Position numbers and translations under genes: made by a program. Of a stretch of DNA of 64,000 nucleotides, positions 1-64,000 are shown in pieces (the stretch's first letter is position 1; the number at the start of each line of letters is the position of its first letter). This stretch comes from Bernardetia sp. ABR2-2B. GTDB taxonomy: Bacteria; Bacteroidota; Bacteroidia; Cytophagales; Bernardetiaceae. The stretch spans positions 3,700,001 through 3,764,000 of the forward strand of contig NZ_CP147020.1 in NCBI RefSeq assembly GCF_037126435.1. The letters run 5' to 3'. The notes below the pieces were generated by a model. That model was given only the letters and a program-made list of their open reading frames with translations. It was not told the origin of the DNA and did no database searches.

Positions 1-892
1 TATAAAGAGCTTCTTCATTTCTGTCTAGTTTACTAAGAGTTCTTGCAATGAGAGTTAGCGAAGTTATTTCTTCCTCTTTCCAGTTTCCACCTTGAAAATT
101 ATAGATAGTCAGAAATTGATGAGCTATTTTGAAGTTTTTTAATTCCTCTTCTTTAGTTCTACTATTGTTCATGGCATGGTTGTAATAGGAACGATACAAC
201 CTATCATAGATAAGATTCATTTTTTGGAGGTCGTATTTTTGTAGAAATAATGTATCTACTATTCCATTATCTGAAAGAATTTTGTTACTAGGAATATCAA
301 GCCACAATCTACCATTTTGCTCTGCTTTGGTAGCATAATCTATTGCTTTTTCGTATTCTTCATTTTTTAAAGCAGTTTCTGTTTTTTTGTTATATTCTAC
401 TACTTTCAAGTTGTGTTGTAAATGTTTTCTAGGGGCATTGAGATAATATATAACCGAAGTATATGGAATAAAATCTGTTGGAATATAAAAGAAAAATGCT
501 GTAAAAAGAGTGATGACAAACGAACGAATAAGAATTAGTTTATTTTTATTTACAAATACTTTCTCTTTACGTTTTATAAATAATAAAATAGCGATTAATA
601 AGCAAAATATAATGTTTGGAACAGGAAAATATAAGGTATAGTTATTAGTATCAGGCATTATTTTTTTCCAGAAAAAGAATAAAGCTAATCCAAATACTAC
701 TCCTGCTACTATTGAAACTGTATTATTTTCTTTTTCAGAATCGTTTAAAAGCCAATAACCTCCGATTAGATAAGATAAACTCAATAATAAATTTGAAACT
801 ACAAGAAGAAATGTAGCTCCTGTAAAATCAAAAAGCTGTATAAAGATAAATACAACAAAAAGTCCTAGAATAATTTTTTCGTATAATTTCAT
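1..892 (-). CDS. Multi-pass membrane protein with helical C-terminal part, truncated by window edge
   Basis: The reading frame starts at an ATG at 892 and stays open to base 1, so about 297 residues are visible and the C-terminus lies outside the window. The first 140 residues contain about five hydrophobic segments separated by short charged loops, consistent with an inner-membrane protein. From about residue 160 the sequence becomes hydrophilic and alpha-helical, with alternating aromatic, Ala and Leu positions that resemble TPR-like helical hairpins (for example NEEYEKAIDYATKAEQNG). I do not recognise the family and assign no function. It lies in the same direction as dnaK but is separated from it by a terminator. 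Confidence 0.7.
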   Translation of the reverse strand, partial: MKLYEKIILGLFVVFIFIQLFDFTGATFLLVVSNLLLSLSYLIGGYWLLNDSEKENNTVSIVAGVVFGLALFFFWKKIMPDTNNYTLYFPVPNIIFCLLIAILLFIKRKEKVFVNKNKLILIRSFVITLFTAFFFYIPTDFIPYTSVIYYLNAPRKHLQHNLKVVEYNKKTETALKNEEYEKAIDYATKAEQNGRLWLDIPSNKILSDNGIVDTLFLQKYDLQKMNLIYDRLYRSYYNHAMNNSRTKEEELKNFKIAHQFLTIYNFQGGNWKEEEITSLTLIARTLSKLDRNEEALY

Positions 893-902
893 AAAGTAAA
901 AT

Positions 903-947
903 TACAAAAAAAACTCCTCCAAAATTCAAAAGAACTTTAGAGGAGTT
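903..947 (-). terminator. Rho-independent terminator downstream of dnaK
   Basis: An 8-bp perfect inverted repeat (AACTCCTC at 912-919 and GAGGAGTT at 940-947) is followed, on the minus strand, by a run of T residues at 903-911. It sits about 60 bases past the dnaK stop codon and separates dnaK from the next minus-strand gene. Confidence 0.75.
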
Positions 948-1004
948 AATTTTTATATAAAATTGTTGCTTGTGTCTCCACGAGCGACAATTAATAAGAC
1001 TAAA

Positions 1005-2942
1005 TTACTTCTTTTCAGAATCTACTTCTTCGTAATCTACATCTGTTACATCTTCTGCATTTGCGCTAGATGGCTCTTGAGAAGCATCAGTTTGCTGACC
1101 TGCAGCTCCTGCACCACCCATTGGGTCTTCTGGGTTTCCACCTGCATTCGCATACATTTCTTGCGAAGCTGCACCCCATGCACCTTCAAGAGTTTCTAAA
1201 GCTACTTTGATTTTCTCTACATCTTTCTCTGCGTGAGAAGTACGTAGGTCTTTCAATGCTGCTTCGATAGCTGTTTTGTTTGCTTCAGAAAGTTTATCTC
1301 CGTATTCTTTAAGCTGCTTTTCTGTTTGGAAAACCATTGAGTCTGCTTTATTGATTGTCTCAATATTTTCTTTTGCTGCTTGGTCTTCACTTGCATTTGC
1401 TTCTGCTTCTTGACGCATTTTTTCGATTTCTGCATCTGTAAGTCCAGAAGAAGCTTCAATACGTATTTTTTGCTCTTTTCCAGAAGCCATATCTTTTGCA
1501 GATACATTTAATAAACCATTTGCATCAATATCAAAAGTAACTTCTACTTGTGGAATACCACGAGGTGCTGGTGGAATACCGTCTAAGTGGAAACGACCAA
1601 TCGTTTTGTTATCTTTTGCCATTGCACGTTCTCCTTGTAAAACGTGGATTTCTACTGATGGCTGATTATCTGCTGCCGTAGAGAATACCTGTGATTTACG
1701 AGTAGGAATCGTAGTGTTTGACTCAATAAGTTTTGTCATTACGCCACCCATTGTTTCAATTCCTAAAGAAAGAGGAGTTACATCTAATAATAAAACGTCT
1801 TTTACTTCTCCTGTAAGTACACCACCTTGAATAGCTGCACCTAATGCTACTACTTCGTCAGGATTTACTCCTTTTGATGGTTTTTTACCAAAGAATTTTT
1901 CTACTGCTTCCTGTATCTTAGGAATACGAGTAGAACCACCTACTAAGATTACATCATCTACATCAGAAGCCGAAATACCTGCATCTTTTAATGCTTCTTT
2001 ACAAGGCTCTAATGTTCTTTTTACTAAATCGTCTGTTAATTGCTCAAATTTAGCTCTTGAAAGTGTCGTAACTAAGTGTTTAGGAACGCCATCAATTGGC
2101 ATAATATAAGGCAAGTTGATTTCTGTTTGAGTAGAACTAGAAAGCTCAATTTTTGCTCTTTCTGCTGCTTCTTTCAAACGTTGTAAAGCCATTGGGTCTT
2201 TACGTAAATCTACATTATAATCATCTTGGAATTGGTCTGCTAACCAACCGATAAGAACTTGGTCAAAGTCATCTCCACCCAAGTGCGTATCTCCGTTTGT
2301 TGATTTTACTTCAAAAACACCATCTCCTAATTCTAGGATAGAAATATCAAATGTACCACCACCCAAATCAAATACGGCAACAGTCATGTCTTTGTCTTTT
2401 TTATCAAGACCATACGCTAATGCTGCTGCTGTTGGTTCGTTGATGATACGACGAACTTTCAAACCTGCAATCTCTCCAGCTTCTTTTGTTGCTTGGCGTT
2501 GTGCATCATTGAAGTAAGCAGGAACAGTAATTACTGCTTCTGAAACCGTTGTACCCAAATAATCTTCTGCTGTTGATTTCATCTTTTGAAGAACCATAGC
2601 CGAAATTTCTTGTGGCGTATATTCACGGTCGTCTATCTTTACACGAGGCGTATTATTTGCTCCTTTTACTACTTTGTAAGCAACATATTTCATTTCCTTC
2701 TCTACCTCAGAAAAGCTATCTCCCATAAAACGCTTGATAGAAGCAATCGTTTTTTCTGGGTTTGTAATAGCCTGACGTTTTGCAGAATCTCCTACTTTAC
2801 GTTCGCCATTATCTAAAAATGCTACGATTGAAGGTGTAGTTCGTTTTCCTTCACTATTTGTGATTACTACTGGCTCGTTACCTTCCATTACCGAGACACA
2901 CGAGTTTGTTGTTCCTAAGTCAATACCAATAATTTTTCCCAT
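1005..2942 (-). CDS. dnaK: Molecular chaperone DnaK (Hsp70)
   Basis: This is a full-length 645-residue Hsp70, an ATP-driven cytoplasmic chaperone that works with DnaJ and GrpE. The N-terminal ATPase motif [10 protein letters not shown] is at residues 5-14. The phosphate and adenosine loops ([21 protein letters not shown]) and the interdomain linker [13 protein letters not shown] are all intact. The substrate-binding domain and helical lid follow, and the protein ends in a Gly/Ala-rich low-complexity stretch and an acidic tail with EEVDSEKK, like the EEVD-type ends of Hsp70s. Neither dnaJ nor grpE is adjacent, so it appears monocistronic with its own terminator. Confidence 0.98.
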
Positions 2943-3359
2943 ATCTATTTTAAGTCTTTTTTAAATTAGTGATTTAAGTATATTAAAAAATGGAGTGATT
3001 TCCTTTAAATTATAAAAATGAATTTTGAATTTTTGTTTGATTCAATTCTCTATTTTTATTTGTATGACAAGTATTTTACAATAGATATACCAACCTTAAA
3101 AAAACTAAGAAAATGAGAATTTAGGAAAAAGAATGACAAAAAAAATGACAAATTGACAGATTGTAGAATCAAATTAAAATTATACTTCTTAAAATCAGAC
3201 AGTTAGGCTTTTTGTGATTTTGGAGTTTGACAGGGTTTTGTATAAAAAATACTCATCAATATAATTATGCAATCAAATCCAATTATTCATACCTAAAACA
3301 ATTTAGTTTACTACTCGTATAAATTTAAAATCGTAGCTACAAGTTGTTAGAATTCATAA
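2943..3359. other. Divergent intergenic region between dnaK and a membrane protein
   Basis: This 417-base AT-rich stretch separates the divergently transcribed dnaK and the 3360 gene. It must hold both promoters, but I could not pick out a convincing TAnnTTTG box on either strand. TGACAA-like words recur around 3064, 3133, 3144 and 3153; I cannot say whether they matter. No gene was seen. Confidence 0.4.
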
Positions 3360-3938
3360 ATGAAAAAATCTAAAAGTTTCAAACGAAGGAAACAGAAAAA
3401 ACGAGTTAAAAAATATAGTCCAAACCTAGTAAAATTAGAAACTAAAAAAGAAAAAATGACCTCAAGTAAGGTCTGGAGTATTCTTCTATTAGTTTGTTTA
3501 GTCTTTCTGTTTTTTCTGCCTAGAGAAATAGCTTATCCAGAAAGCAGGAATGATATTGTAATGTCATTTTTTATTGTTGTAGTAATTCCTTTTTTAGTGT
3601 ATAAAATAGTAATTCCTTTTGACGAGGAAGGAATAGTAACTACATTTATTTGTTTGGTTTCAACAATAATATTTGGGTTTGCAATCGCTCAATTCCATGA
3701 CTATCAAAAAGAAAAAGAATTACGAATGCACGGTGTAAAAACTAAGTGTTTTGTTATTGATAGAAAAATGACCTATAAAGGTGGTTCTTACGATATAAAA
3801 TGTAAATATCTTGTAAATGGAAAAGAAATAAAGACATATTTTCACAATGAAGGAAAAAATGAATACAAAGTTGGGAATACGCTAGAACTTGTTTATAATA
3901 AGGAGTTTCCTAAAATGTATAGAATAAATATTGAGTGA
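3360..3938 (+). CDS. Membrane protein with C-terminal DUF3592-like beta domain
   Basis: The 192-residue protein begins with a very basic cytoplasmic stretch (about 12 Lys/Arg in the first 20 residues). Three hydrophobic segments follow at about residues 38-55, 64-85 and 90-110. The soluble C-terminal part (about 118-192) has the pattern of short beta strands seen in DUF3592 proteins: a Gly-Val-x-Thr start, a Tyr-x-Val/Asp-x-Lys-Cys strand, a Val-Gly-x-x-Leu turn, and an ending in which Val-Tyr-Asn precedes a Pro. The DUF3592 resemblance is a motif-level inference. Its function is unknown. Confidence 0.65.
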   Translation: MKKSKSFKRRKQKKRVKKYSPNLVKLETKKEKMTSSKVWSILLLVCLVFLFFLPREIAYPESRNDIVMSFFIVVVIPFLVYKIVIPFDEEGIVTTFICLVSTIIFGFAIAQFHDYQKEKELRMHGVKTKCFVIDRKMTYKGGSYDIKCKYLVNGKEIKTYFHNEGKNEYKVGNTLELVYNKEFPKMYRINIE

Positions 3939-3970
3939 AATTAATCATTTAGCTTCTAAAGCCTTTATAA

Positions 3971-4423
3971 TTAAAATACAATCTTCCTACTAAAAAATCT
4001 ACCTTCATCATCTCTAAAACGAACAAAATAAATCCCTTTTGCTTTATCTGCTCCACTAAAAGGAAAAGAAATAGCTTTTTGAAATTCTGAAATAGAAATA
4101 GTCTTTTGTACTCTTCCTAAAATATCTATTATTTCTATCTGTTGTAATATGATTTTATCATTCCATTCTACCAAAAAAAAATTAGGTTGAGAAGTAATTT
4201 TTATTTGCTCAAAAAAAGCTCTTTCTTGTTCATTTTCTATCGATAAAATAGTCTTTGTTCGGATTTGTGCTTTGTCAGAACCTCCTCCATTTCCTCCTGT
4301 GAATTGAGAGTAAGCTGGGAAAGAAAATAAAAGTAGAAAGAGCAGAGTTGTGTAAGTTGTTGGTGTCGCTACGCTAAAACACCAAAAACGGCTAAGAGAT
4401 AGTAGAATAAATAGTTTTTTCAT
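3971..4423 (-). CDS. Small secreted protein made almost only of a T9SS sorting domain
   Basis: The 150-residue product has an unusually long signal peptide ending near PAYSQ (about residue 39), a short Gly-rich linker, and then a domain of about 90 residues resembling the type A C-terminal sorting domain of the type IX secretion system. Typical features are IIDILGRVQKT in the middle and KGIYFVRFRDD followed by FFSRKIVF at the very end. No cargo domain lies between them, so it may be a remnant or a very small T9SS substrate. The signal-peptide coding region contains a palindromic repeat at 4361-4386 that looks like an in-frame insertion. Confidence 0.7.
   Translation of the reverse strand: MKKLFILLSLSRFWCFSVATPTTYTTLLFLLLFSFPAYSQFTGGNGGGSDKAQIRTKTILSIENEQERAFFEQIKITSQPNFFLVEWNDKIILQQIEIIDILGRVQKTISISEFQKAISFPFSGADKAKGIYFVRFRDDEGRFFSRKIVF
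4361..4386. repeat. Short palindromic repeat inside a signal-peptide coding region
   Basis: TTGGTGT at 4361-4367 and ACACCAA at 4380-4386 form a perfect 7-bp stem around a 12-base loop, followed by AAACGGC. A GC-rich relative ending in CACCGACAACGGC lies at 35246-35268. It encodes the odd Trp/Cys/Thr-rich stretch in the signal peptide of the 3971-4423 gene. Confidence 0.55.
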
Positions 4424-4463
4424 TTTATGTCTTTTACGACAGCTTGGAAGCTATCGGCTACAG

Positions 4464-5936
4464 TTATAATTTAATAATTTCGATTCCTACTTTTCCAGTA
4501 GCTTTTACATAAATGCGAACATGGTCTTTATCAATTTGAATAAAACGAGGCGAAAGCTCAAATTCTTTTAAGTCAAATAAAGCTGTTTTTCCTGTCTTGC
4601 CTTTTGAAAGAGCTGTTTGGATAATATTGGGTAATTTTTTGACATAATCGTCCAAAGGTAAAATCAATAGTTTTTGTATTTCTTCTTTAACAGTTCCTTT
4701 GAGCATCCAATCTGCAGCTGACAGTAAATATTCTTCACTTTGCAAATCGTAATCAAAATTATCAAAATGCAGCGAATTGTTCAATGAATCAAAACGAGGT
4801 ATTCCACTCAAATAAATGTTACTATTTACATCGCCTGTTACGGCAAGTTTCATAAATAATTTTTTACCACTTCCAAAAACTTCGGCATCTATAATTTTGA
4901 TTTTATAATCTGTATTTGGAATAACTAGAACGGTATCTTTTATTTTTTCGTCTAATAAGTCATTGACAGCTTTATAAGGCAATTCTCCTTTTAGGTGTAA
5001 TTTGAAATCATTTTGGGCAGAGTTTAATGAAGTATTTTGTCTCAATAATGGTAAGTCTTTGAAAACTACTTTTGGCTTTTCTCCTTGTTTTTTTGCTACG
5101 ACAGTTCTTAAAAGTGTTTTTAAGCGAGTAGTAATAAGTATTTCTTTGTTTTTACCTTCTATTTTACTGGCTTCTATTTGTATAGGCTCTGCCAAAAGCC
5201 ATGTTCCGTTGGTTACTTTTTTTTCTATTAAGATAGGTTCTTGAATTTTTGTCCAAATTTTACTGACTTCTTTTTCTATTACTTTCAAATTTGAGGTTGC
5301 TCTGTCAATTATTCTTTCCAAATCATCTTTTTTCTGTAATAATTGACTTTCTAAAAGTCCTGCCAAATCAAAATTAACACCAAATACTTTTAATCTGGGT
5401 TTTTTTATCCAATCTATACCTGTATAAGAAGTTTTGGTTTCTAATTTCCAGTTTTTATTAAGATTTATCTCTGAACGAAACCTAAGACGTAGTGAAAAAT
5501 CTATTTCTTTTGTCGTTTCTCTATTCTTTCCAAAAAGTCTTATTTTCATAATTCGTTTTGAAGCCCAAACATGTAATGGCACAGAATAATACATAAAATT
5601 ATCTTTGACAGAGATTTTAATATTCTCTACTTTTTTGATTCTTATCTTGATTCCATCTCCTTTTTTATCCTCAAAACTTTGGTCTGCATAGAGTGTTCCT
5701 TTTATGGCTTCATTTATTTTAGATTCTATTTGTTCCACTCTAAAAGCAATAGGAACTTCTAAAAATGAAATTTGATGTTCGATAGCTTTATCAAAAGGTA
5801 GTATTTCAGGTATAGTATTTCTAGTTTTTTCTTTACAAGAAATAGTAAAGCTTAAAAATAAAGTCAATATAAAAAATAGTCTCAATACAGAATACTGATT
5901 TTTGTTTTTTGATAAAGCATAAAATTTGGCTTTCAT
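4464..5936 (-). CDS. DUF4403 family lipoprotein
   Basis: The 490-residue protein has a hydrophobic signal peptide with a lipobox-like end (SFTISC, Cys near residue 34), so it is probably a lipoprotein. The mature part matches my recollection of DUF4403: an early segment in which ISFLEVPIAF begins a beta-rich domain, repeated strands ending in Asp/Asn-Tyr, and a C-terminal section with VRIYVKATGKVGIE. The family's biochemical role is not established. The gap of 40 bases to the 4423 gene, in the same direction, allows co-transcription. Confidence 0.8.
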   Translation of the reverse strand: MKAKFYALSKNKNQYSVLRLFFILTLFLSFTISCKEKTRNTIPEILPFDKAIEHQISFLEVPIAFRVEQIESKINEAIKGTLYADQSFEDKKGDGIKIRIKKVENIKISVKDNFMYYSVPLHVWASKRIMKIRLFGKNRETTKEIDFSLRLRFRSEINLNKNWKLETKTSYTGIDWIKKPRLKVFGVNFDLAGLLESQLLQKKDDLERIIDRATSNLKVIEKEVSKIWTKIQEPILIEKKVTNGTWLLAEPIQIEASKIEGKNKEILITTRLKTLLRTVVAKKQGEKPKVVFKDLPLLRQNTSLNSAQNDFKLHLKGELPYKAVNDLLDEKIKDTVLVIPNTDYKIKIIDAEVFGSGKKLFMKLAVTGDVNSNIYLSGIPRFDSLNNSLHFDNFDYDLQSEEYLLSAADWMLKGTVKEEIQKLLILPLDDYVKKLPNIIQTALSKGKTGKTALFDLKEFELSPRFIQIDKDHVRIYVKATGKVGIEIIKL

Positions 5937-5959
5937 TACCAGTTGTTAAATTATAAAGC

Positions 5960-6637
5960 TTATTCAAGTGGAAGTAAATAAATAACTTCTCTGACCCAAT
6001 TCAAACTTCTTAGATATTCTAAAGATAGAGGACGAAGCTCTGAATCAATTTCAATGACTAGACAAGCAATCCCACGTTTTCCTTTTCTACTAACATTCAT
6101 TGTAGCAATATTACACTCATCATTGGCAAGAATGTTTGAAATAAATGCAATACTTCCTGTTCTATCTTCTGCAAAAATCAAGAGCGTAAAAAGTCCTGTT
6201 GTAAATCCTGCTTCATAGCCATTTACTTCTTCTATTTCTATTAATCCCCCTCCTCTGCTTATTCCCAAAACCTCTATGCTTCTTTTTCCTTTTTTGAGTT
6301 TCAAACGAATAGAGTTTGGATGAAAAGTAGAAGCACTTCCAATAGAACGAAATGTATATTTTAGTCCTACTGTCTTTGCCTCATCAAAAGACGTTTTGAT
6401 ACGAATATCATCAGTTGCAAAACCTAAAAGACCTGCAATGATGGCTCTATCGCTTCCATGTCCTTCATAGGTACGAGCAAAAGAATTATAAAAAATAATT
6501 TCGGCTTCTTCTGGAATACTCCCCAAAATATCAATAGCTGCAAGTCCAAGACGAACGACACCCGCTGTATGTGAGCTAGAAGGACCAATCATAATAGGAC
6601 CAATCATGTCAAAAATACTACTTTTTTCTGTTGCCAT
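5960..6637 (-). CDS. sdaAB: L-serine ammonia-lyase, iron-sulfur-dependent, beta subunit
   Basis: The 225-residue protein carries the serine dehydratase beta-chain signature MIGPSSSHTAGVVRLG at residues 15-30 and a C-terminal ACT domain (about 150-225, starting near LLIFAEDRTGSIAFIS). With an alpha subunit it deaminates L-serine to pyruvate and ammonia using a 4Fe-4S cluster. The alpha-subunit gene is not in this window. The start ATG at 6637 is only 15 bases from the target duplication of a MITE at 6661-6808, so its leader is now made of that element. Confidence 0.92.
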   Translation of the reverse strand: MATEKSSIFDMIGPIMIGPSSSHTAGVVRLGLAAIDILGSIPEEAEIIFYNSFARTYEGHGSDRAIIAGLLGFATDDIRIKTSFDEAKTVGLKYTFRSIGSASTFHPNSIRLKLKKGKRSIEVLGISRGGGLIEIEEVNGYEAGFTTGLFTLLIFAEDRTGSIAFISNILANDECNIATMNVSRKGKRGIACLVIEIDSELRPLSLEYLRSLNWVREVIYLLPLE

Positions 6638-6660
6638 TGTTTATATTTTATGTGTTTTAT

Positions 6661-6808
6661 CATACTACTAGACAAAAATACTTTACCTCCCTAAACGGCG
6701 AAGCCCTCGCTGAAAGCAATCCCTCCCGAGGAGGGACTTTGAATAGACTTTTCTCCCCTCCTTGGGAGGGGCTGAGGGAGGTCAAAGGGTAAAATGTCTA
6801 GTAGTATG
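6661..6808. mobile_element. 148-bp MITE with 14-bp terminal inverted repeats and 9-bp target duplication
   Basis: The ends are perfect 14-bp inverted repeats: CATACTACTAGACA at 6661-6674 and its complement at 6795-6808. The direct repeat GTGTTTTAT flanks the element at 6652-6660 and 6809-6817, which is a target-site duplication. The interior holds further GC-rich hairpins built from CCTCCC/GGAGGG words and encodes no protein. It lies directly upstream of sdaAB. A non-autonomous element mobilised by a transposase elsewhere is the simplest explanation. Confidence 0.85.
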
Positions 6809-6854
6809 GTGTTTTATGTGTTTCTTTTCTAAAATTACAAAATTACTTACATAA

Positions 6855-6887
6855 AAAAAGCCTATTCCTTTTTAGAATAGACTTTTT
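6855..6887 (-). terminator. Terminator downstream of the 6916-7335 gene
   Basis: AAAAAGCCTATTC and GAATAGACTTTTT form a strong stem with one mismatch around a short loop; on the minus strand it ends in a T run. It lies 29 bases beyond the stop codon of the lipoprotein gene at 6916. Confidence 0.7.
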
Positions 6888-6915
6888 ATAAAAAATACTA
6901 ACTAGTAGCTTACGA

Positions 6916-7335
6916 TTAAATTCTTGTGAAGGTATAGATATAAGTAGTCGTTGCTTTACCTGGTATAGATACTTCCCATTCCCAAGTCATTGAGTTTCCA
7001 CTAGTGTTTACTAAACGTACAGAAGTTGAACCATCAAAAATCAATGAACCTCCACTAGCTTCATATGTACCAACTGGTTTTGAAGGAACAGGAAAAGAAG
7101 TAGGATTGGTAATGACATAGGTATTACTAGAGTTTAAAGCAACAACAAATCCTGCAAAAGATTCTGGTTTTGCAGTCTCAGAGCCAAATTTAGCTTCAGT
7201 AAGTTTCCAACTGCCAACAAAAGCTCCGTTAGTAGCTTCATCTGTATCTTGTGAAAGTGAAGAACAAGATGTAAATGCTCCCACACCTATCAATAAGATG
7301 AAAAAGGCGAATATACGCACATGATTAAATTTCAT
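6916..7335 (-). CDS. Small lipocalin-like lipoprotein
   Basis: The 139-residue protein has a signal peptide with the lipobox GAFTSC (Cys near residue 24), followed by a Ser-rich tether. The mature part begins GAFVGSWKLTEAKFG and contains a pattern of alternating strands ending ATTTYIYTFTRI, typical of the lipocalin-like domains common in Bacteroidetes lipoproteins. The family call is by pattern only and the ligand is unknown. It is probably exported to the outer membrane. It is monocistronic, with a terminator after it. Confidence 0.65.
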   Translation of the reverse strand: MKFNHVRIFAFFILLIGVGAFTSCSSLSQDTDEATNGAFVGSWKLTEAKFGSETAKPESFAGFVVALNSSNTYVITNPTSFPVPSKPVGTYEASGGSLIFDGSTSVRLVNTSGNSMTWEWEVSIPGKATTTYIYTFTRI

Positions 7336-7413
7336 ATAAATTTCGTTTTAAAAGATGATTTTGATAAATGATATAATCAATTTTTGATAAAAAATTGAAT
7401 GAATATTTTAGAA

Positions 7414-7449
7414 TAGAATTGCCTATACTTTTAAGTACAAGCAATTCTA
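7414..7449 (-). terminator. Possible terminator or stem-loop after the large T9SS gene
   Basis: TAGAATTGC at 7414-7422 and GCAATTCTA at 7441-7449 form a perfect 9-bp stem 15 bases after the stop of the 7464-11135 gene. The T run following it on the minus strand is poor, so termination activity is uncertain. Confidence 0.45.
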
Positions 7450-7463
7450 TTTTAATTCAATTA

Positions 7464-10400
7464 TTAACGTACAATACTTATTTTTTGTTGATAAGTACCT
7501 TGAGCAGTTTCTACAAGAATAATATACATACCAGAAGCTACATTGCCTAAGTTAATAGAGCTTTGAGAAGCATTCAAAGTAGTAGTATAAACTCTTTGTC
7601 CAGAAATACTTGTTACACTAATAGCAGCAGAAGCAGAACCATCTTGTAATTTGATATTGAACTCTCCACTATTTGGATTAGGGAAGAATGCAAATCCTGC
7701 TTTGTTTTTATCATCTTCTCCTAAGATAACAGAAGGTCTTACTGTTACAACATTAGAGTAAGCACCATATTGTCCATCAGTATAAACAGGGCGAACTTTA
7801 AAATCAACATCTTGACCATTCAGAAGACCAATAGCTTCATAAGAAGTAGTTGAACTATACCCAAATAACAAATAACTACCAAGTTGTGCTATATCTCCAT
7901 AAACTTCATATTGAAGAACAGGACGACTTCCTGTAGTTACCCAATTTAGATTAGCTGTGTTATATCCAGCAGATGCTGTCAAGTTAATAACTACGTCATC
8001 AGAGCAGAAAACAGATACATCAACAGGATTACTTTCACAACCTGTTGTACTAGTAGCTACTACAGAGAATTCTTTTGCTCCGTGTTGTGGCAAAGCTAAA
8101 GGATCAACTTCGTAAGAAAGTCCAGTTGCTACTTGATTATTATCTTTATCAAACCAAGCAAAAGTAAGGTCATTTAGTAAGAAATTACTTGACTCTACAT
8201 TTAAGGTTACTGGCTCACAAGCAGAAATAGATGTTCCTTCTGTAATAGATATACTAGGAATAGTTTTCACTACATCTACTCTAGCTATTGACTGACATCC
8301 AGTAGGACTAGTAGCTCTCAATCTATATGTTTGAGATTCTAGAGAAGGCAAATTATATGTTTGACCAGTTCCGACAACAGCATTGTTAGAGTTGAGCCAT
8401 TCAAAAGTAAGGTCGTTCAATGGGAAGTTGCTAGAAGCAGCACTCAAAGTAGTTGTCTCACAAGAATTAACTCTAGTTCCTTCTGCAACAGAAATAACTG
8501 GAAGATTTTCAACAACATTTACAGTAGTCGTGTTCTCACAACCTGTAACAGTTGTAGCTGTAAGTGTATAAGTCTGAGTTGCTGTTGAAGTCAATGTAAA
8601 ACTAGCTGCTGTAGAAACAACAGTATTATTACCATTACGCCATTCAAAAGTAAGGTCGTTTAATGAATAATTACTAGAAGCTGCACTCAATGTATTTACA
8701 CTACAAGAATAAACTGTACTTCCTTCTGCAACAGAAATAATTGGAAGAGTCTTAACAACATTTATAGTAGGTTGATTTGACTCACAACCAGTAGGTGATT
8801 CTGCTTTTACAGAATACGTATCTGCTTCAAGGTCAGGTAATGTAAGTGTTGAACCAGTACCAACCACAGTATTGTTTGAATCATACCAAGTAAAAGTGAG
8901 GTCAGTCAAGGCAAAGTTTGTTGAGCTCACACTCAATGTATTTATATCACAAGAAGAAATTGAGTTTCCTTCTACAATAGAGATAACAGGCGTATTTTTG
9001 ATAACATCTACAGTAGGTTCATTTGACACACAACCTGTAGCTGTTACTTTCGCTTTAGCAGTATAAGTTTCTGTATCTAAAGAAGTAAGAGTGAATGTAT
9101 CTCCTGTAAATACAAGGTTGTTATTTGAATCATACCATTCAACAGTAAGGTCTCCTAATGCAACATTACTAGAAACACTTAATGTGTTTACATCACAAGA
9201 AAAAATAGAAGCTCCTTGTACAATTGATAGTGTTGGAATAACTTTTTTATCTGTATAAACAAATAATTCATCACTCTTATTACCAACAAATGCTTCAAAA
9301 CGTCCATCTTGGTCTATATCAACAACAGAAACGTCATAATCACTATCTGAAGTGTCATCAATTCCAAAACTATTTCCACCATCTACAAAGCTAGGTACTG
9401 TTGAAGTACCTACATTAATAAAGAATGATACTGCTCCATCATCACCATAAGCAAGGTCTAAATCTCCATCTCCATCTAAATCTACTTCATCAAAACTTGC
9501 ACCAGCAGCAGCAGCACCTAATCCAAATGGATTGCTGATACTAGCTGCATAAGCAGGAGCAGATGCTGTACCTGTATTTTCATAGTAGAAAGTACCAGCT
9601 ACGTTACGACCAACTAAAATATCTTGATCACCATCACCATCCATATCTATAAATTCAGGAGTACGCTGACCACTACCTCCAGCTAGACCAAACGGATTTA
9701 CTTGTGCTGCTCCAAAATTGAAGTTTGTAGCAGTACCTGTATTTTCGAAGTAGTGAAGGTTATTTCCACCTCCATATGTACCTACTAATATATCTATATC
9801 ACCGTCATTATCAAGATCAGCTAAAGTAGGGTGATTCTCAAAACCACCAGCACTTACAAGTGCAACAGGAGCCGCAAAACTAGCACCTGTAGTAGAGTTA
9901 GCTGTATTTTCCAAGAAAAACACGCTACCACCACCATTATCATTTCCTACCACTAAATCTATATCTCCATCTCCGTCCATGTCTGCATAAGCTGTAGCAT
10001 TATAACCAGCAGGAAGTGGATTTGCTATGTCAAATGGGGCATCAAAGAATTTTGGTTGAGTAGGTGTACCATAATTTTGGAAGTACACATAATTACCTGG
10101 ATTGTCAGTTCCTGATATTAAATCAAAATCTCCATCACCATCTACATCAGCAAAAGAAGTAGTTGTTCTATAATCTCCAGTGCCTTGTATAAGGAATGGA
10201 TTTTGTTGTGGGGTTCCAAAAGCAGGAGTAGTAGTGCTACCTGTGTTTTCAAAATAAGTGAAATTACCATAATAGCCACCTATCATAGCATCTGAATCTC
10301 CGTCATTATCTAAATCTGCAAAAGCTAGTTTAGGTAAATACTCAGTTTGAAAAGTGTTATCAAGACCAAATTGGTTAGTAGTACTAGCTGCAAAAGCAGG

Positions 10401-11135
10401 TGCTGATGCAGTACCTGTATTTTCAAAAAAGAAAATATCATTAAATACCTCTCCAACAAACATATCTTGATCTCCATCACCATCAATATCTACAAATGTA
10501 GGAGCTATAAGTAAGGCTGCTCCAGTAGTTGCGCCAAAAGGGTTAGCGATAGCAGCAGCGTAGTTAGGTGCCGTGGCAGTACCTACATTTTCTTGATATA
10601 AAATACCTGAATTAAAAGTTCCGATGAAAGCATCTAAATCTCCATCATTATCAATATCTGCAAAACTAGGAGCATAGTTGCTGCCTCCAAATGCTGCAAA
10701 TAGTGCTGCACCACTTAGTCCATTTGGAGCTGCTACAGGAGCAGACCACAAAGGACTTGTATTTGTACCTAAGTTTTCAAAAAAGCGTATTTCATCTCCT
10801 CCTGGAATTCCTCCACTACCAGATACAACATCTATATCGCCATCCCCATCAAAATCTACAAACACAGGGTTTGTTCTGTAAGTTGTTGTCGTAAGCCCTT
10901 GAGGGTTAGTTACAGAACCTCTACTTTGTATTTGATCAAATACAGGTGGGCAGTCAAATTGAGCTTTAGCTTCATTTGCTGATAGAGTTGCAGAAGCAAT
11001 ACCAGCTACAGCTACCATCTTGACAGTGTTACGCTTCCAAGATTGAGTAAGCTGATGAGCATTAAAGCCATTTATATAATCTGAACAGTATTCTGAAACA
11101 GATTTTTTATTGATTTTATTGTTTATTTTTTTCAT
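7464..11135 (-). CDS. Large T9SS-exported protein with FG-GAP/VCBS calcium repeats and Ig-like repeats
   Basis: The 1223-residue protein has a long basic N-region and a late signal peptide ending near ANEAKAQ (about residue 59). About ten FG-GAP/VCBS repeats follow over residues 70-640, each with a DxDxDGDxD calcium-binding loop such as DFDGDGDIDVVSG. Five near-identical repeats of about 80 residues come next (about 632-1040), each opening with S(I/V)xEGxxxxSC and containing DLTFEWxxxNN. A fibronectin-like segment precedes the C-terminal type A T9SS sorting domain (FFPNPNSGEFNIKL to QQKISIVR). It is likely a cell-surface or released adhesin-like protein; the ligand is unknown. Confidence 0.9.
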   Translation of the reverse strand: MKKINNKINKKSVSEYCSDYINGFNAHQLTQSWKRNTVKMVAVAGIASATLSANEAKAQFDCPPVFDQIQSRGSVTNPQGLTTTTYRTNPVFVDFDGDGDIDVVSGSGGIPGGDEIRFFENLGTNTSPLWSAPVAAPNGLSGAALFAAFGGSNYAPSFADIDNDGDLDAFIGTFNSGILYQENVGTATAPNYAAAIANPFGATTGAALLIAPTFVDIDGDGDQDMFVGEVFNDIFFFENTGTASAPAFAASTTNQFGLDNTFQTEYLPKLAFADLDNDGDSDAMIGGYYGNFTYFENTGSTTTPAFGTPQQNPFLIQGTGDYRTTTSFADVDGDGDFDLISGTDNPGNYVYFQNYGTPTQPKFFDAPFDIANPLPAGYNATAYADMDGDGDIDLVVGNDNGGGSVFFLENTANSTTGASFAAPVALVSAGGFENHPTLADLDNDGDIDILVGTYGGGNNLHYFENTGTATNFNFGAAQVNPFGLAGGSGQRTPEFIDMDGDGDQDILVGRNVAGTFYYENTGTASAPAYAASISNPFGLGAAAAGASFDEVDLDGDGDLDLAYGDDGAVSFFINVGTSTVPSFVDGGNSFGIDDTSDSDYDVSVVDIDQDGRFEAFVGNKSDELFVYTDKKVIPTLSIVQGASIFSCDVNTLSVSSNVALGDLTVEWYDSNNNLVFTGDTFTLTSLDTETYTAKAKVTATGCVSNEPTVDVIKNTPVISIVEGNSISSCDINTLSVSSTNFALTDLTFTWYDSNNTVVGTGSTLTLPDLEADTYSVKAESPTGCESNQPTINVVKTLPIISVAEGSTVYSCSVNTLSAASSNYSLNDLTFEWRNGNNTVVSTAASFTLTSTATQTYTLTATTVTGCENTTTVNVVENLPVISVAEGTRVNSCETTTLSAASSNFPLNDLTFEWLNSNNAVVGTGQTYNLPSLESQTYRLRATSPTGCQSIARVDVVKTIPSISITEGTSISACEPVTLNVESSNFLLNDLTFAWFDKDNNQVATGLSYEVDPLALPQHGAKEFSVVATSTTGCESNPVDVSVFCSDDVVINLTASAGYNTANLNWVTTGSRPVLQYEVYGDIAQLGSYLLFGYSSTTSYEAIGLLNGQDVDFKVRPVYTDGQYGAYSNVVTVRPSVILGEDDKNKAGFAFFPNPNSGEFNIKLQDGSASAAISVTSISGQRVYTTTLNASQSSINLGNVASGMYIILVETAQGTYQQKISIVR

Positions 11136-11187
11136 ATCAAATAATATGGAAAGTTGTTTGATTTTAAATTAAGTAAAACAGAGAAAA

Positions 11188-11601
11188 TTACTCTCCAAGT
11201 TGCGTAGTAACAAGTTCAAAGAGTCTATCTATATTTTGAAGATAGATCTGATACTGTGCAGGTGTGAGGTTTAACTTCGTGCGATTTTTATGAATGGTTT
11301 TTCTCTCTTCTGTAACTTGATTTACTTTATTTAATATAGCTTCTTGCTCTTGAGAAGAAAGAGTGCTTGTTCCTGCTATAATTGCTGGATAACCATATTT
11401 AGAGTCTCTTTTCTCTATAAGTAGAGCATTTTTTCTGTAATAAACACGGTTAGTTATCTTTACCATTACTTGCTGTTCAGCAGTAAGAGAGAGTAATGTG
11501 TTCATTTCACTTGTCAAAAGATCTGCTTTTTCTTCTGGAGTTTGTGCAAAAGCAACAAAACCGATAAAAAGGAACAGAAATGTTAAAATAATTTTCTTCA
11601 T
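11188..11601 (-). CDS. Small exported protein, possibly Spy/CpxP-like
   Basis: The 137-residue product has a clean signal peptide (MKKIILTFLFLF to AFAQ). The mature part is helical and charged, with LSLTAEQQVMV and LNLTPAQYQIY, which resemble the LTxxQ motifs of Spy/CpxP periplasmic proteins. It ends 52 bases upstream of the large T9SS gene on the same strand and may be co-transcribed with it. The family call is tentative. Confidence 0.55.
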   Translation of the reverse strand: MKKIILTFLFLFIGFVAFAQTPEEKADLLTSEMNTLLSLTAEQQVMVKITNRVYYRKNALLIEKRDSKYGYPAIIAGTSTLSSQEQEAILNKVNQVTEERKTIHKNRTKLNLTPAQYQIYLQNIDRLFELVTTQLGE

Positions 11602-11749
11602 ACTAGATATGATTTAGGTTTAGGGTTAGTTAAATTATACATTTTGTGTAAGTTAGCACAAATATATAAATTTTTTTGAAAAAAAATGAAAATTTAGCTT
11701 TTTATATTTGATTGATAAAGAGACATTTTTTACTATGTTCTTCTTTGTA

Positions 11750-13885
11750 TTAAAGAGCTTTGTAAGCTACTTTTTGTTCTGTAAAAGTAATAAGATAAGG
11801 TTTTAAGAAAAGCTCTACAAATCTGAATAATGTAGAATGATCTTGTGGTATTTGCCAAATACCATATTTATACCCTTCTTCTAAAGTAAGATTAATAGCA
11901 CGTTTGCATAGTTGTAATAATAAACTTCTTTTTTGAAGGCCTAAGTCCTTGAAATCTACAAACGAACCAGTAAATTCTATTGTATCTTTTTTTGTATTGT
12001 GTGTAATTATCCACCCTACAATTTCTCCTTCGTGTCGTAAGACTACACTTGTATCTAAACTTACCAAATGAGGAGACTGAAAAGGAGATACAATATTAGG
12101 ATACCAATCTTGAGAGTTCTTCTTTTCTTGAATAACTTTCTTCTCTTCATTGGTAACATCTTTCCACATTCCTATTTCCATACTAGGAGGAAGGGCAGGA
12201 AGGTTTTGAAGCCAAGGGGCATTACTGATAGAATCATTAGATGCTTTACAAAGAGCTAATTTAACGATTGGTTTTTCCCATTTTTGTTTTTGTAATATGG
12301 CTTCTATCGTATCTTTTTGTGTCCAATCTGATACATAATCCATTATAATACCTTGTAGCTTTACTTTTCTAATTATTTTTTCAGCCTTCAATAAAAGTTC
12401 TTTTCCAATTCCTAAGTTGCGATAAGGAGGAATTACATACCAACTCAATACCCTTCCTATTTTATTAGGCATTGCCTCTACGACAAGACAACCTACCTTA
12501 TGTTGTCCGTTATGAGCTACTAGCATCATTAATGGCTCGTTTACTTTACGAGTTTTGGCTAATTGCTCTAGTTTAGGAAAGGTAAGATTTCCAAATTGAG
12601 TAATTATTTGTTGTAAAGAAACATTGGCACTAGCTTGGTATTTTATAGCTTCTTTAGAGGTAGCTGCTACATCAGGATTTGAATGCTGTGTAGGACGTTT
12701 TGGTAAGGGTTTGTTTTTGCTAGGTTCAGCTGTTTTGATACCTGCTCCATAAGATGATGTTTTAGAGCCTTCAATAGAACTCAAAGCTTTAAAATCTACT
12801 TGATTGTTTTCTTCTTCAATAGCTATGAAACGAGAAATATCATCTGTTCGAATATCTAAAGCAGCAGGGCGTTTTGTGTTTGGCAGAACTTGTACATCAT
12901 AGAGTTCTACTATTTCTCCCTCTGACTCTAGACTATGAATGATATTTCCTGTATTAATATCTACTACAAAAACGCCACATTTTGGTTCTGTTTTTCTCTT
13001 TTCTAATAACTCCTCTAAAGGAAGTCCTGCAAAAGTGCGTTCATGTCTTGGTTTAGAAAGTCCAATGAGAGCATAGTTTTTATAAAATACTAATCCACGT
13101 AAAAAACCGTCTAGCCAAGTAATAGGAATAAACTTACCGTTTTCAACATATCCAAACTCTCCTCTACCTGCATTCAAAACCCATAGTTTATCTTGATAAT
13201 AACGAGGCGAATGAGGCATAGAAAGACTTTCTGCCAAAACTTCATTTGTTTCCATATCCATCACAACTCCTCCATTGTGCCTGTGTTCTCTCCAACCATC
13301 AAGCCTGTCTGTTTGGGCAACCATAGTTACATAACGAGGTTTGCCATCACGCATTGCCATTCCATTAAGATGACAACGGTCTTCGGAAATCATTTTAGTA
13401 ATAAAAGGAGGCGACCAAATGGGTTTGAAGTTATATTTTTCACTTACCTGTGCAATACAATTATAACGAGTATTGACAAAAACAATATTTCCATCTTTAT
13501 CTTTAGAAATATCATGAGCATCTAAATCTCCAGTAGTAAAAGCCTGACGGGGAATATATACTTTATCAGCTTCTTTATGGATTTGTCCTTCTGCCAACGC
13601 ATTTTCGAAACGCCAAAGCAAAAAACGAGAACTTAGATAAAAAGAGTTTTCAGATTCTACATGCAAACCCATTGCTCTTTCGAAAGAACGTTCCGAGACG
13701 AAAAGGTGTTTTGTAGTATCTCTTCCTATCAAGAAAAGTTTGTTGGTCTGATAGGTAGAAACAGCTAAACTGATTTCTTCTGTTTTGAGCCACTCCAAAA
13801 AATCGGAGCTATAATGAAAAACAGTATTTGATGCTGTTTGATAAGATAAAGTATTTTCTGTTGAACTAGTAGTTGATGTTTGCAT
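11750..13885 (-). CDS. TIGR03032-type beta-propeller fused to two GNAT acetyltransferase-like domains
   Basis: The 711-residue protein lacks a signal peptide. Residues about 20-345 match the TIGR03032 (DUF4915) family: an N-terminal FHYSSDFLEWLK and a propeller with CHLNGMAMRDGKPRYVT, MPHSPRYYQDKLWVLNAG and GLSKPRHERTF. After a low-complexity linker (about 355-405) comes a GNAT domain (about 410-540) with the acetyl-CoA loop PPYRNLGIGKELL (an RxxGxG/A-type signature). A second GNAT-like half (about 590-711) contains VVLRHEGEIVGWIITH and LLLQLCKRAINLTLEEGYK but no clear pyrophosphate loop. The substrate is unknown; TIGR03032 proteins often accompany peptide or polysaccharide clusters. The fusion is unusual in my experience. 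Confidence 0.75.
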   Translation of the reverse strand: MQTSTTSSTENTLSYQTASNTVFHYSSDFLEWLKTEEISLAVSTYQTNKLFLIGRDTTKHLFVSERSFERAMGLHVESENSFYLSSRFLLWRFENALAEGQIHKEADKVYIPRQAFTTGDLDAHDISKDKDGNIVFVNTRYNCIAQVSEKYNFKPIWSPPFITKMISEDRCHLNGMAMRDGKPRYVTMVAQTDRLDGWREHRHNGGVVMDMETNEVLAESLSMPHSPRYYQDKLWVLNAGRGEFGYVENGKFIPITWLDGFLRGLVFYKNYALIGLSKPRHERTFAGLPLEELLEKRKTEPKCGVFVVDINTGNIIHSLESEGEIVELYDVQVLPNTKRPAALDIRTDDISRFIAIEEENNQVDFKALSSIEGSKTSSYGAGIKTAEPSKNKPLPKRPTQHSNPDVAATSKEAIKYQASANVSLQQIITQFGNLTFPKLEQLAKTRKVNEPLMMLVAHNGQHKVGCLVVEAMPNKIGRVLSWYVIPPYRNLGIGKELLLKAEKIIRKVKLQGIIMDYVSDWTQKDTIEAILQKQKWEKPIVKLALCKASNDSISNAPWLQNLPALPPSMEIGMWKDVTNEEKKVIQEKKNSQDWYPNIVSPFQSPHLVSLDTSVVLRHEGEIVGWIITHNTKKDTIEFTGSFVDFKDLGLQKRSLLLQLCKRAINLTLEEGYKYGIWQIPQDHSTLFRFVELFLKPYLITFTEQKVAYKAL

Positions 13886-14060
13886 TTAGATATAAATACG
13901 ATAGACTTCGAAATAGATGATAAAAAATAAGCTATTTCTATAAAAAAAATGGATAAACAGTTGATATTCAAATGAATTAAAAGCAATTAATTTAGCTAAT
14001 CAATGAAGTTAAATAATTCTGAAAATTACGTATTAATCATTGTTTTACGAAATTTTTCCT

Positions 14061-14094
14061 AAAAAAATACAGTCAAAGTAGTATTTGACTGTAT
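14061..14094 (-). terminator. Strong terminator downstream of rpoZ
   Basis: ATACAGTCAAA at 14067-14077 and TTTGACTGTAT at 14084-14094 form an 11-bp perfect stem with a 6-base loop. On the minus strand it is followed by seven T residues. It lies 26 bases after the rpoZ stop and separates it from the TIGR03032 fusion gene. Confidence 0.88.
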
Positions 14095-14119
14095 CTTTAA
14101 TTCAACTAGAATAACGTTT

Positions 14120-14467
14120 TTAAGAGTTTTTTTTGTCTTCTGTTTGACGATAACGATAAAATAGTTTTCCTTCCATCAGTTCATCTGTTGCTAAAGAAGT
14201 TGATTTTGGCATACGCTCATACTGACGAGAAACTTCAATTTGCTCTTTATTTTCAAAGATTTCTTCTAAAGAATCTGTTCCAACATTGAATTCAGAAATT
14301 TTTTGGTTTAATTCTTCTTTTGTTTCTGTTGAAATCTGACGAGAACGCCTAGAGATTACAGAAATAGATTCATAAAGATTACCTGTTGCTGCAATGATAG
14401 CCTGTACATCACGAGTATGAAGGTTAGCCGTCTGAACACGACGAAGGTTAAGTTTTTTAGCTGACAT
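14120..14467 (-). CDS. rpoZ: DNA-directed RNA polymerase omega subunit (Rpb6-like)
   Basis: Starting at the ATG at 14467, the product is 115 residues and begins MSAKKLNLRRVQTANLHT. Upstream in-frame codons would add an implausible Lys/Asn/Ile-rich leader, so this start was chosen. The segment AAIAATGNLYESISVISRRSRQI corresponds in outline to the Rpb6/omega core that helps assemble beta-prime into RNA polymerase, and the length fits Bacteroidetes omega subunits. It follows bamD by 82 bases in the same direction, as is usual in this phylum. Confidence 0.85.
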   Translation of the reverse strand: MSAKKLNLRRVQTANLHTRDVQAIIAATGNLYESISVISRRSRQISTETKEELNQKISEFNVGTDSLEEIFENKEQIEVSRQYERMPKSTSLATDELMEGKLFYRYRQTEDKKNS

Positions 14468-14549
14468 ATTTATATAAATTGATTTGTTTTTATTAAGTAT
14501 AACTTTTAAAAAAGGAAAAAGCAAATTTAACTTCTGTTATTCTCATAAC

Positions 14550-15446
14550 TTATTCAGATTCTCCAGCAGAGCCTTCCGAAGTAGTTATCTTTTTAGGGTC
14601 TTTTTTATCTTTTTCTTTTGTATCGATGACTTCGCCTTTCTCTATGTTTTTAATTGCTTTTTCAATATTTTCATAAATATTTTCAGCATTTTTCACAAAT
14701 GGACTTTCAGGATAACGGTCTATCAAATAAAAATAATATGTTTTAGAGATTTCATAGCGTTCTTTTTGTTTGCTATAAATACTATTTTTTGCCAAATCAT
14801 ATTCTGATTTGAGACGTAAATAAGCAGCTTCGTCTAGTTGTGGAGCATCTGGAAAATCTTTTTGAAAATTCTCTAGTGCAATTACAGCAGCTTTATAACG
14901 ACCTAGGTTGTAAAATAACTCTGCATTTTCGAAGGCTTTAAGTTCTAGTTTTCCTCTTAGCTCGTCCAAATGATTACTTGCTCTTTTGGCATAATCAGTT
15001 TCTGGATATGTATTTATTACGTCTTGAAAGGCTTGAATTGCTTCTTTTGAACTTTCTTGGTCTAAATGAACTCTAGGAGAATCTTTATACAAGGAAAAAG
15101 CATTCATAAAATAAGCTTCTGGAGCATTCGGACTTCTACGATACGTAAAATAAAAGTTTTTGAAATAATAAGCTGCTAAAAGATATTGCTTTTGATAAAA
15201 ATGACAATAGGCATATTTGAATTGTATGTCTTCTGCTCGTGGGTCGCCTTTTACTATCGGAACTACATCTTCCCAAAGCAAACCTGCACGGTAATAATCT
15301 CCTTCTTCATAGTATTTTTGAGCTGCTTTATCACGTACACGCCAGTTTGGGTCTGACATCGCTTTTGTGAATTTACTACAAGAACTAAATAAACCTGTAA
15401 CTAATAAAGTACAGATTAAAAGGAATACAAATTGTATATTTTTCAT
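14550..15446 (-). CDS. bamD: Outer-membrane protein assembly lipoprotein BamD
   Basis: The 298-residue protein has a signal peptide with lipobox LFSSC (Cys near residue 23). TPR-type helical repeats follow, with the BamD hallmarks YEEGDYYRAGLLWEDVVP, QYLLAAYYFKNFYFTY and YFLIDRYPESPF. BamD is the essential lipoprotein partner of BamA in the beta-barrel assembly machine. The length is slightly above that of E. coli BamD because of an acidic Lys/Glu-rich tail (about 262-298). It precedes rpoZ in a probable operon. Confidence 0.92.
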   Translation of the reverse strand: MKNIQFVFLLICTLLVTGLFSSCSKFTKAMSDPNWRVRDKAAQKYYEEGDYYRAGLLWEDVVPIVKGDPRAEDIQFKYAYCHFYQKQYLLAAYYFKNFYFTYRRSPNAPEAYFMNAFSLYKDSPRVHLDQESSKEAIQAFQDVINTYPETDYAKRASNHLDELRGKLELKAFENAELFYNLGRYKAAVIALENFQKDFPDAPQLDEAAYLRLKSEYDLAKNSIYSKQKERYEISKTYYFYLIDRYPESPFVKNAENIYENIEKAIKNIEKGEVIDTKEKDKKDPKKITTSEGSAGESE

Positions 15447-15521
15447 TTTGACAAGTTTCGTTTTACTGTTTGGATAATATGCTTCTGAAAATTGGACTAA
15501 TTCTACACTTAGTTCAAGTAT

Positions 15522-15890
15522 TTATTCAAGATTTAATTCTATCATTGAGTTTGTAATAGTATCTACATCATAAATTTCTTTAGCTGTTTTTTCAATAAAC
15601 TCAACACAAGAATCGTATTCATTATTTGAATTAATACTCAATTTTAGATTATAATTACCTTCTCCTTTAGGAGCTTCCCAACCCAAATCAAGTATTTTTC
15701 TCTGTAAAACTGAATCTAATTTTTTATCAGTAGAAAGGTAATGGTTAGAAACGGCTTCAAGTAGCAAATAACTTGAATAATATTCTCCAGCTATTTGAAT
15801 ATAATAATCCCCAAAATCAAGAATCAAAAAGTTTTGCTTACCTCCTTCTTCTATCAGTCGTTTGAGGGAATTATGGAGTGGGTTGGACAT
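15522..15890 (-). CDS. Small cytoplasmic protein, TY-Chap/YbjN-like fold suspected
   Basis: The 122-residue protein has no signal peptide. It begins with a helix (LHNSLKRLIEEGG), then strands ILDFGDYYIQIAG, a helix rich in Leu, and a section with LDLGWEAPKGEGNYNLKL, and closes with a helix containing VEFIEKTAKEIYDV. This order of helix, strands and the LGWxxP motif resembles the TY-Chap (type III-chaperone-like) or YbjN group; I infer only a protein-binding role at best. It lies upstream of bamD in the same direction with a 75-base gap. Confidence 0.55.
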   Translation of the reverse strand: MSNPLHNSLKRLIEEGGKQNFLILDFGDYYIQIAGEYYSSYLLLEAVSNHYLSTDKKLDSVLQRKILDLGWEAPKGEGNYNLKLSINSNNEYDSCVEFIEKTAKEIYDVDTITNSMIELNLE

Positions 15891-16104
15891 AAAACTAATA
15901 CTTTTAAGAAATTGATAGTGAGAGAATTATAGAATAATCCGTAATTATATCACAACATATTTTTTTCAAGTGGCAAAGATACGATAATATAATTTGATTT
16001 TCAATTTCTGCATTATGTTAGAAATGATTTTAACACTAAGACACTAAGAGAAATACAAGTAACACAAGTTGTCAAATGTAATTAATCTCTTCTTTTCCTA
16101 AATT

Positions 16105-16569
16105 TTAAAAATGAATAATTTGTAAGAAATAGAGCACAGTAAAAGCACTTCCTAAAAGAATAATACCAACTGTAAAACCAATAAAGAAAGTCGAAACAGA
16201 AAAAGGAGGTTTGTTTTGAGCTTCTAATTCTTCAATAATTCGCTGCCTTTCAGCTATCTGTTCTTCCAATGCCTCTGCTTGTCTCAATCTTTCAATACTA
16301 TCTTCTTCTCTATCGCTAATCTCTGTACGCAAAGCTTCGATGGTTTGCTGCGTACTTTCTGTCATTGTTTTGAGCCTAGTGAGATACTCTTCTCCCCAAA
16401 GACCATTTCGCCAACGCCTGTAAGCCAATTTTTCTGACTTATCAGCTTTAAAAATGACAACTAAAAGCATAATTAGAATAGCAACAAACAGAACTCCTAT
16501 AACCCCAACACCTATTGCAAAGTTGGTATCTGCCATTAATCTTTCCCAAAAAAAATTCAAATCCTTCAT
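16105..16569 (-). CDS. Membrane protein with central coiled coil
   Basis: The 154-residue protein has a hydrophobic segment at about residues 16-40, then a basic WRNGLWGEEYL stretch, and a predicted coiled coil (about 65-120) rich in Glu, Gln, Arg and Leu. A second membrane segment is at about 126-150 (FFIGFTVGIILLGSAF). The layout suggests two membrane anchors holding a helical bundle. I do not recognise the family. Confidence 0.6.
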   Translation of the reverse strand: MKDLNFFWERLMADTNFAIGVGVIGVLFVAILIMLLVVIFKADKSEKLAYRRWRNGLWGEEYLTRLKTMTESTQQTIEALRTEISDREEDSIERLRQAEALEEQIAERQRIIEELEAQNKPPFSVSTFFIGFTVGIILLGSAFTVLYFLQIIHF

Positions 16570-16575
16570 TTTAAT

Positions 16576-16607
16576 CAGTTACCAGTTATCAGTTACCAGT
16601 TATCAGT
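16576..16607. repeat. 14-bp tandem repeat upstream of the coiled-coil membrane protein
   Basis: The unit CAGTTACCAGTTAT occurs twice in perfect tandem (16576-16589 and 16590-16603) plus three bases of a third copy. A related but scrambled sequence (CTGGTAACTG.. CTGATAA) precedes the 32053 gene at about 32018-32044, so this is a dispersed simple-sequence family of the genome. Confidence 0.7.
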
Positions 16608-16712
16608 AAAATTCAATTACATAAACAACAAGTATATACTGAATGAAAAAATATTTTTTATCGAACTATAAAGTAGTTATAACTTAACTTCTTCCTCGTT
16701 TTTTATTCTTCA

Positions 16713-17033
16713 TCAAACAAAAAAAGGAAGTAGCCAGACCACTAATACAATTGCAATTCCACCAAAGAAGCCAAGGTATGAAACATACTTTAGACTATCA
16801 TCCAAACTCTTGAATCCAGTCAGGCTAAGTCCAATAGCTACCAAACCAGAAATAGTAAATGACAAAAGAATAGTAGAATTGTGAAGTGCATCAGTAAATT
16901 TTACCATAGTGCTAGCTGCTTGTTTGAGTTGATATAAAAAAATAAACATAGCGATGACCAAACCAGCACTAATATAAGGAGAGTATCTTTTCATTAGAAT
17001 AATTTTGCTCAATATTTTTATAAAATTACTCAA
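16713..17033 (-). CDS. Small three-helix membrane protein
   Basis: The 106-residue protein has three hydrophobic segments (about residues 19-37, 50-68 and 80-104, the last ending VVWLLPFFV). With the start at 17033 it overlaps the stop of the upstream gene by 8 bases, which suggests translational coupling; an internal ATG at 16994 would give 93 residues. No family is recognised. Confidence 0.55.
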   Translation of the reverse strand: MSNFIKILSKIILMKRYSPYISAGLVIAMFIFLYQLKQAASTMVKFTDALHNSTILLSFTISGLVAIGLSLTGFKSLDDSLKYVSYLGFFGGIAIVLVVWLLPFFV

Positions 17034-17475
17034 AGATAGGATTTTCTATCCATTTTATTGCGTTTTGTTCGTCTTCAAAAAATTGTGTTTTTACATTAAT
17101 CCCCATTTTGGGTAATGACCCAGAGATAATATCAATCGTAACAGCTTCAAATTTATTTTGAGGTTTGATGACTGCTGCTGTCAAATCTTTATTGACTTTT
17201 TTATAAAAATTGGGTGAAAAATGAGCTGCAAACCAAGCTCTTCCCATAAGAGGAGTAGAAACAAGATTGCCAAGTGAAAGAATCAATTTATTAAAATGAT
17301 ATTTTTTCCCAGCCATTTCTAAAAGTTTTGTATAGGCTTCTTTGTATTCTTCTATTCTCAAATGATTCTGACTATAAATATAATAATATTCAAATTCTGG
17401 AACAGCAAAAACACCGATTGTTTTGCTTCTGTCTTCATATATTTTTTTCTGACTAGCAGTAATAGCTTGTATCAT
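17026..17475 (-). CDS. STAS/SpoIIAA-like cytoplasmic protein
   Basis: The 149-residue protein has no signal peptide. Alternating strands and helices end in a segment VKTQFFEDEQNAIKWIENP, a pattern typical of the last helix of SpoIIAA/STAS-like proteins in Bacteroidetes, where FxxxExAxxWL is common. KKYHFNKLILSLGNLVSTP fits a central strand and turn. A regulatory or binding role is a guess. It overlaps the small membrane-protein gene downstream by 8 bases. Confidence 0.5.
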   Translation of the reverse strand: MIQAITASQKKIYEDRSKTIGVFAVPEFEYYYIYSQNHLRIEEYKEAYTKLLEMAGKKYHFNKLILSLGNLVSTPLMGRAWFAAHFSPNFYKKVNKDLTAAVIKPQNKFEAVTIDIISGSLPKMGINVKTQFFEDEQNAIKWIENPIFE

Positions 17476-17657
17476 TAAATTATTTTTTTTGTTTGTGTGA
17501 TTTTTTCTAGTTTTTCAATTTACAAAAAATAATTTATCAAGTTGGATTTAAAAACTCATTTTTAATGAAAATATTTTTTTTGCCAAAAATCAGAAAGCTA
17601 ACTCTCAAAAAAATAACAATACTCTCAAATCAATTTTAGAAGTCCAAAAGAGTTATG

Positions 17658-17665
17658 TAATTTTG
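17658..17665 (+). promoter_or_regulatory. Candidate Bacteroidetes -7 promoter box for der
   Basis: TAATTTTG matches the Bacteroidetes primary-sigma -7 consensus TAnnTTTG exactly. It is about 165 bases upstream of the der start. No perfect TTG element is seen at the expected -33 position, so the match may be fortuitous. Confidence 0.35.
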
Positions 17666-17780
17666 TAGATTAATAGAAAAAGTAAAAACTAAAAAAACAG
17701 GAGCAATTCTTCTTTAAGGAAAAGGAATCTATTAAACTGAAAAACTCTAATTATAAATTGTTTGTATTCAGTGATTTAAC

Positions 17781-17811
17781 ATTCGTAATCCGTAATTTTT
17801 AATTCGTAATT
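17781..17811. repeat. ATTCGTAAT simple repeats upstream of der
   Basis: The words ATTCGTAAT, CCGTAAT and AATTCGTAAT follow one another. The reverse-complement words AATTACGAATT form the heptamer array just after der at 19141-19180, so der is bracketed by inverted copies of the same low-complexity repeat. Confidence 0.6.
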
Positions 17812-17829
17812 GCTCTCAATACATAAATT

Positions 17830-19137
17830 ATGTCAAATATTGTAGCTATCGTAGGACGACCAAATGTCGGTAAATCTACTCTTTTTAATCGTTTAGTTGA
17901 AGAACGCAAAGCCATTATGCACGATGAGAGTGGTGTTACTAGAGATAGGCATTACGGACAAAGTGAATGGAACGGCAAATTTTTTACAGTCATCGACACA
18001 GGTGGTTATGTTGTCGGTTCGGAAGATGTTTTTGAAAAAGCTATTCGTGAGCAAGTAGAAATTGCGATGGAAGAAGCAAGTGTAATCTTATTTATGGTCG
18101 ATACGCATGTCGGAATTAGCCCTCTTGATGAAGAATTTGTAAAAGTATTAAGACGCTCCAAAAAACCTCTTTATTTAGTAGCTAATAAAGTTGAAAACTT
18201 TGAACACAGAACAAGTGCAACCGAGTTTTATAATTTAGGAATAGGCGAACTTTATTGTGTTTCTTCTCAAACAGGAACAGGAACAGGCGATTTGTTAGAT
18301 GAAGTAGTAAAGAATTTTGAAGAAGTAGGAGATGAAGACCCAAATGCAGGATTGCCAAAGATTGCTATTTTAGGTCGTCCAAATGTTGGTAAATCTTCCT
18401 TTTTGAATATCCTTTTAGGACAGGAAAGAACAATTGTTTCGGATATTTCAGGTACAACTAGAGATTCTATCGATACGCATTATAAAGCCTATGGACAAGA
18501 ATTTATTTTGACAGATACGGCAGGAATGCGAAGAAAAGCCAAAGTAAAAGAAAATATTGAGTTTTATTCGGTAATGCGTTCATTGAAGGCGTTAGATGAT
18601 TGTGATGTAGCAATTATTATGATTGATGCTATTCAAAAGCTAGAATCACAAGATTTGACATTGATACGCTTGGCAGTAGAAAGGCATAAAGGTGTTGTTT
18701 TGATTGCCAATAAATGGGATTTGGTAGAAAAAGATTCCAAAACGGCACATGAATACACACTAGAAATGCAACAAAGACTAGGTTCTGCTTCTTGGGTGCC
18801 AATTATCTTTACTTCTATGCTTACCAAACAACGAGTTTTTCAAAGTATAGAAAAGGCTATTGAAGTGTATGAATCAAGAAGCCAAAAAATTTCTACTTCA
18901 AAACTCAATAATACTTTATTACCAGATATTAAAAGAACGCCACCACCAGTTCACCGTGGTAAAAATATCAACATTAAGTATATTACACAGCTTCAAGGAA
19001 GTGCGCCATTGTTTGCCTTCTTTACAAATTATCCTCAACATGTACACGAATCGTACAAGCGTTTTTTAGAAAATAAAATTCGTGAGCATTTTGGTTTTGA
19101 AGGTGTGCCTATCAGAATTATTTTTAAAGAGAAATAG
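17830..19137 (+). CDS. der: Ribosome-assembly GTPase Der (EngA)
   Basis: The 435-residue protein has two tandem GTPase domains. The first P-loop is GRPNVGKST (residues 8-16) with DTGG and NKVE; the second is GRPNVGKSS with DTAGMRRK and NKWD. A C-terminal KH-like domain ends [15 protein letters not shown], as in other Der proteins. Der is needed for late assembly of the 50S ribosomal subunit. It sits alone between inverted AATTACG repeats. Confidence 0.97.
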
Positions 19138-19140
19138 TAA

Positions 19141-19180
19141 GAATTACGAATTACGAATTACGAATTACGAATTACGAATT
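19141..19180. repeat. Heptamer tandem repeat (GAATTAC)n after der
   Basis: The 7-base unit GAATTAC is repeated five times plus a partial GAATT over 40 bases, starting three bases after the der stop codon. The unit length is not a multiple of three and the array lies between genes. Confidence 0.9.
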
Positions 19181-19213
19181 TTATTTTTTAATAAATGTAT
19201 TTTATGTAATTCT

Positions 19214-19253
19214 GTATTTATCCTGTATTCATCATACAAATCACTCGCTAATC
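19214..19253. repeat. Solo end of a dispersed palindromic element
   Basis: GTATTTATCCTGTATT followed by CATACAAATCACTCGCTAATC closely matches the right half of the inverted-repeat element at 52464-52607, which reads GTATTTATCTTGTATT and then ATAAATCCCTCGCTAATC. Only one end is present here, just upstream of the carboxylase gene. Confidence 0.55.
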
Positions 19254-19297
19254 CTACTAAAAAGTTATTTAGAATTTTAAAAACACAAACCAAACCC

Positions 19298-20866
19298 ATG
19301 AGCCAACAAAACCCATACAACGGACAAACTCCAAACGAAGTCTTAGACCGAAAAAATGCAGAAGCAATGCTCGGTGGTGGACAAAATCGAATTGATGCAC
19401 AACACAAACGAGGCAAACTTACAGCTAGAGAGCGTATAGAGTTACTTTTAGATGAAGGTTCTTTCGAAGAAATTGGACGTTTTGTGATGCACCGAACAAA
19501 AGATTTTGGTTTAGACAAACAGCATTATTTAGGTGATAGTGTCGTTACAGGATATGGAACAGTGAATGGTCGTTTGATTTATGTTTTCTCTCAAGATTTT
19601 ACTGTCTTTGGTGGTTCGCTTTCAGAAGCACACGCCGAAAAAGTTTGTAAACTAATGGATTTAGCAATGAAAAATGGTGCGCCTCTTATTGGTCTGAATG
19701 ATTCGGGAGGAGCTAGGATTCAAGAAGGCGTTGTTTCTTTGGCTGGTTATGCAGATATTTTTTATAGAAACACAAGAGCTTCTGGTGTAATTCCTCAACT
19801 TTCTGCCATTATGGGACCTTGTGCTGGTGGTGCAGTTTATTCTCCTGCCATTACAGATTTTATTATGATGGTGGAAAGCACGTCGTATATGTTCGTAACA
19901 GGACCCAATGTAGTCAAAACAGTAACCCATGAAGAAGTTACTGCCGAAGAATTAGGAGGTGCAAGTACACACAGCACGAAAAGTGGAGTCGCTCATTTTT
20001 CTTGTGCAAATGAAGTGCAGTGTATCGAAGAGCTTAAAAAACTTATCTCTTATATTCCTCAAAATTGCGAAGAAATTGCACCAGTTTATCCTTATGAAGC
20101 AAAAGATGATGAGCTTCGTCCAGCCTTAAATGATATTGTTCCAAACGATGCCAACAAGCCGTATGATATGCGTGAAGTCATTGAAGGAACAATAGATGAA
20201 GATAGTTTCTTAGAAGTACATAAAAATTATGCTGAAAATATCTTAGTTGGTTTTGGTAGAATTGGTGGACGTAGTATCGGAATTGTAGGAAATCAGCCTT
20301 CAAATCTTGCAGGTTGTCTGAATATTGATGCCAGTAAAAAAGCGGCTCGTTTTGTTCGTTTTTGTGATGCCTTCAATATTCCGTTGCTTGTTTTTGTAGA
20401 TGTCCCAGGATTTTTACCAGGTACTGACCAAGAATGGAATGGCGTTATCAATGATGGTGCAAAACTTCTTTATGCGTTTAGTGAGGCGACTGTTCCACGT
20501 ATTACAGTCATTACTCGTAAGGCTTACGGAGGTGCGTATGATGTCATGAACTCAAAACACATTGGCGCAGATATGAATTTTGCTTATCCAAATGCAGAAA
20601 TTGCCGTTATGGGAGCAAAAGGAGCAGCAGAAATTATCTTCAAAAATGAAATAAAAGCTGCTGATAATCCTGCTGAAAAGCTAAAAGAAAAAGAAGACGA
20701 GTACAACCGAAAATTTGCTAATCCGTATCGTGCAGCGCATAGAGGTTATATTGATGAAGTGATTTTGCCAGAACAAACACGTCAAAAATTACTTCGTGCC
20801 TTCAAAATGCTAGAGAATAAAGTAGATTCTTTGCCGAGGAAAAAGCATGGGAATTTGCCTTTGTAG
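19298..20866 (+). CDS. pccB: Acyl-CoA (propionyl-CoA) carboxylase beta subunit
   Basis: Starting at ATG 19298 the protein is 522 residues ([16 protein letters not shown]), the usual length of the family; codons upstream only read through the heptamer repeat. It is the carboxyltransferase half that moves the carboxyl group from biotin to propionyl- or acetyl-CoA. Crotonase-fold landmarks are [37 protein letters not shown] and [12 protein letters not shown]. The C-terminus [11 protein letters not shown] is characteristic of PccB-type subunits. Methylmalonyl-CoA decarboxylase alpha is the close alternative. No biotin-carrier gene is adjacent. Confidence 0.88.
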
Positions 20867-20915
20867 TTGAGTTAAAATAATCTGTTTTACTTCAAAAAAA
20901 TTATAATAAGGCAAT

Positions 20916-21536
20916 ATGGAGATTTTTAAAAAAGGTGATTATAGACCAATACCTAATTCTTTTAAAATGAAGGGGATTCTCGCATTAGAGGAACTCACTA
21001 AATTTCAAAAAGAATTTGATTCGTATGATACAGATACAACAATTAATGAAATTAGAGACTCAATTGTTGGTAACTATTTGGGTTACGATTTACTGAATTT
21101 TAATAAGCATGGATTTGATGCAAAAGACTCTAAAACAGGTAATTTTTTAGAAGTAAAACAATGTAGTATTTTCTCAAAAAAATTAGGAGGTACTTGGAAT
21201 GATACAAATGAAGAAAAAGCATTGGCTTTTAGTAATGATATACTTTTTACAGCTGTAGGAGTTTGGAAAGGAGCAGCAGATTTGCAGTTCATAGTCTATG
21301 GACAACATCAAAAGTTAGGAGAGTACCTCCTTGAAAGAGTTAGGTCAGTTGCAAATACTAGCACTCGCTCAACTCAAAGTGTAGAAATAGGAAAAATGAT
21401 TAAGGAATATGATTTTAAAGTTATTATACCTCCAGATAAAACAAAAGAGTTTGTATATAAAATTTTGGTAAACTATAAAAAGAGTATATCAAGTTATTTG
21501 TCGTTAGATGATTTACTAACAATTAGCGAATTATGA
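20916..21536 (+). CDS. Putative type II restriction endonuclease (PD-(D/E)xK-like)
   Basis: The 206-residue protein is not one I recognise by name. The segment GFDAKDSKTGNFLEVKQ (about residues 66-82) has the D-x(n)-E-x-K spacing of the PD-(D/E)xK nuclease core, and it overlaps the downstream DNA methyltransferase by 4 bases (ATGA at 21533). A small nuclease-like protein translationally coupled to a DPPY methylase is the standard layout of a type II restriction-modification system. Nuclease activity and cut site are inferences. Confidence 0.65.
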   Translation: MEIFKKGDYRPIPNSFKMKGILALEELTKFQKEFDSYDTDTTINEIRDSIVGNYLGYDLLNFNKHGFDAKDSKTGNFLEVKQCSIFSKKLGGTWNDTNEEKALAFSNDILFTAVGVWKGAADLQFIVYGQHQKLGEYLLERVRSVANTSTRSTQSVEIGKMIKEYDFKVIIPPDKTKEFVYKILVNYKKSISSYLSLDDLLTISEL

Positions 21537-22507
21537 AAAAAATGTTTCAACTACACAATAAGAGCTCATATACATTAGAAGATATTGAAGACAATTCTAT
21601 TGATGCTATAATTACAGACCCTCCTTATGGTATTTCCTACCAAGGTAATTATTGGGATAAAGATTTACCAAGCAGAGAAGTATGGGAAAATGGATTTAAA
21701 AAAATGAAGCACGGAGGTTTTGGACTAGTTTTTAGTTCTGTTCGCTTGATGCACAGATTGATGGTAGATTTGGAAGATAGTGGTTTTCTAATAAAAGATG
21801 TTTTGTTTTGGTCTTATCTCAATGGAATGCCCAAAAGCAGGAATGTAGGGCTTTCAATAGATAAAGAGTTGGGAGTAGAAAGCGAAAAAATCGGAGAGTA
21901 CAAATACGTACAAGGCTATAAAAAGGAAGGTGCAGAAAGTTATAAAACAGCGAAAAAACATAAGTTATCTCCAAGTTCAGAGCAAGGAAAAAAATATGAT
22001 GGTGCTGGTTTAGGTTTAAAGCCTGCTTATGAACCAATTATCTTAATCCAAAAGCCACTAGAAAAAGGGTTAAATGTAGCTCAGAATGTACTCAAGTATG
22101 GAACAGGAGCATTAAATTTTGAGGAAACCAGAATTCCTTACGAAAAAAACGAAGGAAAAGTAGGACATAACCCTCACGACAAAGGGAGAGTTTCGTCTAA
22201 TATTATAAGAACTGATGCTTTCGAAGATGGTTATGACAAGTTTTTTTTAGTACCAAAAGTAAGACAACATAAAGATGACTTTAACTTTCATCCTACCTTG
22301 AAGCCAGTAGAGTTGATGCAACACTTAGTAAAACTCATTACGTTTGAGGGGCAGACTGTTTTAGACCCATTTATGGGAAGTGGTTCTACAGGTGTAGCTT
22401 GTATGGAATTAAAGAGAGAATTTTTAGGTTATGAGCTTGACGAAAATTATGTAAAAATAGCAGAGAGAAGAATAGAAAAAAGTATAGCAAATCCAAAATT
22501 ATTCTAA
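21533..22507 (+). CDS. Site-specific DNA methyltransferase, probably adenine-N6, beta class
   Basis: The 324-residue protein has catalytic motif IV TDPPYGISYQG at residues 29-39 and, near the C-terminus, HPTLKPVELMQHLVK followed by the AdoMet-binding motif I DPFMGSGSTG (about 281-290) and the ending ELDENYVKIAERRI. Motif IV before motif I defines the beta class; the DPPY tetrad favours N6-adenine over N4-cytosine. A central variable region (about 110-200) is the likely target-recognition domain. It is coupled to the upstream putative nuclease. Confidence 0.9.
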   Translation: MKKMFQLHNKSSYTLEDIEDNSIDAIITDPPYGISYQGNYWDKDLPSREVWENGFKKMKHGGFGLVFSSVRLMHRLMVDLEDSGFLIKDVLFWSYLNGMPKSRNVGLSIDKELGVESEKIGEYKYVQGYKKEGAESYKTAKKHKLSPSSEQGKKYDGAGLGLKPAYEPIILIQKPLEKGLNVAQNVLKYGTGALNFEETRIPYEKNEGKVGHNPHDKGRVSSNIIRTDAFEDGYDKFFLVPKVRQHKDDFNFHPTLKPVELMQHLVKLITFEGQTVLDPFMGSGSTGVACMELKREFLGYELDENYVKIAERRIEKSIANPKLF

Positions 22508-22518
22508 AATAAAAACAC

Positions 22519-22554
22519 CAAAAGCCCTTTTCGTATCAGAAAAAGGCTTTTTTT
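22519..22554 (+). terminator. Terminator after the restriction-modification operon
   Basis: AAAGCC and GGCTTT with flanking A/T pairs form a stem around a CGTATCAG loop, followed by seven T residues. It lies about 12 bases past the methyltransferase stop and can also serve the convergent gene at 22605. Confidence 0.8.
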
Positions 22555-22604
22555 ATACGATTCAAAATATTTTACTCGTAGTTAAGGGTTATTTGTGGTC
22601 AGAA

Positions 22605-23021
22605 CTACCAACCTTCATCAGAACCACCTTGCTCGGCAACTACTACTTCTAATGAGCGAACTTTGCCTACCCATTTTGCAGGAAGAGTTTTTATATCGCT
22701 AGTGATTTCGAAAGATTCTCCTTCAAAATCATCTGACATATAAATACGAACTACTACGCCTTCGTTTACCTTGATAGAAGAAATAGTTTTTCCAAATTCT
22801 TCAGCTAAGGTTTGGTTATCAAAGCTAATAAGTTCTTCTATTTTAAAAGACTCACCTTCAAAGTTAGCTTTAGCAAAGAGTGTAACAGCTACTTCTATTT
22901 CAGTAACGGTTTCTGTGGTAGTTTCATTTTCATTATCGTCCCAATCTTGGGCTTTAAGAGAAGAGGAAATAAAAAAAGATGCAAAGAATGCAAAAAACAA
23001 AGTGATAAATAGAGTACGCAT
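22605..23021 (-). CDS. Secreted beta/gamma-crystallin-like protein
   Basis: The 138-residue protein has a signal peptide (MRTLFITLFFAFFASFF to SLKAQ) and an acidic/Thr-rich spacer. Two Greek-key motifs follow: VTLFAKANFEGESFKI with GKTISSIKV, and VRIYMSDDFEGESFEI with VGKVRSLEV. The (Y/F)xxxxFxG pattern and the S(S/L) pairs are typical of microbial beta/gamma-crystallins. The calcium-binding NDxxSS motifs are only partly kept (GKTISS, GKVRSL), so calcium binding may be weak. It is probably periplasmic or released. Confidence 0.8.
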   Translation of the reverse strand: MRTLFITLFFAFFASFFISSSLKAQDWDDNENETTTETVTEIEVAVTLFAKANFEGESFKIEELISFDNQTLAEEFGKTISSIKVNEGVVVRIYMSDDFEGESFEITSDIKTLPAKWVGKVRSLEVVVAEQGGSDEGW

Positions 23022-23374
23022 ACGTTTGAGAGTTTATAAAAATTAAGTGAATAAAAACGCACACCTTATTCTTTGAGGAGAAGAACCAAAACCGAAAAAT
23101 CAAACTGAGTTTTCAAGAAATATAACTAGCAATTTTACTGACAAATTTGAAAAAACAGACTATCAGAGAAAAGTTTTTTTTTGAATGATGAGAAGTGATT
23201 ACAATTACTTTTTTTGTAAAAAAAATGAGGTAAATAAAGGAAGGTTTTGAGCTTGGTAAACTAAAAATGTCTGTAAAATTAATTGATGAGAGTTTGAAGA
23301 AAAAGATGCTATTTTGAATAATAATATTTTTTATGTAGTTATGTTGTAATTATGATTAAATTCAATAATCAAAA
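23022..23374. other. Non-coding gap upstream of the MazF-like gene
   Basis: About 350 AT-rich bases contain no antitoxin-sized gene. A 16-codon frame at 23267-23317 (beginning MSVKLIDES) looks like the start of a small DNA-binding protein but stops at once. I see no clear promoter or terminator here. Confidence 0.4.
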
Positions 23375-23692
23375 ATGAAACAATACGATATAGTCATTGT
23401 AAATCTAAATCCTACAAAGGGCAGTGAAATAAAGAAAATACGACCTTGTGTAATCATTTCTCCTAATGATATTAATAAGTCTTTAGAAACACTAATCGTT
23501 TCTCCGATTACTTCAAAACGAAGAAAGTATCCTACCAGAATTAATTTTAAGCTAAAGGGAAAGAAAAACCCCATTGCTATTGACCAAATTAGGACAATCG
23601 ATGAAAGTAGAGTTGTAAAAAAAGTAGGAAGACTAAGAAAAAAAACAATCAAAAAGGTTAAGAGAGTTCTGAAAAAAACTTTTGTAGATTGA
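23375..23692 (+). CDS. PemK/MazF-family toxin, apparently without antitoxin
   Basis: The 105-residue protein has the MazF/PemK barrel pattern: YDIVIVNLNPTKGSE at the start, then KKIRPCVIISPNDIN, LIVSPITSKRR with PTR, and AIDQIRTIDESRV. MazF toxins cleave mRNA at short sequences and are usually preceded by a MazE or similar antitoxin. None is encoded just upstream or downstream here. It could be a solitary toxin or a domesticated RNase. Confidence 0.85.
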   Translation: MKQYDIVIVNLNPTKGSEIKKIRPCVIISPNDINKSLETLIVSPITSKRRKYPTRINFKLKGKKNPIAIDQIRTIDESRVVKKVGRLRKKTIKKVKRVLKKTFVD

Positions 23693-23735
23693 ATAATAAT
23701 TTTCCAAATACCAAAAAAATACATACATTTAAGAT

Positions 23736-24182
23736 ATGAAAAGTCAAATAATTATATCTCTTTTTCTGTTTTTATTTTTTACTTCTTGTTCGTCTCAAGA
23801 TACCTATTGTAATGAGCGATTTGAATACTGCTTAGATTATCCTGCTGTCTTTGAGCCTTTTGGAAGTTCGAAGAGCAAGGACGGACAGATTTTTTATATC
23901 GATGGTGGGAAAATAGAACTTTTGGTTTGGGGAAATGTAAACGGACAAAACAGAACATTAGAGCAAGAAAAACAGTCTATTTCTCAAAACAGAAATGTAG
24001 AATATCAAACTATTAACTCTAACTTTTTTGTGATTTCTGGCTTTGAGAATGGAAAAGTATATTATTTGCGTACCGAAAAAACACCTACTGGTTTTCGTTC
24101 TTTCGAAATTCGTTATCCAAAGGAAGAAAAAGATAAGTACGATAAATTCGTAGAAAAAATTAACTTTAAAGACAAAAAATAA
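23736..24182 (+). CDS. Hypothetical lipoprotein
   Basis: The 148-residue protein has a signal peptide with lipobox FFTSC (Cys near residue 18) followed by a Ser-rich tether. The mature region is rich in Tyr/Phe and starts with CNERFEYCLDYP, whose two Cys could pair. It follows the MazF-like gene by 43 bases in the same direction but no functional link is evident. The family is not recognised. Confidence 0.65.
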   Translation: MKSQIIISLFLFLFFTSCSSQDTYCNERFEYCLDYPAVFEPFGSSKSKDGQIFYIDGGKIELLVWGNVNGQNRTLEQEKQSISQNRNVEYQTINSNFFVISGFENGKVYYLRTEKTPTGFRSFEIRYPKEEKDKYDKFVEKINFKDKK

Positions 24183-24254
24183 ACCTCGTTGATGGCGAAG
24201 CCTTAAAGACGTTTATCATAAAAACAAATCCTAAATCCTAAACAAACAAAATTT

Positions 24255-26477
24255 ATGAACCCACGAGACAAATCTCTTTTTCGTTGGGATTCTTATCCAC
24301 TTGTGCGTCCTGTTTTGGCGTTGATTATTGGAATTTTGGTAGGGGAATACTCACAGGTTGGTTTGGCACTTTCATTAGGAATTTTGGCTGCTTTTTTTGT
24401 AGCTTATTTAGGTCTTCATTTTTTTATAAAAACAAAATACAAAACTCGTTTGTCTTGGCTTCGCTTATTTTCTCTACTTGGTGTTTTTGTAGGAATGGGA
24501 ATGTCTTTGGTTTCGAATCAAGAGCCAAAAGAACGTCCTTTACACGTAAAAAATATTTCTAAGAATAATCAGAAAACAGTCTTAGCTTATCAAGGAAAAA
24601 TAATTTCAGAGATTCAAGAGCGTGAAAAATCGTATAAATTTGAATTTGAAATAGAAAAAATCCGTACTGAAAAAACATGGCAACTAGCAGAGGGAAAAGT
24701 ATTAATTTATCTCAAAAAGAATGAATTTCTAAACGATACAAGTTTTACAAATAGTATTGACAAGGTTTATAATTTCGGTGATGAGCTATTAATAAAAGGA
24801 TTTCCCATTCTGACAAACCCTCCAGAAAATCCATCTTCTTTTGACTATCAAAAATACTTAAAGTACCATTACATTTGGCATCAAGATTTCAAAAATTCAT
24901 ACGATATTGTTTTAATTAATAATCAAAATAACATTGATACTCAAAGTAACTTAACGTTTCTACAAGAATTTCGTAAAAAAGCAATTGGTTTTCGGACATA
25001 TTCTGATAGTATTTTGAGAGAAACAATGCCTTCAAAGCAAAGTTATGGAGTCGCAAGTGCGCTTTTTTTGGGAATTAGAGATGGAATTGATAACGAAGTA
25101 CAAAATGCCTATCGTTCTGCTGGAGCAACGCATGTGTTGGCAGTTTCTGGTTTGCATGTCGGTATTTTGAGTGCTATGATAGCTTTTTTTCTAGGCTTTT
25201 TGAAGAAGCATGAAAAATCAAAATATCTTTATTTGTTTCTGATTTTGAGTGTTTTATTTAGTTATTCTTTTCTGACAGGACTTTCTCCTTCTGTGCTACG
25301 TGCTTCAATAATGTTTGCGATTATTCAGATTGGATTTACCTTTGGCAAACGTTCGAATATTTATAACAATTTGGCTCTCTCTGCCTTTGTTTTGCTTATT
25401 GCTAGTCCGTATATGTTTTTTGAAGTAGGTTTTCAGCTTTCTTATTTAGCTGTTTTAGGAATTGTACTTATTCAACCCAAATTAGCAAAAATTTATAAAC
25501 CTCCTAACAAATTTATCAACTATTTTTGGGAATTACTGACTGTCTCTTTCGCTGCTCAACTGATTACATTTCCTATTTGTCTTTATTATTTTCATCAATT
25601 TCCTACCTACTTTTGGCTTTCAGGTTTTGTCGTAATTCCTGCTGCAATTGTAATTTTATGTGGTGCAATAGCTGTGATTTTTTTTAGCTTTTTGAATATG
25701 ACAATAAGTTCTTTCTTAGGAATTGCTTTGTCATTTATCATACAATTTGTCAATTACTTAGTTTTTGGAATAGAAAAATTACCTGCATCTGTATTAGCAA
25801 ATATAAGAATTAGTTTTGCTGAAAGTATGCTGTTATATGCATTTTTGATAGGTTTATTCTGCTTTTTTGTTTTACCAAGAAGGGTTTTCTTTTACTTCAC
25901 TTTGTTGTGTAGTTTACTTTTTTGTAGTGTAAATGGATATAAGAATATAAATGCAAAAAATCAAAAGCGACTGGTTTTCTATCAAATAAGAAAAGGTTTT
26001 GCTCTTAGTTTGCAAGAAGGAAGAAGAAGTGTTACTCTTTTAGACTCGGCTAATTTTTATAATAAAGAAGCTCAAAGTTATTGGCTTACAGGAGATTTAC
26101 TTTCAAATGGGAAAATTGAAAACAGACTGATTAATTTGGATTCTGTTTATCAACAAAAAACAGAAAGTAAAATAGTACAAATTCGTGATTGGAATGGAGG
26201 AAAAATTATTCTTTGGAATAATAAAACTATTTTGTTGTGGAATAAAAAGCTAGAAAGAGAAACCAAGTTTCTTCCAAAATTAGATGATATAGAAATGGTT
26301 TGGATAAGTAATAATCCGATTTATACCTTAGCAGAACTCAAGAATATCAAAACAAACTATATCATTTTTGATGATACAAATTACAGTTCAAGGATAAAAC
26401 TGCTTTCTAATGAAGCTAAAGTCAATAAAATTAAAGTCAAGATACTGAAAAATGGTGCGTTTGAGAAAGAGTATTAA
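24255..26477 (+). CDS. comEC: ComEC/Rec2-family competence membrane channel
   Basis: The 740-residue protein has an N-terminal membrane pair with a DUF4131-type soluble region (about 30-230), then the ComEC competence core with many membrane segments. The core holds the family hallmark HVLAVSGLHVGILSAMI followed by SYSFLTGLSPSVLRASIMF. After the membrane region only about 150 residues follow and no metallo-beta-lactamase HxHxDH motif is seen. ComEC forms the channel for single-stranded DNA uptake in natural transformation. It is a plus-strand gene without competence neighbours. Confidence 0.9.
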   Translation: MNPRDKSLFRWDSYPLVRPVLALIIGILVGEYSQVGLALSLGILAAFFVAYLGLHFFIKTKYKTRLSWLRLFSLLGVFVGMGMSLVSNQEPKERPLHVKNISKNNQKTVLAYQGKIISEIQEREKSYKFEFEIEKIRTEKTWQLAEGKVLIYLKKNEFLNDTSFTNSIDKVYNFGDELLIKGFPILTNPPENPSSFDYQKYLKYHYIWHQDFKNSYDIVLINNQNNIDTQSNLTFLQEFRKKAIGFRTYSDSILRETMPSKQSYGVASALFLGIRDGIDNEVQNAYRSAGATHVLAVSGLHVGILSAMIAFFLGFLKKHEKSKYLYLFLILSVLFSYSFLTGLSPSVLRASIMFAIIQIGFTFGKRSNIYNNLALSAFVLLIASPYMFFEVGFQLSYLAVLGIVLIQPKLAKIYKPPNKFINYFWELLTVSFAAQLITFPICLYYFHQFPTYFWLSGFVVIPAAIVILCGAIAVIFFSFLNMTISSFLGIALSFIIQFVNYLVFGIEKLPASVLANIRISFAESMLLYAFLIGLFCFFVLPRRVFFYFTLLCSLLFCSVNGYKNINAKNQKRLVFYQIRKGFALSLQEGRRSVTLLDSANFYNKEAQSYWLTGDLLSNGKIENRLINLDSVYQQKTESKIVQIRDWNGGKIILWNNKTILLWNKKLERETKFLPKLDDIEMVWISNNPIYTLAELKNIKTNYIIFDDTNYSSRIKLLSNEAKVNKIKVKILKNGAFEKEY

Positions 26478-26498
26478 ACTTTTCTCTAAACGACGGTT

Positions 26499-27260
26499 TT
26501 AGTCTTCGTTTACGGTTCTATTATATTTCTTAAAAAAACTATTAATTTTCATCTGAATAACTCCAAAAAAGGCTTCTTTAAATATTCCAGAAGACATTTT
26601 AGATGTTCCTTTTGTTCGGTCAGTAAAAATAATAGGAACTTCGCCTACCTCAAAACCATATTTCCAAGCCGTAAATTTCATTTCTATTTGAAAAGCATAA
26701 CCCACAAACTTTATGGTATCCAAGTTTATCGTTTCCAAAACCTCCCTACGATAGCACTTAAAACCTGCTGTTGCATCATGGATAGGCATTCCTGTAACGA
26801 TTTTCACATAAATACTAGCAAAATAAGACATCAAAACACGGCTCATAGGCCAGTTTACAACATTCACACCTTGCACATAGCGAGAACCAATTGCTACATC
26901 ATTTCTGATTCCTTCTTCATTTTCTTTAGAACAAGAGTTATAAAGACGAATCAAATCTTTCGGATTATGTGAAAAATCAGCATCCATTTCAAAAATATAT
27001 TGATACTCATTTTTCAAAGCCCACTTGAAGCCGTGAATATAAGCTGTTCCCAAACCTAACTTCCCTTTCCGTTCTTCGATATGAAGAGAATCAGTAAATT
27101 CTTTTTGAAGCTCTTTAACTTTCAAAGCTGTTCCGTCTGGCGAACCATCATCAATGATGAGGGCATGAAACGGAAGTTTTAACGAAAATACGGCACGAAT
27201 AATTGCTTCGATGTTTTCGATTTCGTTGTAGGTCGGTATAATTACTATGCGTTCTTTCAC
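26499..27260 (-). CDS. Polyprenol-phosphate mannosyltransferase (DPM1-like GT2)
   Basis: The 253-residue protein is a family 2 glycosyltransferase. It starts RIVIIPTYNEIENI and has the nucleotide-sugar motifs IIDDGSPDGT and FEMDADFSHNPKDL, plus SRYVQGVNVVNWP, all typical of dolichol-phosphate mannose synthases. It probably makes polyprenyl-phosphate mannose on the cytoplasmic face, which could feed protein or glycan mannosylation; the DUF2723 protein at 32053 is a possible user. There is no C-terminal membrane segment, as in the DPM1 soluble type. Confidence 0.88.
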   Translation of the reverse strand: MKERIVIIPTYNEIENIEAIIRAVFSLKLPFHALIIDDGSPDGTALKVKELQKEFTDSLHIEERKGKLGLGTAYIHGFKWALKNEYQYIFEMDADFSHNPKDLIRLYNSCSKENEEGIRNDVAIGSRYVQGVNVVNWPMSRVLMSYFASIYVKIVTGMPIHDATAGFKCYRREVLETINLDTIKFVGYAFQIEMKFTAWKYGFEVGEVPIIFTDRTKGTSKMSSGIFKEAFFGVIQMKINSFFKKYNRTVNED

Positions 27261-27350
27261 GTCTCAAAAATACGTACAATTATTTTACTCACAATAGAGA
27301 AAAGACAAAAATTGAGAAGATTTAGTATTTTATTGTTGTTTTGACTGTCT

Positions 27351-27563
27351 TTATTTCTGTGGAATCTCTCTTTCTTTGTATCGTATTACTCCTTTTGGTA
27401 AGTCATCTAATAATTTTTCAGCAGTTTTTTCGTCTTTCTTACGCTGTGAAGTTTCTATGTAGTTTTTGAAAATCCGAAATTTACTCCAATCTTGCATCAT
27501 AAAAAGCAAAATGAGTAGAGAACTAACCAATACGAACTCCCAAATAAAAACGATTGCATTCAT
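27351..27563 (-). CDS. Short single-pass membrane protein
   Basis: The 70-residue product has one hydrophobic segment (about residues 5-24) and a basic, Lys/Glu-rich cytoplasmic tail. It lies between the mannosyltransferase and the cytochrome b5-like gene. Small size and lack of family similarity keep confidence low. Confidence 0.45.
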   Translation of the reverse strand: MNAIVFIWEFVLVSSLLILLFMMQDWSKFRIFKNYIETSQRKKDEKTAEKLLDDLPKGVIRYKEREIPQK

Positions 27564-27648
27564 TCTGAATAATTGATAATTTTGAATAGACTATAATCTA
27601 TAAAATTTTTCCTAAGATACATTTGTTAGTTTGCAAAAAGTAAAAAAA

Positions 27649-27918
27649 ATGAATGATAACATACAATCCGATAAAAAAGAACTACCCTTTTATACAAAAT
27701 CTCAACTTGCTCTTCGAAATGGACAAGACCGTCCAGAAGTTTGGTGTGCTTATAAAAATCTAATCTATGATGTTTCTAGTTCTAGGCTTTGGTTAAAAGG
27801 AAAACATTATCAGCATTGGGCAGGTCAAGACCTCACAAAAGAACTTGAAGACGATGCTCCCCATAATGAAAATGTTTTTGATAAATTTGAAGTTGTGGGA
27901 ATGCTGAAAGAAAATTAA
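27649..27918 (+). CDS. Cytochrome b5-like heme/steroid-binding domain protein
   Basis: With the ATG at 27649 the product is 89 residues; the earlier in-frame TTG at 27631 is less likely. The sequence YTKSQLALRNGQDRPEVWCA with YDVSSSRLWLKGKHYQHWAGQDLTKEL and FEVVGML matches the bacterial cytochrome b5-like domain, with a His pair candidate in GKHYQHWAG. It is soluble and has no signal peptide. Heme binding is inferred from the family. Confidence 0.8.
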   Translation: MNDNIQSDKKELPFYTKSQLALRNGQDRPEVWCAYKNLIYDVSSSRLWLKGKHYQHWAGQDLTKELEDDAPHNENVFDKFEVVGMLKEN

Positions 27919-27963
27919 AATATATTTATTAAGCTAGTCTTAGTTTTCAGTATGCGTCAAAAC

Positions 27964-28206
27964 TTATGACAGGAAAATTTTTGCCAATTCTTTATCTATA
28001 TTATTTAACTTAATCAAAACTTGAGTATCATCAGGTGTATCATTGTTGTATTCTGTTGAACGTATGCCATTCAAAAAAAGACGTGATTCAATTACTTTAC
28101 GAATCAGTTCGTCTTCTTGAGCATAAGTAGTAATGAGTTTGTCAATCAAATTACGAATATTTCCTTGATTTGGATTATTTGTAGACTGCTTTTGGATAGA
28201 ATTCAT
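27964..28206 (-). CDS. Small hypothetical protein
   Basis: The 80-residue protein is helical and polar, with a short low-complexity N-terminus (NNPNQGNIRN). It has no signal or membrane segment. It converges with the cytochrome b5-like gene. I recognise no family. Confidence 0.4.
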   Translation of the reverse strand: MNSIQKQSTNNPNQGNIRNLIDKLITTYAQEDELIRKVIESRLFLNGIRSTEYNNDTPDDTQVLIKLNNIDKELAKIFLS

Positions 28207-28348
28207 AGTAATTATAGATTTAAAAGGGGATTTTAGGATTAGTTGTAAAATGTAAGCAGACTTCTCAACCAGTCAATTTTTATTTATAACAAGTTTCAAT
28301 TTAATGATTTTTGATTTATTTAACAAACGATAGCTATTTTGAAAAAGT

Positions 28349-28356
28349 TACATTTG
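28349..28356 (+). promoter_or_regulatory. Candidate -7 promoter box upstream of the dehydrogenase
   Basis: TACATTTG matches the Bacteroidetes -7 consensus TAnnTTTG. It lies 74 bases before the start codon at 28430. A matching TTG at the expected -33 distance is not seen. Confidence 0.4.
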
Positions 28357-28429
28357 TACTAATAAATATGAAATCTATCGTTTTTAGACCAAAAAAAGAA
28401 CCAATATTAAATACAAAATCTAATTTTTT

Positions 28430-29410
28430 ATGAAAAAAATACTAAAAGTGCTTATCATCGATAAATTACACGACTCTTTTGAGTTTCATTTTTCAAATAA
28501 TAAAATAGAATATACTTATGCTTTTGATTGGAAAGATAGCAAGATTATAAATCAAATACAAAAATTTGATGGATTAATCCTAAGAAGTAGGTTTGCTATT
28601 GATGAAAATTTCTTAAAGCATACTGATAAATTACTTTTTGTAGCTCGTGTAGGTTCGGGTACAGATGGCATAGACAAAAAATTGCTCCAGCAAAAAAATA
28701 TCAAACTACTCACAGCTCCTGAAGGAAATCGAAATGCCGTTACTGAACATACTTTAGGACTTATCTTTTCAATATTGAATAATTTTAAGAAGTCACAAAA
28801 TGATTTAGATAATTTTGAGTGGAATAGAGAAGCCAATAGAGGGACAGAACTAACAGGAAAAACAGTTGGAATAATAGGTTATGGAAATGTAGGTAGATTA
28901 CTATCCAAAAAATTATATTATTTAGGCTGTAAAGTTTTGGCTTATGATAAAAGAAATAAAAAGCAAGATGACTTTGCCAAGTTGGTTAGTTTGGAAGAGC
29001 TACAAGAAAAAGCTCAAATTGTATCAATTCATATTCCTTTAGATGATGATATTGATGGTAAGGAAGGAGAAACAGGAAATTTTCATTTTGCTAATGAAAT
29101 ATTCTTCAAAAAATTCAAAAATTCTATTTTTTTCTTTAATACCTCAAGAGGAGAAATTGTAGATACGAAGGCACTTTTAAAATATCTGAAAAATGGCAAA
29201 ATAAAAGGCGCAGGTTTGGATGTCTTAGAAAATGAAAAATTGAGTACATTTACAGATGTACAAAAAGAACAGTTTGAACAACTTGTTGCAATGCAAAATG
29301 TAGTCTTGACTCCTCATGTGGCAGGTTGGACATTTGAATCCTATGAAAATCTGAATAAAGTTTTAGGTCAAAAAATAAATGAGTTTGTAGAAGATTACTT
29401 ACTCCATTGA
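28430..29410 (+). CDS. D-isomer-specific 2-hydroxyacid dehydrogenase (phosphoglycerate dehydrogenase-like)
   Basis: The 326-residue protein has the NAD-binding motif GKTVGIIGYGNVGR (about 144-157) and the conserved catalytic residues: Arg in NTSRGEIVDT, a Glu in GLDVLENE, and His in TPHVAGWT. Its N-terminal domain reads GLILRSRFAID and VARVGSGTDGID, as in SerA-type enzymes, and no ACT domain follows. The last three residues (LLH) are encoded by an IS4-family element inserted exactly in the final codons. Without it the frame would end VEDYSKTK at the sequence now beyond 30578. Confidence 0.85.
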   Translation: MKKILKVLIIDKLHDSFEFHFSNNKIEYTYAFDWKDSKIINQIQKFDGLILRSRFAIDENFLKHTDKLLFVARVGSGTDGIDKKLLQQKNIKLLTAPEGNRNAVTEHTLGLIFSILNNFKKSQNDLDNFEWNREANRGTELTGKTVGIIGYGNVGRLLSKKLYYLGCKVLAYDKRNKKQDDFAKLVSLEELQEKAQIVSIHIPLDDDIDGKEGETGNFHFANEIFFKKFKNSIFFFNTSRGEIVDTKALLKYLKNGKIKGAGLDVLENEKLSTFTDVQKEQFEQLVAMQNVVLTPHVAGWTFESYENLNKVLGQKINEFVEDYLLH

Positions 29411-30487
29411 CAAAACTTTAATTTTTTGATCAAATTTAGTTTCACTAGTCATTGGATTATTGAGTATTTTTTTAATTTCTATTAATCCATATCTGAAAAA
29501 AGAGTATTCATTATATCCATTTGAACAGACTCTTATTTTTGTTTTTTTATGTTTCCATTCTCCTACTTTGTAACACCAAACAAAGGCAATGGAACACAAA
29601 GCAATTAATTTAGCTATTTTATTTGGTTCTGTTAATTTTGTATTTTCTAAGTTAAAACCTTGTGATTTTAGTGCTTTAAACAACGTTTCGATTTCCCAAC
29701 GTTGTTTATAAATTTCAAAAATATTATCCAATAAAACAGGTGATGCTAAATAAATATATCCTTTTTGTGTTCGACTTACAGATAAATATACCTCTGCTTC
29801 ATTGACTACAAATGTTCCATCTAGTTGATAGGTTTCTGAAATCGAAAGCCCTCTACACCATGCTACAATAGACTTTGTTTTCCCTTTTCTAGTAGCTTTA
29901 AAGTTAGATTTTATACGCATTACAAAATCAAATTTTTTTGTAGCTAAATAGAAAAACCATTTTTTACCTATAAACTCTCTATCTGCTACAAGAGCAGTAA
30001 TAGATAAATTAGGAAATTGATTTAAGAAATCTTCTATCAAATCAATTCGTTGTTGAGTAGCTGAATTTCCTGTCCTCGAAAGTACAGACCAACAAAGAGG
30101 AATAGATACCCCTTTATGAGCTGCTGAGAGAAGCAAAATATTAATATGCTCTTTTCCAACTTTCCAATTCGTTCTATCCAAACACAGTACGATATTTTCC
30201 CATTGTTCAATGCCTTCTAAGGAAATAATCAAATTAGTAATTGCTTGAAAATCAAGCTCATAATAATTTAAAAAGCGTTCTATACGACGTAAAGAAGAAC
30301 TGTATTCTACATTCCTTTCAAACGCAGTTGCAATTTGAATTAAACCTCCTAGACCTACCTTTATAACAGCTATTACAAAAAGACCTATAAATTGAACTCG
30401 GGCTAAATGAAACCCTTTTAAATGAGAAGATAAAACACTAACTAATTTTGTAACTTTACCACTAGAAGCATACTTTGCTTTCGCCAT
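29399..30487 (-). CDS. IS4-family DDE transposase
   Basis: The 362-residue product begins MAKAKYASSGKVTK at the ATG at 30487; a TTG further upstream at 30529 lies inside a hairpin and is less likely. The DDE triad is visible as D in VLCLDRTNWK, D in LVADREFIGK and E in YKQRWEIETLFKALKS, the last being the IS4-type Y-R-E-K pattern. It catalyses cut-and-paste transposition of the element. The stop codon lies within the left terminal repeat. The sequence appears intact. Confidence 0.9.
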   Translation of the reverse strand: MAKAKYASSGKVTKLVSVLSSHLKGFHLARVQFIGLFVIAVIKVGLGGLIQIATAFERNVEYSSSLRRIERFLNYYELDFQAITNLIISLEGIEQWENIVLCLDRTNWKVGKEHINILLLSAAHKGVSIPLCWSVLSRTGNSATQQRIDLIEDFLNQFPNLSITALVADREFIGKKWFFYLATKKFDFVMRIKSNFKATRKGKTKSIVAWCRGLSISETYQLDGTFVVNEAEVYLSVSRTQKGYIYLASPVLLDNIFEIYKQRWEIETLFKALKSQGFNLENTKLTEPNKIAKLIALCSIAFVWCYKVGEWKHKKTKIRVCSNGYNEYSFFRYGLIEIKKILNNPMTSETKFDQKIKVLSME

Positions 30488-30536
30488 AATTGAGAAAATT
30501 TTGTGAGAAAAATTTTGTGAGAAACTCAATTATGGC
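30483..30536 (-). promoter_or_regulatory. Hairpin covering the transposase start codon
   Basis: GCCATAATTGAG at 30483-30494 and its complement at 30525-30536 form a 12-bp perfect stem, and the loop holds two perfect tandem copies of AAAATTTTGTGAGA. The start codon at 30485-30487 is inside the stem. On the plus strand the stem is followed by eight T residues, so it also looks like a terminator in that direction. Confidence 0.7.
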
Positions 30537-30639
30537 TTTTTTTTATCTAAATTTAAAATCTTTTGTCAGAGGACTGAGAGAAGATTATTCTAAAACTAAA
30601 TAATTATAAAAATATTTATTCAAACATAAATTTAAAAAA

Positions 30640-31824
30640 ATGAGAGTAGTTATATTTTGTGTTTTTTTTGCTTTAATTACTTCAGATATAATAGCTCAAA
30701 AGGTCATATCTGGAAAAAATGAAAAAGTATTCAGTCTAAAACTTAAAGAGTTCATAGCAAAATTTGATGAAGCACACCCTGCTGCCTTAGTTGACAATAT
30801 TTTGAGTTATGAAAAGTATTTGAAAATAGTAGAAAGACACGTAAAAGACCCTAATGATAAAATCTATAAAAAAGTAAAACGAATCAGTTCAGAAGATTTT
30901 GAAGCCTATCAAATTGGAAGTTTGAGTCAAATCAAGATGAAGTTTCTAGAGGAAGGTTTGAAGTTCAATAGAATAAGTAATCTTTATTTAGAAGAAGAAA
31001 AGAAATACAAAGATGGTTGGCTAAGAAGAGGAGAAATCCATTTTACTGTTGATGGAAGAAAAATTCGTATTGATATCTCTTATTTAAAACACAAAAGGAA
31101 ATTTTATTTACTAGGACTAGATAAGGTTAGAGTTCAGTATAAGAAAAGTTATGTTGAGCCAATTACATTTGTTTCAAATTTTTGGGATTCATTGCCACTT
31201 CAACTCCCTAATGATAGAGTTTTCTTTTATCCTAAAATGAAATCTTTTGAAACCCCACAAGGAGAAAATAATACTATTATAATAAATGGTAACTCTCCTG
31301 AAATTGATTCTATACTTCATCGAAGTAAAAACGTAGGAAGTTCTGCTACTTATGAAATGATTGATTTGAAAAAAGATACTACGGTTGCATATAAATTATA
31401 TATGCTCCATAAAGAAGATACTTTGTATGCTGCTTCTCTTCAATATCTATTAAATAGTTATTCAATAGAAAATAATATGACTTGGATTCCTACAAAATTG
31501 ATTTATCAAGAATTAGCTAATGATAGTGTACATTATCAAGTCTCTTCGATACCAAGATGTCAAATGAGAGGTAGCGACTTATTCTTTGATTTTTATATTA
31601 CAATTCGTTTTGGACGATACTCAAGAGCAATAAATGTTCATAATGGAGCAACAACATATAGTATGTTGGAAATTAATTTTTCGACTTATTTGGAAAAATT
31701 GAAAATAGAAATTAAGAAGGAGGAAACTGATGATTTTTCAAAGAAGATTCTAAAAACTATCTTTCAAGTCGAAGAGGAAGTGATTTTTCAAGTTATTAAT
31801 TCTAAAGGAGAAGTAGTAGAGTAA
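30640..31824 (+). CDS. Hypothetical exported protein
   Basis: The 394-residue protein has a signal peptide (MRVVIFCVFFALITS to IIAQ). The mature part is rich in Lys, Glu and beta-forming residues; the middle holds IDSILHRSKNVGSSATY and the C-terminal half has FDFYITIRFGRYSRAI. No lipobox, membrane segment or T9SS sorting domain is seen, so it is likely periplasmic. I recognise no family. It starts about 60 bases beyond the IS4 element. Confidence 0.6.
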   Translation: MRVVIFCVFFALITSDIIAQKVISGKNEKVFSLKLKEFIAKFDEAHPAALVDNILSYEKYLKIVERHVKDPNDKIYKKVKRISSEDFEAYQIGSLSQIKMKFLEEGLKFNRISNLYLEEEKKYKDGWLRRGEIHFTVDGRKIRIDISYLKHKRKFYLLGLDKVRVQYKKSYVEPITFVSNFWDSLPLQLPNDRVFFYPKMKSFETPQGENNTIIINGNSPEIDSILHRSKNVGSSATYEMIDLKKDTTVAYKLYMLHKEDTLYAASLQYLLNSYSIENNMTWIPTKLIYQELANDSVHYQVSSIPRCQMRGSDLFFDFYITIRFGRYSRAINVHNGATTYSMLEINFSTYLEKLKIEIKKEETDDFSKKILKTIFQVEEEVIFQVINSKGEVVE

Positions 31825-32052
31825 AAAACAACCCTTTTATTTTTTCTACAAGTAATAAACAACTTGAAATAAAACACTCATTTTTTCTAAATTACTATAA
31901 TTTAATTCAAAATAAGTAAAAGAATATACAGTAGTTGCCAAACTTTTACTAATTTCGTGTCTTGAAAAGAAATTTCTATAAAAAAAATATTGTTCTGTCA
32001 GAATTGGTATTTAACTGATTGCTGGTAACTGCTCACTGATAATTGTAAAACT

Positions 32053-35000
32053 ATGGGTTTTAATCGTCTTAATACTATTGTAGGTTGGCTAATCTTTCTG
32101 ATTGCTACTACTGTTTATGTACTTACACTTGAAAACACAGCTAGTTTTTGGGATTGTGGAGAGTTTATTGCTGTTTCCTATAAGTTAATGGCACCTCACC
32201 CTCCTGGTGCGCCTTTCTTTCTGCTTGTAGGGCGTATTTTTTCTCTTCTTGCTTTTGGAGATGTTTTGGAAGTGGCATATTGGATAAATATGCTCTCTGC
32301 GCTGTGTAGTAGTTTTTCTATTTTGTTTTTGTTTTGGACAATAACGATGCTTGCACGCCGTATTGTGCGCCCAACTTTACAAAAGGTAATGGATTCGAAT
32401 AACGAAATAGACCTTAAAAAAGGCTTAGAAGCACAAGAAAATGATTATACACTTGCTGAAAAAATAATGATTTTGGGAAGTGGTGCTATTGGTGCATTAG
32501 CTTATACATTTTCAGATTCGTTTTGGTTTTCGGCAGCAGAAGCTGAGGTTTATGGAATGTCTTCATTTTTCACAGCCATTGTAGTATGGGCAATTTTTAA
32601 ATGGGAACGCATAGACGATGAGCGAGACTCTAATCGTTGGCTTATTTTTATTGCTTATTTAGTAGGTCTTTCTATTGGTGTCCACCTTCTCAACTTACTT
32701 GCTCTTCCAGCTTTAGCATATGTTTATTATTTCAAAAAATACAAAACTGAAAGTACATTAGGTTGGATAATGACCTTTTTGGCAGGAACAGGAATTGTTG
32801 TTTTGATTACCTATGGCGTTATTCCAGGGCTACCTTCTATTGCAGCCAAATTTGAAATTCTTTTCATAAACTCATTTGGTCTTCCATTTGGCTCAGGAGC
32901 ATTGATTTTTTCTATTGCTTTTATTGCTGCACTTATTTGGGGAATTTTTTATTCTATCAAAAAACAAAATGTACCTTTAAATACAGCACTTCTCTCATTT
33001 GCTTTTATAATGATAGGTTATAGCACGTATTCACTTATCTTGATTCGCTCAAATGCAAATCCTCCAATTGATGAGAACAATCCAGAAGATGTAATGACTT
33101 TTGTATCTTATTTAAAACGTGAACAATACGGCGACCGTCCACTTGTTTATGGAAGAACATTTGCCTCCGAACGCACAGGGCAAGAAATGGGAGCAGATAT
33201 TTATCGTAAAGGAAAGGAAAAATACGAAGCCTTTGACCAAAAATTTACAGTTACTTATGATAATGCAGGGAATATGCTTTTGCCTCGTATTTACAGCCAA
33301 AGTGGAAACCATCCAGAACTCTATAAGCAATGGCTAAAATTAAAAGATGGAGAAAGACCAAACTTTGCTGATAACATCAATTTCTTGTTTAGTTATCAAT
33401 TTGGGCATATGTATTTTAGGTATTTTATGTGGAATTTTGCAGGAAGACAAAGCGATGATAAAGAAGCAGGTTGGCTTCATCCTTTTGAAGATTTAGGCAA
33501 AGAACTACCTGTAGATTTGGCAACTAATAAGGCAAGAGATAATTTTTATATGTTACCTCTTATTTTAGGAATTTTAGGGTTTATTTTTCAAGCAAGTAGA
33601 GACCAAAAAGGTTGGTGGATTACATTTCTGATTTTCTTTATTATGGGAGTTGGTCTTGTTCTTTACCTCAACTCTCCTCCAGTCGAACCTCGTGAACGTG
33701 ATTATGTATATGTAGGTTCATTTTATGCTTTTTCCATTTGGATAGGTTTGGGAATGCTTGGGATAGCTAATTTTCTCAAAAATCATATTTCTGGAATGGC
33801 AGCTTCTAGTGCTGCATTAGCTATTGCTCTTGTTGTTCCTGTTATTATGGGAGCAAAAGGATGGGATAATCACAATCGTACTGGACGTTATTTGTCTGTC
33901 GATCAAGCTAGAAATACACTAGCAGCGTGTGAGCCAAATGCTATCTTATTTACTGGTGGAGATAATGATACTTTCCCACTTTGGTATGTTCAAGATGTTG
34001 AAGGTTTCCGTACTGATGTTAGGGTAGCTGTTTTGAGTTATTTTGCAACAGATTGGTACGCAGACCAAATGACAAGTAAGGTAAACGATTCGCCTCCAAT
34101 TCCTATTTCATTAGAAAGAGAAGATTATATCCAAGGAAAGAATGATTACTTGATGTATATCGGAAATAGAGACGGCTCAGAAGATAAAAATATCAATGCG
34201 CCTGTTAATCTTGAGACGTATATTGAGCTTCTTAAAAAAGAAGACCCTCGTGTAATGGTTCAGTTGCAAGATGGAAGCAGTACAGGAAAGCTTCTTTCTA
34301 AGAAATTTGCATTAGCAATTGATAAGCAAAAAGTTTTATCAAAAGGATTTATTCCTAAAGGAAAAGAAAATCGTATTACTGACGTAATGGAGTTTGATAT
34401 TAAAGGAAATAATATTTATAAAAATGATCTTTTATTATTGGATTTGATAGCGACGAACCAATGGGAACGACCTCTATATTTCAACCAAACTTCTGCAAAT
34501 ACAATTAACTTTAATTTGAGAGAATATCTTCAAATGGATGGAATGGTTTATCGCTTGATGCCTATTGAAGCTCAAAATAATGGCGATTTGGGTGAAGTCA
34601 ATTTTGAAGAAATGAAAAAGGCTGTTGATGCCTTCCAATTTAGAGGAATGCAAACAGAAGGCTATTACGATGACGAATACAAGAAATTTGGAGCGCAGTT
34701 CCGTCAAGTGTATTTCCGTTTGGCACAAGAGTATTTCGAACGTGGCGACAAAGAAATGGCTATCAAAACACTAGATGAAGCCTTCAAGCAACTGCCAGTT
34801 ATGAATGTTCCATATAGTTATTACGAACCTTATTTTGTACAGCTTTATCATATGGCAGAGGCAGATGACAAAGCATTAGCATTAGCAGAAGATATTTCTA
34901 GTCGTGCGATGGGGAATCTGAATTTTGTTTATGAACATAATCTAAACCAATTCAATTATAGTGATATAATTCAGCGTAGTAGTATTCAAATGCGTGTTTT

Positions 35001-35232
35001 GATGTCAGTTTATAGACAACTTGATGCCATGACAACGCAAGAAATTCAGCGTTTGGAAGCCAAAAAGTCAATTATGCAAGATGAACAAAAAGTAATTGTT
35101 GATGATGATGGAAATCAAATTCAAGTAGAGTTTTCTGATAGCGACCAAACTCGTTTGGAAAGCCTGAAAAAACGTCGCCAACTATTTACAGATGCAATTC
35201 AAAAGTATAGCGCAGCAGGTGGAATGCAGTAA
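32053..35232 (+). CDS. DUF2723 membrane glycosyltransferase-like protein
   Basis: The 1059-residue protein opens MGFNRLNTIVGWLIFLIAT and soon has ASFWDCGEFIAVSYKL and HPPGAPFFLLVGRIFS, the hallmark of DUF2723 (GT-C fold) proteins of Bacteroidetes. About ten to twelve membrane segments span residues 10-600. The conserved EPRERDYVYVGSFYAF lies near 545. The C-terminal third is soluble, with GGDNDTFPLWYVQ and later TPR-like helices. By analogy with protein O-mannosyltransferases it may transfer a lipid-linked sugar to exported proteins; that is inference. The mannosyltransferase at 26499 could supply a donor. Confidence 0.88.
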   Translation: MGFNRLNTIVGWLIFLIATTVYVLTLENTASFWDCGEFIAVSYKLMAPHPPGAPFFLLVGRIFSLLAFGDVLEVAYWINMLSALCSSFSILFLFWTITMLARRIVRPTLQKVMDSNNEIDLKKGLEAQENDYTLAEKIMILGSGAIGALAYTFSDSFWFSAAEAEVYGMSSFFTAIVVWAIFKWERIDDERDSNRWLIFIAYLVGLSIGVHLLNLLALPALAYVYYFKKYKTESTLGWIMTFLAGTGIVVLITYGVIPGLPSIAAKFEILFINSFGLPFGSGALIFSIAFIAALIWGIFYSIKKQNVPLNTALLSFAFIMIGYSTYSLILIRSNANPPIDENNPEDVMTFVSYLKREQYGDRPLVYGRTFASERTGQEMGADIYRKGKEKYEAFDQKFTVTYDNAGNMLLPRIYSQSGNHPELYKQWLKLKDGERPNFADNINFLFSYQFGHMYFRYFMWNFAGRQSDDKEAGWLHPFEDLGKELPVDLATNKARDNFYMLPLILGILGFIFQASRDQKGWWITFLIFFIMGVGLVLYLNSPPVEPRERDYVYVGSFYAFSIWIGLGMLGIANFLKNHISGMAASSAALAIALVVPVIMGAKGWDNHNRTGRYLSVDQARNTLAACEPNAILFTGGDNDTFPLWYVQDVEGFRTDVRVAVLSYFATDWYADQMTSKVNDSPPIPISLEREDYIQGKNDYLMYIGNRDGSEDKNINAPVNLETYIELLKKEDPRVMVQLQDGSSTGKLLSKKFALAIDKQKVLSKGFIPKGKENRITDVMEFDIKGNNIYKNDLLLLDLIATNQWERPLYFNQTSANTINFNLREYLQMDGMVYRLMPIEAQNNGDLGEVNFEEMKKAVDAFQFRGMQTEGYYDDEYKKFGAQFRQVYFRLAQEYFERGDKEMAIKTLDEAFKQLPVMNVPYSYYEPYFVQLYHMAEADDKALALAEDISSRAMGNLNFVYEHNLNQFNYSDIIQRSSIQMRVLMSVYRQLDAMTTQEIQRLEAKKSIMQDEQKVIVDDDGNQIQVEFSDSDQTRLESLKKRRQLFTDAIQKYSAAGGMQ

Positions 35233-35245
35233 GGTTTTGTAAGTC

Positions 35246-35263
35246 GTCGGTGAGGACACCGAC
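35246..35263. repeat. Short GC-rich palindrome (GTCGGTG..CACCGAC)
   Basis: GTCGGTG and CACCGAC form a perfect 7-bp stem around AGGA, followed by AACGGC. It lies 14 bases after the DUF2723 stop. It resembles the palindrome at 4361-4386 in form and in its AACGGC tail. Confidence 0.7.
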
Positions 35264-35284
35264 AACGGCAAGTTTATAAAAAAA

Positions 35285-35321
35285 CAAATCCATTCTTTAT
35301 TTTTATAGAGAATGGATTTTT
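35285..35321. terminator. Bidirectional terminator between convergent genes
   Basis: AAATCCATTCT and AGAATGGATTT form an 11-bp stem with T runs on both strands. It lies between the plus-strand DUF2723 gene and the minus-strand DUF72 gene and can serve both. Confidence 0.85.
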
Positions 35322-35334
35322 TGGTTCATAACTT

Positions 35335-36267
35335 TTAAAATAGCGAAGGCATATCATTCTTAGGTTCTTCTTTAATTTCCTTTGGTGGATTTATATTTGT
35401 ATATCCTTTTTCTTTCAATTTGTCTATAAGAAAAACAGCCATTTCTGCCGTTTTGATATTATCTGGTTGGTGCAGCCAAAAGTCAAATTCTTTTAGTCCA
35501 CTTTTAATCCATTTATCCACTTTTTCTATCCAGTCTTCCATTCGCTCATAATCGGTTCTATCTAAAGCATTTCCCACAAGGCGCAAAACCATTGTATCAG
35601 AAGTCAGTCGCATGTGCATTACATCACGCCTTCCAGCAACATCTGTCATAAGAGCAATAAAACCATAACGACGCATAATAGCAAAAACTTCTCTTACGGC
35701 TTCTCTTGTTTCATCATTGGGATAACTGAACCAATCTTTATGACGAAACTCTATGGCAAGGCGAGTTTCAGCAGGGAAATTTTCCAAATAATTAATTAAA
35801 ATCTGTGCTTTCTGTGGCGAAAAATGGGGTGGAAGCTGCAAAAAACAAACACCTAATCTATCTCCAAAAAGAGCTACTCTATCGCAAAAAACAGCCGTCA
35901 GTTCTTCACACTCCACAAGTTGCTTATGATGACTAATTCCTTTATAAATTTTTGGACAAAATAAAAATCCTTTAGGAGTCATTTCTTTCCATTTCAAAAC
36001 TCGTTCTACTGGTGGAATTTGATAATGCGTTACATTCAGCTCAATAGAATCAAATTGACGTGAATAATGATATAAAAAATCAGAAGGTTTTGCTTTTTGT
36101 GGATACCAAATCCCTTTCCATTCTGGTGTTCCCCAAACTGGGGCTGCTACACGAATTATAGGTTTTGGTGTAGGTTCTAATTTCGATAAAAATGCTTCTG
36201 TTTCTAGGTGGTCATCGGGTAGCGTAAAATCTACATTTTTTATATCTTGTAATTTACCAAACTCCAT
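35335..36267 (-). CDS. DUF72 domain protein
   Basis: The 310-residue protein matches DUF72, a TIM-barrel family. It has WGTPEWKGIWYPQKAKPSDFL at the start, YSRQFDSIELNVTHY, FCPKIYKGISHHK and VCFLQLPPHFSPQ, then ETRLAIEFRHKDWF and MHMRLTSDTMVLRLVG. The biochemical activity is not settled. Residues at the C-terminus after 290 are polar and may be disordered. It is monocistronic. Confidence 0.88.
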   Translation of the reverse strand: MEFGKLQDIKNVDFTLPDDHLETEAFLSKLEPTPKPIIRVAAPVWGTPEWKGIWYPQKAKPSDFLYHYSRQFDSIELNVTHYQIPPVERVLKWKEMTPKGFLFCPKIYKGISHHKQLVECEELTAVFCDRVALFGDRLGVCFLQLPPHFSPQKAQILINYLENFPAETRLAIEFRHKDWFSYPNDETREAVREVFAIMRRYGFIALMTDVAGRRDVMHMRLTSDTMVLRLVGNALDRTDYERMEDWIEKVDKWIKSGLKEFDFWLHQPDNIKTAEMAVFLIDKLKEKGYTNINPPKEIKEEPKNDMPSLF

Positions 36268-36747
36268 AATTGAATGCTTTATTCTGATATGATATTTACT
36301 TGTGTTTTATCAAAGTTTTTTGTATTTGCAAGTTCCCTATGTTCTTTCAGGCTTTAACCTTCTACATCGTTTATTGTTTCTTTGATTTTACGTCCTTTTT
36401 TTCAGTATATTTATATTGCCCCCAGTTACTTGCACATAAAATTACAGCTATTATTTATAATAAATAGTAGCACTAACTCAAAATAATATTCCGTATTAAA
36501 CAATTTAGGGGAAATTTATAAGATGAAATAATTAAAGTTTAAAAAACTAAAATATTTCATGTTTTCTGTTCAATAATTACGCATTTCTTAAAAAAAAATA
36601 ATACATTTATACTATCACTACAAAAAAACTGCTATATTTAAGGTGGTTTTCATACAATTATAAATACTTTATATATATGAATATTTATGTTATGAAATAA
36701 ATATATGCTACTTATTACAATTAACAATCATTTACACTTCAATTCTG
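36268..36747. other. Long AT-rich divergent intergenic region
   Basis: These 480 bases separate the DUF72 gene from the divergent giant T9SS gene and must contain both promoters. The sequence is very AT-rich with many A/T homopolymers. I found no gene and no convincing TAnnTTTG box. Confidence 0.4.
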
Positions 36748-39700
36748 ATGAATAAGAAAAATACATACTCAAAACTACGGATTGTGTTGTGTTTGCTTGC
36801 GCTTGGTATATTTACTACCACAGGGTTTTGGCTTTTTCAAGAGCTAAATGCAAATACAGAACAAGTTACGGCTTATCAATTCGATGAGAATACGAATCCT
36901 GAAAAATTAAAAGGGAAAGAAAAATATGCTTATTACCAATATTTATATAATAAGTATAATGGTATGTCTAAAGCAGAAATAAAAAAGATGCCTAAGCAGG
37001 ATCGTCCTGACTTAGCTATGCTTCAAGATTATTTGCGTACGGCTGATCCAAGAACAGGAGAAATTCCTGAAAATGCTCGTATAAAAGCAAATGAACTAAC
37101 AGATATTCGTCTCAATGCACTTACTGCAAACCAAAGAGCTATTGCTGGGGTAAATTGGATAGAGCGTGGACCCAATAATGTAGGTGGACGTACTCGTGCT
37201 GTTATGTTTGATCCAAATGATGCTACAAACAAAAAAGTTTGGGCTGGTGGTGTTGGTGGTGGACTTTGGTCGACTAATGACATTACAGTAGCTAATCCAA
37301 CTTGGGTAGCTGTTGATAATTTTTGGGAAAACATAGCTATCTCTACAATTGCTTATGACCCTTCAAATACACAGACTTTCTATGTAGGTACTGGAGAAGG
37401 TTTCTTTGGTGGTGGTATGCAGCGTGGAGCTGGTATGTGGAAAACTACTGATGGTGGAGCTACTTGGAATAGATTAGTAAGCACTTCACCTACTACAACG
37501 GATGATTTTCAATATATACAAAAGTTAGCTGTAACTGCTTCAGGAACAGTGTTAGCTGTTTGTCGTACAGATGGATTCAATTCTACTGACCCAAATAGTG
37601 GTGGAGTTTTTCGTTCTACTGATGGAGGTACTTCTTGGACAAAAGTAACATTACCTGAGACTTCTACTCGTGGTGCAGACCTAGAAATAGCAACAGACGG
37701 AACTATATACGCTACTACTGGTTTATTTGGTGCTCAAGTGGGTTCTATCTATAAATCTACAAGTGCAAGTGATGGTGTAGTTTGGACAGAAGTAACTCCT
37801 GCTGGAATTTCTGGTAACACAAGGAGAATAGAAGTAGCATCAGCTCCTTCTAATAGCGATATTTTATATGCTGTTGGACATGATAACTCAAATAGTAATA
37901 TAGCATTCTTCAAAAAGTCTATTGATGCAGGAGCTACTTGGACAGATGTAACAGTTCCTAAGTATTTGAATCAAAATTGTACAGTAAGCACGACTGATTT
38001 TACTCGTGGACAAGCTTGGTATGATTTAATACTTAAAGTTAATCCTACTGACCCAGACCATGTGGTAGTTGGTGGTATTGATGTACACCGTTCTACTGAT
38101 GGTGGGGCTAACTGGACTTCTATCTCCTATTGGACAGGTGGTTGTGGACAGTATGTTCATGCTGATATTCATGAATTTGCTTATAGACCAGGTAGTTCGG
38201 ACGAGATGTTAGTAGGTAGTGATGGAGGTATTGCTCATACTACAAATCTTAGAGCTACTACTCCTACTTTTAATGATAAAAACTCTGGATATAATGTAAC
38301 ACAGTTTTATTCTACTGCTATGCATCCAACAGCTACTTCATCTTATGCTTTAGCTGGTGCTCAAGATAATGGTACACAGCAATTTACCAATGCAGGTTTG
38401 GGTGCAACTGTTCAAGCTACAGGTGGTGATGGTGGTTTTTGTTATATTGACCAAGATAATCCAAATATTCAAATTACTGCTTTTACTAATAATAATATAA
38501 ATGTTTCTACGAATGGAGGAACTTCATTTGGGACTTTAGGATCACGCTCTAATGATGGTGGATTTATTAATCCAGGAGATTATCATGACCCATTAGATTT
38601 ATTATATACAGCTTCTACAGCAGGTGGAAATGTGGCTCGTTGGACAGTTCCTGCAGGAGCTCGTACAAACATGACTGTTTCTACTGTTTCAGGTACTGTA
38701 ACTCATATGAAGGCTTCTCCTTTTTCTCCAGCAGGTACAACAACTCTTTATGTAGGAACAAGTAGTGGGCAAGTAGTACGTGCGCCTGATGCACATACAG
38801 GAGCTGCTCCTGTGGGTACTGACATAGCAAATGCTACGATGAACTCGCAAGGGTCTGTTTCTTCTGTTGAGTTTGGTTCTACAGAAAACCAAATTGTAGT
38901 TACTTATTCTAACTATGGTTCTCAGAATGTATGGTACACAAATGATGGAGGAACAACTTGGACAAGTAAAGATAGTGGACACGGTTTACCAGATATGCCA
39001 GTACGTTGGGCAATGTTTAATCCAAATAATACAAATGAGGTATTAATTGCAACAGAAACAGGTGTTTGGAGTACGGATGATATTACAGCAGCTCCAGCAG
39101 CTGATTTTTGGGAGCTTACAAGCACAGGTCTTGCTAATACTCGTTGTGATATGTTCCAAATTCGTGACTCTGATAAGGTAGTTGCAGTTGCTACACACGG
39201 TAGAGGCTTGTTTACAACAGGTGCTTTTGCTGCTCCTGCTGCTAGTTTTGGAGTTGATAAAGAATTTGTATATGAAGGAAGTGATGTCATATTCACAGAT
39301 TTTTCTTTCCAAGCAACTTCTTGGGATTGGGATTTTGGTGTAGGAGCAACTCCTGCTACATCAACAGCACAAGGGCCTCATACAGTAACATACAATACTC
39401 CAGGTGTAAAAACAATCACTCTTACTATTAATGGAGGTGGTAGTGCCGCACTTACAGCTTCAAGAACAATAACTGTTATGCCAAACCGTCCAGCACCTTA
39501 TGCATTAACAGATGGTGGTAACTTTGAAGTTAATCCAGCAGATTTTACTGCTGAAAATGTTTCTGGGGGTACTGCTTGGGAACGTGGTAATTCTGCTATT
39601 GCAGGAAAAGACGGTGTAGTAAGTGGAGCGAATGCTTGGGTTACAGGATTAACTGAAGCAGTTCATTCTAGTAATGGACATGCAAATTTATATACACCTA

Positions 39701-42681
39701 ACTTTGATTTTTCAACAGCAGGTATCTATACATTATCTTTTCAGACTAAACATGCATTTGAAGATGGATGGGACGGAATGATTGTAGAGTTTTCTACTGA
39801 TAAAGGAACATCATGGTCTAAACTAGGAGCTACTACTACAGGAACTTCTTGGTACAATGCCGATACTGATGGCAATACAGGATTTGGTGGAGCTGGAACA
39901 ACTTTTATGTCTGGAGCACTTACAAATTATACTACAAAGACACTTGATGTATCTAATTTGGCAGGTAATGCAGATGTAGCATTTAGAGTTGTGTTTAGAT
40001 CAGATACTAATACAGAGGAAGCAGGTGCTGCAATAGATGATTTTACAATTTCATTTACGACTCCTGTAGCTACAAATCTTTCTGTAAGTACAAATACAGC
40101 TTCCGAAGCTGCTACGACTGCTGTTACCGTAACAGCAACTGCTGCTGCTGCCGTAACTGGAGACCAAACAGTAAACTTAGCTGCTAGTGGAACAGGAATC
40201 ACAACAGGAGATTATACACTTAATAGTTCTACTATTACTATCTTAGATGGTCAAACTACAGGAACAGCTACATTTACAATTGTAGATGATGTTCTTATTG
40301 AGGGAACAGAGACAGCAACACTTACTATTTCTTCTCCTTCTGCTGGACTTATACTAGGTACTACAACTACGCAAGATGTTACAATTACAGATAATGATTT
40401 TGCTCCTACTATCACATTAGGAACAATTAATCCAACAACATATTGCGCTGGTTCTACTATCAGTATTCCATTTACGCAAACAGGAACATACGCTGCTGGA
40501 AACACATTTACAGCGCAATTATCTGATGCGACAGGAAACTTTACTACTCCAACTGCTACACAAGTAGGAACAACTCCAATATCTTTGGTAATTCCGAACA
40601 CATTAGCAACAGGAGCTGGTTATAAAGTAAGAGTAGTTGCTTCTGACCCTGTTACTACAAGTAACTCATCTGCTGATATTACAATTAATACACTTCCTAC
40701 TGATATTACAACAGTAGCAAACCCTGCTAGTATATTGAGTGGAGAAAGCAGTGATATTGAAGTACCATTATCTCAAGTAGGTGTAAGTTATCAATTACAA
40801 GATTTAGGAAATAATGATATAGGAACTCCAGTAGTAGGAACAGGCGCAACTATTACATTGAATACTGGAAACCTTACAACAACAACTGTTTTTAAAGTTG
40901 TAGCGACAAATACAACAACAACTTGTTCTCGTACATTGAGTAATGTAACAGTTACAATACCAGGTTCTGGAGGCTCTCCTCCAGTAACAGTTGGTGTACC
41001 TACACGTTTTGTAGCAACTGGCGTTTCTACTTCTCAAATTGATTTGACTTGGGACGCTGTTGGTAATGCTACAGGTTATCTTCTTTTTGAAGGAAACACA
41101 CTTGTATCTGAAATTACTTCTGGAGCAACTACTACGTATGAGCATACAGGATTAGAAGCTGATAGCTATCACGCTTATAGACTGTTTGCTTTAAATGGTT
41201 CTGTTCGTTCTCCAAGAGCTTCTCAAGCAAATGATGCTACTTTCCCTAATGCTCCAATTGTTGTTTCTACAACTCCAAGTTGTGGAACAGGTTCTGCTGG
41301 TATTGTGCTTAGTGGAAGTGGTGCAGTATTTAACGTTTATACGACCGAAACAGGTGGAACAATGGTTGACCAGACAGATGATAACAACTATGAAACACTT
41401 ACTATTTCTGAAAACACAACATATTATATTAGTATGATTGGTGTTTATGGAAAAGAAAGTCAGACACGTACACGAGTAGATGTAGTTGTAAACACGCCAT
41501 TTGCAGCAACTATTACAGAAGGTTCTTCTGTTCGTAGCTGTGATGCAAGTGCAACTTTGACAGCTAATGAAGTAGCAGGTGCAACTTACGTATGGCTCAA
41601 AAACGGAGCTGAAATTACTGATAGTAATTCAAGTTCTTATACAGTTACTAGTAGTGGAAGTTACGAAGTACGTATTTCAAGAGAAACGTGTGTAACTACT
41701 TCAAGTAGAAGCCGTGTTATTCTTAACTATGCTCCTATTGCCGAAATAGTAAACGGAACTTTAGTTCGTTTCTGTGATAATGGAATAATTAGAGCTAAAG
41801 AAGCTGCTAATGCAACTTATTCTTGGACACTTGATAATGTAGTTGTAGGCACAGAGCAGGAAGTTTCTGTTTCAGAATCTGGACAATACACGCTTACAGT
41901 TACAGAAGAAGGTTGTACGGCTACTGATGTTATTGATGTTGAAGTTACTTCTTTAGCACCTGTTTCATTTACAGCTTCTGATTCTGTATTCTGTTCTGGC
42001 GACCAAGTAACTCTTACTGCTGATTTAGTAAATGGTGTTACTTATAACTGGAGTAGAGATGGAAGAGTATTCCGTAGTAATGTAGGAAATACAGTTACAG
42101 TCAGCTCAACAGGTGATTATAGTGTTACTGTTTCTCAAAACGGTTGTACAAGTCCTGCTTCTGCATCAGTAAGCATTGAGCGTTTGAATGTTGAAACGAC
42201 TTATCTTCGTACTACAGAAACAACTCTTTTCTTAGAACCAGCAAATGAATCTACAGTAATTACAAATGTAGTTTGGTTCTTTAATAATGAAGAAAGTGGT
42301 TTGAGTGGCGAGACAATCACACCAACAGAAGATGGAAATTATTCTGCTATTGTAACCTATTCAACAGGTTGTACTTTCCAAACTCGTACGGTGTCGTTCA
42401 GTTTGCCAGTAGTAGTGGTTGGAGAAGAAGAAGAGTTTATCAAAACTTTACGTATCTATCCAAATCCTAGTAATGGAACTTTCTTAATTGAATTGGGCGA
42501 AGTAAAAGATGCTGTTGCAATTACAGTAGTTGATGCTCTTGGGCGTGTAGTGAAGACTGACGTTATTCCTGCTAATGCAAGTTCATATAACTTGAATTTG
42601 GCAAGATTTGCTTCAGGAGCTTATACTATTCAACTCAAAACAGACAAAGGAGTAATTATTAAAAAATTGATGAAAGAATAA
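36748..42681 (+). CDS. Giant T9SS-exported multidomain surface protein
   Basis: The 1977-residue protein has an N-terminal signal/anchor (LCLLALGIFTTTGFWLF). Residues about 120-830 form a sortilin/BNR-like beta-propeller with Asp-box repeats such as TTDGGATWNRL, STDGGTSWTKV and TNDGGTTWTSK. Next come a PKD-type domain (about 835-910, SWDWDFGVG), a jelly-roll-like domain (about 930-1110) and a Calx-beta domain (about 1112-1215, DDVLIEGTETATLTI). Several Ig/fibronectin-type segments follow, three of them built like those of the 7464-11135 protein. The C-terminus (IYPNPSNGTFLIEL to VIIKKLMKE) is a T9SS type A sorting domain. It is likely a surface adhesin or a carbohydrate- or peptide-binding protein. 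Confidence 0.92.
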   Translation: MNKKNTYSKLRIVLCLLALGIFTTTGFWLFQELNANTEQVTAYQFDENTNPEKLKGKEKYAYYQYLYNKYNGMSKAEIKKMPKQDRPDLAMLQDYLRTADPRTGEIPENARIKANELTDIRLNALTANQRAIAGVNWIERGPNNVGGRTRAVMFDPNDATNKKVWAGGVGGGLWSTNDITVANPTWVAVDNFWENIAISTIAYDPSNTQTFYVGTGEGFFGGGMQRGAGMWKTTDGGATWNRLVSTSPTTTDDFQYIQKLAVTASGTVLAVCRTDGFNSTDPNSGGVFRSTDGGTSWTKVTLPETSTRGADLEIATDGTIYATTGLFGAQVGSIYKSTSASDGVVWTEVTPAGISGNTRRIEVASAPSNSDILYAVGHDNSNSNIAFFKKSIDAGATWTDVTVPKYLNQNCTVSTTDFTRGQAWYDLILKVNPTDPDHVVVGGIDVHRSTDGGANWTSISYWTGGCGQYVHADIHEFAYRPGSSDEMLVGSDGGIAHTTNLRATTPTFNDKNSGYNVTQFYSTAMHPTATSSYALAGAQDNGTQQFTNAGLGATVQATGGDGGFCYIDQDNPNIQITAFTNNNINVSTNGGTSFGTLGSRSNDGGFINPGDYHDPLDLLYTASTAGGNVARWTVPAGARTNMTVSTVSGTVTHMKASPFSPAGTTTLYVGTSSGQVVRAPDAHTGAAPVGTDIANATMNSQGSVSSVEFGSTENQIVVTYSNYGSQNVWYTNDGGTTWTSKDSGHGLPDMPVRWAMFNPNNTNEVLIATETGVWSTDDITAAPAADFWELTSTGLANTRCDMFQIRDSDKVVAVATHGRGLFTTGAFAAPAASFGVDKEFVYEGSDVIFTDFSFQATSWDWDFGVGATPATSTAQGPHTVTYNTPGVKTITLTINGGGSAALTASRTITVMPNRPAPYALTDGGNFEVNPADFTAENVSGGTAWERGNSAIAGKDGVVSGANAWVTGLTEAVHSSNGHANLYTPNFDFSTAGIYTLSFQTKHAFEDGWDGMIVEFSTDKGTSWSKLGATTTGTSWYNADTDGNTGFGGAGTTFMSGALTNYTTKTLDVSNLAGNADVAFRVVFRSDTNTEEAGAAIDDFTISFTTPVATNLSVSTNTASEAATTAVTVTATAAAAVTGDQTVNLAASGTGITTGDYTLNSSTITILDGQTTGTATFTIVDDVLIEGTETATLTISSPSAGLILGTTTTQDVTITDNDFAPTITLGTINPTTYCAGSTISIPFTQTGTYAAGNTFTAQLSDATGNFTTPTATQVGTTPISLVIPNTLATGAGYKVRVVASDPVTTSNSSADITINTLPTDITTVANPASILSGESSDIEVPLSQVGVSYQLQDLGNNDIGTPVVGTGATITLNTGNLTTTTVFKVVATNTTTTCSRTLSNVTVTIPGSGGSPPVTVGVPTRFVATGVSTSQIDLTWDAVGNATGYLLFEGNTLVSEITSGATTTYEHTGLEADSYHAYRLFALNGSVRSPRASQANDATFPNAPIVVSTTPSCGTGSAGIVLSGSGAVFNVYTTETGGTMVDQTDDNNYETLTISENTTYYISMIGVYGKESQTRTRVDVVVNTPFAATITEGSSVRSCDASATLTANEVAGATYVWLKNGAEITDSNSSSYTVTSSGSYEVRISRETCVTTSSRSRVILNYAPIAEIVNGTLVRFCDNGIIRAKEAANATYSWTLDNVVVGTEQEVSVSESGQYTLTVTEEGCTATDVIDVEVTSLAPVSFTASDSVFCSGDQVTLTADLVNGVTYNWSRDGRVFRSNVGNTVTVSSTGDYSVTVSQNGCTSPASASVSIERLNVETTYLRTTETTLFLEPANESTVITNVVWFFNNEESGLSGETITPTEDGNYSAIVTYSTGCTFQTRTVSFSLPVVVVGEEEEFIKTLRIYPNPSNGTFLIELGEVKDAVAITVVDALGRVVKTDVIPANASSYNLNLARFASGAYTIQLKTDKGVIIKKLMKE

Positions 42682-42711
42682 TCATCACTTTTAATAATAT
42701 ATTTATAAAAT

Positions 42712-42747
42712 AAAAAACGGAAAGTCTTTATTGACTTTCCGTTTTTT
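42712..42747. terminator. Bidirectional terminator after the giant T9SS gene
   Basis: AAAAAACGGAAAGTC at 42712-42726 and GACTTTCCGTTTTTT at 42733-42747 form a 15-bp perfect stem around a 6-base loop, with T runs on both strands. It lies about 30 bases past the stop. Confidence 0.95.
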
Positions 42748-42842
42748 ATTTGAATAAACTTTAAAGGTTATTTTTCAGCTACATCAAAAGATAAAATCTG
42801 ATGTTTTTATTTAAGCCCAAACTTTATAAAAAATTGAGATAA

Positions 42843-43787
42843 TTAGACTTTTGGCAAAAATACTTCTGCCATCATGCACCTAGCACTTCCACCACCTAGA
42901 GCTTCAATAGTATCTAATGAGCTACTCAATATTTCACAGTATTTTTTAATCTGTTCTTTTTGAGTTTCATTTAATGATTGATGAGCTGCTGCCGACATTA
43001 CCAAATAGGGTTTGTCATCTGTTCCGTTTACTTGTAGCATATTACCAGCAAAGTGATGTTTTTGGTCTTCACTAATTTCAATTATTTCTTTTCCTGTATT
43101 TTCCAAACTCTCAATTACTGCTTTTCTTTCTAACTGATTATCAATAGAATCAGTACACAAAATAGCTATTTTATCTGCAACACACATCATTACATTGGTA
43201 TGGTAGATGGGTAACCTTTTTCCATCTACAGTTTGATTAGCCGTAAATTTGACAGCTTTATAACCAAATTTATCACAAAAATCATCTAAAACTTTTTCAT
43301 CTGTTCGGATAGAAATTGCAGCATAAACAATTTTATTAGGTCTATCTAAAATCATACTTCCTGTACCTTCTAAAAAACGCTCATCTTTTTCATGGCTTGA
43401 AAAATCAATAACTTCATTTACTTTTAATCCCTTGGTAGTTTGTAGTTTTTCTAAAATATCTGCTCGTCTTTCTAGCCTTCTGTTCTCTGCAAACATTGGA
43501 TATAGCCCAACTCTTCCATCAGAATGAAAAGAAATCCAATTATTTGGAAAAATAGAATCAGGAGTGCTTGGGTTTGGTGTATCTTCTATGACAATGACAT
43601 TGATTTTTTTACTTTTCAATTTCTCTACAAAGTCATTAAATTCTTTAGCTGCCTTTGACTGAATTTCAGATGAACTCAATCCTTCTATGGCTGTTTGGTA
43701 ATAGTTATTTACTGCTGTCTGTTCATTGAATCTAAACTGAACAGGGCGAATCATCATTAAAGTAGAGGTGCTTTGTGGGTTTGTCAT
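42843..43787 (-). CDS. ctlX: Citrulline-utilisation hydrolase CtlX
   Basis: The 314-residue protein belongs to the amidinotransferase/guanidino-modifying superfamily. MIRPVQFRFNEQTAVNNYYQ at the start, PDSIFPNNWISFH, a central EGTGSMILDR and GGGSARCMMAEVFLP with the probable catalytic Cys near the C-terminus match CtlX. The enzyme acts on citrulline or a related ureido substrate. It is 31 bases downstream of a second superfamily member, so they probably form one operon. Confidence 0.85.
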   Translation of the reverse strand: MTNPQSTSTLMMIRPVQFRFNEQTAVNNYYQTAIEGLSSSEIQSKAAKEFNDFVEKLKSKKINVIVIEDTPNPSTPDSIFPNNWISFHSDGRVGLYPMFAENRRLERRADILEKLQTTKGLKVNEVIDFSSHEKDERFLEGTGSMILDRPNKIVYAAISIRTDEKVLDDFCDKFGYKAVKFTANQTVDGKRLPIYHTNVMMCVADKIAILCTDSIDNQLERKAVIESLENTGKEIIEISEDQKHHFAGNMLQVNGTDDKPYLVMSAAAHQSLNETQKEQIKKYCEILSSSLDTIEALGGGSARCMMAEVFLPKV

Positions 43788-43818
43788 CTGACTTGTTTTT
43801 TTGAGTGAGATAATACTT

Positions 43819-44736
43819 TTATTTTGTTCTTTCTAGTGGTAAGGTCGAACATCGTAGGAGTCCTTCCATTTTAGAAATTTCGGAGTAGGGAATTTTCTCT
43901 ACAGTAAATCCTTTTTCTTCTAAGATAGCAGCTAGGCGAGTAAATTTTTTCTCTAAAACCACTACTTTCGGACTAATAGAAAAAACATTTGAGTTCATTT
44001 CATACATTTCATCTCTACTAATATGGATTAAATTTTCCTCTCCAAAATAGTCTTTTAAATAATTATAATCTTCCTCAAACTTAAAACCTTCTTTGTAAAT
44101 AATTGCTTGATTATTTCCAATAGGCTGAAAACAACAGTCCAAGTGTAAAGCATTGTCTTTGGCTACTTTATCTGACTTATTGAGTTGAAATCCTTTTATA
44201 GTTTTGTTAGGAAATTCTTTAGCTAGAAAATCTAATCCTGCTTTGTTGGTTCTGGCAACTACATATTTTTCGAAGTCTTCTTTTTCTGAATAGCCAACAA
44301 AAATATGGTCTTTCCAAGGCATTACATCGCCTCCTTCAATTCTGATACCTTCAGGAACTGAAATAATTTGTTTTGTATTGATTTTATCTAAAATATACTG
44401 AATCCCTTTTATTTCTTCTTTTCTGTCTTTAAGAATTGTCGGTTTGATAAATTTATCTTCAATAACAAAACCAATATCTCTAGCAAAAATTTGGTTATAA
44501 TCTTCAATAATTTCAGGGCGATATACTTTTACTCCATATTTTTCTAAAACAGTTACAAATGCTTTTATTTCAGCTATCATATCTTCCTCTTCGGGGTATG
44601 TTCCAGCAGCAATATGTTCTTTTGATTTTGGGTCGTAGGCTTCATCAAAATGAGGGGTACGTCCGACACCCTTAGCAGCTCCCAAAATTACAGCTTTTAG
44701 AGGAGAGGTTTCATCATTTACAAATAGATTTATCAT
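43819..44736 (-). CDS. Amidinotransferase / arginine deiminase-like hydrolase
   Basis: The 305-residue protein has the guanidine-hydrolase residues in the right order: FARDIGFVIEDK, RIEGGDVMPWKD, a catalytic His in ALHLDCCFQPIGN, and the nucleophile Cys in LLRCSTLPLER near the C-terminus. It is probably a deiminase or amidinohydrolase of arginine or a methylated arginine. It is the first gene of a two-gene minus-strand operon with ctlX, which suggests a short arginine-to-ornithine route. Confidence 0.85.
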   Translation of the reverse strand: MINLFVNDETSPLKAVILGAAKGVGRTPHFDEAYDPKSKEHIAAGTYPEEEDMIAEIKAFVTVLEKYGVKVYRPEIIEDYNQIFARDIGFVIEDKFIKPTILKDRKEEIKGIQYILDKINTKQIISVPEGIRIEGGDVMPWKDHIFVGYSEKEDFEKYVVARTNKAGLDFLAKEFPNKTIKGFQLNKSDKVAKDNALHLDCCFQPIGNNQAIIYKEGFKFEEDYNYLKDYFGEENLIHISRDEMYEMNSNVFSISPKVVVLEKKFTRLAAILEEKGFTVEKIPYSEISKMEGLLRCSTLPLERTK

Positions 44737-44827
44737 AGAAGGTTTTGATTTTTGATTTAAACTTTTACAAATATTACAAATTTAATTCAATAGTTGCTTT
44801 ATATCTAAAATATTGGACTTTTCTAAA

Positions 44828-44864
44828 TAAAAAAATCCTCACTCTTTTTTTATAAGAATAAGGA
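44828..44864 (-). terminator. Terminator downstream of the 44984 gene
   Basis: TCCTCACTCT and AGAATAAGGA form a stem with G:U pairs on the minus-strand transcript, followed by a T run. It is one of several related CCTCA..TGAGG-type terminator hairpins in the last 20 kb (also at 59044, 60732 and 61097). Confidence 0.6.
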
Positions 44865-44983
44865 GTTTTGAAATAAAGACTAAAATAAAACTGACTATAC
44901 AAATCTTAGATTTGAATACCAATAAATCGTAGTCACAGACAATGCTTAACGTATTTATAATTTGTTGTACACTATCTTTTCTT

Positions 44984-45412
44984 TTAGCTATTTTTTTTAT
45001 CCATTTTATCATTTAGTAATTTGATTAAATCACTTTTTCTTCTACTGATTAATACTATTTTATTTGACCTTCCATTTTTTTTAAATTCTATATTAATCTT
45101 TTTTCCATCACTTTCAACTAACTTTAAAGATTCAATTGGTATTAAATGAAGTAAACCGAATTGTTCAGCAATACTTGCCATAAAAGTATTTGTTTTCAAC
45201 CATAACTGATTTTTTGTAACTCTAATTTGTAACACATTTTCTGCTCCTCCCATTTCAGTTTTACCAGATGCCCAATTTTCTATATATTCAAATTCAGACT
45301 CATTTAATTTCGGAAATTTTTTTAATGATTCTCGTCCATTAATTAGACATATTGTACTTATGCTTATTACACCAACAAACCATACTGCAAGAAAAATGTA
45401 TTCAGGTTGCAT
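44984..45412 (-). CDS. Small membrane-anchored hypothetical protein
   Basis: The 142-residue protein has one N-terminal hydrophobic segment (about residues 4-25) and a cytoplasmic or periplasmic part with beta strands (LQIRVTKNQLWLKT, INIEFKKNGRSNKIVLI), which resembles a small PH-like fold. The C-terminus is Lys-rich. It is flanked by repeat DNA and the IS110 element. No family was recognised. Confidence 0.5.
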   Translation of the reverse strand: MQPEYIFLAVWFVGVISISTICLINGRESLKKFPKLNESEFEYIENWASGKTEMGGAENVLQIRVTKNQLWLKTNTFMASIAEQFGLLHLIPIESLKLVESDGKKINIEFKKNGRSNKIVLISRRKSDLIKLLNDKMDKKNS

Positions 45413-45675
45413 ATTTATTTTCTATTTATAAGTAAGTTTCGTTTATCCAATTCTAATAATCTTATTAAAATCTTGGTAATATAGCTTTCTATACGTTTTT
45501 TGAAAGGAAATAGTTTTTTGACTAAAATATAAAGCGTATATCCAACTTGATTATTGATTATGCAAAAACTCCTCACTCTCTTTTGAGAAGAATAAGAAGT
45601 TTTGAAATAATGACCAGTTACACAAGTCTAAGTCCAACAGAGGAGGAAACTGTACAACCCAAAAATAGCAAATAC

Positions 45676-45762
45676 AAAAAACACGGCTACAAGCCGAATA
45701 CATATAAATCACTCGTTGAAAACGAGCGATAGCAATTTTTGGGTAGCTGAGAAAGGACAGGG
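45676..45762 (-). repeat. Dispersed structured repeat, copy 1 of 4
   Basis: The repeat contains hairpin CGGCT-ACA-AGCCG (45684-45696) and hairpin CTCGTT..AACGAG (45712-45726), and ends GCGATAGCAATTTTT, GGGTAGCTGAG, AAAGGACAGGG. Copies at 58814-58874, 60860-60955 and 63314-63405 have the same order. The wider flank back to about 45425 also matches the flank of copy 2. Confidence 0.85.
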
Positions 45763-45820
45763 TCACTCCTTTTTTTGATTGGAATGAGGAATTACAAAGC
45801 GTGATGCTTAAATACATTTA

Positions 45821-45840
45821 GGTTCGTAAGACTACGAACC
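45821..45840 (+). other. Perfect hairpin at the left end of the IS110 element
   Basis: GGTTCGTAAGACTACGAACC is a perfect 8-bp stem with a 4-base loop. It sits between two copies of TTTAGGTT (45817-45824 and 45841-45848) and may be the promoter-proximal 5' stem-loop of the predicted bridge RNA or an end-recognition structure. Confidence 0.55.
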
Positions 45841-45900
45841 TTTAGGTTTGTACTGACAAAAATAGATGTAATTTCTTATCTTGTATTTAAGAATTCATCT

Positions 45901-46060
45901 AGCAGATAGAGAACCTAAACTGCGAACTAGATTTTAAAATCTATCATCTGAATAAGCCTCTATCTGCTTTTATTCAATCAGAAACTCAAATAGAATTCGG
46001 AGAGCCTTTATTTCCAGTAAAAGCCACCTCATTAGTTAAGGTTTTAAGTTGGATTGAATA
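45901..46060 (+). ncRNA. Predicted IS110 bridge RNA: two stem-loops with large internal loops
   Basis: Stem-loop 1 has an 11-bp perfect base stem, AGCAGATAGAG (45901-45911) with 45958-45968. Above it is an internal loop of about 16 and 14 bases and an upper hairpin TAGATTTTAAAATCTA (45928-45943). Stem-loop 2 has a 9-bp base stem, TATTCAATC (45971-45979) with 46052-46060, large internal loops and an upper hairpin near 46004-46024. Two adjacent stem-loops with internal loops ahead of the transposase is the arrangement of target- and donor-binding loops known in IS110 bridge RNAs. Transcription is inferred, and the RNA ends are unknown. Confidence 0.6.
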
Positions 46061-46103
46061 GTGATGAATACTATTTATTTACCGACCACTAAATTAGTTT
46101 TTT

Positions 46104-47117
46104 ATGCAGACTTACCAAAATTTTATAGGCATTGATGTAAGCAAAGCGCATTTGGATGTTGCTTTAATTCAAAATGCAAAACGTGTTTCTCATACACAAA
46201 TCAAAAATAATATAGAAGCTATTTCAGCTTATTTAGAAGAACTAAAAGGACAAATAGATTTATCAGAAACTCTATTTTGTTTAGAATCAACAGGTCATTA
46301 TATCAATTTTCTAGTAACTACTTTAGTTAGTTTTGATTGTTCTATTTGGGTAGAAAATGCTTTGCAAATCAAAAAATCAATGGGAGCAACCAGAGAAAAA
46401 AATGATGAAATTGATTCCGTAAGAATTGGTTTATATGCTTTTCGTTTTCAAGACCAAGTACGATTATATAGCCCTGTCAATGAAAAAATCACTGTTTTGA
46501 AGACTTTACAGACCTTGCGAAAAAAACATGTAGTTCATAGACAAGAGCTAGAAACCTATGCAAAAGAAACAAAAGCATTCAGTAAAAAAGCTATACATGA
46601 AGTCATCGATCAACATACACAAACCTTGTTAGAGTATTTAACTCTACAAATAGAAGCTATTGAAAAGCAAATGTTAGAAATTATTCAGAACGACCAAGAG
46701 CTAAAAGAAATCTATCAGCTTACTACTTCTGTAACAGGTGTTGGAAAAGTAACAGCTATTCATTTGATTGTGATGAGTGAAGGGTTTACAAAATTTGATA
46801 CAGCCAAACAACTGGCTTGTTATGCAGGAGTAGTACCTTTCGAACGCTCCTCTGGAAGTTTTAAAGGAAAAGCAAGAGTATCAAACAGAGCAAACAAAAC
46901 ACTCAAAACAGCTTTACATATGTGTGCCTTATCTGCATCAAGAGCAAAAGGAGAATTGAACGACTACTTTATAAGAAAAGTAGCCGAAGGAAAAAATAAA
47001 ATGAGTGTCATTAACGCCTTGCGAAATAAAATTATTCAACGTGTTTTTGCCTGTGTCAAAAACAAAATACCTTATGATAAAAATGGACTAAATTTTAACA
47101 ATTTTTCTAAAGGATAG
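46104..47117 (+). CDS. IS110-family transposase (DEDD recombinase)
   Basis: The 337-residue protein begins MQTYQNFIGIDVSKAHLDVAL. The RuvC-like DEDD acidic residues are in GIDVSKAHLD, LESTGHY and KNDEIDSVR. A coiled region (about 130-200) precedes the C-terminal transposase domain, with TSVTGVGKVTAIHLIV, LACYAGVVPFERSSGS and ALHMCALSASRAKGEL, whose Ser is the probable catalytic residue. The protein looks intact. IS110 recombinases use an RNA encoded in the element to choose donor and target DNA. Confidence 0.93.
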   Translation: MQTYQNFIGIDVSKAHLDVALIQNAKRVSHTQIKNNIEAISAYLEELKGQIDLSETLFCLESTGHYINFLVTTLVSFDCSIWVENALQIKKSMGATREKNDEIDSVRIGLYAFRFQDQVRLYSPVNEKITVLKTLQTLRKKHVVHRQELETYAKETKAFSKKAIHEVIDQHTQTLLEYLTLQIEAIEKQMLEIIQNDQELKEIYQLTTSVTGVGKVTAIHLIVMSEGFTKFDTAKQLACYAGVVPFERSSGSFKGKARVSNRANKTLKTALHMCALSASRAKGELNDYFIRKVAEGKNKMSVINALRNKIIQRVFACVKNKIPYDKNGLNFNNFSKG

Positions 47118-47267
47118 GATTGGTTATACCATAGAATTCAGAAGGAAAAATATAGAAAAAGTAGTATTAGAGAAGTTTTAAAATAAAATTAACTTTTTAG
47201 TGTTTATATTTAATTGCAAAAATAGCTTGTTCTCACGAAAATCCAGTTTTTTTGCTTCTCATTCTTT

Positions 47268-48119
47268 TTATTTTTTTAAGACTAAGTCTTCAATTAGTTT
47301 AAAGTTTTTATTGCTAGGAACATGTTTTGAGTCTTCTAACAAGATGATTTCATTTAAAGATGGAAAAATTCGTTTTGCTCTTTTTATCATTTTTTTACCC
47401 GGAAACATAATGTCTTTTTCAGCTGCTATAATGGTAAGTGGAGTATTTATATTTTTTGCTGACTTTCTTGAAATAACAGGTAAAGGAGAAAAGTCCATAT
47501 TACAATTCTGAAACGTAGTTGACATAAACTGCAAAGCAAAATCGTCGTATTCAGAAAAAAGAACGTTCATTACTTTTTTAATATATTTTTGGTCATTGGT
47601 TTTTATAAACTTTTTTAAAGGCATAAACATCTTAAACAATCCTATAAAAGGATTTCCATTGACAATATAAACTGGGGCAATTAGATAAGCTTTTTTTATC
47701 AGTGTTTCGTTGAACTCTAAAGTCTTTAAAAAAATAAATCCCCCAAAAGAAAATCCAACTAATGTTACTTCTTTTAGCCTTAAGTTTTCAATAAGTTCAA
47801 TAATCCATTTTCCATAATCTAAAGACTTCATATCTAATCGATTCTCTGCACTTTTGTTAGGTTGAGCAAGCACATCTATTGCATACACACAATATTTTGA
47901 AGATAAATTTGGGAATGATTCTAAAAATAAAGGAGCACAACCTCCAGTGCCGTGAATGAGTAATAAAGGAGGGTTTTTAGTATCACCTGTAATGATAATA
48001 TTTGTAATACCAAACGTTATTTCTATAAGTTTTTCTGAATATTCAATATTCAGCTTACTTAACTTTTGATTGTAAAGGGTTATAATTTTTTCTTTTCCTT
48101 CTTTTGATTTGAAAAACAT
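47268..48119 (-). CDS. Alpha/beta hydrolase
   Basis: The 283-residue protein has the alpha/beta-hydrolase signatures: LLIHGTGGCAPLF oxyanion region, nucleophile elbow GFSFGG, acid residue in AAEKDIMFPG and His in EDSKHVPSNK near the C-terminus. It has no signal peptide, so it is cytoplasmic. The substrate is unknown. It lies at the right edge of the IS110 element. Confidence 0.85.
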   Translation of the reverse strand: MFFKSKEGKEKIITLYNQKLSKLNIEYSEKLIEITFGITNIIITGDTKNPPLLLIHGTGGCAPLFLESFPNLSSKYCVYAIDVLAQPNKSAENRLDMKSLDYGKWIIELIENLRLKEVTLVGFSFGGFIFLKTLEFNETLIKKAYLIAPVYIVNGNPFIGLFKMFMPLKKFIKTNDQKYIKKVMNVLFSEYDDFALQFMSTTFQNCNMDFSPLPVISRKSAKNINTPLTIIAAEKDIMFPGKKMIKRAKRIFPSLNEIILLEDSKHVPSNKNFKLIEDLVLKK

Positions 48120-48296
48120 GTGTTGTTTGGCTTTTGATTGATGTATTGTTAAATATTATGATAAATGACTTGTGAATAATTGGATTTTTACCTTTAAACA
48201 TTTTTCACTTTGTTCAACTTTTCTATCGCTCTTGTATAAGAATAGTAGTGTTATGGTCACAAACTTTTCAGTTTAGACCAAAGTTCATTGTTGTTA

Positions 48297-48863
48297 CTAT
48301 TTTGGGTTTTGTTCTCTCTTAATGATTAACCAAATAGCAAAAGTTACTTCCCAAAACCCTGCTAATATTAGTAAGTACATACTCCATTCTTTGCCAAATA
48401 ACTCCATTAAAAAGCCTATAGCCATAAAAGTGTATCCAATAAGCCCCCACAAAGCCAACCATTTTGGTAAAAGATTATGTTTGTAGCATATATAACACAT
48501 TGGAATACTACCAATTCCTAAAAAAAACATTGCAATAAAATAACCAAAATCCAAAGAAATATTAACCACAGGAATTAGGTTCAAAAGAATACTACCAAGT
48601 GCTAATGCTTCGATTACTCTTGACAAAAAGTAAGTGTTTCCTATTAAAAGATTAAACTTGATTATGGTTTTTCTTAGAAAAAAACCAATCAACAATACTG
48701 CAACTGAATTTATGATGATTAGCACAGACCCAAAGTATTTATGGGCATCTAGCTCACTTTCAAATAAACTGCGCCCAATACCATAAAATAAAAAAGCCAA
48801 AAGAAATAAGACACCAATAACTCTTGAATTTATGAATTGAATTGTTTTGTTATACTTTTTCAT
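48297..48863 (-). CDS. DUF4386-type membrane protein
   Basis: The 188-residue protein has six or so hydrophobic segments and ends IWLIIKREQNPK. The pattern RVIEALALGSILLNLIPV and YKHNLLPKWLALWGLIGY (a Pro-Lys/x-Trp-Leu motif before the fifth segment) resembles DUF4386 proteins, as does the gene at 50651. The function is unknown. Confidence 0.7.
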   Translation of the reverse strand: MKKYNKTIQFINSRVIGVLFLLAFLFYGIGRSLFESELDAHKYFGSVLIIINSVAVLLIGFFLRKTIIKFNLLIGNTYFLSRVIEALALGSILLNLIPVVNISLDFGYFIAMFFLGIGSIPMCYICYKHNLLPKWLALWGLIGYTFMAIGFLMELFGKEWSMYLLILAGFWEVTFAIWLIIKREQNPK

Positions 48864-48891
48864 TTGTTAATTAAATTTTAATATTAAAGAT

Positions 48892-49800
48892 TTAATTCTT
48901 AGGTCTTAATGCTTCAATGATTTGAGCATCTACCCAAAAAACATCTACATTTTCAAAATCATCTGATCCTACATTTCTACTAAAGAAAAGGTATTTACCA
49001 TCTGGCGTGATACTCGCAGAAGCTTCCCATGCGTTGGTGTTTATTTTATCTCCCAAATTAATTGCCTTATCCCAAGTACCATCTTTTTGTTTAAAACTGA
49101 TATAAATATCAGAGTCCCCAAAACCATCTTCTCTTTGAGCGTCAAATAACAAATACGACTCATCTGGAGCTATAAAAGGATGACTTAAAAAAGCTCCTGT
49201 GTTTATTGCTTTGGGCAAAGCTATGGGTTCTTCATGCTTTCCATCTATCAAACGTGAATAGCGAATTGGAAAAGTGGAATCAGACTCTATATAAGTGTCA
49301 AAATAATACGTGCCATTTGCAGATGATGAAAGACGCATAATATACATAGAATCATTACTTACCGTGGGAGGTTCAAGATTTTGTAATTCTGACCACCCAG
49401 ATTCCGTTCTTTTTAAATATCTGTCACCTAAATGCATGGTTTTACCGTCTGGAGAAATTACTGGTCTTCCTATCCATGGTGATGCTACTTCTGATTTTTC
49501 CCATTTTCCATTTGTTTCATTGTATTTATATTCATAAAAAGCTGATTTTTTATTTTCTTCTCCTCTTCTAACAAAATAAAATGCCTTCATATCTGGGGTA
49601 AATGCACTAGTGGATTCATACAAATCTGTAGATACAAGACCTGGAGCAAATGGTATAGGCATTAATCCTGGTGGTTTTTGTCCAAGATAAATTTCTTCTA
49701 AACTTGCTGCCTTGTTTACTTTTGATTTATGCTCTGCATTTTTACAGGAGCTAAAAACTAATGCTATTACAATTAGTAAAGAATAATGTGTTTTTTTCAT
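48892..49800 (-). CDS. Lipoprotein with WD40-like (PD40) beta-propeller
   Basis: The 302-residue protein has a signal peptide with lipobox VFSSC (Cys near residue 19). The mature part shows PD40/TolB-type propeller repeats: VISPDGKTMHLGD, IAPDESYLLFDAQ and ITPDGKYLFFSRN. It is probably surface or periplasmic and may bind peptides or glycans. It starts 29 bases upstream of the DUF4386 gene on the same strand. Confidence 0.78.
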   Translation of the reverse strand: MKKTHYSLLIVIALVFSSCKNAEHKSKVNKAASLEEIYLGQKPPGLMPIPFAPGLVSTDLYESTSAFTPDMKAFYFVRRGEENKKSAFYEYKYNETNGKWEKSEVASPWIGRPVISPDGKTMHLGDRYLKRTESGWSELQNLEPPTVSNDSMYIMRLSSSANGTYYFDTYIESDSTFPIRYSRLIDGKHEEPIALPKAINTGAFLSHPFIAPDESYLLFDAQREDGFGDSDIYISFKQKDGTWDKAINLGDKINTNAWEASASITPDGKYLFFSRNVGSDDFENVDVFWVDAQIIEALRPKN

Positions 49801-49881
49801 TTTATAATTTTTAAGACTTACTTATTTTACCAAAATCTAAATTTCAAATAGTAACAAGTTGATACATATTATAATTCTACC

Positions 49882-50664
49882 TTACATATATGGCGAACCT
49901 ATAACGTGAAAAACCAAATCCCAAATAATATGAGATGTTATTGCTATTAATAAACCTCGTTTCCAATACACCCAACCAAAGAATGATCCTGTAATTAGAT
50001 TACCTATCATGGTGGAGGCAACACTAACCAAAGTAAAATTTGAAAAGCTTTTTGATAGTGGCAAATGCATTAAGCCAAAACATATTGCCGTAATTATTAT
50101 GCCTACCCAAACCACGGTATTTGTAGGTTTAGTTTCCTTTTTAAAAAATTGAATTACTGCTATAATTAGAGACATTAATCCTAATCGAAACATAATTTCT
50201 TCTGTAATTCCTGCCGAAAATGATACGATAGCATAAAATAGTTTAGAAGGTCTTTCAATAATACTCGTTACAGGACAGTAATATCTAATTAATTTATGAA
50301 CTAAAAGTATTACTAATGCTAAGATGATACTAAAGCCAATTAGGTACAAAAGCTTTTTAAACGAATACGAATGCTTTACGTGTGTGTTTTTAGAAACGAA
50401 GCTTTCTATAACTGGTGTTCCAAACTGGGCTTTTTTAGACAACCATAAGCCAACAAAGACCAAAACCACTCCTAAAATAAAACCATAAATACTTGTTTGT
50501 ATTATATCAGTAGCTATCGAATCTGATAATTTTACACTTGCATCGCCAGCTTCAATTTTTAATCGTTTTAATTCTCGACTAAAAGGAATATTTAGAAGTG
50601 TGCCTATTACGAATAGAATAACAACACTCGCTGTTTTAATATGCGTATAATTATTTGTTTTCAT
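49882..50664 (-). CDS. CPBP-family intramembrane metalloprotease
   Basis: The 260-residue membrane protein has about seven hydrophobic segments and the CPBP (Abi, CAAX-like) motifs EEIMFR (motif 1), FGLMHLPLS (motif 2) and SHIIWDLVFH (motif 3). The family contains CAAX prenyl-protease-like and bacteriocin-immunity enzymes. Its start overlaps the stop of the DUF4386 gene upstream by 14 bases, so the two are probably translated together. Confidence 0.85.
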   Translation of the reverse strand: MKTNNYTHIKTASVVILFVIGTLLNIPFSRELKRLKIEAGDASVKLSDSIATDIIQTSIYGFILGVVLVFVGLWLSKKAQFGTPVIESFVSKNTHVKHSYSFKKLLYLIGFSIILALVILLVHKLIRYYCPVTSIIERPSKLFYAIVSFSAGITEEIMFRLGLMSLIIAVIQFFKKETKPTNTVVWVGIIITAICFGLMHLPLSKSFSNFTLVSVASTMIGNLITGSFFGWVYWKRGLLIAITSHIIWDLVFHVIGSPYM

Positions 50665-51361
50665 TTTGCTTGGCTAATTTATAGCTAGGTCTTATGCCAA
50701 AAATTAGTAAATAACCTATCATCCAAAATTCTCCAATGGTTGCTGGTAGCGTTAGAAAACTGTTGAAGCTAAAATCAATTCCTGCGTAGTGTATAACTGT
50801 AGAAATTAGATAGCCTATACCACCCATAATAATTATTCTACCTAACCAGATAGGCATACACTTGGATTTGATAACTATAAATCCCATAGGAAACAGCCAA
50901 AGCCCAAAGAAAAGGCTACCAATTCCCCAAGCATTTGAAATTATATTTTGAAAGACCTGAATTAGTAAAACTTTGTCTTCCATAGCACTTATTTCAGAAT
51001 TTGCAATACCTATTGCTGAGGCGATTGAAATTGCACTTATCATAATGGCTAAAGCATTTACCATCCCCCATATACCTAGCGTCCAAGCTTCCCATTCATA
51101 ATTATCTTTAAATAATTTGAAAAACCAAACTGCGGTAAGTGCCTGAGAAATCACTATACCAAATTCTAATAGCAACCTAATTCTTGCTGTAGATTCTAAT
51201 TCTACTAAATTCGTTAGCGTTTGTTCAGGGTTACCAGAAACAAATATTTGAGAATGATAGACCATAAAACCTAGAATCCCGGTAATAGCCATCATTAAAT
51301 ACCATAAGCCAGTTATTCTAGCTGTCTTAATTAATCTTTTTTGTTCTGTATTTGCAATCAT
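50651..51361 (-). CDS. DUF4386 domain membrane protein
   Basis: The 236-residue protein has about six membrane segments. The start RLIKTARITGLWYLMMAITGI and MPIWLGRIIIMGGIGYL are characteristic of DUF4386. It forms a coupled pair with the CPBP protease, overlapping it by 14 bases. The function is unknown. Confidence 0.8.
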   Translation of the reverse strand: MIANTEQKRLIKTARITGLWYLMMAITGILGFMVYHSQIFVSGNPEQTLTNLVELESTARIRLLLEFGIVISQALTAVWFFKLFKDNYEWEAWTLGIWGMVNALAIMISAISIASAIGIANSEISAMEDKVLLIQVFQNIISNAWGIGSLFFGLWLFPMGFIVIKSKCMPIWLGRIIIMGGIGYLISTVIHYAGIDFSFNSFLTLPATIGEFWMIGYLLIFGIRPSYKLAKQNENK

Positions 51362-51429
51362 AGATGATTTATTGTTTTATACTAATTCTGACTCTGCAAA
51401 AGAGTAATTGTTACAGTTTTGCCCTAATG

Positions 51430-51552
51430 GCACACAACGTGTTTGTATATGGTTTTTTGCGTGTTTTAAGCAACTAATTACCGACCAAGAAAGTCCGCAA
51501 AGACTTTCGCAAGTAGGCAAAAAGCCAGCAATAAATTATATACGGTGTTACC
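51430..51552 (-). repeat. attC-like palindromic spacer, site 1
   Basis: The ends read AACGTGTTTGTATAT and ATATACGGTGTTACC as imperfect inverted repeats, and an internal hairpin GAAAGTC..GACTTTC lies at 51489-51508. It starts 33 bases after the stop of the esterase gene (minus strand), as the 3' site of a gene cassette would. Related right ends occur at 52431-52627, 53501-53518 and 54854-54920. Confidence 0.6.
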
Positions 51553-51584
51553 AAACGTATTTGTTGATATTACCAGCTTCGAAA

Positions 51585-52412
51585 TCATTCCTCTTGATTA
51601 ATATATTTTAACCCTTCGTATAGAGCTAATAATGGTACAGAGCGATGGTTTTCTTTTTCAAAATATTCTATTTCGATATTTAGAGGTTTATCCGATTTCT
51701 TTGTTATTAAAGTATAGAGAGAGTCGTGTCTTTGTTTATTCCTTTCGTAATTAGCCTCTCCTTGATTGGCAGTAGCGATATAAAGTTTTTTATCTAATGA
51801 TATTGAGGAAATAGAATCAACTTTGTTTTTCATCATCTCCTCATTCCACCAAATACTTGGGTCTATAGAAATGTAAGCATTGAATACGCTATTTTCATCC
51901 ATATAGGAATTTAGTGTAAGTAGTCCTCCTAAAGAGTGCCCAACAAGAGTTCTAAATGGTTCTGTCTTATACTTTTTATCAATATAAGGTACTAGTTCTT
52001 TCTCAATGAAATTCAAAAAATTCCTTCCACCTCCCATATTATTTGGTCGTTTGGTCTTAATTTTTGTAACTGTAAAATCTCGTTCTCGGTCAACATTCTC
52101 TATGGCTATAATAATACTTTCAGGCATTAAATTGTTTCGATTCCTATTAGAACTCATAAAATGTACTATTCCAGATGCTGTTTTAAAATGAGTATATCCA
52201 TCCAATAATATAATAACTGGATATTTTTTATCAACTTCAGATGAATTATTGTATGAATCAGGAAGACTTATTAAACAGGTTCTTTCTTCATCTAAAATAT
52301 TAGATTTAATAACGAACTTACTTCCTACTATAATATCTGTTTCATTCTGTCCAAATGTGGTTTGTACTCCTGAAAGAAGAATATATAAAATTACAAATGT
52401 CAAATTTTTCAT
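51585..52412 (-). CDS. Exported esterase (Esterase D/IroE type)
   Basis: The 275-residue protein has a signal peptide (LTFVILYILLSGVQTTFG) and an alpha/beta-hydrolase fold. The nucleophile Ser is in GHSLGG, an acid Asp lies in ISIDPSIWWNEE and the His in ENHRSVPL. KKYPVIILLDGYTHFKTAS marks the putative-esterase family. It is similar in plan to the gene at 53524. The substrate is unknown. Confidence 0.82.
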   Translation of the reverse strand: MKNLTFVILYILLSGVQTTFGQNETDIIVGSKFVIKSNILDEERTCLISLPDSYNNSSEVDKKYPVIILLDGYTHFKTASGIVHFMSSNRNRNNLMPESIIIAIENVDRERDFTVTKIKTKRPNNMGGGRNFLNFIEKELVPYIDKKYKTEPFRTLVGHSLGGLLTLNSYMDENSVFNAYISIDPSIWWNEEMMKNKVDSISSISLDKKLYIATANQGEANYERNKQRHDSLYTLITKKSDKPLNIEIEYFEKENHRSVPLLALYEGLKYINQEE

Positions 52413-52430
52413 AGTTTGCTTTATATGTTT

Positions 52431-52627
52431 GGTAACAATAGAATATATAAGTAGTAGGACATAATTAGCGAGTGATTTTTATGATCAATATGATAATTAC
52501 AGGATAATACAATGAAATTAAATAAGTATTAAAAAAACAATTACTATTATCCGTATTTGTATTTATCTTGTATTTCATCTTAAAAATCATATAAATCCCT
52601 CGCTAATCAGTTATATGTATTGTTAAT
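52431..52627 (-). repeat. attC-like spacer, site 2, interrupted by a palindromic element
   Basis: The outer ends GGTAACAATA (52431) and TATTGTTAA (to 52627) share a perfect 8-bp inverted repeat. Between them lies the separate element 52464-52607, so this site seems to have been split by an insertion. It ends 30 bases before the stop codon of the outer-membrane-protein gene. Confidence 0.5.
52464..52607. mobile_element. MITE-like element with 22-bp imperfect inverted repeats
   Basis: The left end (ATTAGCGAG then GATTT and TATGAT) and the complement of the right end agree at 20 of 22 positions. The 144-bp interior has no gene. A single right-hand copy occurs at 19214-19253, so the family is dispersed. 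No clear target duplication is seen. Confidence 0.6.
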
Positions 52628-52657
52628 TTTGTACGACTACTTACAATAGATAATTTT

Positions 52658-53260
52658 TTATAACCAACTAAACCCTAATCCTACATTAAAGATTGCTGCA
52701 TCTCTATTTGCATCTCCATCTAAAGACACATGACCAAAAACTAATTTTGACTGTACATTAAGTGCGAAGTTTTTCTTTTTATAAATTTCGTAACCTGAAC
52801 TTACCATTATGGCAGTACCAAAATTCCAATCATCATTTACATCGTCTTCAATATCATATAGTGCTGGTGAATCTATTGCTAAACCAACTCCACCATGAAT
52901 CCACCATCTATCTTTTACCCAATATTGTAGCGATGGAATAATACCTCCAAAGTTCCTGTCGTTATCTTGAAATTCATATATGTTTCCTGGTAAAGAGAGA
53001 GTAATAGCAAGATTTTTATTTAACATGTGACCAAACTTTACATCTGGAAAAACGAACGTTCCTTGAGCTTTGTCGAAAGTTTGAATTTCATAGCTATCTT
53101 CTATACTGATAGCCCCACCACCTACCACGAATTCAAAGATGAAACCATCTCTTTGAGTGGATACTTCAGAATTTGTATTTTGTGCATAAGCTCTACTGGA
53201 TAATAAAACGAAGGCTACAAAAGCCATTTTTAATAAAAGCTGTTTTTTGATTGTTTTCAT
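52658..53260 (-). CDS. Outer-membrane beta-barrel-like protein
   Basis: With the ATG at 53260 (MKTIKKQLLLKMAFVAFVLL to RAYAQ) the protein is 200 residues and has a clear signal peptide; the longer frame to 53407 adds a non-signal leader. The mature sequence shows alternating strands ending with an aromatic residue, and the C-terminus is NVGLGFSWL, typical of small outer-membrane barrels. The function is unknown. Confidence 0.7.
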   Translation of the reverse strand: MKTIKKQLLLKMAFVAFVLLSSRAYAQNTNSEVSTQRDGFIFEFVVGGGAISIEDSYEIQTFDKAQGTFVFPDVKFGHMLNKNLAITLSLPGNIYEFQDNDRNFGGIIPSLQYWVKDRWWIHGGVGLAIDSPALYDIEDDVNDDWNFGTAIMVSSGYEIYKKKNFALNVQSKLVFGHVSLDGDANRDAAIFNVGLGFSWL

Positions 53261-53500
53261 TTTTTTAGTTTTTGTGTTAATTGCATTTTTTAGTGTCATA
53301 ATTTTACTGTTCTTTTGGTTAGTGGTAGAAGACAAAATTTTTATACAAAATAAATCAGTGATACTGACTATTCTATTAGTATGTACAGAGTCTAAAAAAT
53401 AATACAAAAATGTACCTTTCTTTTGTTTATATTTTTAATCTACTGATATTGAGTGTTTTAGTAAATATTGGTATATGTGTCGTTTTCTGAAGGGTATGGC

Positions 53501-53518
53501 TTATATACATTGTTAGCC
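53501..53518 (-). repeat. attC-like spacer, site 3 (right end only)
   Basis: TTATATACATTGTTAGCC matches the right ends of sites at 54854-54920 and 51430-51552. It lies 6 bases before the stop of the 53524 gene. No matching left end was found, so it may be degraded. Confidence 0.5.
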
Positions 53519-53523
53519 TTTTG

Positions 53524-54780
53524 TTATTTTTTATTTAGGGCTTCAATTCTTTCTTTATAATAATCGTTACCACTTAATTCAAATGCCTTGTTTAAGTATT
53601 TTAAGGCATTTTCTTTATCGTTTTGAGATTCATAATACTCAGCCATCGAATCATAAGCATTTGCACTTGTTGGATTGTACTTAATATTCATTTCAAAAAA
53701 CATGAACGCTTTTTTAGATTGTCCCATTTGCATATTCATGTAGCCATAGCCATTTAACATTTCGTCTATCATTGGTGCAGTAGGAACGCCAAAATGCTCG
53801 GTATAAATTTGCTCCTGCTTCTTCAATAGAGAAACCAATTCTTCTATAGGTGTTTCTGGATTATTATATTTTTGTGGAGATTTGAACTGATACCATTCAA
53901 AAAGAAATATAAGTCCATCTCTTATTGATGGTAACGGAACTGTACCATGTAAATCTTCATTATAAACCTTCCATGAAAAGTTTAATCCATTCTGTTTTTG
54001 AGATTTAGTATAATTTGAAAACTCAATGATTGAACGTGGAAACAAAGTATATTCTGAAGAGTCATTCATAATATTCTCCATGGTTATTTCTTCATTATAC
54101 ATATGTAACATCTCTGCAGCAAGTGAAACAAAAAGCGATTTTCCACTGTAATCTTCCGTTTTTAATTTTTCTTTAGCTTGTTTTAGTAATTTTTGGTCGT
54201 CCCAATCTAAACTTGGATCTATAGCAATGTAGTTTTGAAAGAGATGTTTATGATTAACCAACATATTTATGGTAAACTGACCTGCATAAGAATGACCAAT
54301 TAATGTACGGTAGGACATAGTTGGATACTTACTATCAATATATGGGATGAGTTCCTCTTCCATAAATTTAGTAAAGGTTTCTGCACCTCCAGTTTCACCA
54401 TCAAATGCACTACCACGTCTCATTTTTATCTGCGAAGTAGTTAAATCTCTTGTTCTATTTGTTTTATTAGAAACCCCAACAAGAATCATATGTGGGAGGT
54501 AATGCCCCCAATAATTACCATAAACAGTTTCCAAAGTACTTTCTAGTGAAAATCCATCCATAAGATAAATCACAGCATATTTTTCTTCACTATCTGGCTT
54601 GTAATTATCAGGTAATTTTACCCAAAAGTCACGGCTTTCACTTAAAGTTTTAGAATATATGGAATCCACTATTCGATTTTGAAATTGCTCTGTTTGGGAC
54701 TCAGTTGTTTGTGCAATTGCATGTTGATTTACAATTAAAATTGATACGATAAGTAAAAATAGGAGTGTGTAATATTTCAT
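53524..54780 (-). CDS. Exported esterase with C-terminal TPR
   Basis: The 418-residue protein has a signal peptide ending near NQHAIAQ. The esterase part has GHSYAG (nucleophile Ser), IDPSLDWDDQ and DLHGTVPL (His), and TRDLTTSQIKMRRGSA resembles its paralogue at 51585 (RDFTVTKIKTKR). Residues about 350-415 form TPR-like helices (YGYMNMQMGQSKKAFMF, MAEYYESQNDKENALKYL). It may be a surface esterase with a binding tail. Confidence 0.82.
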   Translation of the reverse strand: MKYYTLLFLLIVSILIVNQHAIAQTTESQTEQFQNRIVDSIYSKTLSESRDFWVKLPDNYKPDSEEKYAVIYLMDGFSLESTLETVYGNYWGHYLPHMILVGVSNKTNRTRDLTTSQIKMRRGSAFDGETGGAETFTKFMEEELIPYIDSKYPTMSYRTLIGHSYAGQFTINMLVNHKHLFQNYIAIDPSLDWDDQKLLKQAKEKLKTEDYSGKSLFVSLAAEMLHMYNEEITMENIMNDSSEYTLFPRSIIEFSNYTKSQKQNGLNFSWKVYNEDLHGTVPLPSIRDGLIFLFEWYQFKSPQKYNNPETPIEELVSLLKKQEQIYTEHFGVPTAPMIDEMLNGYGYMNMQMGQSKKAFMFFEMNIKYNPTSANAYDSMAEYYESQNDKENALKYLNKAFELSGNDYYKERIEALNKK

Positions 54781-54853
54781 TTAAAATGTAATTAAGTACA
54801 AAGTTTAAACTAAAATTTAAGGTAATAAATTTGTACGGTTATAAGTTATGAAG

Positions 54854-54920
54854 GCTAACGGTTTTGTATAACAAGCATAGTCTGCCGATAGGTTAATATG
54901 ATTTTATATACATTGTTAGC
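54854..54920 (-). repeat. attC-like palindromic spacer, site 4
   Basis: This 67-base element begins GCTAACGGTTTTGTATA and ends TATATACATTGTTAGC, so GCTAAC/GTTAGC are perfect inverted ends. On the minus strand it runs from GCTAACAATGTATATA to CCGTTAGC, like an integron attC site that begins TAACAA and ends GTTAGSC. It lies about 77 bases after the stop of the lipoprotein gene. Confidence 0.6.
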
Positions 54921-54996
54921 ATTTCTTTCATTTCTAATTTTTTAGACTAAAATTTCGACATAAATAGAAGCGTAAAGTCAATTTTTTTATAGAAAA

Positions 54997-55590
54997 TTAT
55001 TTAGGTTTTGAATACTCAATTAGTTCCTCTACGTATAAAAAATCACCCTGATTCTGAGTAAGTTTTATGAAATTTTTTATTCTAGGTGCATATAACCAAA
55101 CTTCCTCTTCATTTGCACTATATCCTCTTGAATTGGTGGTTTTACCTGTGTATTTAATCGTATAGGTCATAAATGTTCCAGCTTCTACTGTTTCTTCTTG
55201 GTATGATAATACCTCAGCATTTTGACTTTGACTTCCCGTCGTTCCATCTTGACTTGTCCAATTGTTTTCATATTTCCACTTTTTACCCACTTCCAGAGGC
55301 CAGTCATACTTAGGTGTTTCGCTTTCATCTGGCTTCACAATGTCAGCAACAGGAACGGTATCATTTCCTATTGTCATGCCTAAAACTCCATCAATACTGA
55401 CTATTTCTCTTGTATCTTCTCCATCCGAGCGTATTTCTCCTTCTGTCGTTACACCTTTATATTTCCAAACCCACTTCTCACCAACTTGATAATCAGCTAC
55501 TGTTGGTTGTTGAGTGATACTAGATTTATTTGAGGTGCTACAAGCACTAAGCAGTACTAACGCAAGAAATATTACAAATTTAGTTTTCAT
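54997..55590 (-). CDS. Hypothetical lipoprotein
   Basis: The 197-residue protein has a signal peptide with lipobox LLSAC (Cys near residue 17) and a Ser-rich tether. The mature part contains several WxWKYKG and KWKYENNWTSQDG strands. I recognise no family. It is probably an outer-membrane lipoprotein. Confidence 0.6.
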   Translation of the reverse strand: MKTKFVIFLALVLLSACSTSNKSSITQQPTVADYQVGEKWVWKYKGVTTEGEIRSDGEDTREIVSIDGVLGMTIGNDTVPVADIVKPDESETPKYDWPLEVGKKWKYENNWTSQDGTTGSQSQNAEVLSYQEETVEAGTFMTYTIKYTGKTTNSRGYSANEEEVWLYAPRIKNFIKLTQNQGDFLYVEELIEYSKPK

Positions 55591-55810
55591 GTTAAATTAT
55601 ATTTTGAATGCACTTATTTCTCTTTAATGCCTTTGTTTACATTTACCATAGGACATATTTTACTTCTGTAAGCGAAAAATTAAATGGTAAGGCAGTATTC
55701 TATTTTTTTTGACCACCCTTTTAATCAATTTTATCATACTGTGATAAGTTCGATTATTCTTCCAAGCAATTGATAGTTTTTATCCAAGTAAGATGTCTTT
55801 GTACTTATAT

Positions 55811-55848
55811 TCTGACAAGCCAAGGCTAAGAATCCTTGGCTTGTCAGA
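55811..55848. repeat. 15-bp perfect hairpin after the 55856 gene
   Basis: TCTGACAAGCCAAGG at 55811-55825 and its exact complement at 55834-55848 enclose an 8-base loop. It lies 7 bases past the stop of the outer-membrane protein gene. There is no T run, so it is either a processing or stability signal or a palindromic repeat. Confidence 0.75.
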
Positions 55849-55855
55849 GCTAAAT

Positions 55856-56503
55856 TTAAAACTTCCACCCCAAGTAAAGATTTGGCTCAAAAAGAAAGAC
55901 ATTTCCATATTTATCGTCAAACTCCTTAAACCCTTCAGGAGAATTGTTATCAAACATCCACTGGTTGCAATGAACCTGAGGTTCAATGAAAAATCGTTTT
56001 TTCTTCCCAAATGCAACATGGTAGCCCAAATGAAGCGAGTTATAAACTTTAAATCCATTTTTGATTTTATTACCGTCTAAATCCGTGTAGGTTTGAATTT
56101 GTGGAACGACTTCAACAGCTGCAAATAACCCTTTCCAAAGCATACGTTGGTACGTGATGCCAATTCCTGTTTCCCTTAAATATCCATCGTAATATTCAGT
56201 TCCAGAGTCTATTTTATCGACAACACCATCCCACCAAGTGATTCCCATTGGTTGAAATAATCGCCAGGTGACAAACTTTACCCCAATGATATTCTTATTA
56301 TCTAGGTTGCGTTTAACATGTAATTCTACCATTTGAGTACTTGTTCGCTTGCCCCAACCAAAGATAAGCTCATCAGGAACAATATAAGGCATAACTACCC
56401 TCCACTTGTGATCCACTTCAGTTTCTTTAACTACTGTTGAGTCAGTTTGAGCAAAAGCACTAAACGTGCAAAAAAATAAAAGAATTGCAAATAAATTTTT
56501 CAT
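55856..56503 (-). CDS. Exported outer-membrane protein, uncharacterised
   Basis: The 215-residue protein has a signal peptide (LFAILLFFCTFSAFAQ). The mature part has Trp/Tyr-rich strands (MPYIVPDELIFGWGKRTS, LHLGYHVAFGKKKRFFIEPQV) and ends FLFEPNLYLGWKF, the final aromatic being usual for beta-barrel proteins. The function is unknown. It lies 200 bases upstream in coordinate order from the regulator gene and may be its target. Confidence 0.65.
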   Translation of the reverse strand: MKNLFAILLFFCTFSAFAQTDSTVVKETEVDHKWRVVMPYIVPDELIFGWGKRTSTQMVELHVKRNLDNKNIIGVKFVTWRLFQPMGITWWDGVVDKIDSGTEYYDGYLRETGIGITYQRMLWKGLFAAVEVVPQIQTYTDLDGNKIKNGFKVYNSLHLGYHVAFGKKKRFFIEPQVHCNQWMFDNNSPEGFKEFDDKYGNVFLFEPNLYLGWKF

Positions 56504-56703
56504 AATAATAATTTTTTAATAAAAAAGTAAGTTCTACAAAGAACCTCCCATTATTTTTAGTTCAAGGGGAGAAGTCATCATCCGATGATTATGTACTCTG
56601 CTTTATCGATTTGATAATACAAAGATGGGGTATAAAGGAAGGTGAATCGTTCTGAATTATAATTATGCACTTAATAGTGAGATTTAGGACTTTTTAAGCA
56701 GCC

Positions 56704-58512
56704 TTAAATTTGATTAGACCTCAACCAAGCTTTTGGTGTCATCCCTTGGTTTTTTTTAAAGTAGGCATTGAATACCGATTTAGAACTAAAACCACTTTCA
56801 TAAGCTAATGCTAAAAGGGTAAGATGGCTATTGGCAGGATTTAGGGCATTCTCTTTGAAGTTCTCCACACGAAAACTATTGATGTATTCATTGAAGTTTT
56901 GACCAATTTGTTCATTCAGCAACCAAGAAAGCTTGTTACTGCTAATATTCACGTTTTCGGCTAACTCTCGTAAAGATAAAGAAGGATTTTGAAACCACTT
57001 TTCTTCCTGCATTCCTTTTTCTAAAACATCTAATGCAATATTGATTTCAGCATCTGACATTAAGGCTTTCGGAGGGGTAGTTATTCGTATTTTATTTTCG
57101 GAATTAGGTGGTAATAGTTCTATACGGAAAGTAGCTTGTACTAAATCCTGAAACCTCTGATATTGATGTAAAGGTTTAAGCAGTGGAATATTCATAAAGT
57201 TTATGATTTGACCAGTATGCATCTTTATGTTTTCTTCCAAAAAGTCCAATGCCATTTCGTGTTTGTCCAAATGAACTAATAAAAAGAGTTGCCAAGGAAA
57301 AAGTGTTCCTCCAGAATTTTCTTTTATCATTGAGCTAACCCTACTGATATCAATGTCGATTTTATCTTCAGAATTGACTAATTTGTATAACACTCTACAC
57401 TCTGCTGGTCGCTCGGCTAAAGGGGTTTGACTCAAGAAGTCATTTAGATTTTCATAATCTTTGGTAAGAATTAAGCACAGTTGTTTTAACGCAATGGAAT
57501 GTGTGAAATTTGGGTTGATGCTTAATGAGGTTTCTATATATTCTAGTGCTTTTGTATAGTCCTCGTTTAAATAATGAATATTTGCTTTGGTAAAATAATG
57601 ATTTGGAGATAAAGGGTTTATTTTTAAAATATTATCGGTATGCCATAGTGCTTTTTCGAAATAACCTACTGCTGTATATAATTCACATAAACCTTCTTCT
57701 GCTTCCGTATAGGATGGATTAAATTCTATTGCTTTTTGAAAAAATTTATGCCCATTGATGAAATCCCATTTGCCCCAAAAGGACAATGTTGCTTTACTAA
57801 AATTCCCTACATAGGATTGTTTGTCTAGCTTAAAACCTTTACTGAGCTTCTCTTCTGACATCTGCAACAAGCCTTGATTATTTCCCCAAGATCCAGCCAT
57901 GGCATAACAATACGCCAAACCAAAGTAAGGCAAAGCAAATGAGGGATCTATCACTACACATTGTTCATAAAGTTCTATTGCATTCGCAATTCCTTTACCA
58001 TCCCACATTAAATGCTGATAACGACCTTTAAGATACAGGTCGTAAGCCTCCATATTTTTAGTTGGAGGTTCAATTAAATTTTTTTGAATGTTAAGGTGAC
58101 CAAAATTTTCTCGAATCTGGTCAGCAATGAGCAAACTGACCTCATCTTGTAGTGCAAATATGTCTTCCAAATCCCGATCGAAATTCCTTGACCAAAAGTG
58201 AGTACCGTCGTTAGTACTGATTAATTGCGCTGTAATGCGAACCCTGTTTTTGGCTTTTCGAACGCTTCCTTCCAAAACTGTACTTACTCCTAACTGCTTA
58301 CCAATGCTTCGCACGTCTATATTTTTATTCTTAAATGCAAAAGAAGATGTACGAGCAATGACCTTCAAGCCTTTCACGGTAGTTAATGCGTTGATTATTT
58401 CTTCAGTAATGCCATCACTAAAGTATTCGTTCTCAAGGTCGGCACTCATATTAACAAAAGGGAGAACTACAATGGACTTATTGGATGTTGATATACGCAG
58501 ATGATTGCTCAT
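56704..58512 (-). CDS. AraC-type regulator with TolB-like and TPR domains
   Basis: The 602-residue protein has three parts. Residues about 10-150 match the TolB-like N-terminal domain (SIVVLPFVNMSADLENEYFS and ARTSSFAFKNKNIDV, EGSVRKAKNRVRI). The middle (about 160-470) is TPR repeats (NPLSPNHYFTKANIHY). The C-terminal about 100 residues are an AraC helix-turn-helix ending AYESGFSSKSVFNAYFKKN and MTPKAWLR. Cytoplasmic, it probably senses a signal through the TPR region and controls genes near it such as the exported proteins. Confidence 0.88.
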   Translation of the reverse strand: MSNHLRISTSNKSIVVLPFVNMSADLENEYFSDGITEEIINALTTVKGLKVIARTSSFAFKNKNIDVRSIGKQLGVSTVLEGSVRKAKNRVRITAQLISTNDGTHFWSRNFDRDLEDIFALQDEVSLLIADQIRENFGHLNIQKNLIEPPTKNMEAYDLYLKGRYQHLMWDGKGIANAIELYEQCVVIDPSFALPYFGLAYCYAMAGSWGNNQGLLQMSEEKLSKGFKLDKQSYVGNFSKATLSFWGKWDFINGHKFFQKAIEFNPSYTEAEEGLCELYTAVGYFEKALWHTDNILKINPLSPNHYFTKANIHYLNEDYTKALEYIETSLSINPNFTHSIALKQLCLILTKDYENLNDFLSQTPLAERPAECRVLYKLVNSEDKIDIDISRVSSMIKENSGGTLFPWQLFLLVHLDKHEMALDFLEENIKMHTGQIINFMNIPLLKPLHQYQRFQDLVQATFRIELLPPNSENKIRITTPPKALMSDAEINIALDVLEKGMQEEKWFQNPSLSLRELAENVNISSNKLSWLLNEQIGQNFNEYINSFRVENFKENALNPANSHLTLLALAYESGFSSKSVFNAYFKKNQGMTPKAWLRSNQI

Positions 58513-58813
58513 TTTCTACTATACTTTATGAGGGCTTCTATGAACTGATATTGAATTTTCAATGATATTTATTTTATATTGGCTACAACCTGTGTATTCT
58601 ACGACATTCGTTTATTTCTCATTTGTAAGTTTCGTTTACCCAACGTTATTAAAATCTTAATAAAATAGTTTTCTGAGTCATATCTATATCATTTACAATA
58701 TAACAAAAAAATAGAAAGCAGAAAAAACTCTCTACCCTTTTTTGATAAGAATAAGAAGTTTTGAAATGAAGGCTAAAATAAAACTGACTACACAAATCTA
58801 AGATTTGAAAACT

Positions 58814-58874
58814 AATAAATCACTCGTTAAAAACGAGCGATAGCAATTTTTAGGTAGCCGAGAAAGAGCAGGGG
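58814..58874 (-). repeat. Dispersed structured repeat, copy 2 of 4 (lacks the first hairpin)
   Basis: The copy has CACTCGTTAAAAACGAGCG, GATAGCAATTTTTAGG, TAGCCGAGAAAGAGCAGGG but not the CGGCT-ACA-AGCCG hairpin. Its upstream flank (58625-58813) matches the flank of copy 1. Confidence 0.8.
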
Positions 58875-58908
58875 AGTTTTTGCACAAAAAACAAAGCCAC
58901 TTCTAAAG

Positions 58909-59045
58909 GTACAGGCGAACTGCTAAAATTATCCATAATTTATTCTTTTTATAACTTTATAGTCTATATAATCATTTTCTATAAAAACGTAAACCTCTTT
59001 AGATTAGTTTTCCATCAATCTAGAAAATTATCATCAACTACACAA
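58909..59045. repeat. Long direct repeat, left copy
   Basis: The segment from TACAGGCGAACTGCTAA to CATCAACTACACAAAA is nearly identical to 60955-61090. The two copies flank the 59125-60522 gene in direct orientation, so recombination between them could remove or duplicate the gene. Confidence 0.75.
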
Positions 59046-59080
59046 AAAAAACCTCGCTCCTGTTTTTGATTGAAATGAGG
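59044..59080 (-). terminator. Terminator after the 59125 gene
   Basis: CCTCGCTCC and GAAATGAGG form a weak stem and the minus-strand transcript ends in a T run. It lies about 45 bases past the stop codon. Confidence 0.55.
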
Positions 59081-59124
59081 AATTTATAGTGCAAGACTCT
59101 GTCTTGTGCCAGTTAATAGCGTTC

Positions 59125-60522
59125 CTATTTGAGTTCTTGTAATACCTTACGCACGTCATCTATAAACCATTGTGGCATTGTTTTCATTTCTTCTTCAGTC
59201 GTTTCTAACGATATATCGGGATAACTGAAATACTCATTGTTAAATAGGTCATGCATGAAAATGCTCGTCCAGCCTGTGTAATTGTCTTGGACTATATATG
59301 TTGCTGCCTTTTCATGACCTTCGTTTTTAAGAAAGGCTATAAGTTCGTTGGGCTTAAAATGAGCAATATTTACAGTGAGACCACTAATAGTATTACGGGC
59401 AGGAAGAATTATAGTATAAGCTAAAGGCTTTTTCTGAACATTTTCCCCACTAGTTACCTCTCTTGTTACGCCCCAGTTAAAGTTGTGATAATCTGCTTGT
59501 GCAGCAGGGTCATTAACATCTAATGACACAGGAAAAGGAATACGTTTAATTAAAGATGCTGTATCTAATGGTTTGTCAAATTGACTAGTTTCAGTATTGA
59601 ATTCAGCATAGGCTATGAGTTTGCCCAATACAATTCCTTCTATAATTTTAGTTAATGAAGAGTCAAGTAGCGTATTATGCTGTTCACTTAAATCATAAGA
59701 AGTCTCAGCAATAGAAATACGTTTGCTGCCCTGTTGTTGTATAGCTACTTGAGACTCCCATTTTACCCATTGAGTTACATAATCAGGTATTGGAGTGCTT
59801 TTTTCTGCCGACCATATACTATCAATCTCATTACCTTGGTATCTTTTATTGAACTCAACTATTTCTTTTTGTCCATAAAATATGCGAATTTTTTGGGGAA
59901 TGAGTGCCCTTTGTTGTAGAGCTTCTTGCCAAGATAATGTTTGCTGATGGTTTTCAGGTGGCGTCCATTGATGCAAAAAGGACTTACGAAGTGCTTTTGA
60001 TACTTTTTTGAAAGAATAGAAAGCTGCAGACCTTTGAATCCCAGTAGGCGAGTATTCAGTAGGAATAAATGATTCCAATGTATTTAAAGAGGTTAAGCCT
60101 TTAGTCTCATGCACTTTAAAACCTATGGCTAAACCCAACTGTGAGGCAAAATAATATGATGCTTTTTCTTTAGTCTCCGAATCAGAGTTACTTTCAACCT
60201 CTGTTGAACTACTACCGCCCCAACTATCATTCCCCCAATCATCATCTTCTTCAAAAATAGGAAGGATATATTGCTTTTTTAGCTCAAGAGAAGTATAAGG
60301 CTGCTTTGGGGATTTGTACTTACCCCATTCGAATTGCCTATAACCTTTTAGCTTTTGGTCCATAACTTTTTTGTAAAGTTGCTGCATAAAGCTTTGCTGA
60401 TGTTTGAAGATGAGTGGGTTTTGTTTAGCAGTATATTGATATACTATAGTCCACTCTTGTGCTTGTGTATTGTTAGCTAATAGCCAAGCAATACTTAATA
60501 AAAGAATTATTTTCTTGTACAT
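59125..60522 (-). CDS. Large exported hypothetical protein
   Basis: With the ATG at 60522 (MYKKIILLLSIAW to NTQAQ) the protein is 465 residues and has a clean signal peptide; the frame reaching 60567 adds a non-signal leader. An acidic Ser/Trp-rich spacer (about 85-110) follows an N-terminal domain, and the rest is soluble with ARNTISGLTVNIAHFKP near residue 375. No lipobox or T9SS domain is visible. The gene is flanked by long direct repeats. I recognise no family. Confidence 0.65.
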   Translation of the reverse strand: MYKKIILLLSIAWLLANNTQAQEWTIVYQYTAKQNPLIFKHQQSFMQQLYKKVMDQKLKGYRQFEWGKYKSPKQPYTSLELKKQYILPIFEEDDDWGNDSWGGSSSTEVESNSDSETKEKASYYFASQLGLAIGFKVHETKGLTSLNTLESFIPTEYSPTGIQRSAAFYSFKKVSKALRKSFLHQWTPPENHQQTLSWQEALQQRALIPQKIRIFYGQKEIVEFNKRYQGNEIDSIWSAEKSTPIPDYVTQWVKWESQVAIQQQGSKRISIAETSYDLSEQHNTLLDSSLTKIIEGIVLGKLIAYAEFNTETSQFDKPLDTASLIKRIPFPVSLDVNDPAAQADYHNFNWGVTREVTSGENVQKKPLAYTIILPARNTISGLTVNIAHFKPNELIAFLKNEGHEKAATYIVQDNYTGWTSIFMHDLFNNEYFSYPDISLETTEEEMKTMPQWFIDDVRKVLQELK

Positions 60523-60567
60523 ATGCTTATTTTTTAAAGTTGAGACATAAGATACCTGTTTAAACAT

Positions 60568-60731
60568 TTTACCTCCTGCTTCTTGATATTCTGTATTTAT
60601 ACTTGTTAGCTTTTATGGAATGGTTAAAATTTTACGTTAAATATGAAAGTAGCGATAATTTTCTTAAAATAAGGTATTTAGTGCGAATTATTTAAGGAAA
60701 AAGAACTGGTAGTCGTACTGGAAATTTGGAC
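60568..60731. other. Short non-coding stretch upstream of the 59125 gene
   Basis: The stretch contains TTTATACTTGTTAGC (about 60597-60611), which resembles the right end of the attC-like sites, but the left end was not found. Otherwise it is AT-rich and featureless. Confidence 0.35.
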
Positions 60732-60769
60732 AAAAAAAATCCTCACTCCTTTTTTTGATTGGAATGAGG
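60732..60769 (-). terminator. CCTCA..TGAGG terminator-type hairpin
   Basis: CCTCACTCC at 60741-60749 and GGAATGAGG at 60761-60769 pair with one mismatch and the minus-strand transcript ends in eight T residues. No gene stops just upstream in that direction, so it is probably carried by the repeat. Confidence 0.55.
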
Positions 60770-60859
60770 AAGTTTTGGTTTTATAGATACTTAAAAACAC
60801 AAATCTAAGATTTGAAAACTGATAAATCGTAGTCAAAGACAATGGTTAGCAGAGAATAT

Positions 60860-60955
60860 CAAACACAAAAACCACGGCTACAAGCCGAATACATATAAAT
60901 CATTCGTTAAAAACGAGCGATAGCAATTTTTGGATAGCCAAGAAAGAGCAGGGGG
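60860..60955 (-). repeat. Dispersed structured repeat, copy 3 of 4
   Basis: It contains CACGGCTACAAGCCG, ATACATATAAATCATTCG, TTAAAAACGAGCGATAGC and GGATAGCCAAGAAAGAGCAG. The TAGCC near its 3' end can pair with GGCTA of the first hairpin, an alternative fold shared with the other copies. Confidence 0.85.
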
Positions 60956-61090
60956 TACAGGCGAACTGCTAAGATTATTCATAATTTATTCTTTTTATAA
61001 CTTTATAGTCTATCTAATCATTTTCTATAAAAACGCAAACCTCTTTGAATTAGTTTTTTATTAATTTAAAAAATAATCATCAACTACACA
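60955..61090. repeat. Long direct repeat, right copy
   Basis: This is the second copy of the segment at 58909-59045, with about a dozen base differences (such as TATAGTCTATCTAATC for TATAGTCTATATAATC). It is followed by a third CCTCA..TGAGG hairpin. Confidence 0.75.
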
Positions 61091-61096
61091 AAATAC

Positions 61097-61135
61097 AAAA
61101 AAAAATCCTCACTCCTTTTTTTGATTGGAATGAGG
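61097..61135 (-). terminator. Terminator hairpin downstream of the Tn5-like transposase
   Basis: CCTCACTCC at 61107-61115 pairs with GGAATGAGG at 61127-61135 and the minus-strand transcript ends in nine T residues. It lies outside the IS (which begins at 61178) but would end its outward transcripts. Confidence 0.65.
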
Positions 61136-61177
61136 AAAATTTGATTTTACAAATACTTGAACACACAAGTCTAAGAC

Positions 61178-62615
61178 CTTATCCTGTCCCATATTTTTTT
61201 GGGTTAGCCAGTTTATAGCCTTGAACTATTAAACTAAGCATCTTATACCCTTTCCATATTGTCATTTCGCCAGGTAGAGGTTGTTTTTTAGATGGTGTAA
61301 ATCCACCTAACACAGCGATGCGTATCAAAGCCTCTTGAAGGTAGCGTATTTTTTTCTGACTTTGTTTTCCTAACACCTCTAGTTGTATCTTTGTCAATAC
61401 TTGATCAGCAGAAATATCTTCATAGTCTTCTGCCAGTTTTTTGAGCAAATAAAGTTGCCAAGCTACAATGGAGAGTAAGCTTATAGCATTAGATAGTGAA
61501 GTAAATGTATCAAACTGTAGTTTTTCTACTCGTAAACCCTGTTTAAGCACATAATGCCAACGCTCAATAGTCCAACGTTTTTTGTAGTGTTCTATACAAA
61601 GAAGTGCCTGTTGAAGGGTAACTATTTTTTGAGTGGTTAGTAGATACCATTCTACTGCCTCTTGATCTTTGGGAGGGTGCATTTCTTTAGCTATAATAAG
61701 AGATAAAGGATGTTCTGATCCCTTTTTCCTTTGCGAAGGTGGGCAAATAATATCTCCCCAGCTTATTGTAAGACGAGCTCTTCTAGCTTCTCTAGTTTTG
61801 CTCTTAGGTAGAAAAACATCTATCTCTGATAATGATGAAAAACTAACTTGCCCTAGAGCTATCTTCTCTCCATTTGCATATACTCTACGACGTAAATGAT
61901 GCACTCTAAATAACAACTCCACATTTCTACCACGAGTAGCATCAATATATTCATAAAAATCACTCTCTCTATCAGAAACTACAATTACCTTAGAAACATC
62001 TTTTAAACGATGGCTAATATCTTGTAGAGCCTCTAACCAACGATAACTTTCTTTTTCTTCTATTGGAAGGTGAGGAATTACTTTTTTTTCTTTACTGCCC
62101 ACTGTAGGCGCCCATATCTTTTGTGAAATCAAACCCAAAGGAATACCTGCTTCCGTAGTAACTAAAGCACTATGAACACAAAGACCTAGAATAGGCTTGC
62201 CAGTACTACCTCCTAAGTCACCTAAACCTTCACTAGCCAAATGACCTCCAAAATTCAAATCTGTTGTATCCTGGTGAACCAAAACCATAGATTCAGAAGA
62301 ACAACGAAGAGAAGATTGACGATAATGTCCGTAGCTAATATCTACTTCTTCCTTTGAAAAAATACGCCAAGCTGCTTTTCGTAGGCTATTACCTACGCTA
62401 CTACTGAAAGAGTTTTCTGGAGTAGCTAATAATTTATCTGCCATCTTCGAAATACTCTTCGCTTCTCGTAAGTCTTCAACACCACAACCCATAAATTCTC
62501 GTTCGCTCCAATGTTCCAAAGGTTGATATAACATAAAATGAAGGTAAGAATAGTAAACAAATAAAATCAATACAAAACAATAGCCAAAATTGAAAAGTTT
62601 ATGGGACAGGATAAG
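61178..62615. mobile_element. Tn5/IS50-like IS4-family insertion sequence
   Basis: The 1438-bp element has perfect 16-bp inverted ends: CTTATCCTGTCCCATA at 61178-61193 and its complement at 62600-62615. It is flanked by the 9-bp direct repeat GTCTAAGAC at 61169-61177 and 62616-62624. The 9-bp duplication fits IS50-type transposition. It lies inside a repeat segment (CACAAGTCTAAGAC and TTGACGAACTGATAGG) found elsewhere in the window. Confidence 0.92.
61179..62534 (-). CDS. Tn5/IS50-type transposase
   Basis: The 451-residue product starts MLYQPLEHWSEREFMGCG at the ATG at 62534; a TTG at 62570 would add 12 residues and is less likely. The N-terminus WSEREFMGCGVEDLREAKS matches the Tn5 end-binding domain. 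The DDE residues are D in LVHQDTTDLNF, D in VVSDRESDFYEY and E in YKKRWTIERWHYVLKQG. It is intact and probably active. Confidence 0.92.
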   Translation of the reverse strand: MLYQPLEHWSEREFMGCGVEDLREAKSISKMADKLLATPENSFSSSVGNSLRKAAWRIFSKEEVDISYGHYRQSSLRCSSESMVLVHQDTTDLNFGGHLASEGLGDLGGSTGKPILGLCVHSALVTTEAGIPLGLISQKIWAPTVGSKEKKVIPHLPIEEKESYRWLEALQDISHRLKDVSKVIVVSDRESDFYEYIDATRGRNVELLFRVHHLRRRVYANGEKIALGQVSFSSLSEIDVFLPKSKTREARRARLTISWGDIICPPSQRKKGSEHPLSLIIAKEMHPPKDQEAVEWYLLTTQKIVTLQQALLCIEHYKKRWTIERWHYVLKQGLRVEKLQFDTFTSLSNAISLLSIVAWQLYLLKKLAEDYEDISADQVLTKIQLEVLGKQSQKKIRYLQEALIRIAVLGGFTPSKKQPLPGEMTIWKGYKMLSLIVQGYKLANPKKYGTG

Positions 62616-62702
62616 GTCTAAGACTTGACGAACTGATAGGTCGTAGTCATCGCTTCGCTAAAGACAACGCCCAACATTCATTTTTTATTTTTCTTTTGAT
62701 GG
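62616..62702. other. Repeat remnant right of the Tn5-like IS
   Basis: The sequence after the target duplication continues the interrupted repeat: TTGACGAACTGATAGGTCG, then GTAGTCATCGCTTCGCTAA and AGACAACGCC. The first half of the same unit is left of the IS. Confidence 0.6.
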
Positions 62703-62736
62703 AAGACTACGAGCAACAGAAGACTACGAGCAACAG
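62703..62736. repeat. 17-bp perfect tandem repeat
   Basis: The unit AAGACTACGAGCAACAG occurs twice in a row at 62703-62719 and 62720-62736. It overlaps the broken end of the truncated gene at 62724. Confidence 0.85.
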
Positions 62737-63017
62737 AGGGCTATTGAATCTTGATTTATTTTATTTCCGTTCAATAAGTCTCTAAAAATTGAATCAGCTT
62801 TTAAACTCAATTTGTTTCCATATATATTATTGTTGAAATCGTGTGCATCGATTTTTAAACTATTTTTTATTTCGGAAAGAATTTTTTGTTCAGAATGACT
62901 ACTAATCCTATTTTCATTCCAATTATTCAGAGCAAAAGCTGAAATAACAGCAATAAAAATTGATAAAAATTCAAGTCCGAACTTTCTCCAATATTTGGGT
63001 TTAAACTTCTTTTTCAA
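62724..63017 (-). pseudogene. Truncated DUF6090-like membrane protein
   Basis: From a TTG at 63017 the frame gives about 97 residues: a basic start (LKKKFKPKYWRKF), one membrane segment and then ALNNWNENRISSHSEQKIL, which is the N-terminal signature of DUF6090 proteins of Bacteroidetes. It stops where the 17-bp tandem repeat begins, well short of the family length, so the 3' part is lost. It overlaps the 3' end of the upstream gene. Confidence 0.55.
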
Positions 63018-63201
63018 AATAGAGATAAAAATAAACAGCAATTCCAAAATCTGTTGCATCGGTTGATACCAGTCTGTAACCTTTCGATGCAAGTTCGTTT
63101 AATTTTTCCTGAATGTCTTTTGTTGACTTTTCAATTATATGCTCTTTATTGGCAAACATCTTTGAGTAGTAAATCAATGATTCTAATTTGTATTCTTTCA
63201 T
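63001..63201 (-). CDS. DUF4177-like small protein
   Basis: The 66-residue protein has helix-strand order with IQEKLNELASKGYRLVSTD and a following hydrophobic strand (FGIAVYFYLYFEKE), as in DUF4177 proteins. It is upstream of the truncated gene at 62724, with overlapping ends. Confidence 0.6.
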   Translation of the reverse strand: MKEYKLESLIYYSKMFANKEHIIEKSTKDIQEKLNELASKGYRLVSTDATDFGIAVYFYLYFEKEV

Positions 63202-63313
63202 ATTGTTTGTTTTCAGTTCGTAAATAATAGCTAACCTGCGTAGGCTATGCGTATTTTTTTGTTTTAAGTTTTCGTAGAAAGCTTAAAGATAAAAAAACAT
63301 TTTGAATCTGTGA

Positions 63314-63405
63314 AAACACAAAAACCACGGCTACAAGCCGAATACATATAAATCACTCGTTAAAAACGAGCGATAGCAATTTTTGGATAGCCGAGAAAGG
63401 GCAGG
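63314..63405 (-). repeat. Dispersed structured repeat, copy 4 of 4
   Basis: The copy carries both hairpins CGGCT-ACA-AGCCG and CTCGTTAAAAACGAG, followed by GATAGCAATTTTTGG and ATAGCCGAGAAAGGGCAGGG. It lies between the ApeA-like gene end and the DUF4177-like gene start. Confidence 0.88.
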
Positions 63406-63430
63406 GTGACTTGATAAATGATAGGTAGGT

Positions 63431-64000
63431 TTATAAGGCTTTTTTATAATATCTTCTAAACTTATCAGACTTCTTCAATATTTTATTGATTTCAATTTGT
63501 TCTATTCCTATTAGGTTTACTATCATTGTGTAAAATAGAATTTGAGAATAATTAAACAGATACCACAAGTTATATTTTGTTTCAATATTTCCATCATGAT
63601 TTACATGAGTTAGTGTATTTCGACAATTCTTTATCTCTTTAGCAAATTCTTCAAACTCATTTTCATCAATAAAACCATCTAAAGCCACTTTTAATTTGTT
63701 CAGATAGTGCATTACCTTGCGCTTATAATCTATATCATCCACTTGTTTAGGTACTTTAAAGTATTTATTATAAAACTCTAGCTCTTCATCTGTAAGTTTT
63801 AACAATTCCTTATTTTTCCTAATTTTATCATACCCTTTTTGCTTCAGTTCATTTAATCGCTTTCTATTTTGAGGATAATCTATTTCATTATCTCGGTTAT
63901 AAAATGTTTCAATGGCTTGACAGATATTAAGTAAACCATTAGTAAATTGAACATTTGTTAACCTAGTATTTCCTTTTTTCCAAAAAGGTAAAACAGCATG
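63431..64000 (-). CDS. ApeA-like HEPN-domain anti-phage protein, C-terminal part
   Basis: The frame is open from the window edge to a stop at 63431, so 189 residues of the C-terminal part are visible. The segment FTNGLLNICQAIETFYN and later LDGFIDENEFEEFAKEIK resemble the helical HEPN domain of ApeA. KNCRNTLTHVNHDG contains the catalytic R-x4-H HEPN ribonuclease motif (RNTLTH). ApeA proteins abort phage infection through RNA cleavage. The N-terminal domain is not seen, so the family call rests on this half. Confidence 0.62.
   Translation of the reverse strand, partial: HAVLPFWKKGNTRLTNVQFTNGLLNICQAIETFYNRDNEIDYPQNRKRLNELKQKGYDKIRKNKELLKLTDEELEFYNKYFKVPKQVDDIDYKRKVMHYLNKLKVALDGFIDENEFEEFAKEIKNCRNTLTHVNHDGNIETKYNLWYLFNYSQILFYTMIVNLIGIEQIEINKILKKSDKFRRYYKKAL

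What the first reader, a model, noticed from the sequence alone, without database searches (positions are those of the whole stretch)
45815..46103. Candidate bridge RNA encoded in the left end of an IS110 element
Seen: 11-bp and 9-bp base stems (45901-45911/45958-45968 and 45971-45979/46052-46060), each closed by internal loops and an upper hairpin, lie just upstream of an intact DEDD transposase. Known: IS110 elements encode a bridge RNA with two such loops, one pairing with target and one with donor DNA, and in the IS110 group it lies in the left end. Inference: this is the bridge RNA of a Bacteroidetes IS110 member. A new recombinase plus guide pair could be of interest as a system.
Basis: partly seen in the sequence, partly recalled or inferred. 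Interest (0 to 1): 0.75.

Follow-up and report, generated by a model that had tools for sequence, protein, structure and literature searches.

The report
Bridge RNA of a Bernardetia IS110
This stretch of DNA encodes the likely guide RNA of a small jumping gene of the known IS110 family: one RNA loop matches the element's own end, the other matches the place where it landed, and related copies with changed loops sit in correspondingly changed places.

Summary
The two stems exist as described and covary across eight related left ends. The real element is 45840-47139 (1300 bp), with one shared C at 45839/47139. It sits at the 3' foot of a dispersed hairpin repeat, of which copies without an element exist.

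The first internal loop matches the target: left guide 45919-45927 is 8 of 9 with the left flank, right guide 45945-45950 is 5 of 6 with the right flank. In the second loop 45990-45998 equals the element's right end, 47131-47139.

Across relatives, guides track targets: left n=17 and right n=15, each 0 of 100,000 permutations, though not all elements are independent. The window and its 97%-identical sister differ at 13 of 228 left-end positions, 7 of them in the 15 guide bases. That sister, L002, does not fit its own flanks.

Verdict: a new member of a known kind, an IS110-group element with a left-end bridge RNA, in Bacteroidota (Bernardetia). The natural retargeting series and a core fixed only as one C are of specialist interest. 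No transcript data exist here, and the junction promoter is uncertain.

The parts
45820..45839 (+). Left target: 3' foot of a dispersed hairpin repeat (GGTTCGTA..TACGAAC), host DNA; left target 9-mer 45831-45839, core C at 45839
   Evidence: 43-bp exact copy without an element at G000:C1:2665823-2665865 (-); similar copies in G006
45840..47139 (+). Whole IS110-group element, 1300 bp, preceded by C at 45839 and ending in C at 47139
   Evidence: Common ends of nine complete copies; copies of the repeats without an element carry a single C
45843..45850 (+). Possible -7 promoter half TAGGTTTG, joined to a TTG in the right end (47120-47122) only in the circular form; weak
   Evidence: TTG-N20-TAGGTTTG in 9 of 9 joints rebuilt in a script, TTG at N17-22 in 0 of 9 integrated left junctions; G at -10/-9 is virtually absent in Flavobacterium johnsoniae promoters
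45863..45901 (+). 5' stem-loop of the bridge RNA
   Evidence: Helices 1-2; one compensatory pair (L017)
45901..45968 (+). Target-binding stem-loop (first stem, internal loop, upper hairpin 45928-45943)
   Evidence: Helices 3-5; four pairs of the base stem have changes on both sides; upper hairpin 77.1% paired
45919..45927 (+). Left target guide, 9 nt ending at the core C
   Evidence: 8 of 9 identical to the left flank, the ninth a possible G.T pair; best match in the first 235 nt of the left end
45945..45950 (+). Right target guide CATCTG
   Evidence: 5 of 6 with the right flank CAGAAG; complementary over 6 of 6 to CAGATG of a repeat copy without an element in G006 (read)
45970..46061 (+). Donor-binding stem-loop (second stem and upper hairpin)
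   Evidence: Helix 6 (92.5% paired, no change on both sides); upper hairpin with compensatory pairs
45990..45998 (+). Left donor guide ATAGAATTC
   Evidence: Identical to the right end 47131-47139; changes together with the right end in relatives
46032..46041 (+). Probable right donor guide region (TTAGTTAAGG), partner of the left terminus CTTTAG
   Evidence: Conserved in relatives; inferred, not tested
46104..47117 (+). IS110 recombinase, 337 aa; D11, E61, D101, D104 and S250 present
   Evidence: Pfam; alignment to IS621 8wt6, E 2.2e-21, and ISCro4 9t56, E 5.5e-22
47118..47139 (+). Right end; left-donor DNA ATAGAATTC at 47131-47139

Best explanation
It is a complete IS110-group insertion sequence whose 264-bp left end encodes a bridge RNA of about 200 nt (5' stem-loop, target-binding loop, donor-binding loop). 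By inference from IS621, the recombinase excises the element as a circle whose joint reads ...ATAGAATTC|CTTTAGG... The bridge RNA then pairs its second loop with that joint (45990-45998 with the right end) and its first loop with a hairpin repeat (45919-45927 with the left half, 45945-45950 with the right half). Strands are exchanged just 3' of a shared C, leaving C at both junctions. Shown here: anatomy, ends, sites without the element, covariation of stems, and correspondence of guides with targets and with the donor end. Inferred: transcription, RNA-protein complex, circle, chemistry.
For: Ends. Sites without an element; L011's two flanks joined over one C read exactly as an uninterrupted repeat in the same genome, CACTCGGCAAAGCCAAGC|GACAGCAATCTT (L071; flanks). 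Stem covariation: 280 of 304 cells paired (92.1%), 15 cells changed on both sides against a shuffled mean of 5.7 (0/500), slid controls 32-49% paired. Guide versus target in the genus: left 12 of 5040 permutations, right 1 of 120, the true pairing itself. Wider set: left n=17 and right n=15, each 0 of 100,000; right guide 6 of 6 in L017, L041, L027, L005, L040, L022, L029. Left donor guide 8 of 9 with the own right end in L041, L039, L005, L023, L022, L026, L035, L029, where guide and end change together in L005 (CTAACATT) and L026/L035 (ATGGAAAT). A model built on six copies of the genus finds the RNA within about 105 bases upstream of the matched recombinase frame in 14 of 27 more distant loci at E<=1, 10 of them at E<0.02. 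Recombinase.
Against: No transcript data. Three of 12 left flanks do not pick out the guide position as best match (L002, L013, L019). L002 fits its own flanks only 4 of 9 and 4 of 6 and carries a 22-bp insert in its donor guide. Two weaker covariation measures are not striking: 6 pairs changed on both sides (27 of 500 shuffles as high) and 13 further pair types (158 of 500). The base stem of the donor loop has no change on both sides. Folding energy alone is unremarkable. In the wider permutations some elements share a target (L017, L021, L041; L026, L035), so they are not independent. Some single elements score little or no better than with foreign targets (left: L002, L019, L038, L040, L042; right: L002, L039). 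In one search L021 and L038 show at best 6 of 9 for the donor guide, L027's best place is not its likely end (that one scores 7 of 9), and L044, L040 and L042 gave no donor guide. 13 of 27 distant loci gave no model hit. The joint promoter has G at -10/-9. The right donor guide is untested.
Confidence: 0.95

Rival explanations
1. The stems are a structured 5' leader (attenuator) that only regulates the transposase mRNA; resemblance to target and donor DNA is incidental.
For: It lies directly upstream of the ORF on the same strand; no separate transcript is shown; [quoted passage not shown]
Against: Loop bases track each element's own target and donor end, which a leader has no reason to do; the guide columns are the least conserved part: mean commonest-base frequency 0.63 and 0.69 against 0.90 for the rest.
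Confidence: 0.03
2. A bridge RNA that is now dead in this copy: a single relic that can no longer move.
For: Only one match in its genome at E<=0.001; its target has one non-identical base on each side; its sister L002 has an interrupted donor guide.
Against: Intact ORF with the catalytic residues, intact ends and guides, donor guide 9 of 9; a copy at 97% protein identity lies between other flanks in G001.
Confidence: 0.2
3. The left flank likeness comes from insertion next to hairpins for another reason (DNA structure), not from guide pairing.
For: By eye most genus copies sit at hairpin feet, L010's flank included; L004's joined flanks also form an inverted repeat (CGCTTC..GAAGCG).
Against: Structure alone does not explain why the bases of each flank fit that element's own loops better than those of other elements; L017, with no evident hairpin, matches 9 of 9 and 6 of 6. 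Hairpins were not searched at the distant targets.
Confidence: 0.03

Closest known systems
IS621 and its bridge RNA (IS110 group, E. coli; PMC11208160, PMC11208158)
   Same: DEDD/serine recombinase homologue; bridge RNA in the left end with 5' stem-loop, target loop then donor loop; 9-nt left target guide ending at the second core base; left guides match the top strand and the right target guide its complement; palindromic repeats as targets (REP elements are named as IS110 targets)
   Different: Recombinase only distantly related (E 2.2e-21); the base before the crossover is C instead of T (NC core instead of CT); right target guide of 6 nt counted from that C; Bacteroidota host and a non-sigma70 candidate promoter
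ISEc21 seekRNA (IS110 family; PMC11187229)
   Same: Upstream non-coding region, bottom-strand match 5' of the top-strand match, circle with abutted ends, natural redirection reported in a relative (ISMch6)
   Different: Different target (within IS3-family transposase genes); here several redirections within one genus
ISCro4 transposase (PDB 9t56)
   Same: Best solved sequence relative of the recombinase (E 5.5e-22)
   Different: Left ends not compared here; its enterobacterial origin is recalled

Membership tests
IS110-group insertion sequence | Recombinase with DEDD RuvC-like domain PF01548 and C-terminal PF02371 with conserved serine | tested here: met
   (D11, E61, D101, D104, S250; which IS621 residues are the DEDD ones is recalled, S241 is named in PMC11208158)
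IS110-group insertion sequence | Left non-coding end longer than right end, bridge RNA in the left end (opposite in IS1111) | tested here: met
   Left end 264 bp, right end 22 bp; RNA in the left end
IS110-group insertion sequence | Scarless insertion at a short core, no long target duplication | tested here: met
   Repeat copies without an element have one C where the insertion has two
IS110-group insertion sequence | Circular intermediate with abutted ends | not testable with these tools
   Only hints: L038 and L039 show end-like sequences abutting CTTTAG
Bridge RNA | 5' stem-loop plus two stem-loops with internal loops, conserved by covariation | tested here: met
   donor base stem nearly invariant and so uninformative
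Bridge RNA | First loop pairs with both strands of the target | tested here: met
   by sequence; exceptions L002, L013, L019
Bridge RNA | Second loop pairs with the donor: left donor guide | tested here: met
   by sequence; not found for 5 of 14 distant loci, and in L027 only at 7 of 9
Bridge RNA | Second loop pairs with the donor: right donor guide | tested here: inconclusive
   Only a partial match read by eye; terminus too conserved to test
Bridge RNA | Promoter rebuilt across the joined ends drives the RNA | tested here: inconclusive
   TTG-N20-TAGGTTTG in 9 of 9 joints, but unfavourable G at -10/-9
Bridge RNA | Small RNA of about 177 nt that binds the recombinase | not testable with these tools
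   No RNA or binding data
IS621 subgroup | CT core dinucleotide | tested here: not met
   Base before the crossover is C in 12 of 12 genus left junctions, the base before it A, G or T
Rfam family | Match to any curated RNA family | tested here: not met
   None at gathering score in the window or at E<=5 in 45700-46200

The most novel reading that the evidence does not exclude
A clade of bridge recombinases in this order with an NC core, in which only one base (C) need be shared by target and donor, has been retargeted repeatedly in nature among different hairpin repeats and other sites by rapid change of 15 guide bases. That would make it a natural series of reprogramming experiments and a source of recombinases with a looser core rule than IS621.
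Probability: 0.45. Interest if true: 0.5.

Novelty: new member of a known kind. Interest (0 to 1): 0.4.

Why it matters
It is an independent, purely genomic test of bridge-RNA logic in a phylum not named in the main text of the defining paper ('Bacteroid': 0 occurrences). It has well-defined ends, sites without the element, and related copies whose guides and targets differ together. The clade offers recombinases with another core base for testing core rules, and shows how quickly target guides change in nature.

Tried and rejected
Rejected: a leader-only role and structure-only targeting (see rivals). The joint promoter was first taken as strong and downgraded after PMC6847099 section 14. On checking this report I withdrew the statement that L004 and L010 sit away from hairpins: L010's flank is a hairpin and L004's joined flanks form an inverted repeat; the confidence of that rival was raised from 0.02 to 0.03.

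Papers. PMC11208160: sections 4-7 and 12 plus passages. PMC11208158: passages. PMC11187229: outline with abstract, sections 12-13. PMC6847099: section 14 and passages. PMC9723704: passages. Other papers: search listings only. Searches for print on this element: 'Bernardetia'+'transposase' 0 papers; 'bridge RNA'+'IS110'+'Bacteroid' 1 review, listing only. Subscription journals are mostly not held, and ISfinder was not available.

Counts and drops. One search uses seven guide types for the left permutation (L020 shares L019's guide; the other L003-type copies were scored apart) and five for the right one (L010 and L019 lack a right end). Its twelve flanks include L008's inner junction, which copies its own guide. 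One search covered 27 loci besides the window (L005 same genus, L007 same family, L021-L045 same order), the best-scoring loci given, not all their matches; of 14 distant loci with a model hit, L027, L039, L023 and L022 had no left boundary by the CTTTA rule and were left out of the left test; L021, L044, L038 and L042 had no right end by the motif and were left out of the right test. L039's right side looks like an abutting second left end and was kept, scoring 3 of 6. The right-end motif was written after seeing the donor guides, so it favours ends that match the donor guide; it does not look at target bases. In some searches three hits lie on the opposite strand over the same hairpins (window minus, L023 plus, L027 plus).

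Full report
What is there. The ORF 46104-47117 is an IS110 recombinase, the only match to itself in the genome at E<=0.001. Its closest solved relatives are ISCro4 (9t56) and IS621 (8wt6). D11, E61, D101 and D104 align with identical residues of IS621, and S250 aligns with the serine that I take for S241, since the chain numbering of 8wt6 appears to be shifted by two (S241 is named in PMC11208158, passages; the DEDD positions of IS621 are recalled).

Ends. I compared the window with L002 (97% protein identity), five copies in G004 (L003, L008, L011, L013, L015; 98.8-99.9% identical to L003 in the aligned DNA), L004 (=L018), L017, and left fragments L019, L020 and L010. All twelve start CTTTAGGTTTG right after a C, and the nine complete ones end CATAG(AA/TT)TTC. 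This gives 45840-47139 (1300 bp), with the C at 45839 repeated at 47139. The left flank is a dispersed hairpin repeat. A 43-bp exact copy without an element sits at G000:C1:2665823-2665865 and reads ...GACTACGAAC|AGATATT; copies in G006 read ...TTACGAAC|AGATGG and similar. These alignments run only 2-13 bases past the insertion point, so they fix the point and the single C but not the full right half of the repeat. A longer case is L011: its joined flanks read exactly as an uninterrupted repeat in the same genome (CACTCGGCAAAGCCAAGC|GACAGCAATCTT in L071).

Structure. Folding energy alone is not exceptional. On eight related left ends 280 of 304 cells pair (92.1%), 15 cells are changed on both sides (shuffled mean 5.7, 0 of 500 shuffles), and sliding the partners drops pairing to 32-49%; two weaker measures are not striking (27 and 158 of 500 shuffles as high). 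Compensatory changes are concentrated in the first base stem; the second base stem has none. RNAalifold, left free, returns the same stems and finds 10 of 54 pairs with changes on both sides. No Rfam family matches. A model from six genus copies finds the same RNA within about 105 bases upstream of the matched recombinase frame in 14 of 27 more distant loci at E<=1, 10 of them at E<0.02.

Guides and targets. The left guide ACTGCGAAC (45919-45927) matches the left flank ACTACGAAC 8 of 9, and the difference could be a G.T pair. The right guide CATCTG (45945-45950) is 5 of 6 with the right flank CAGAAG, and 6 of 6 with the CAGATG of a repeat copy in G006. In the genus: L017 9 of 9 and 6 of 6; L004 7 of 9 and 5 of 6; L010 7 of 9; L020 8 of 9; L003, L011, L013 and L015 5-7 of 9 and 5-6 of 6. 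Against: L002 4 of 9 and 4 of 6; L019 5 of 9. Among twelve left flanks (including L008's inner junction, a copy of its own guide) the guide position is the best match in the first 235 nt of the left end, both strands, for nine; the misses are L002, L013 and L019. Permuting targets among elements: left 12 of 5040 and right 1 of 120 reach the observed sum. With the distant loci added, taking the best match anywhere in the loop strand: left n=17, 104 against a mean of 73.9, 0 of 100,000; right n=15, 79 against 49.3, 0 of 100,000. Some elements share a target and are not independent (L017, L021, L041; L026, L035).

Donor. ATAGAATTC in the second loop is identical to the right end in the window and in L017; the L003 and L004 types have ATAGTTTTC in both places; L002's loop is interrupted by 22 bp. 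Farther out, eight loci match 8 of 9 at a right-end position (L041, L039, L005, L023, L022, L026, L035, L029), the mismatch in all eight being at the C itself. In L005 guide and end are CTAACATTT/CTAACATTC, in L026 ATGGAAATT/ATGGAAATC, in L035 ATGGAAATG/ATGGAAATC, whereas the other five have ATAGAAAT in both, so guide and end change together. L027's likely end scores 7 of 9, L021 and L038 at best 6 of 9, and L044, L040 and L042 gave no guide. The right donor guide is inferred from position and conservation only.

Retargeting. The window and L002 differ at 13 of 228 aligned left-end positions, 7 of them in the 15 guide bases (hypergeometric 1.6e-6); L003 against L019, L020 and L010 gives 0.0018, 0.0013 and 0.0009. 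L002's guides resemble a different sequence of its genome (CTACGATCAAC at L012; CCAACTGGGG at L092 and L094; CTGGGG right of the remnant L016) and not its own flanks, but its full predicted target has no exact match there. Either its guide changed after insertion, or it was inserted by another copy's RNA, or its flanks were rearranged. I cannot tell which.

Core. In IS621 the left target guide ends at the second core base, a nearly invariant T (passages of PMC11208158). Here it ends at C in 12 of 12 genus left junctions; the base before it is A, G or T in the targets and T in the donor, and the base after it is A, G or T in the nine complete copies. I read this as an NC core. L026 and L035 carry an extra C at the left junction, so there the boundary is ambiguous by one base.

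Expression. Joining the ends gives TTG-N20-TAGGTTTG in 9 of 9 complete copies, and no TTG at N17-22 occurs in 9 of 9 integrated left junctions. This resembles the Bacteroidetes -33/-7 promoter (passages of PMC6847099), but G at -10 and -9 is virtually absent in Flavobacterium johnsoniae promoters (section 14). The promoter is therefore a suggestion only.

Verdict. The finding is real and its reading supported; its left boundary needs moving to 45840. It works like, and by the features testable here belongs to, the IS110-group bridge-RNA elements. It is a new member of a known kind, with a core base different from IS621.

Noticed in passing
window 45662-45740; 58807-58873; 60855-60953; 63314-63411: Copies of a dispersed hairpin repeat (CACGGCTACAAGCCGAATACATA...CTCGTT..AACGAGCGATAGC). 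In G000 32 of 40 scored candidates matched the 200-bp probe, which also holds the second repeat; repeats of this family are the sites of sister elements in G004.
   Followed up: partly
L008 1148-1235: A second, truncated left end ending in the left guide AGCCGAG directly before a full element: either insertion into another copy's own guide followed by collapse, or a slippage duplication at the shared CCGAGCC.
   Followed up: partly
L017 about 1277-1316: 20-bp tandem duplication that doubles the left target guide AACACCAAC within the target-binding loop.
   Followed up: no
L002 left end (donor-binding loop): 22-bp insertion inside the left donor guide of the nearest sister copy; possibly a broken bridge RNA.
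   Followed up: no
L012, L009, L014, L016: Four 3' remnants of the element in G001, holding only the end of the recombinase gene plus the right end; the repeated loss of the left part is unexplained.
   Followed up: no
L038 left boundary; L039 right boundary: Right-end-like sequence abuts CTTTAG (ATAGAAGTTC|CTTTAG; ATAGAAATC|CTTTAG), as a tandem insertion or captured circle joint would give.
   Followed up: partly
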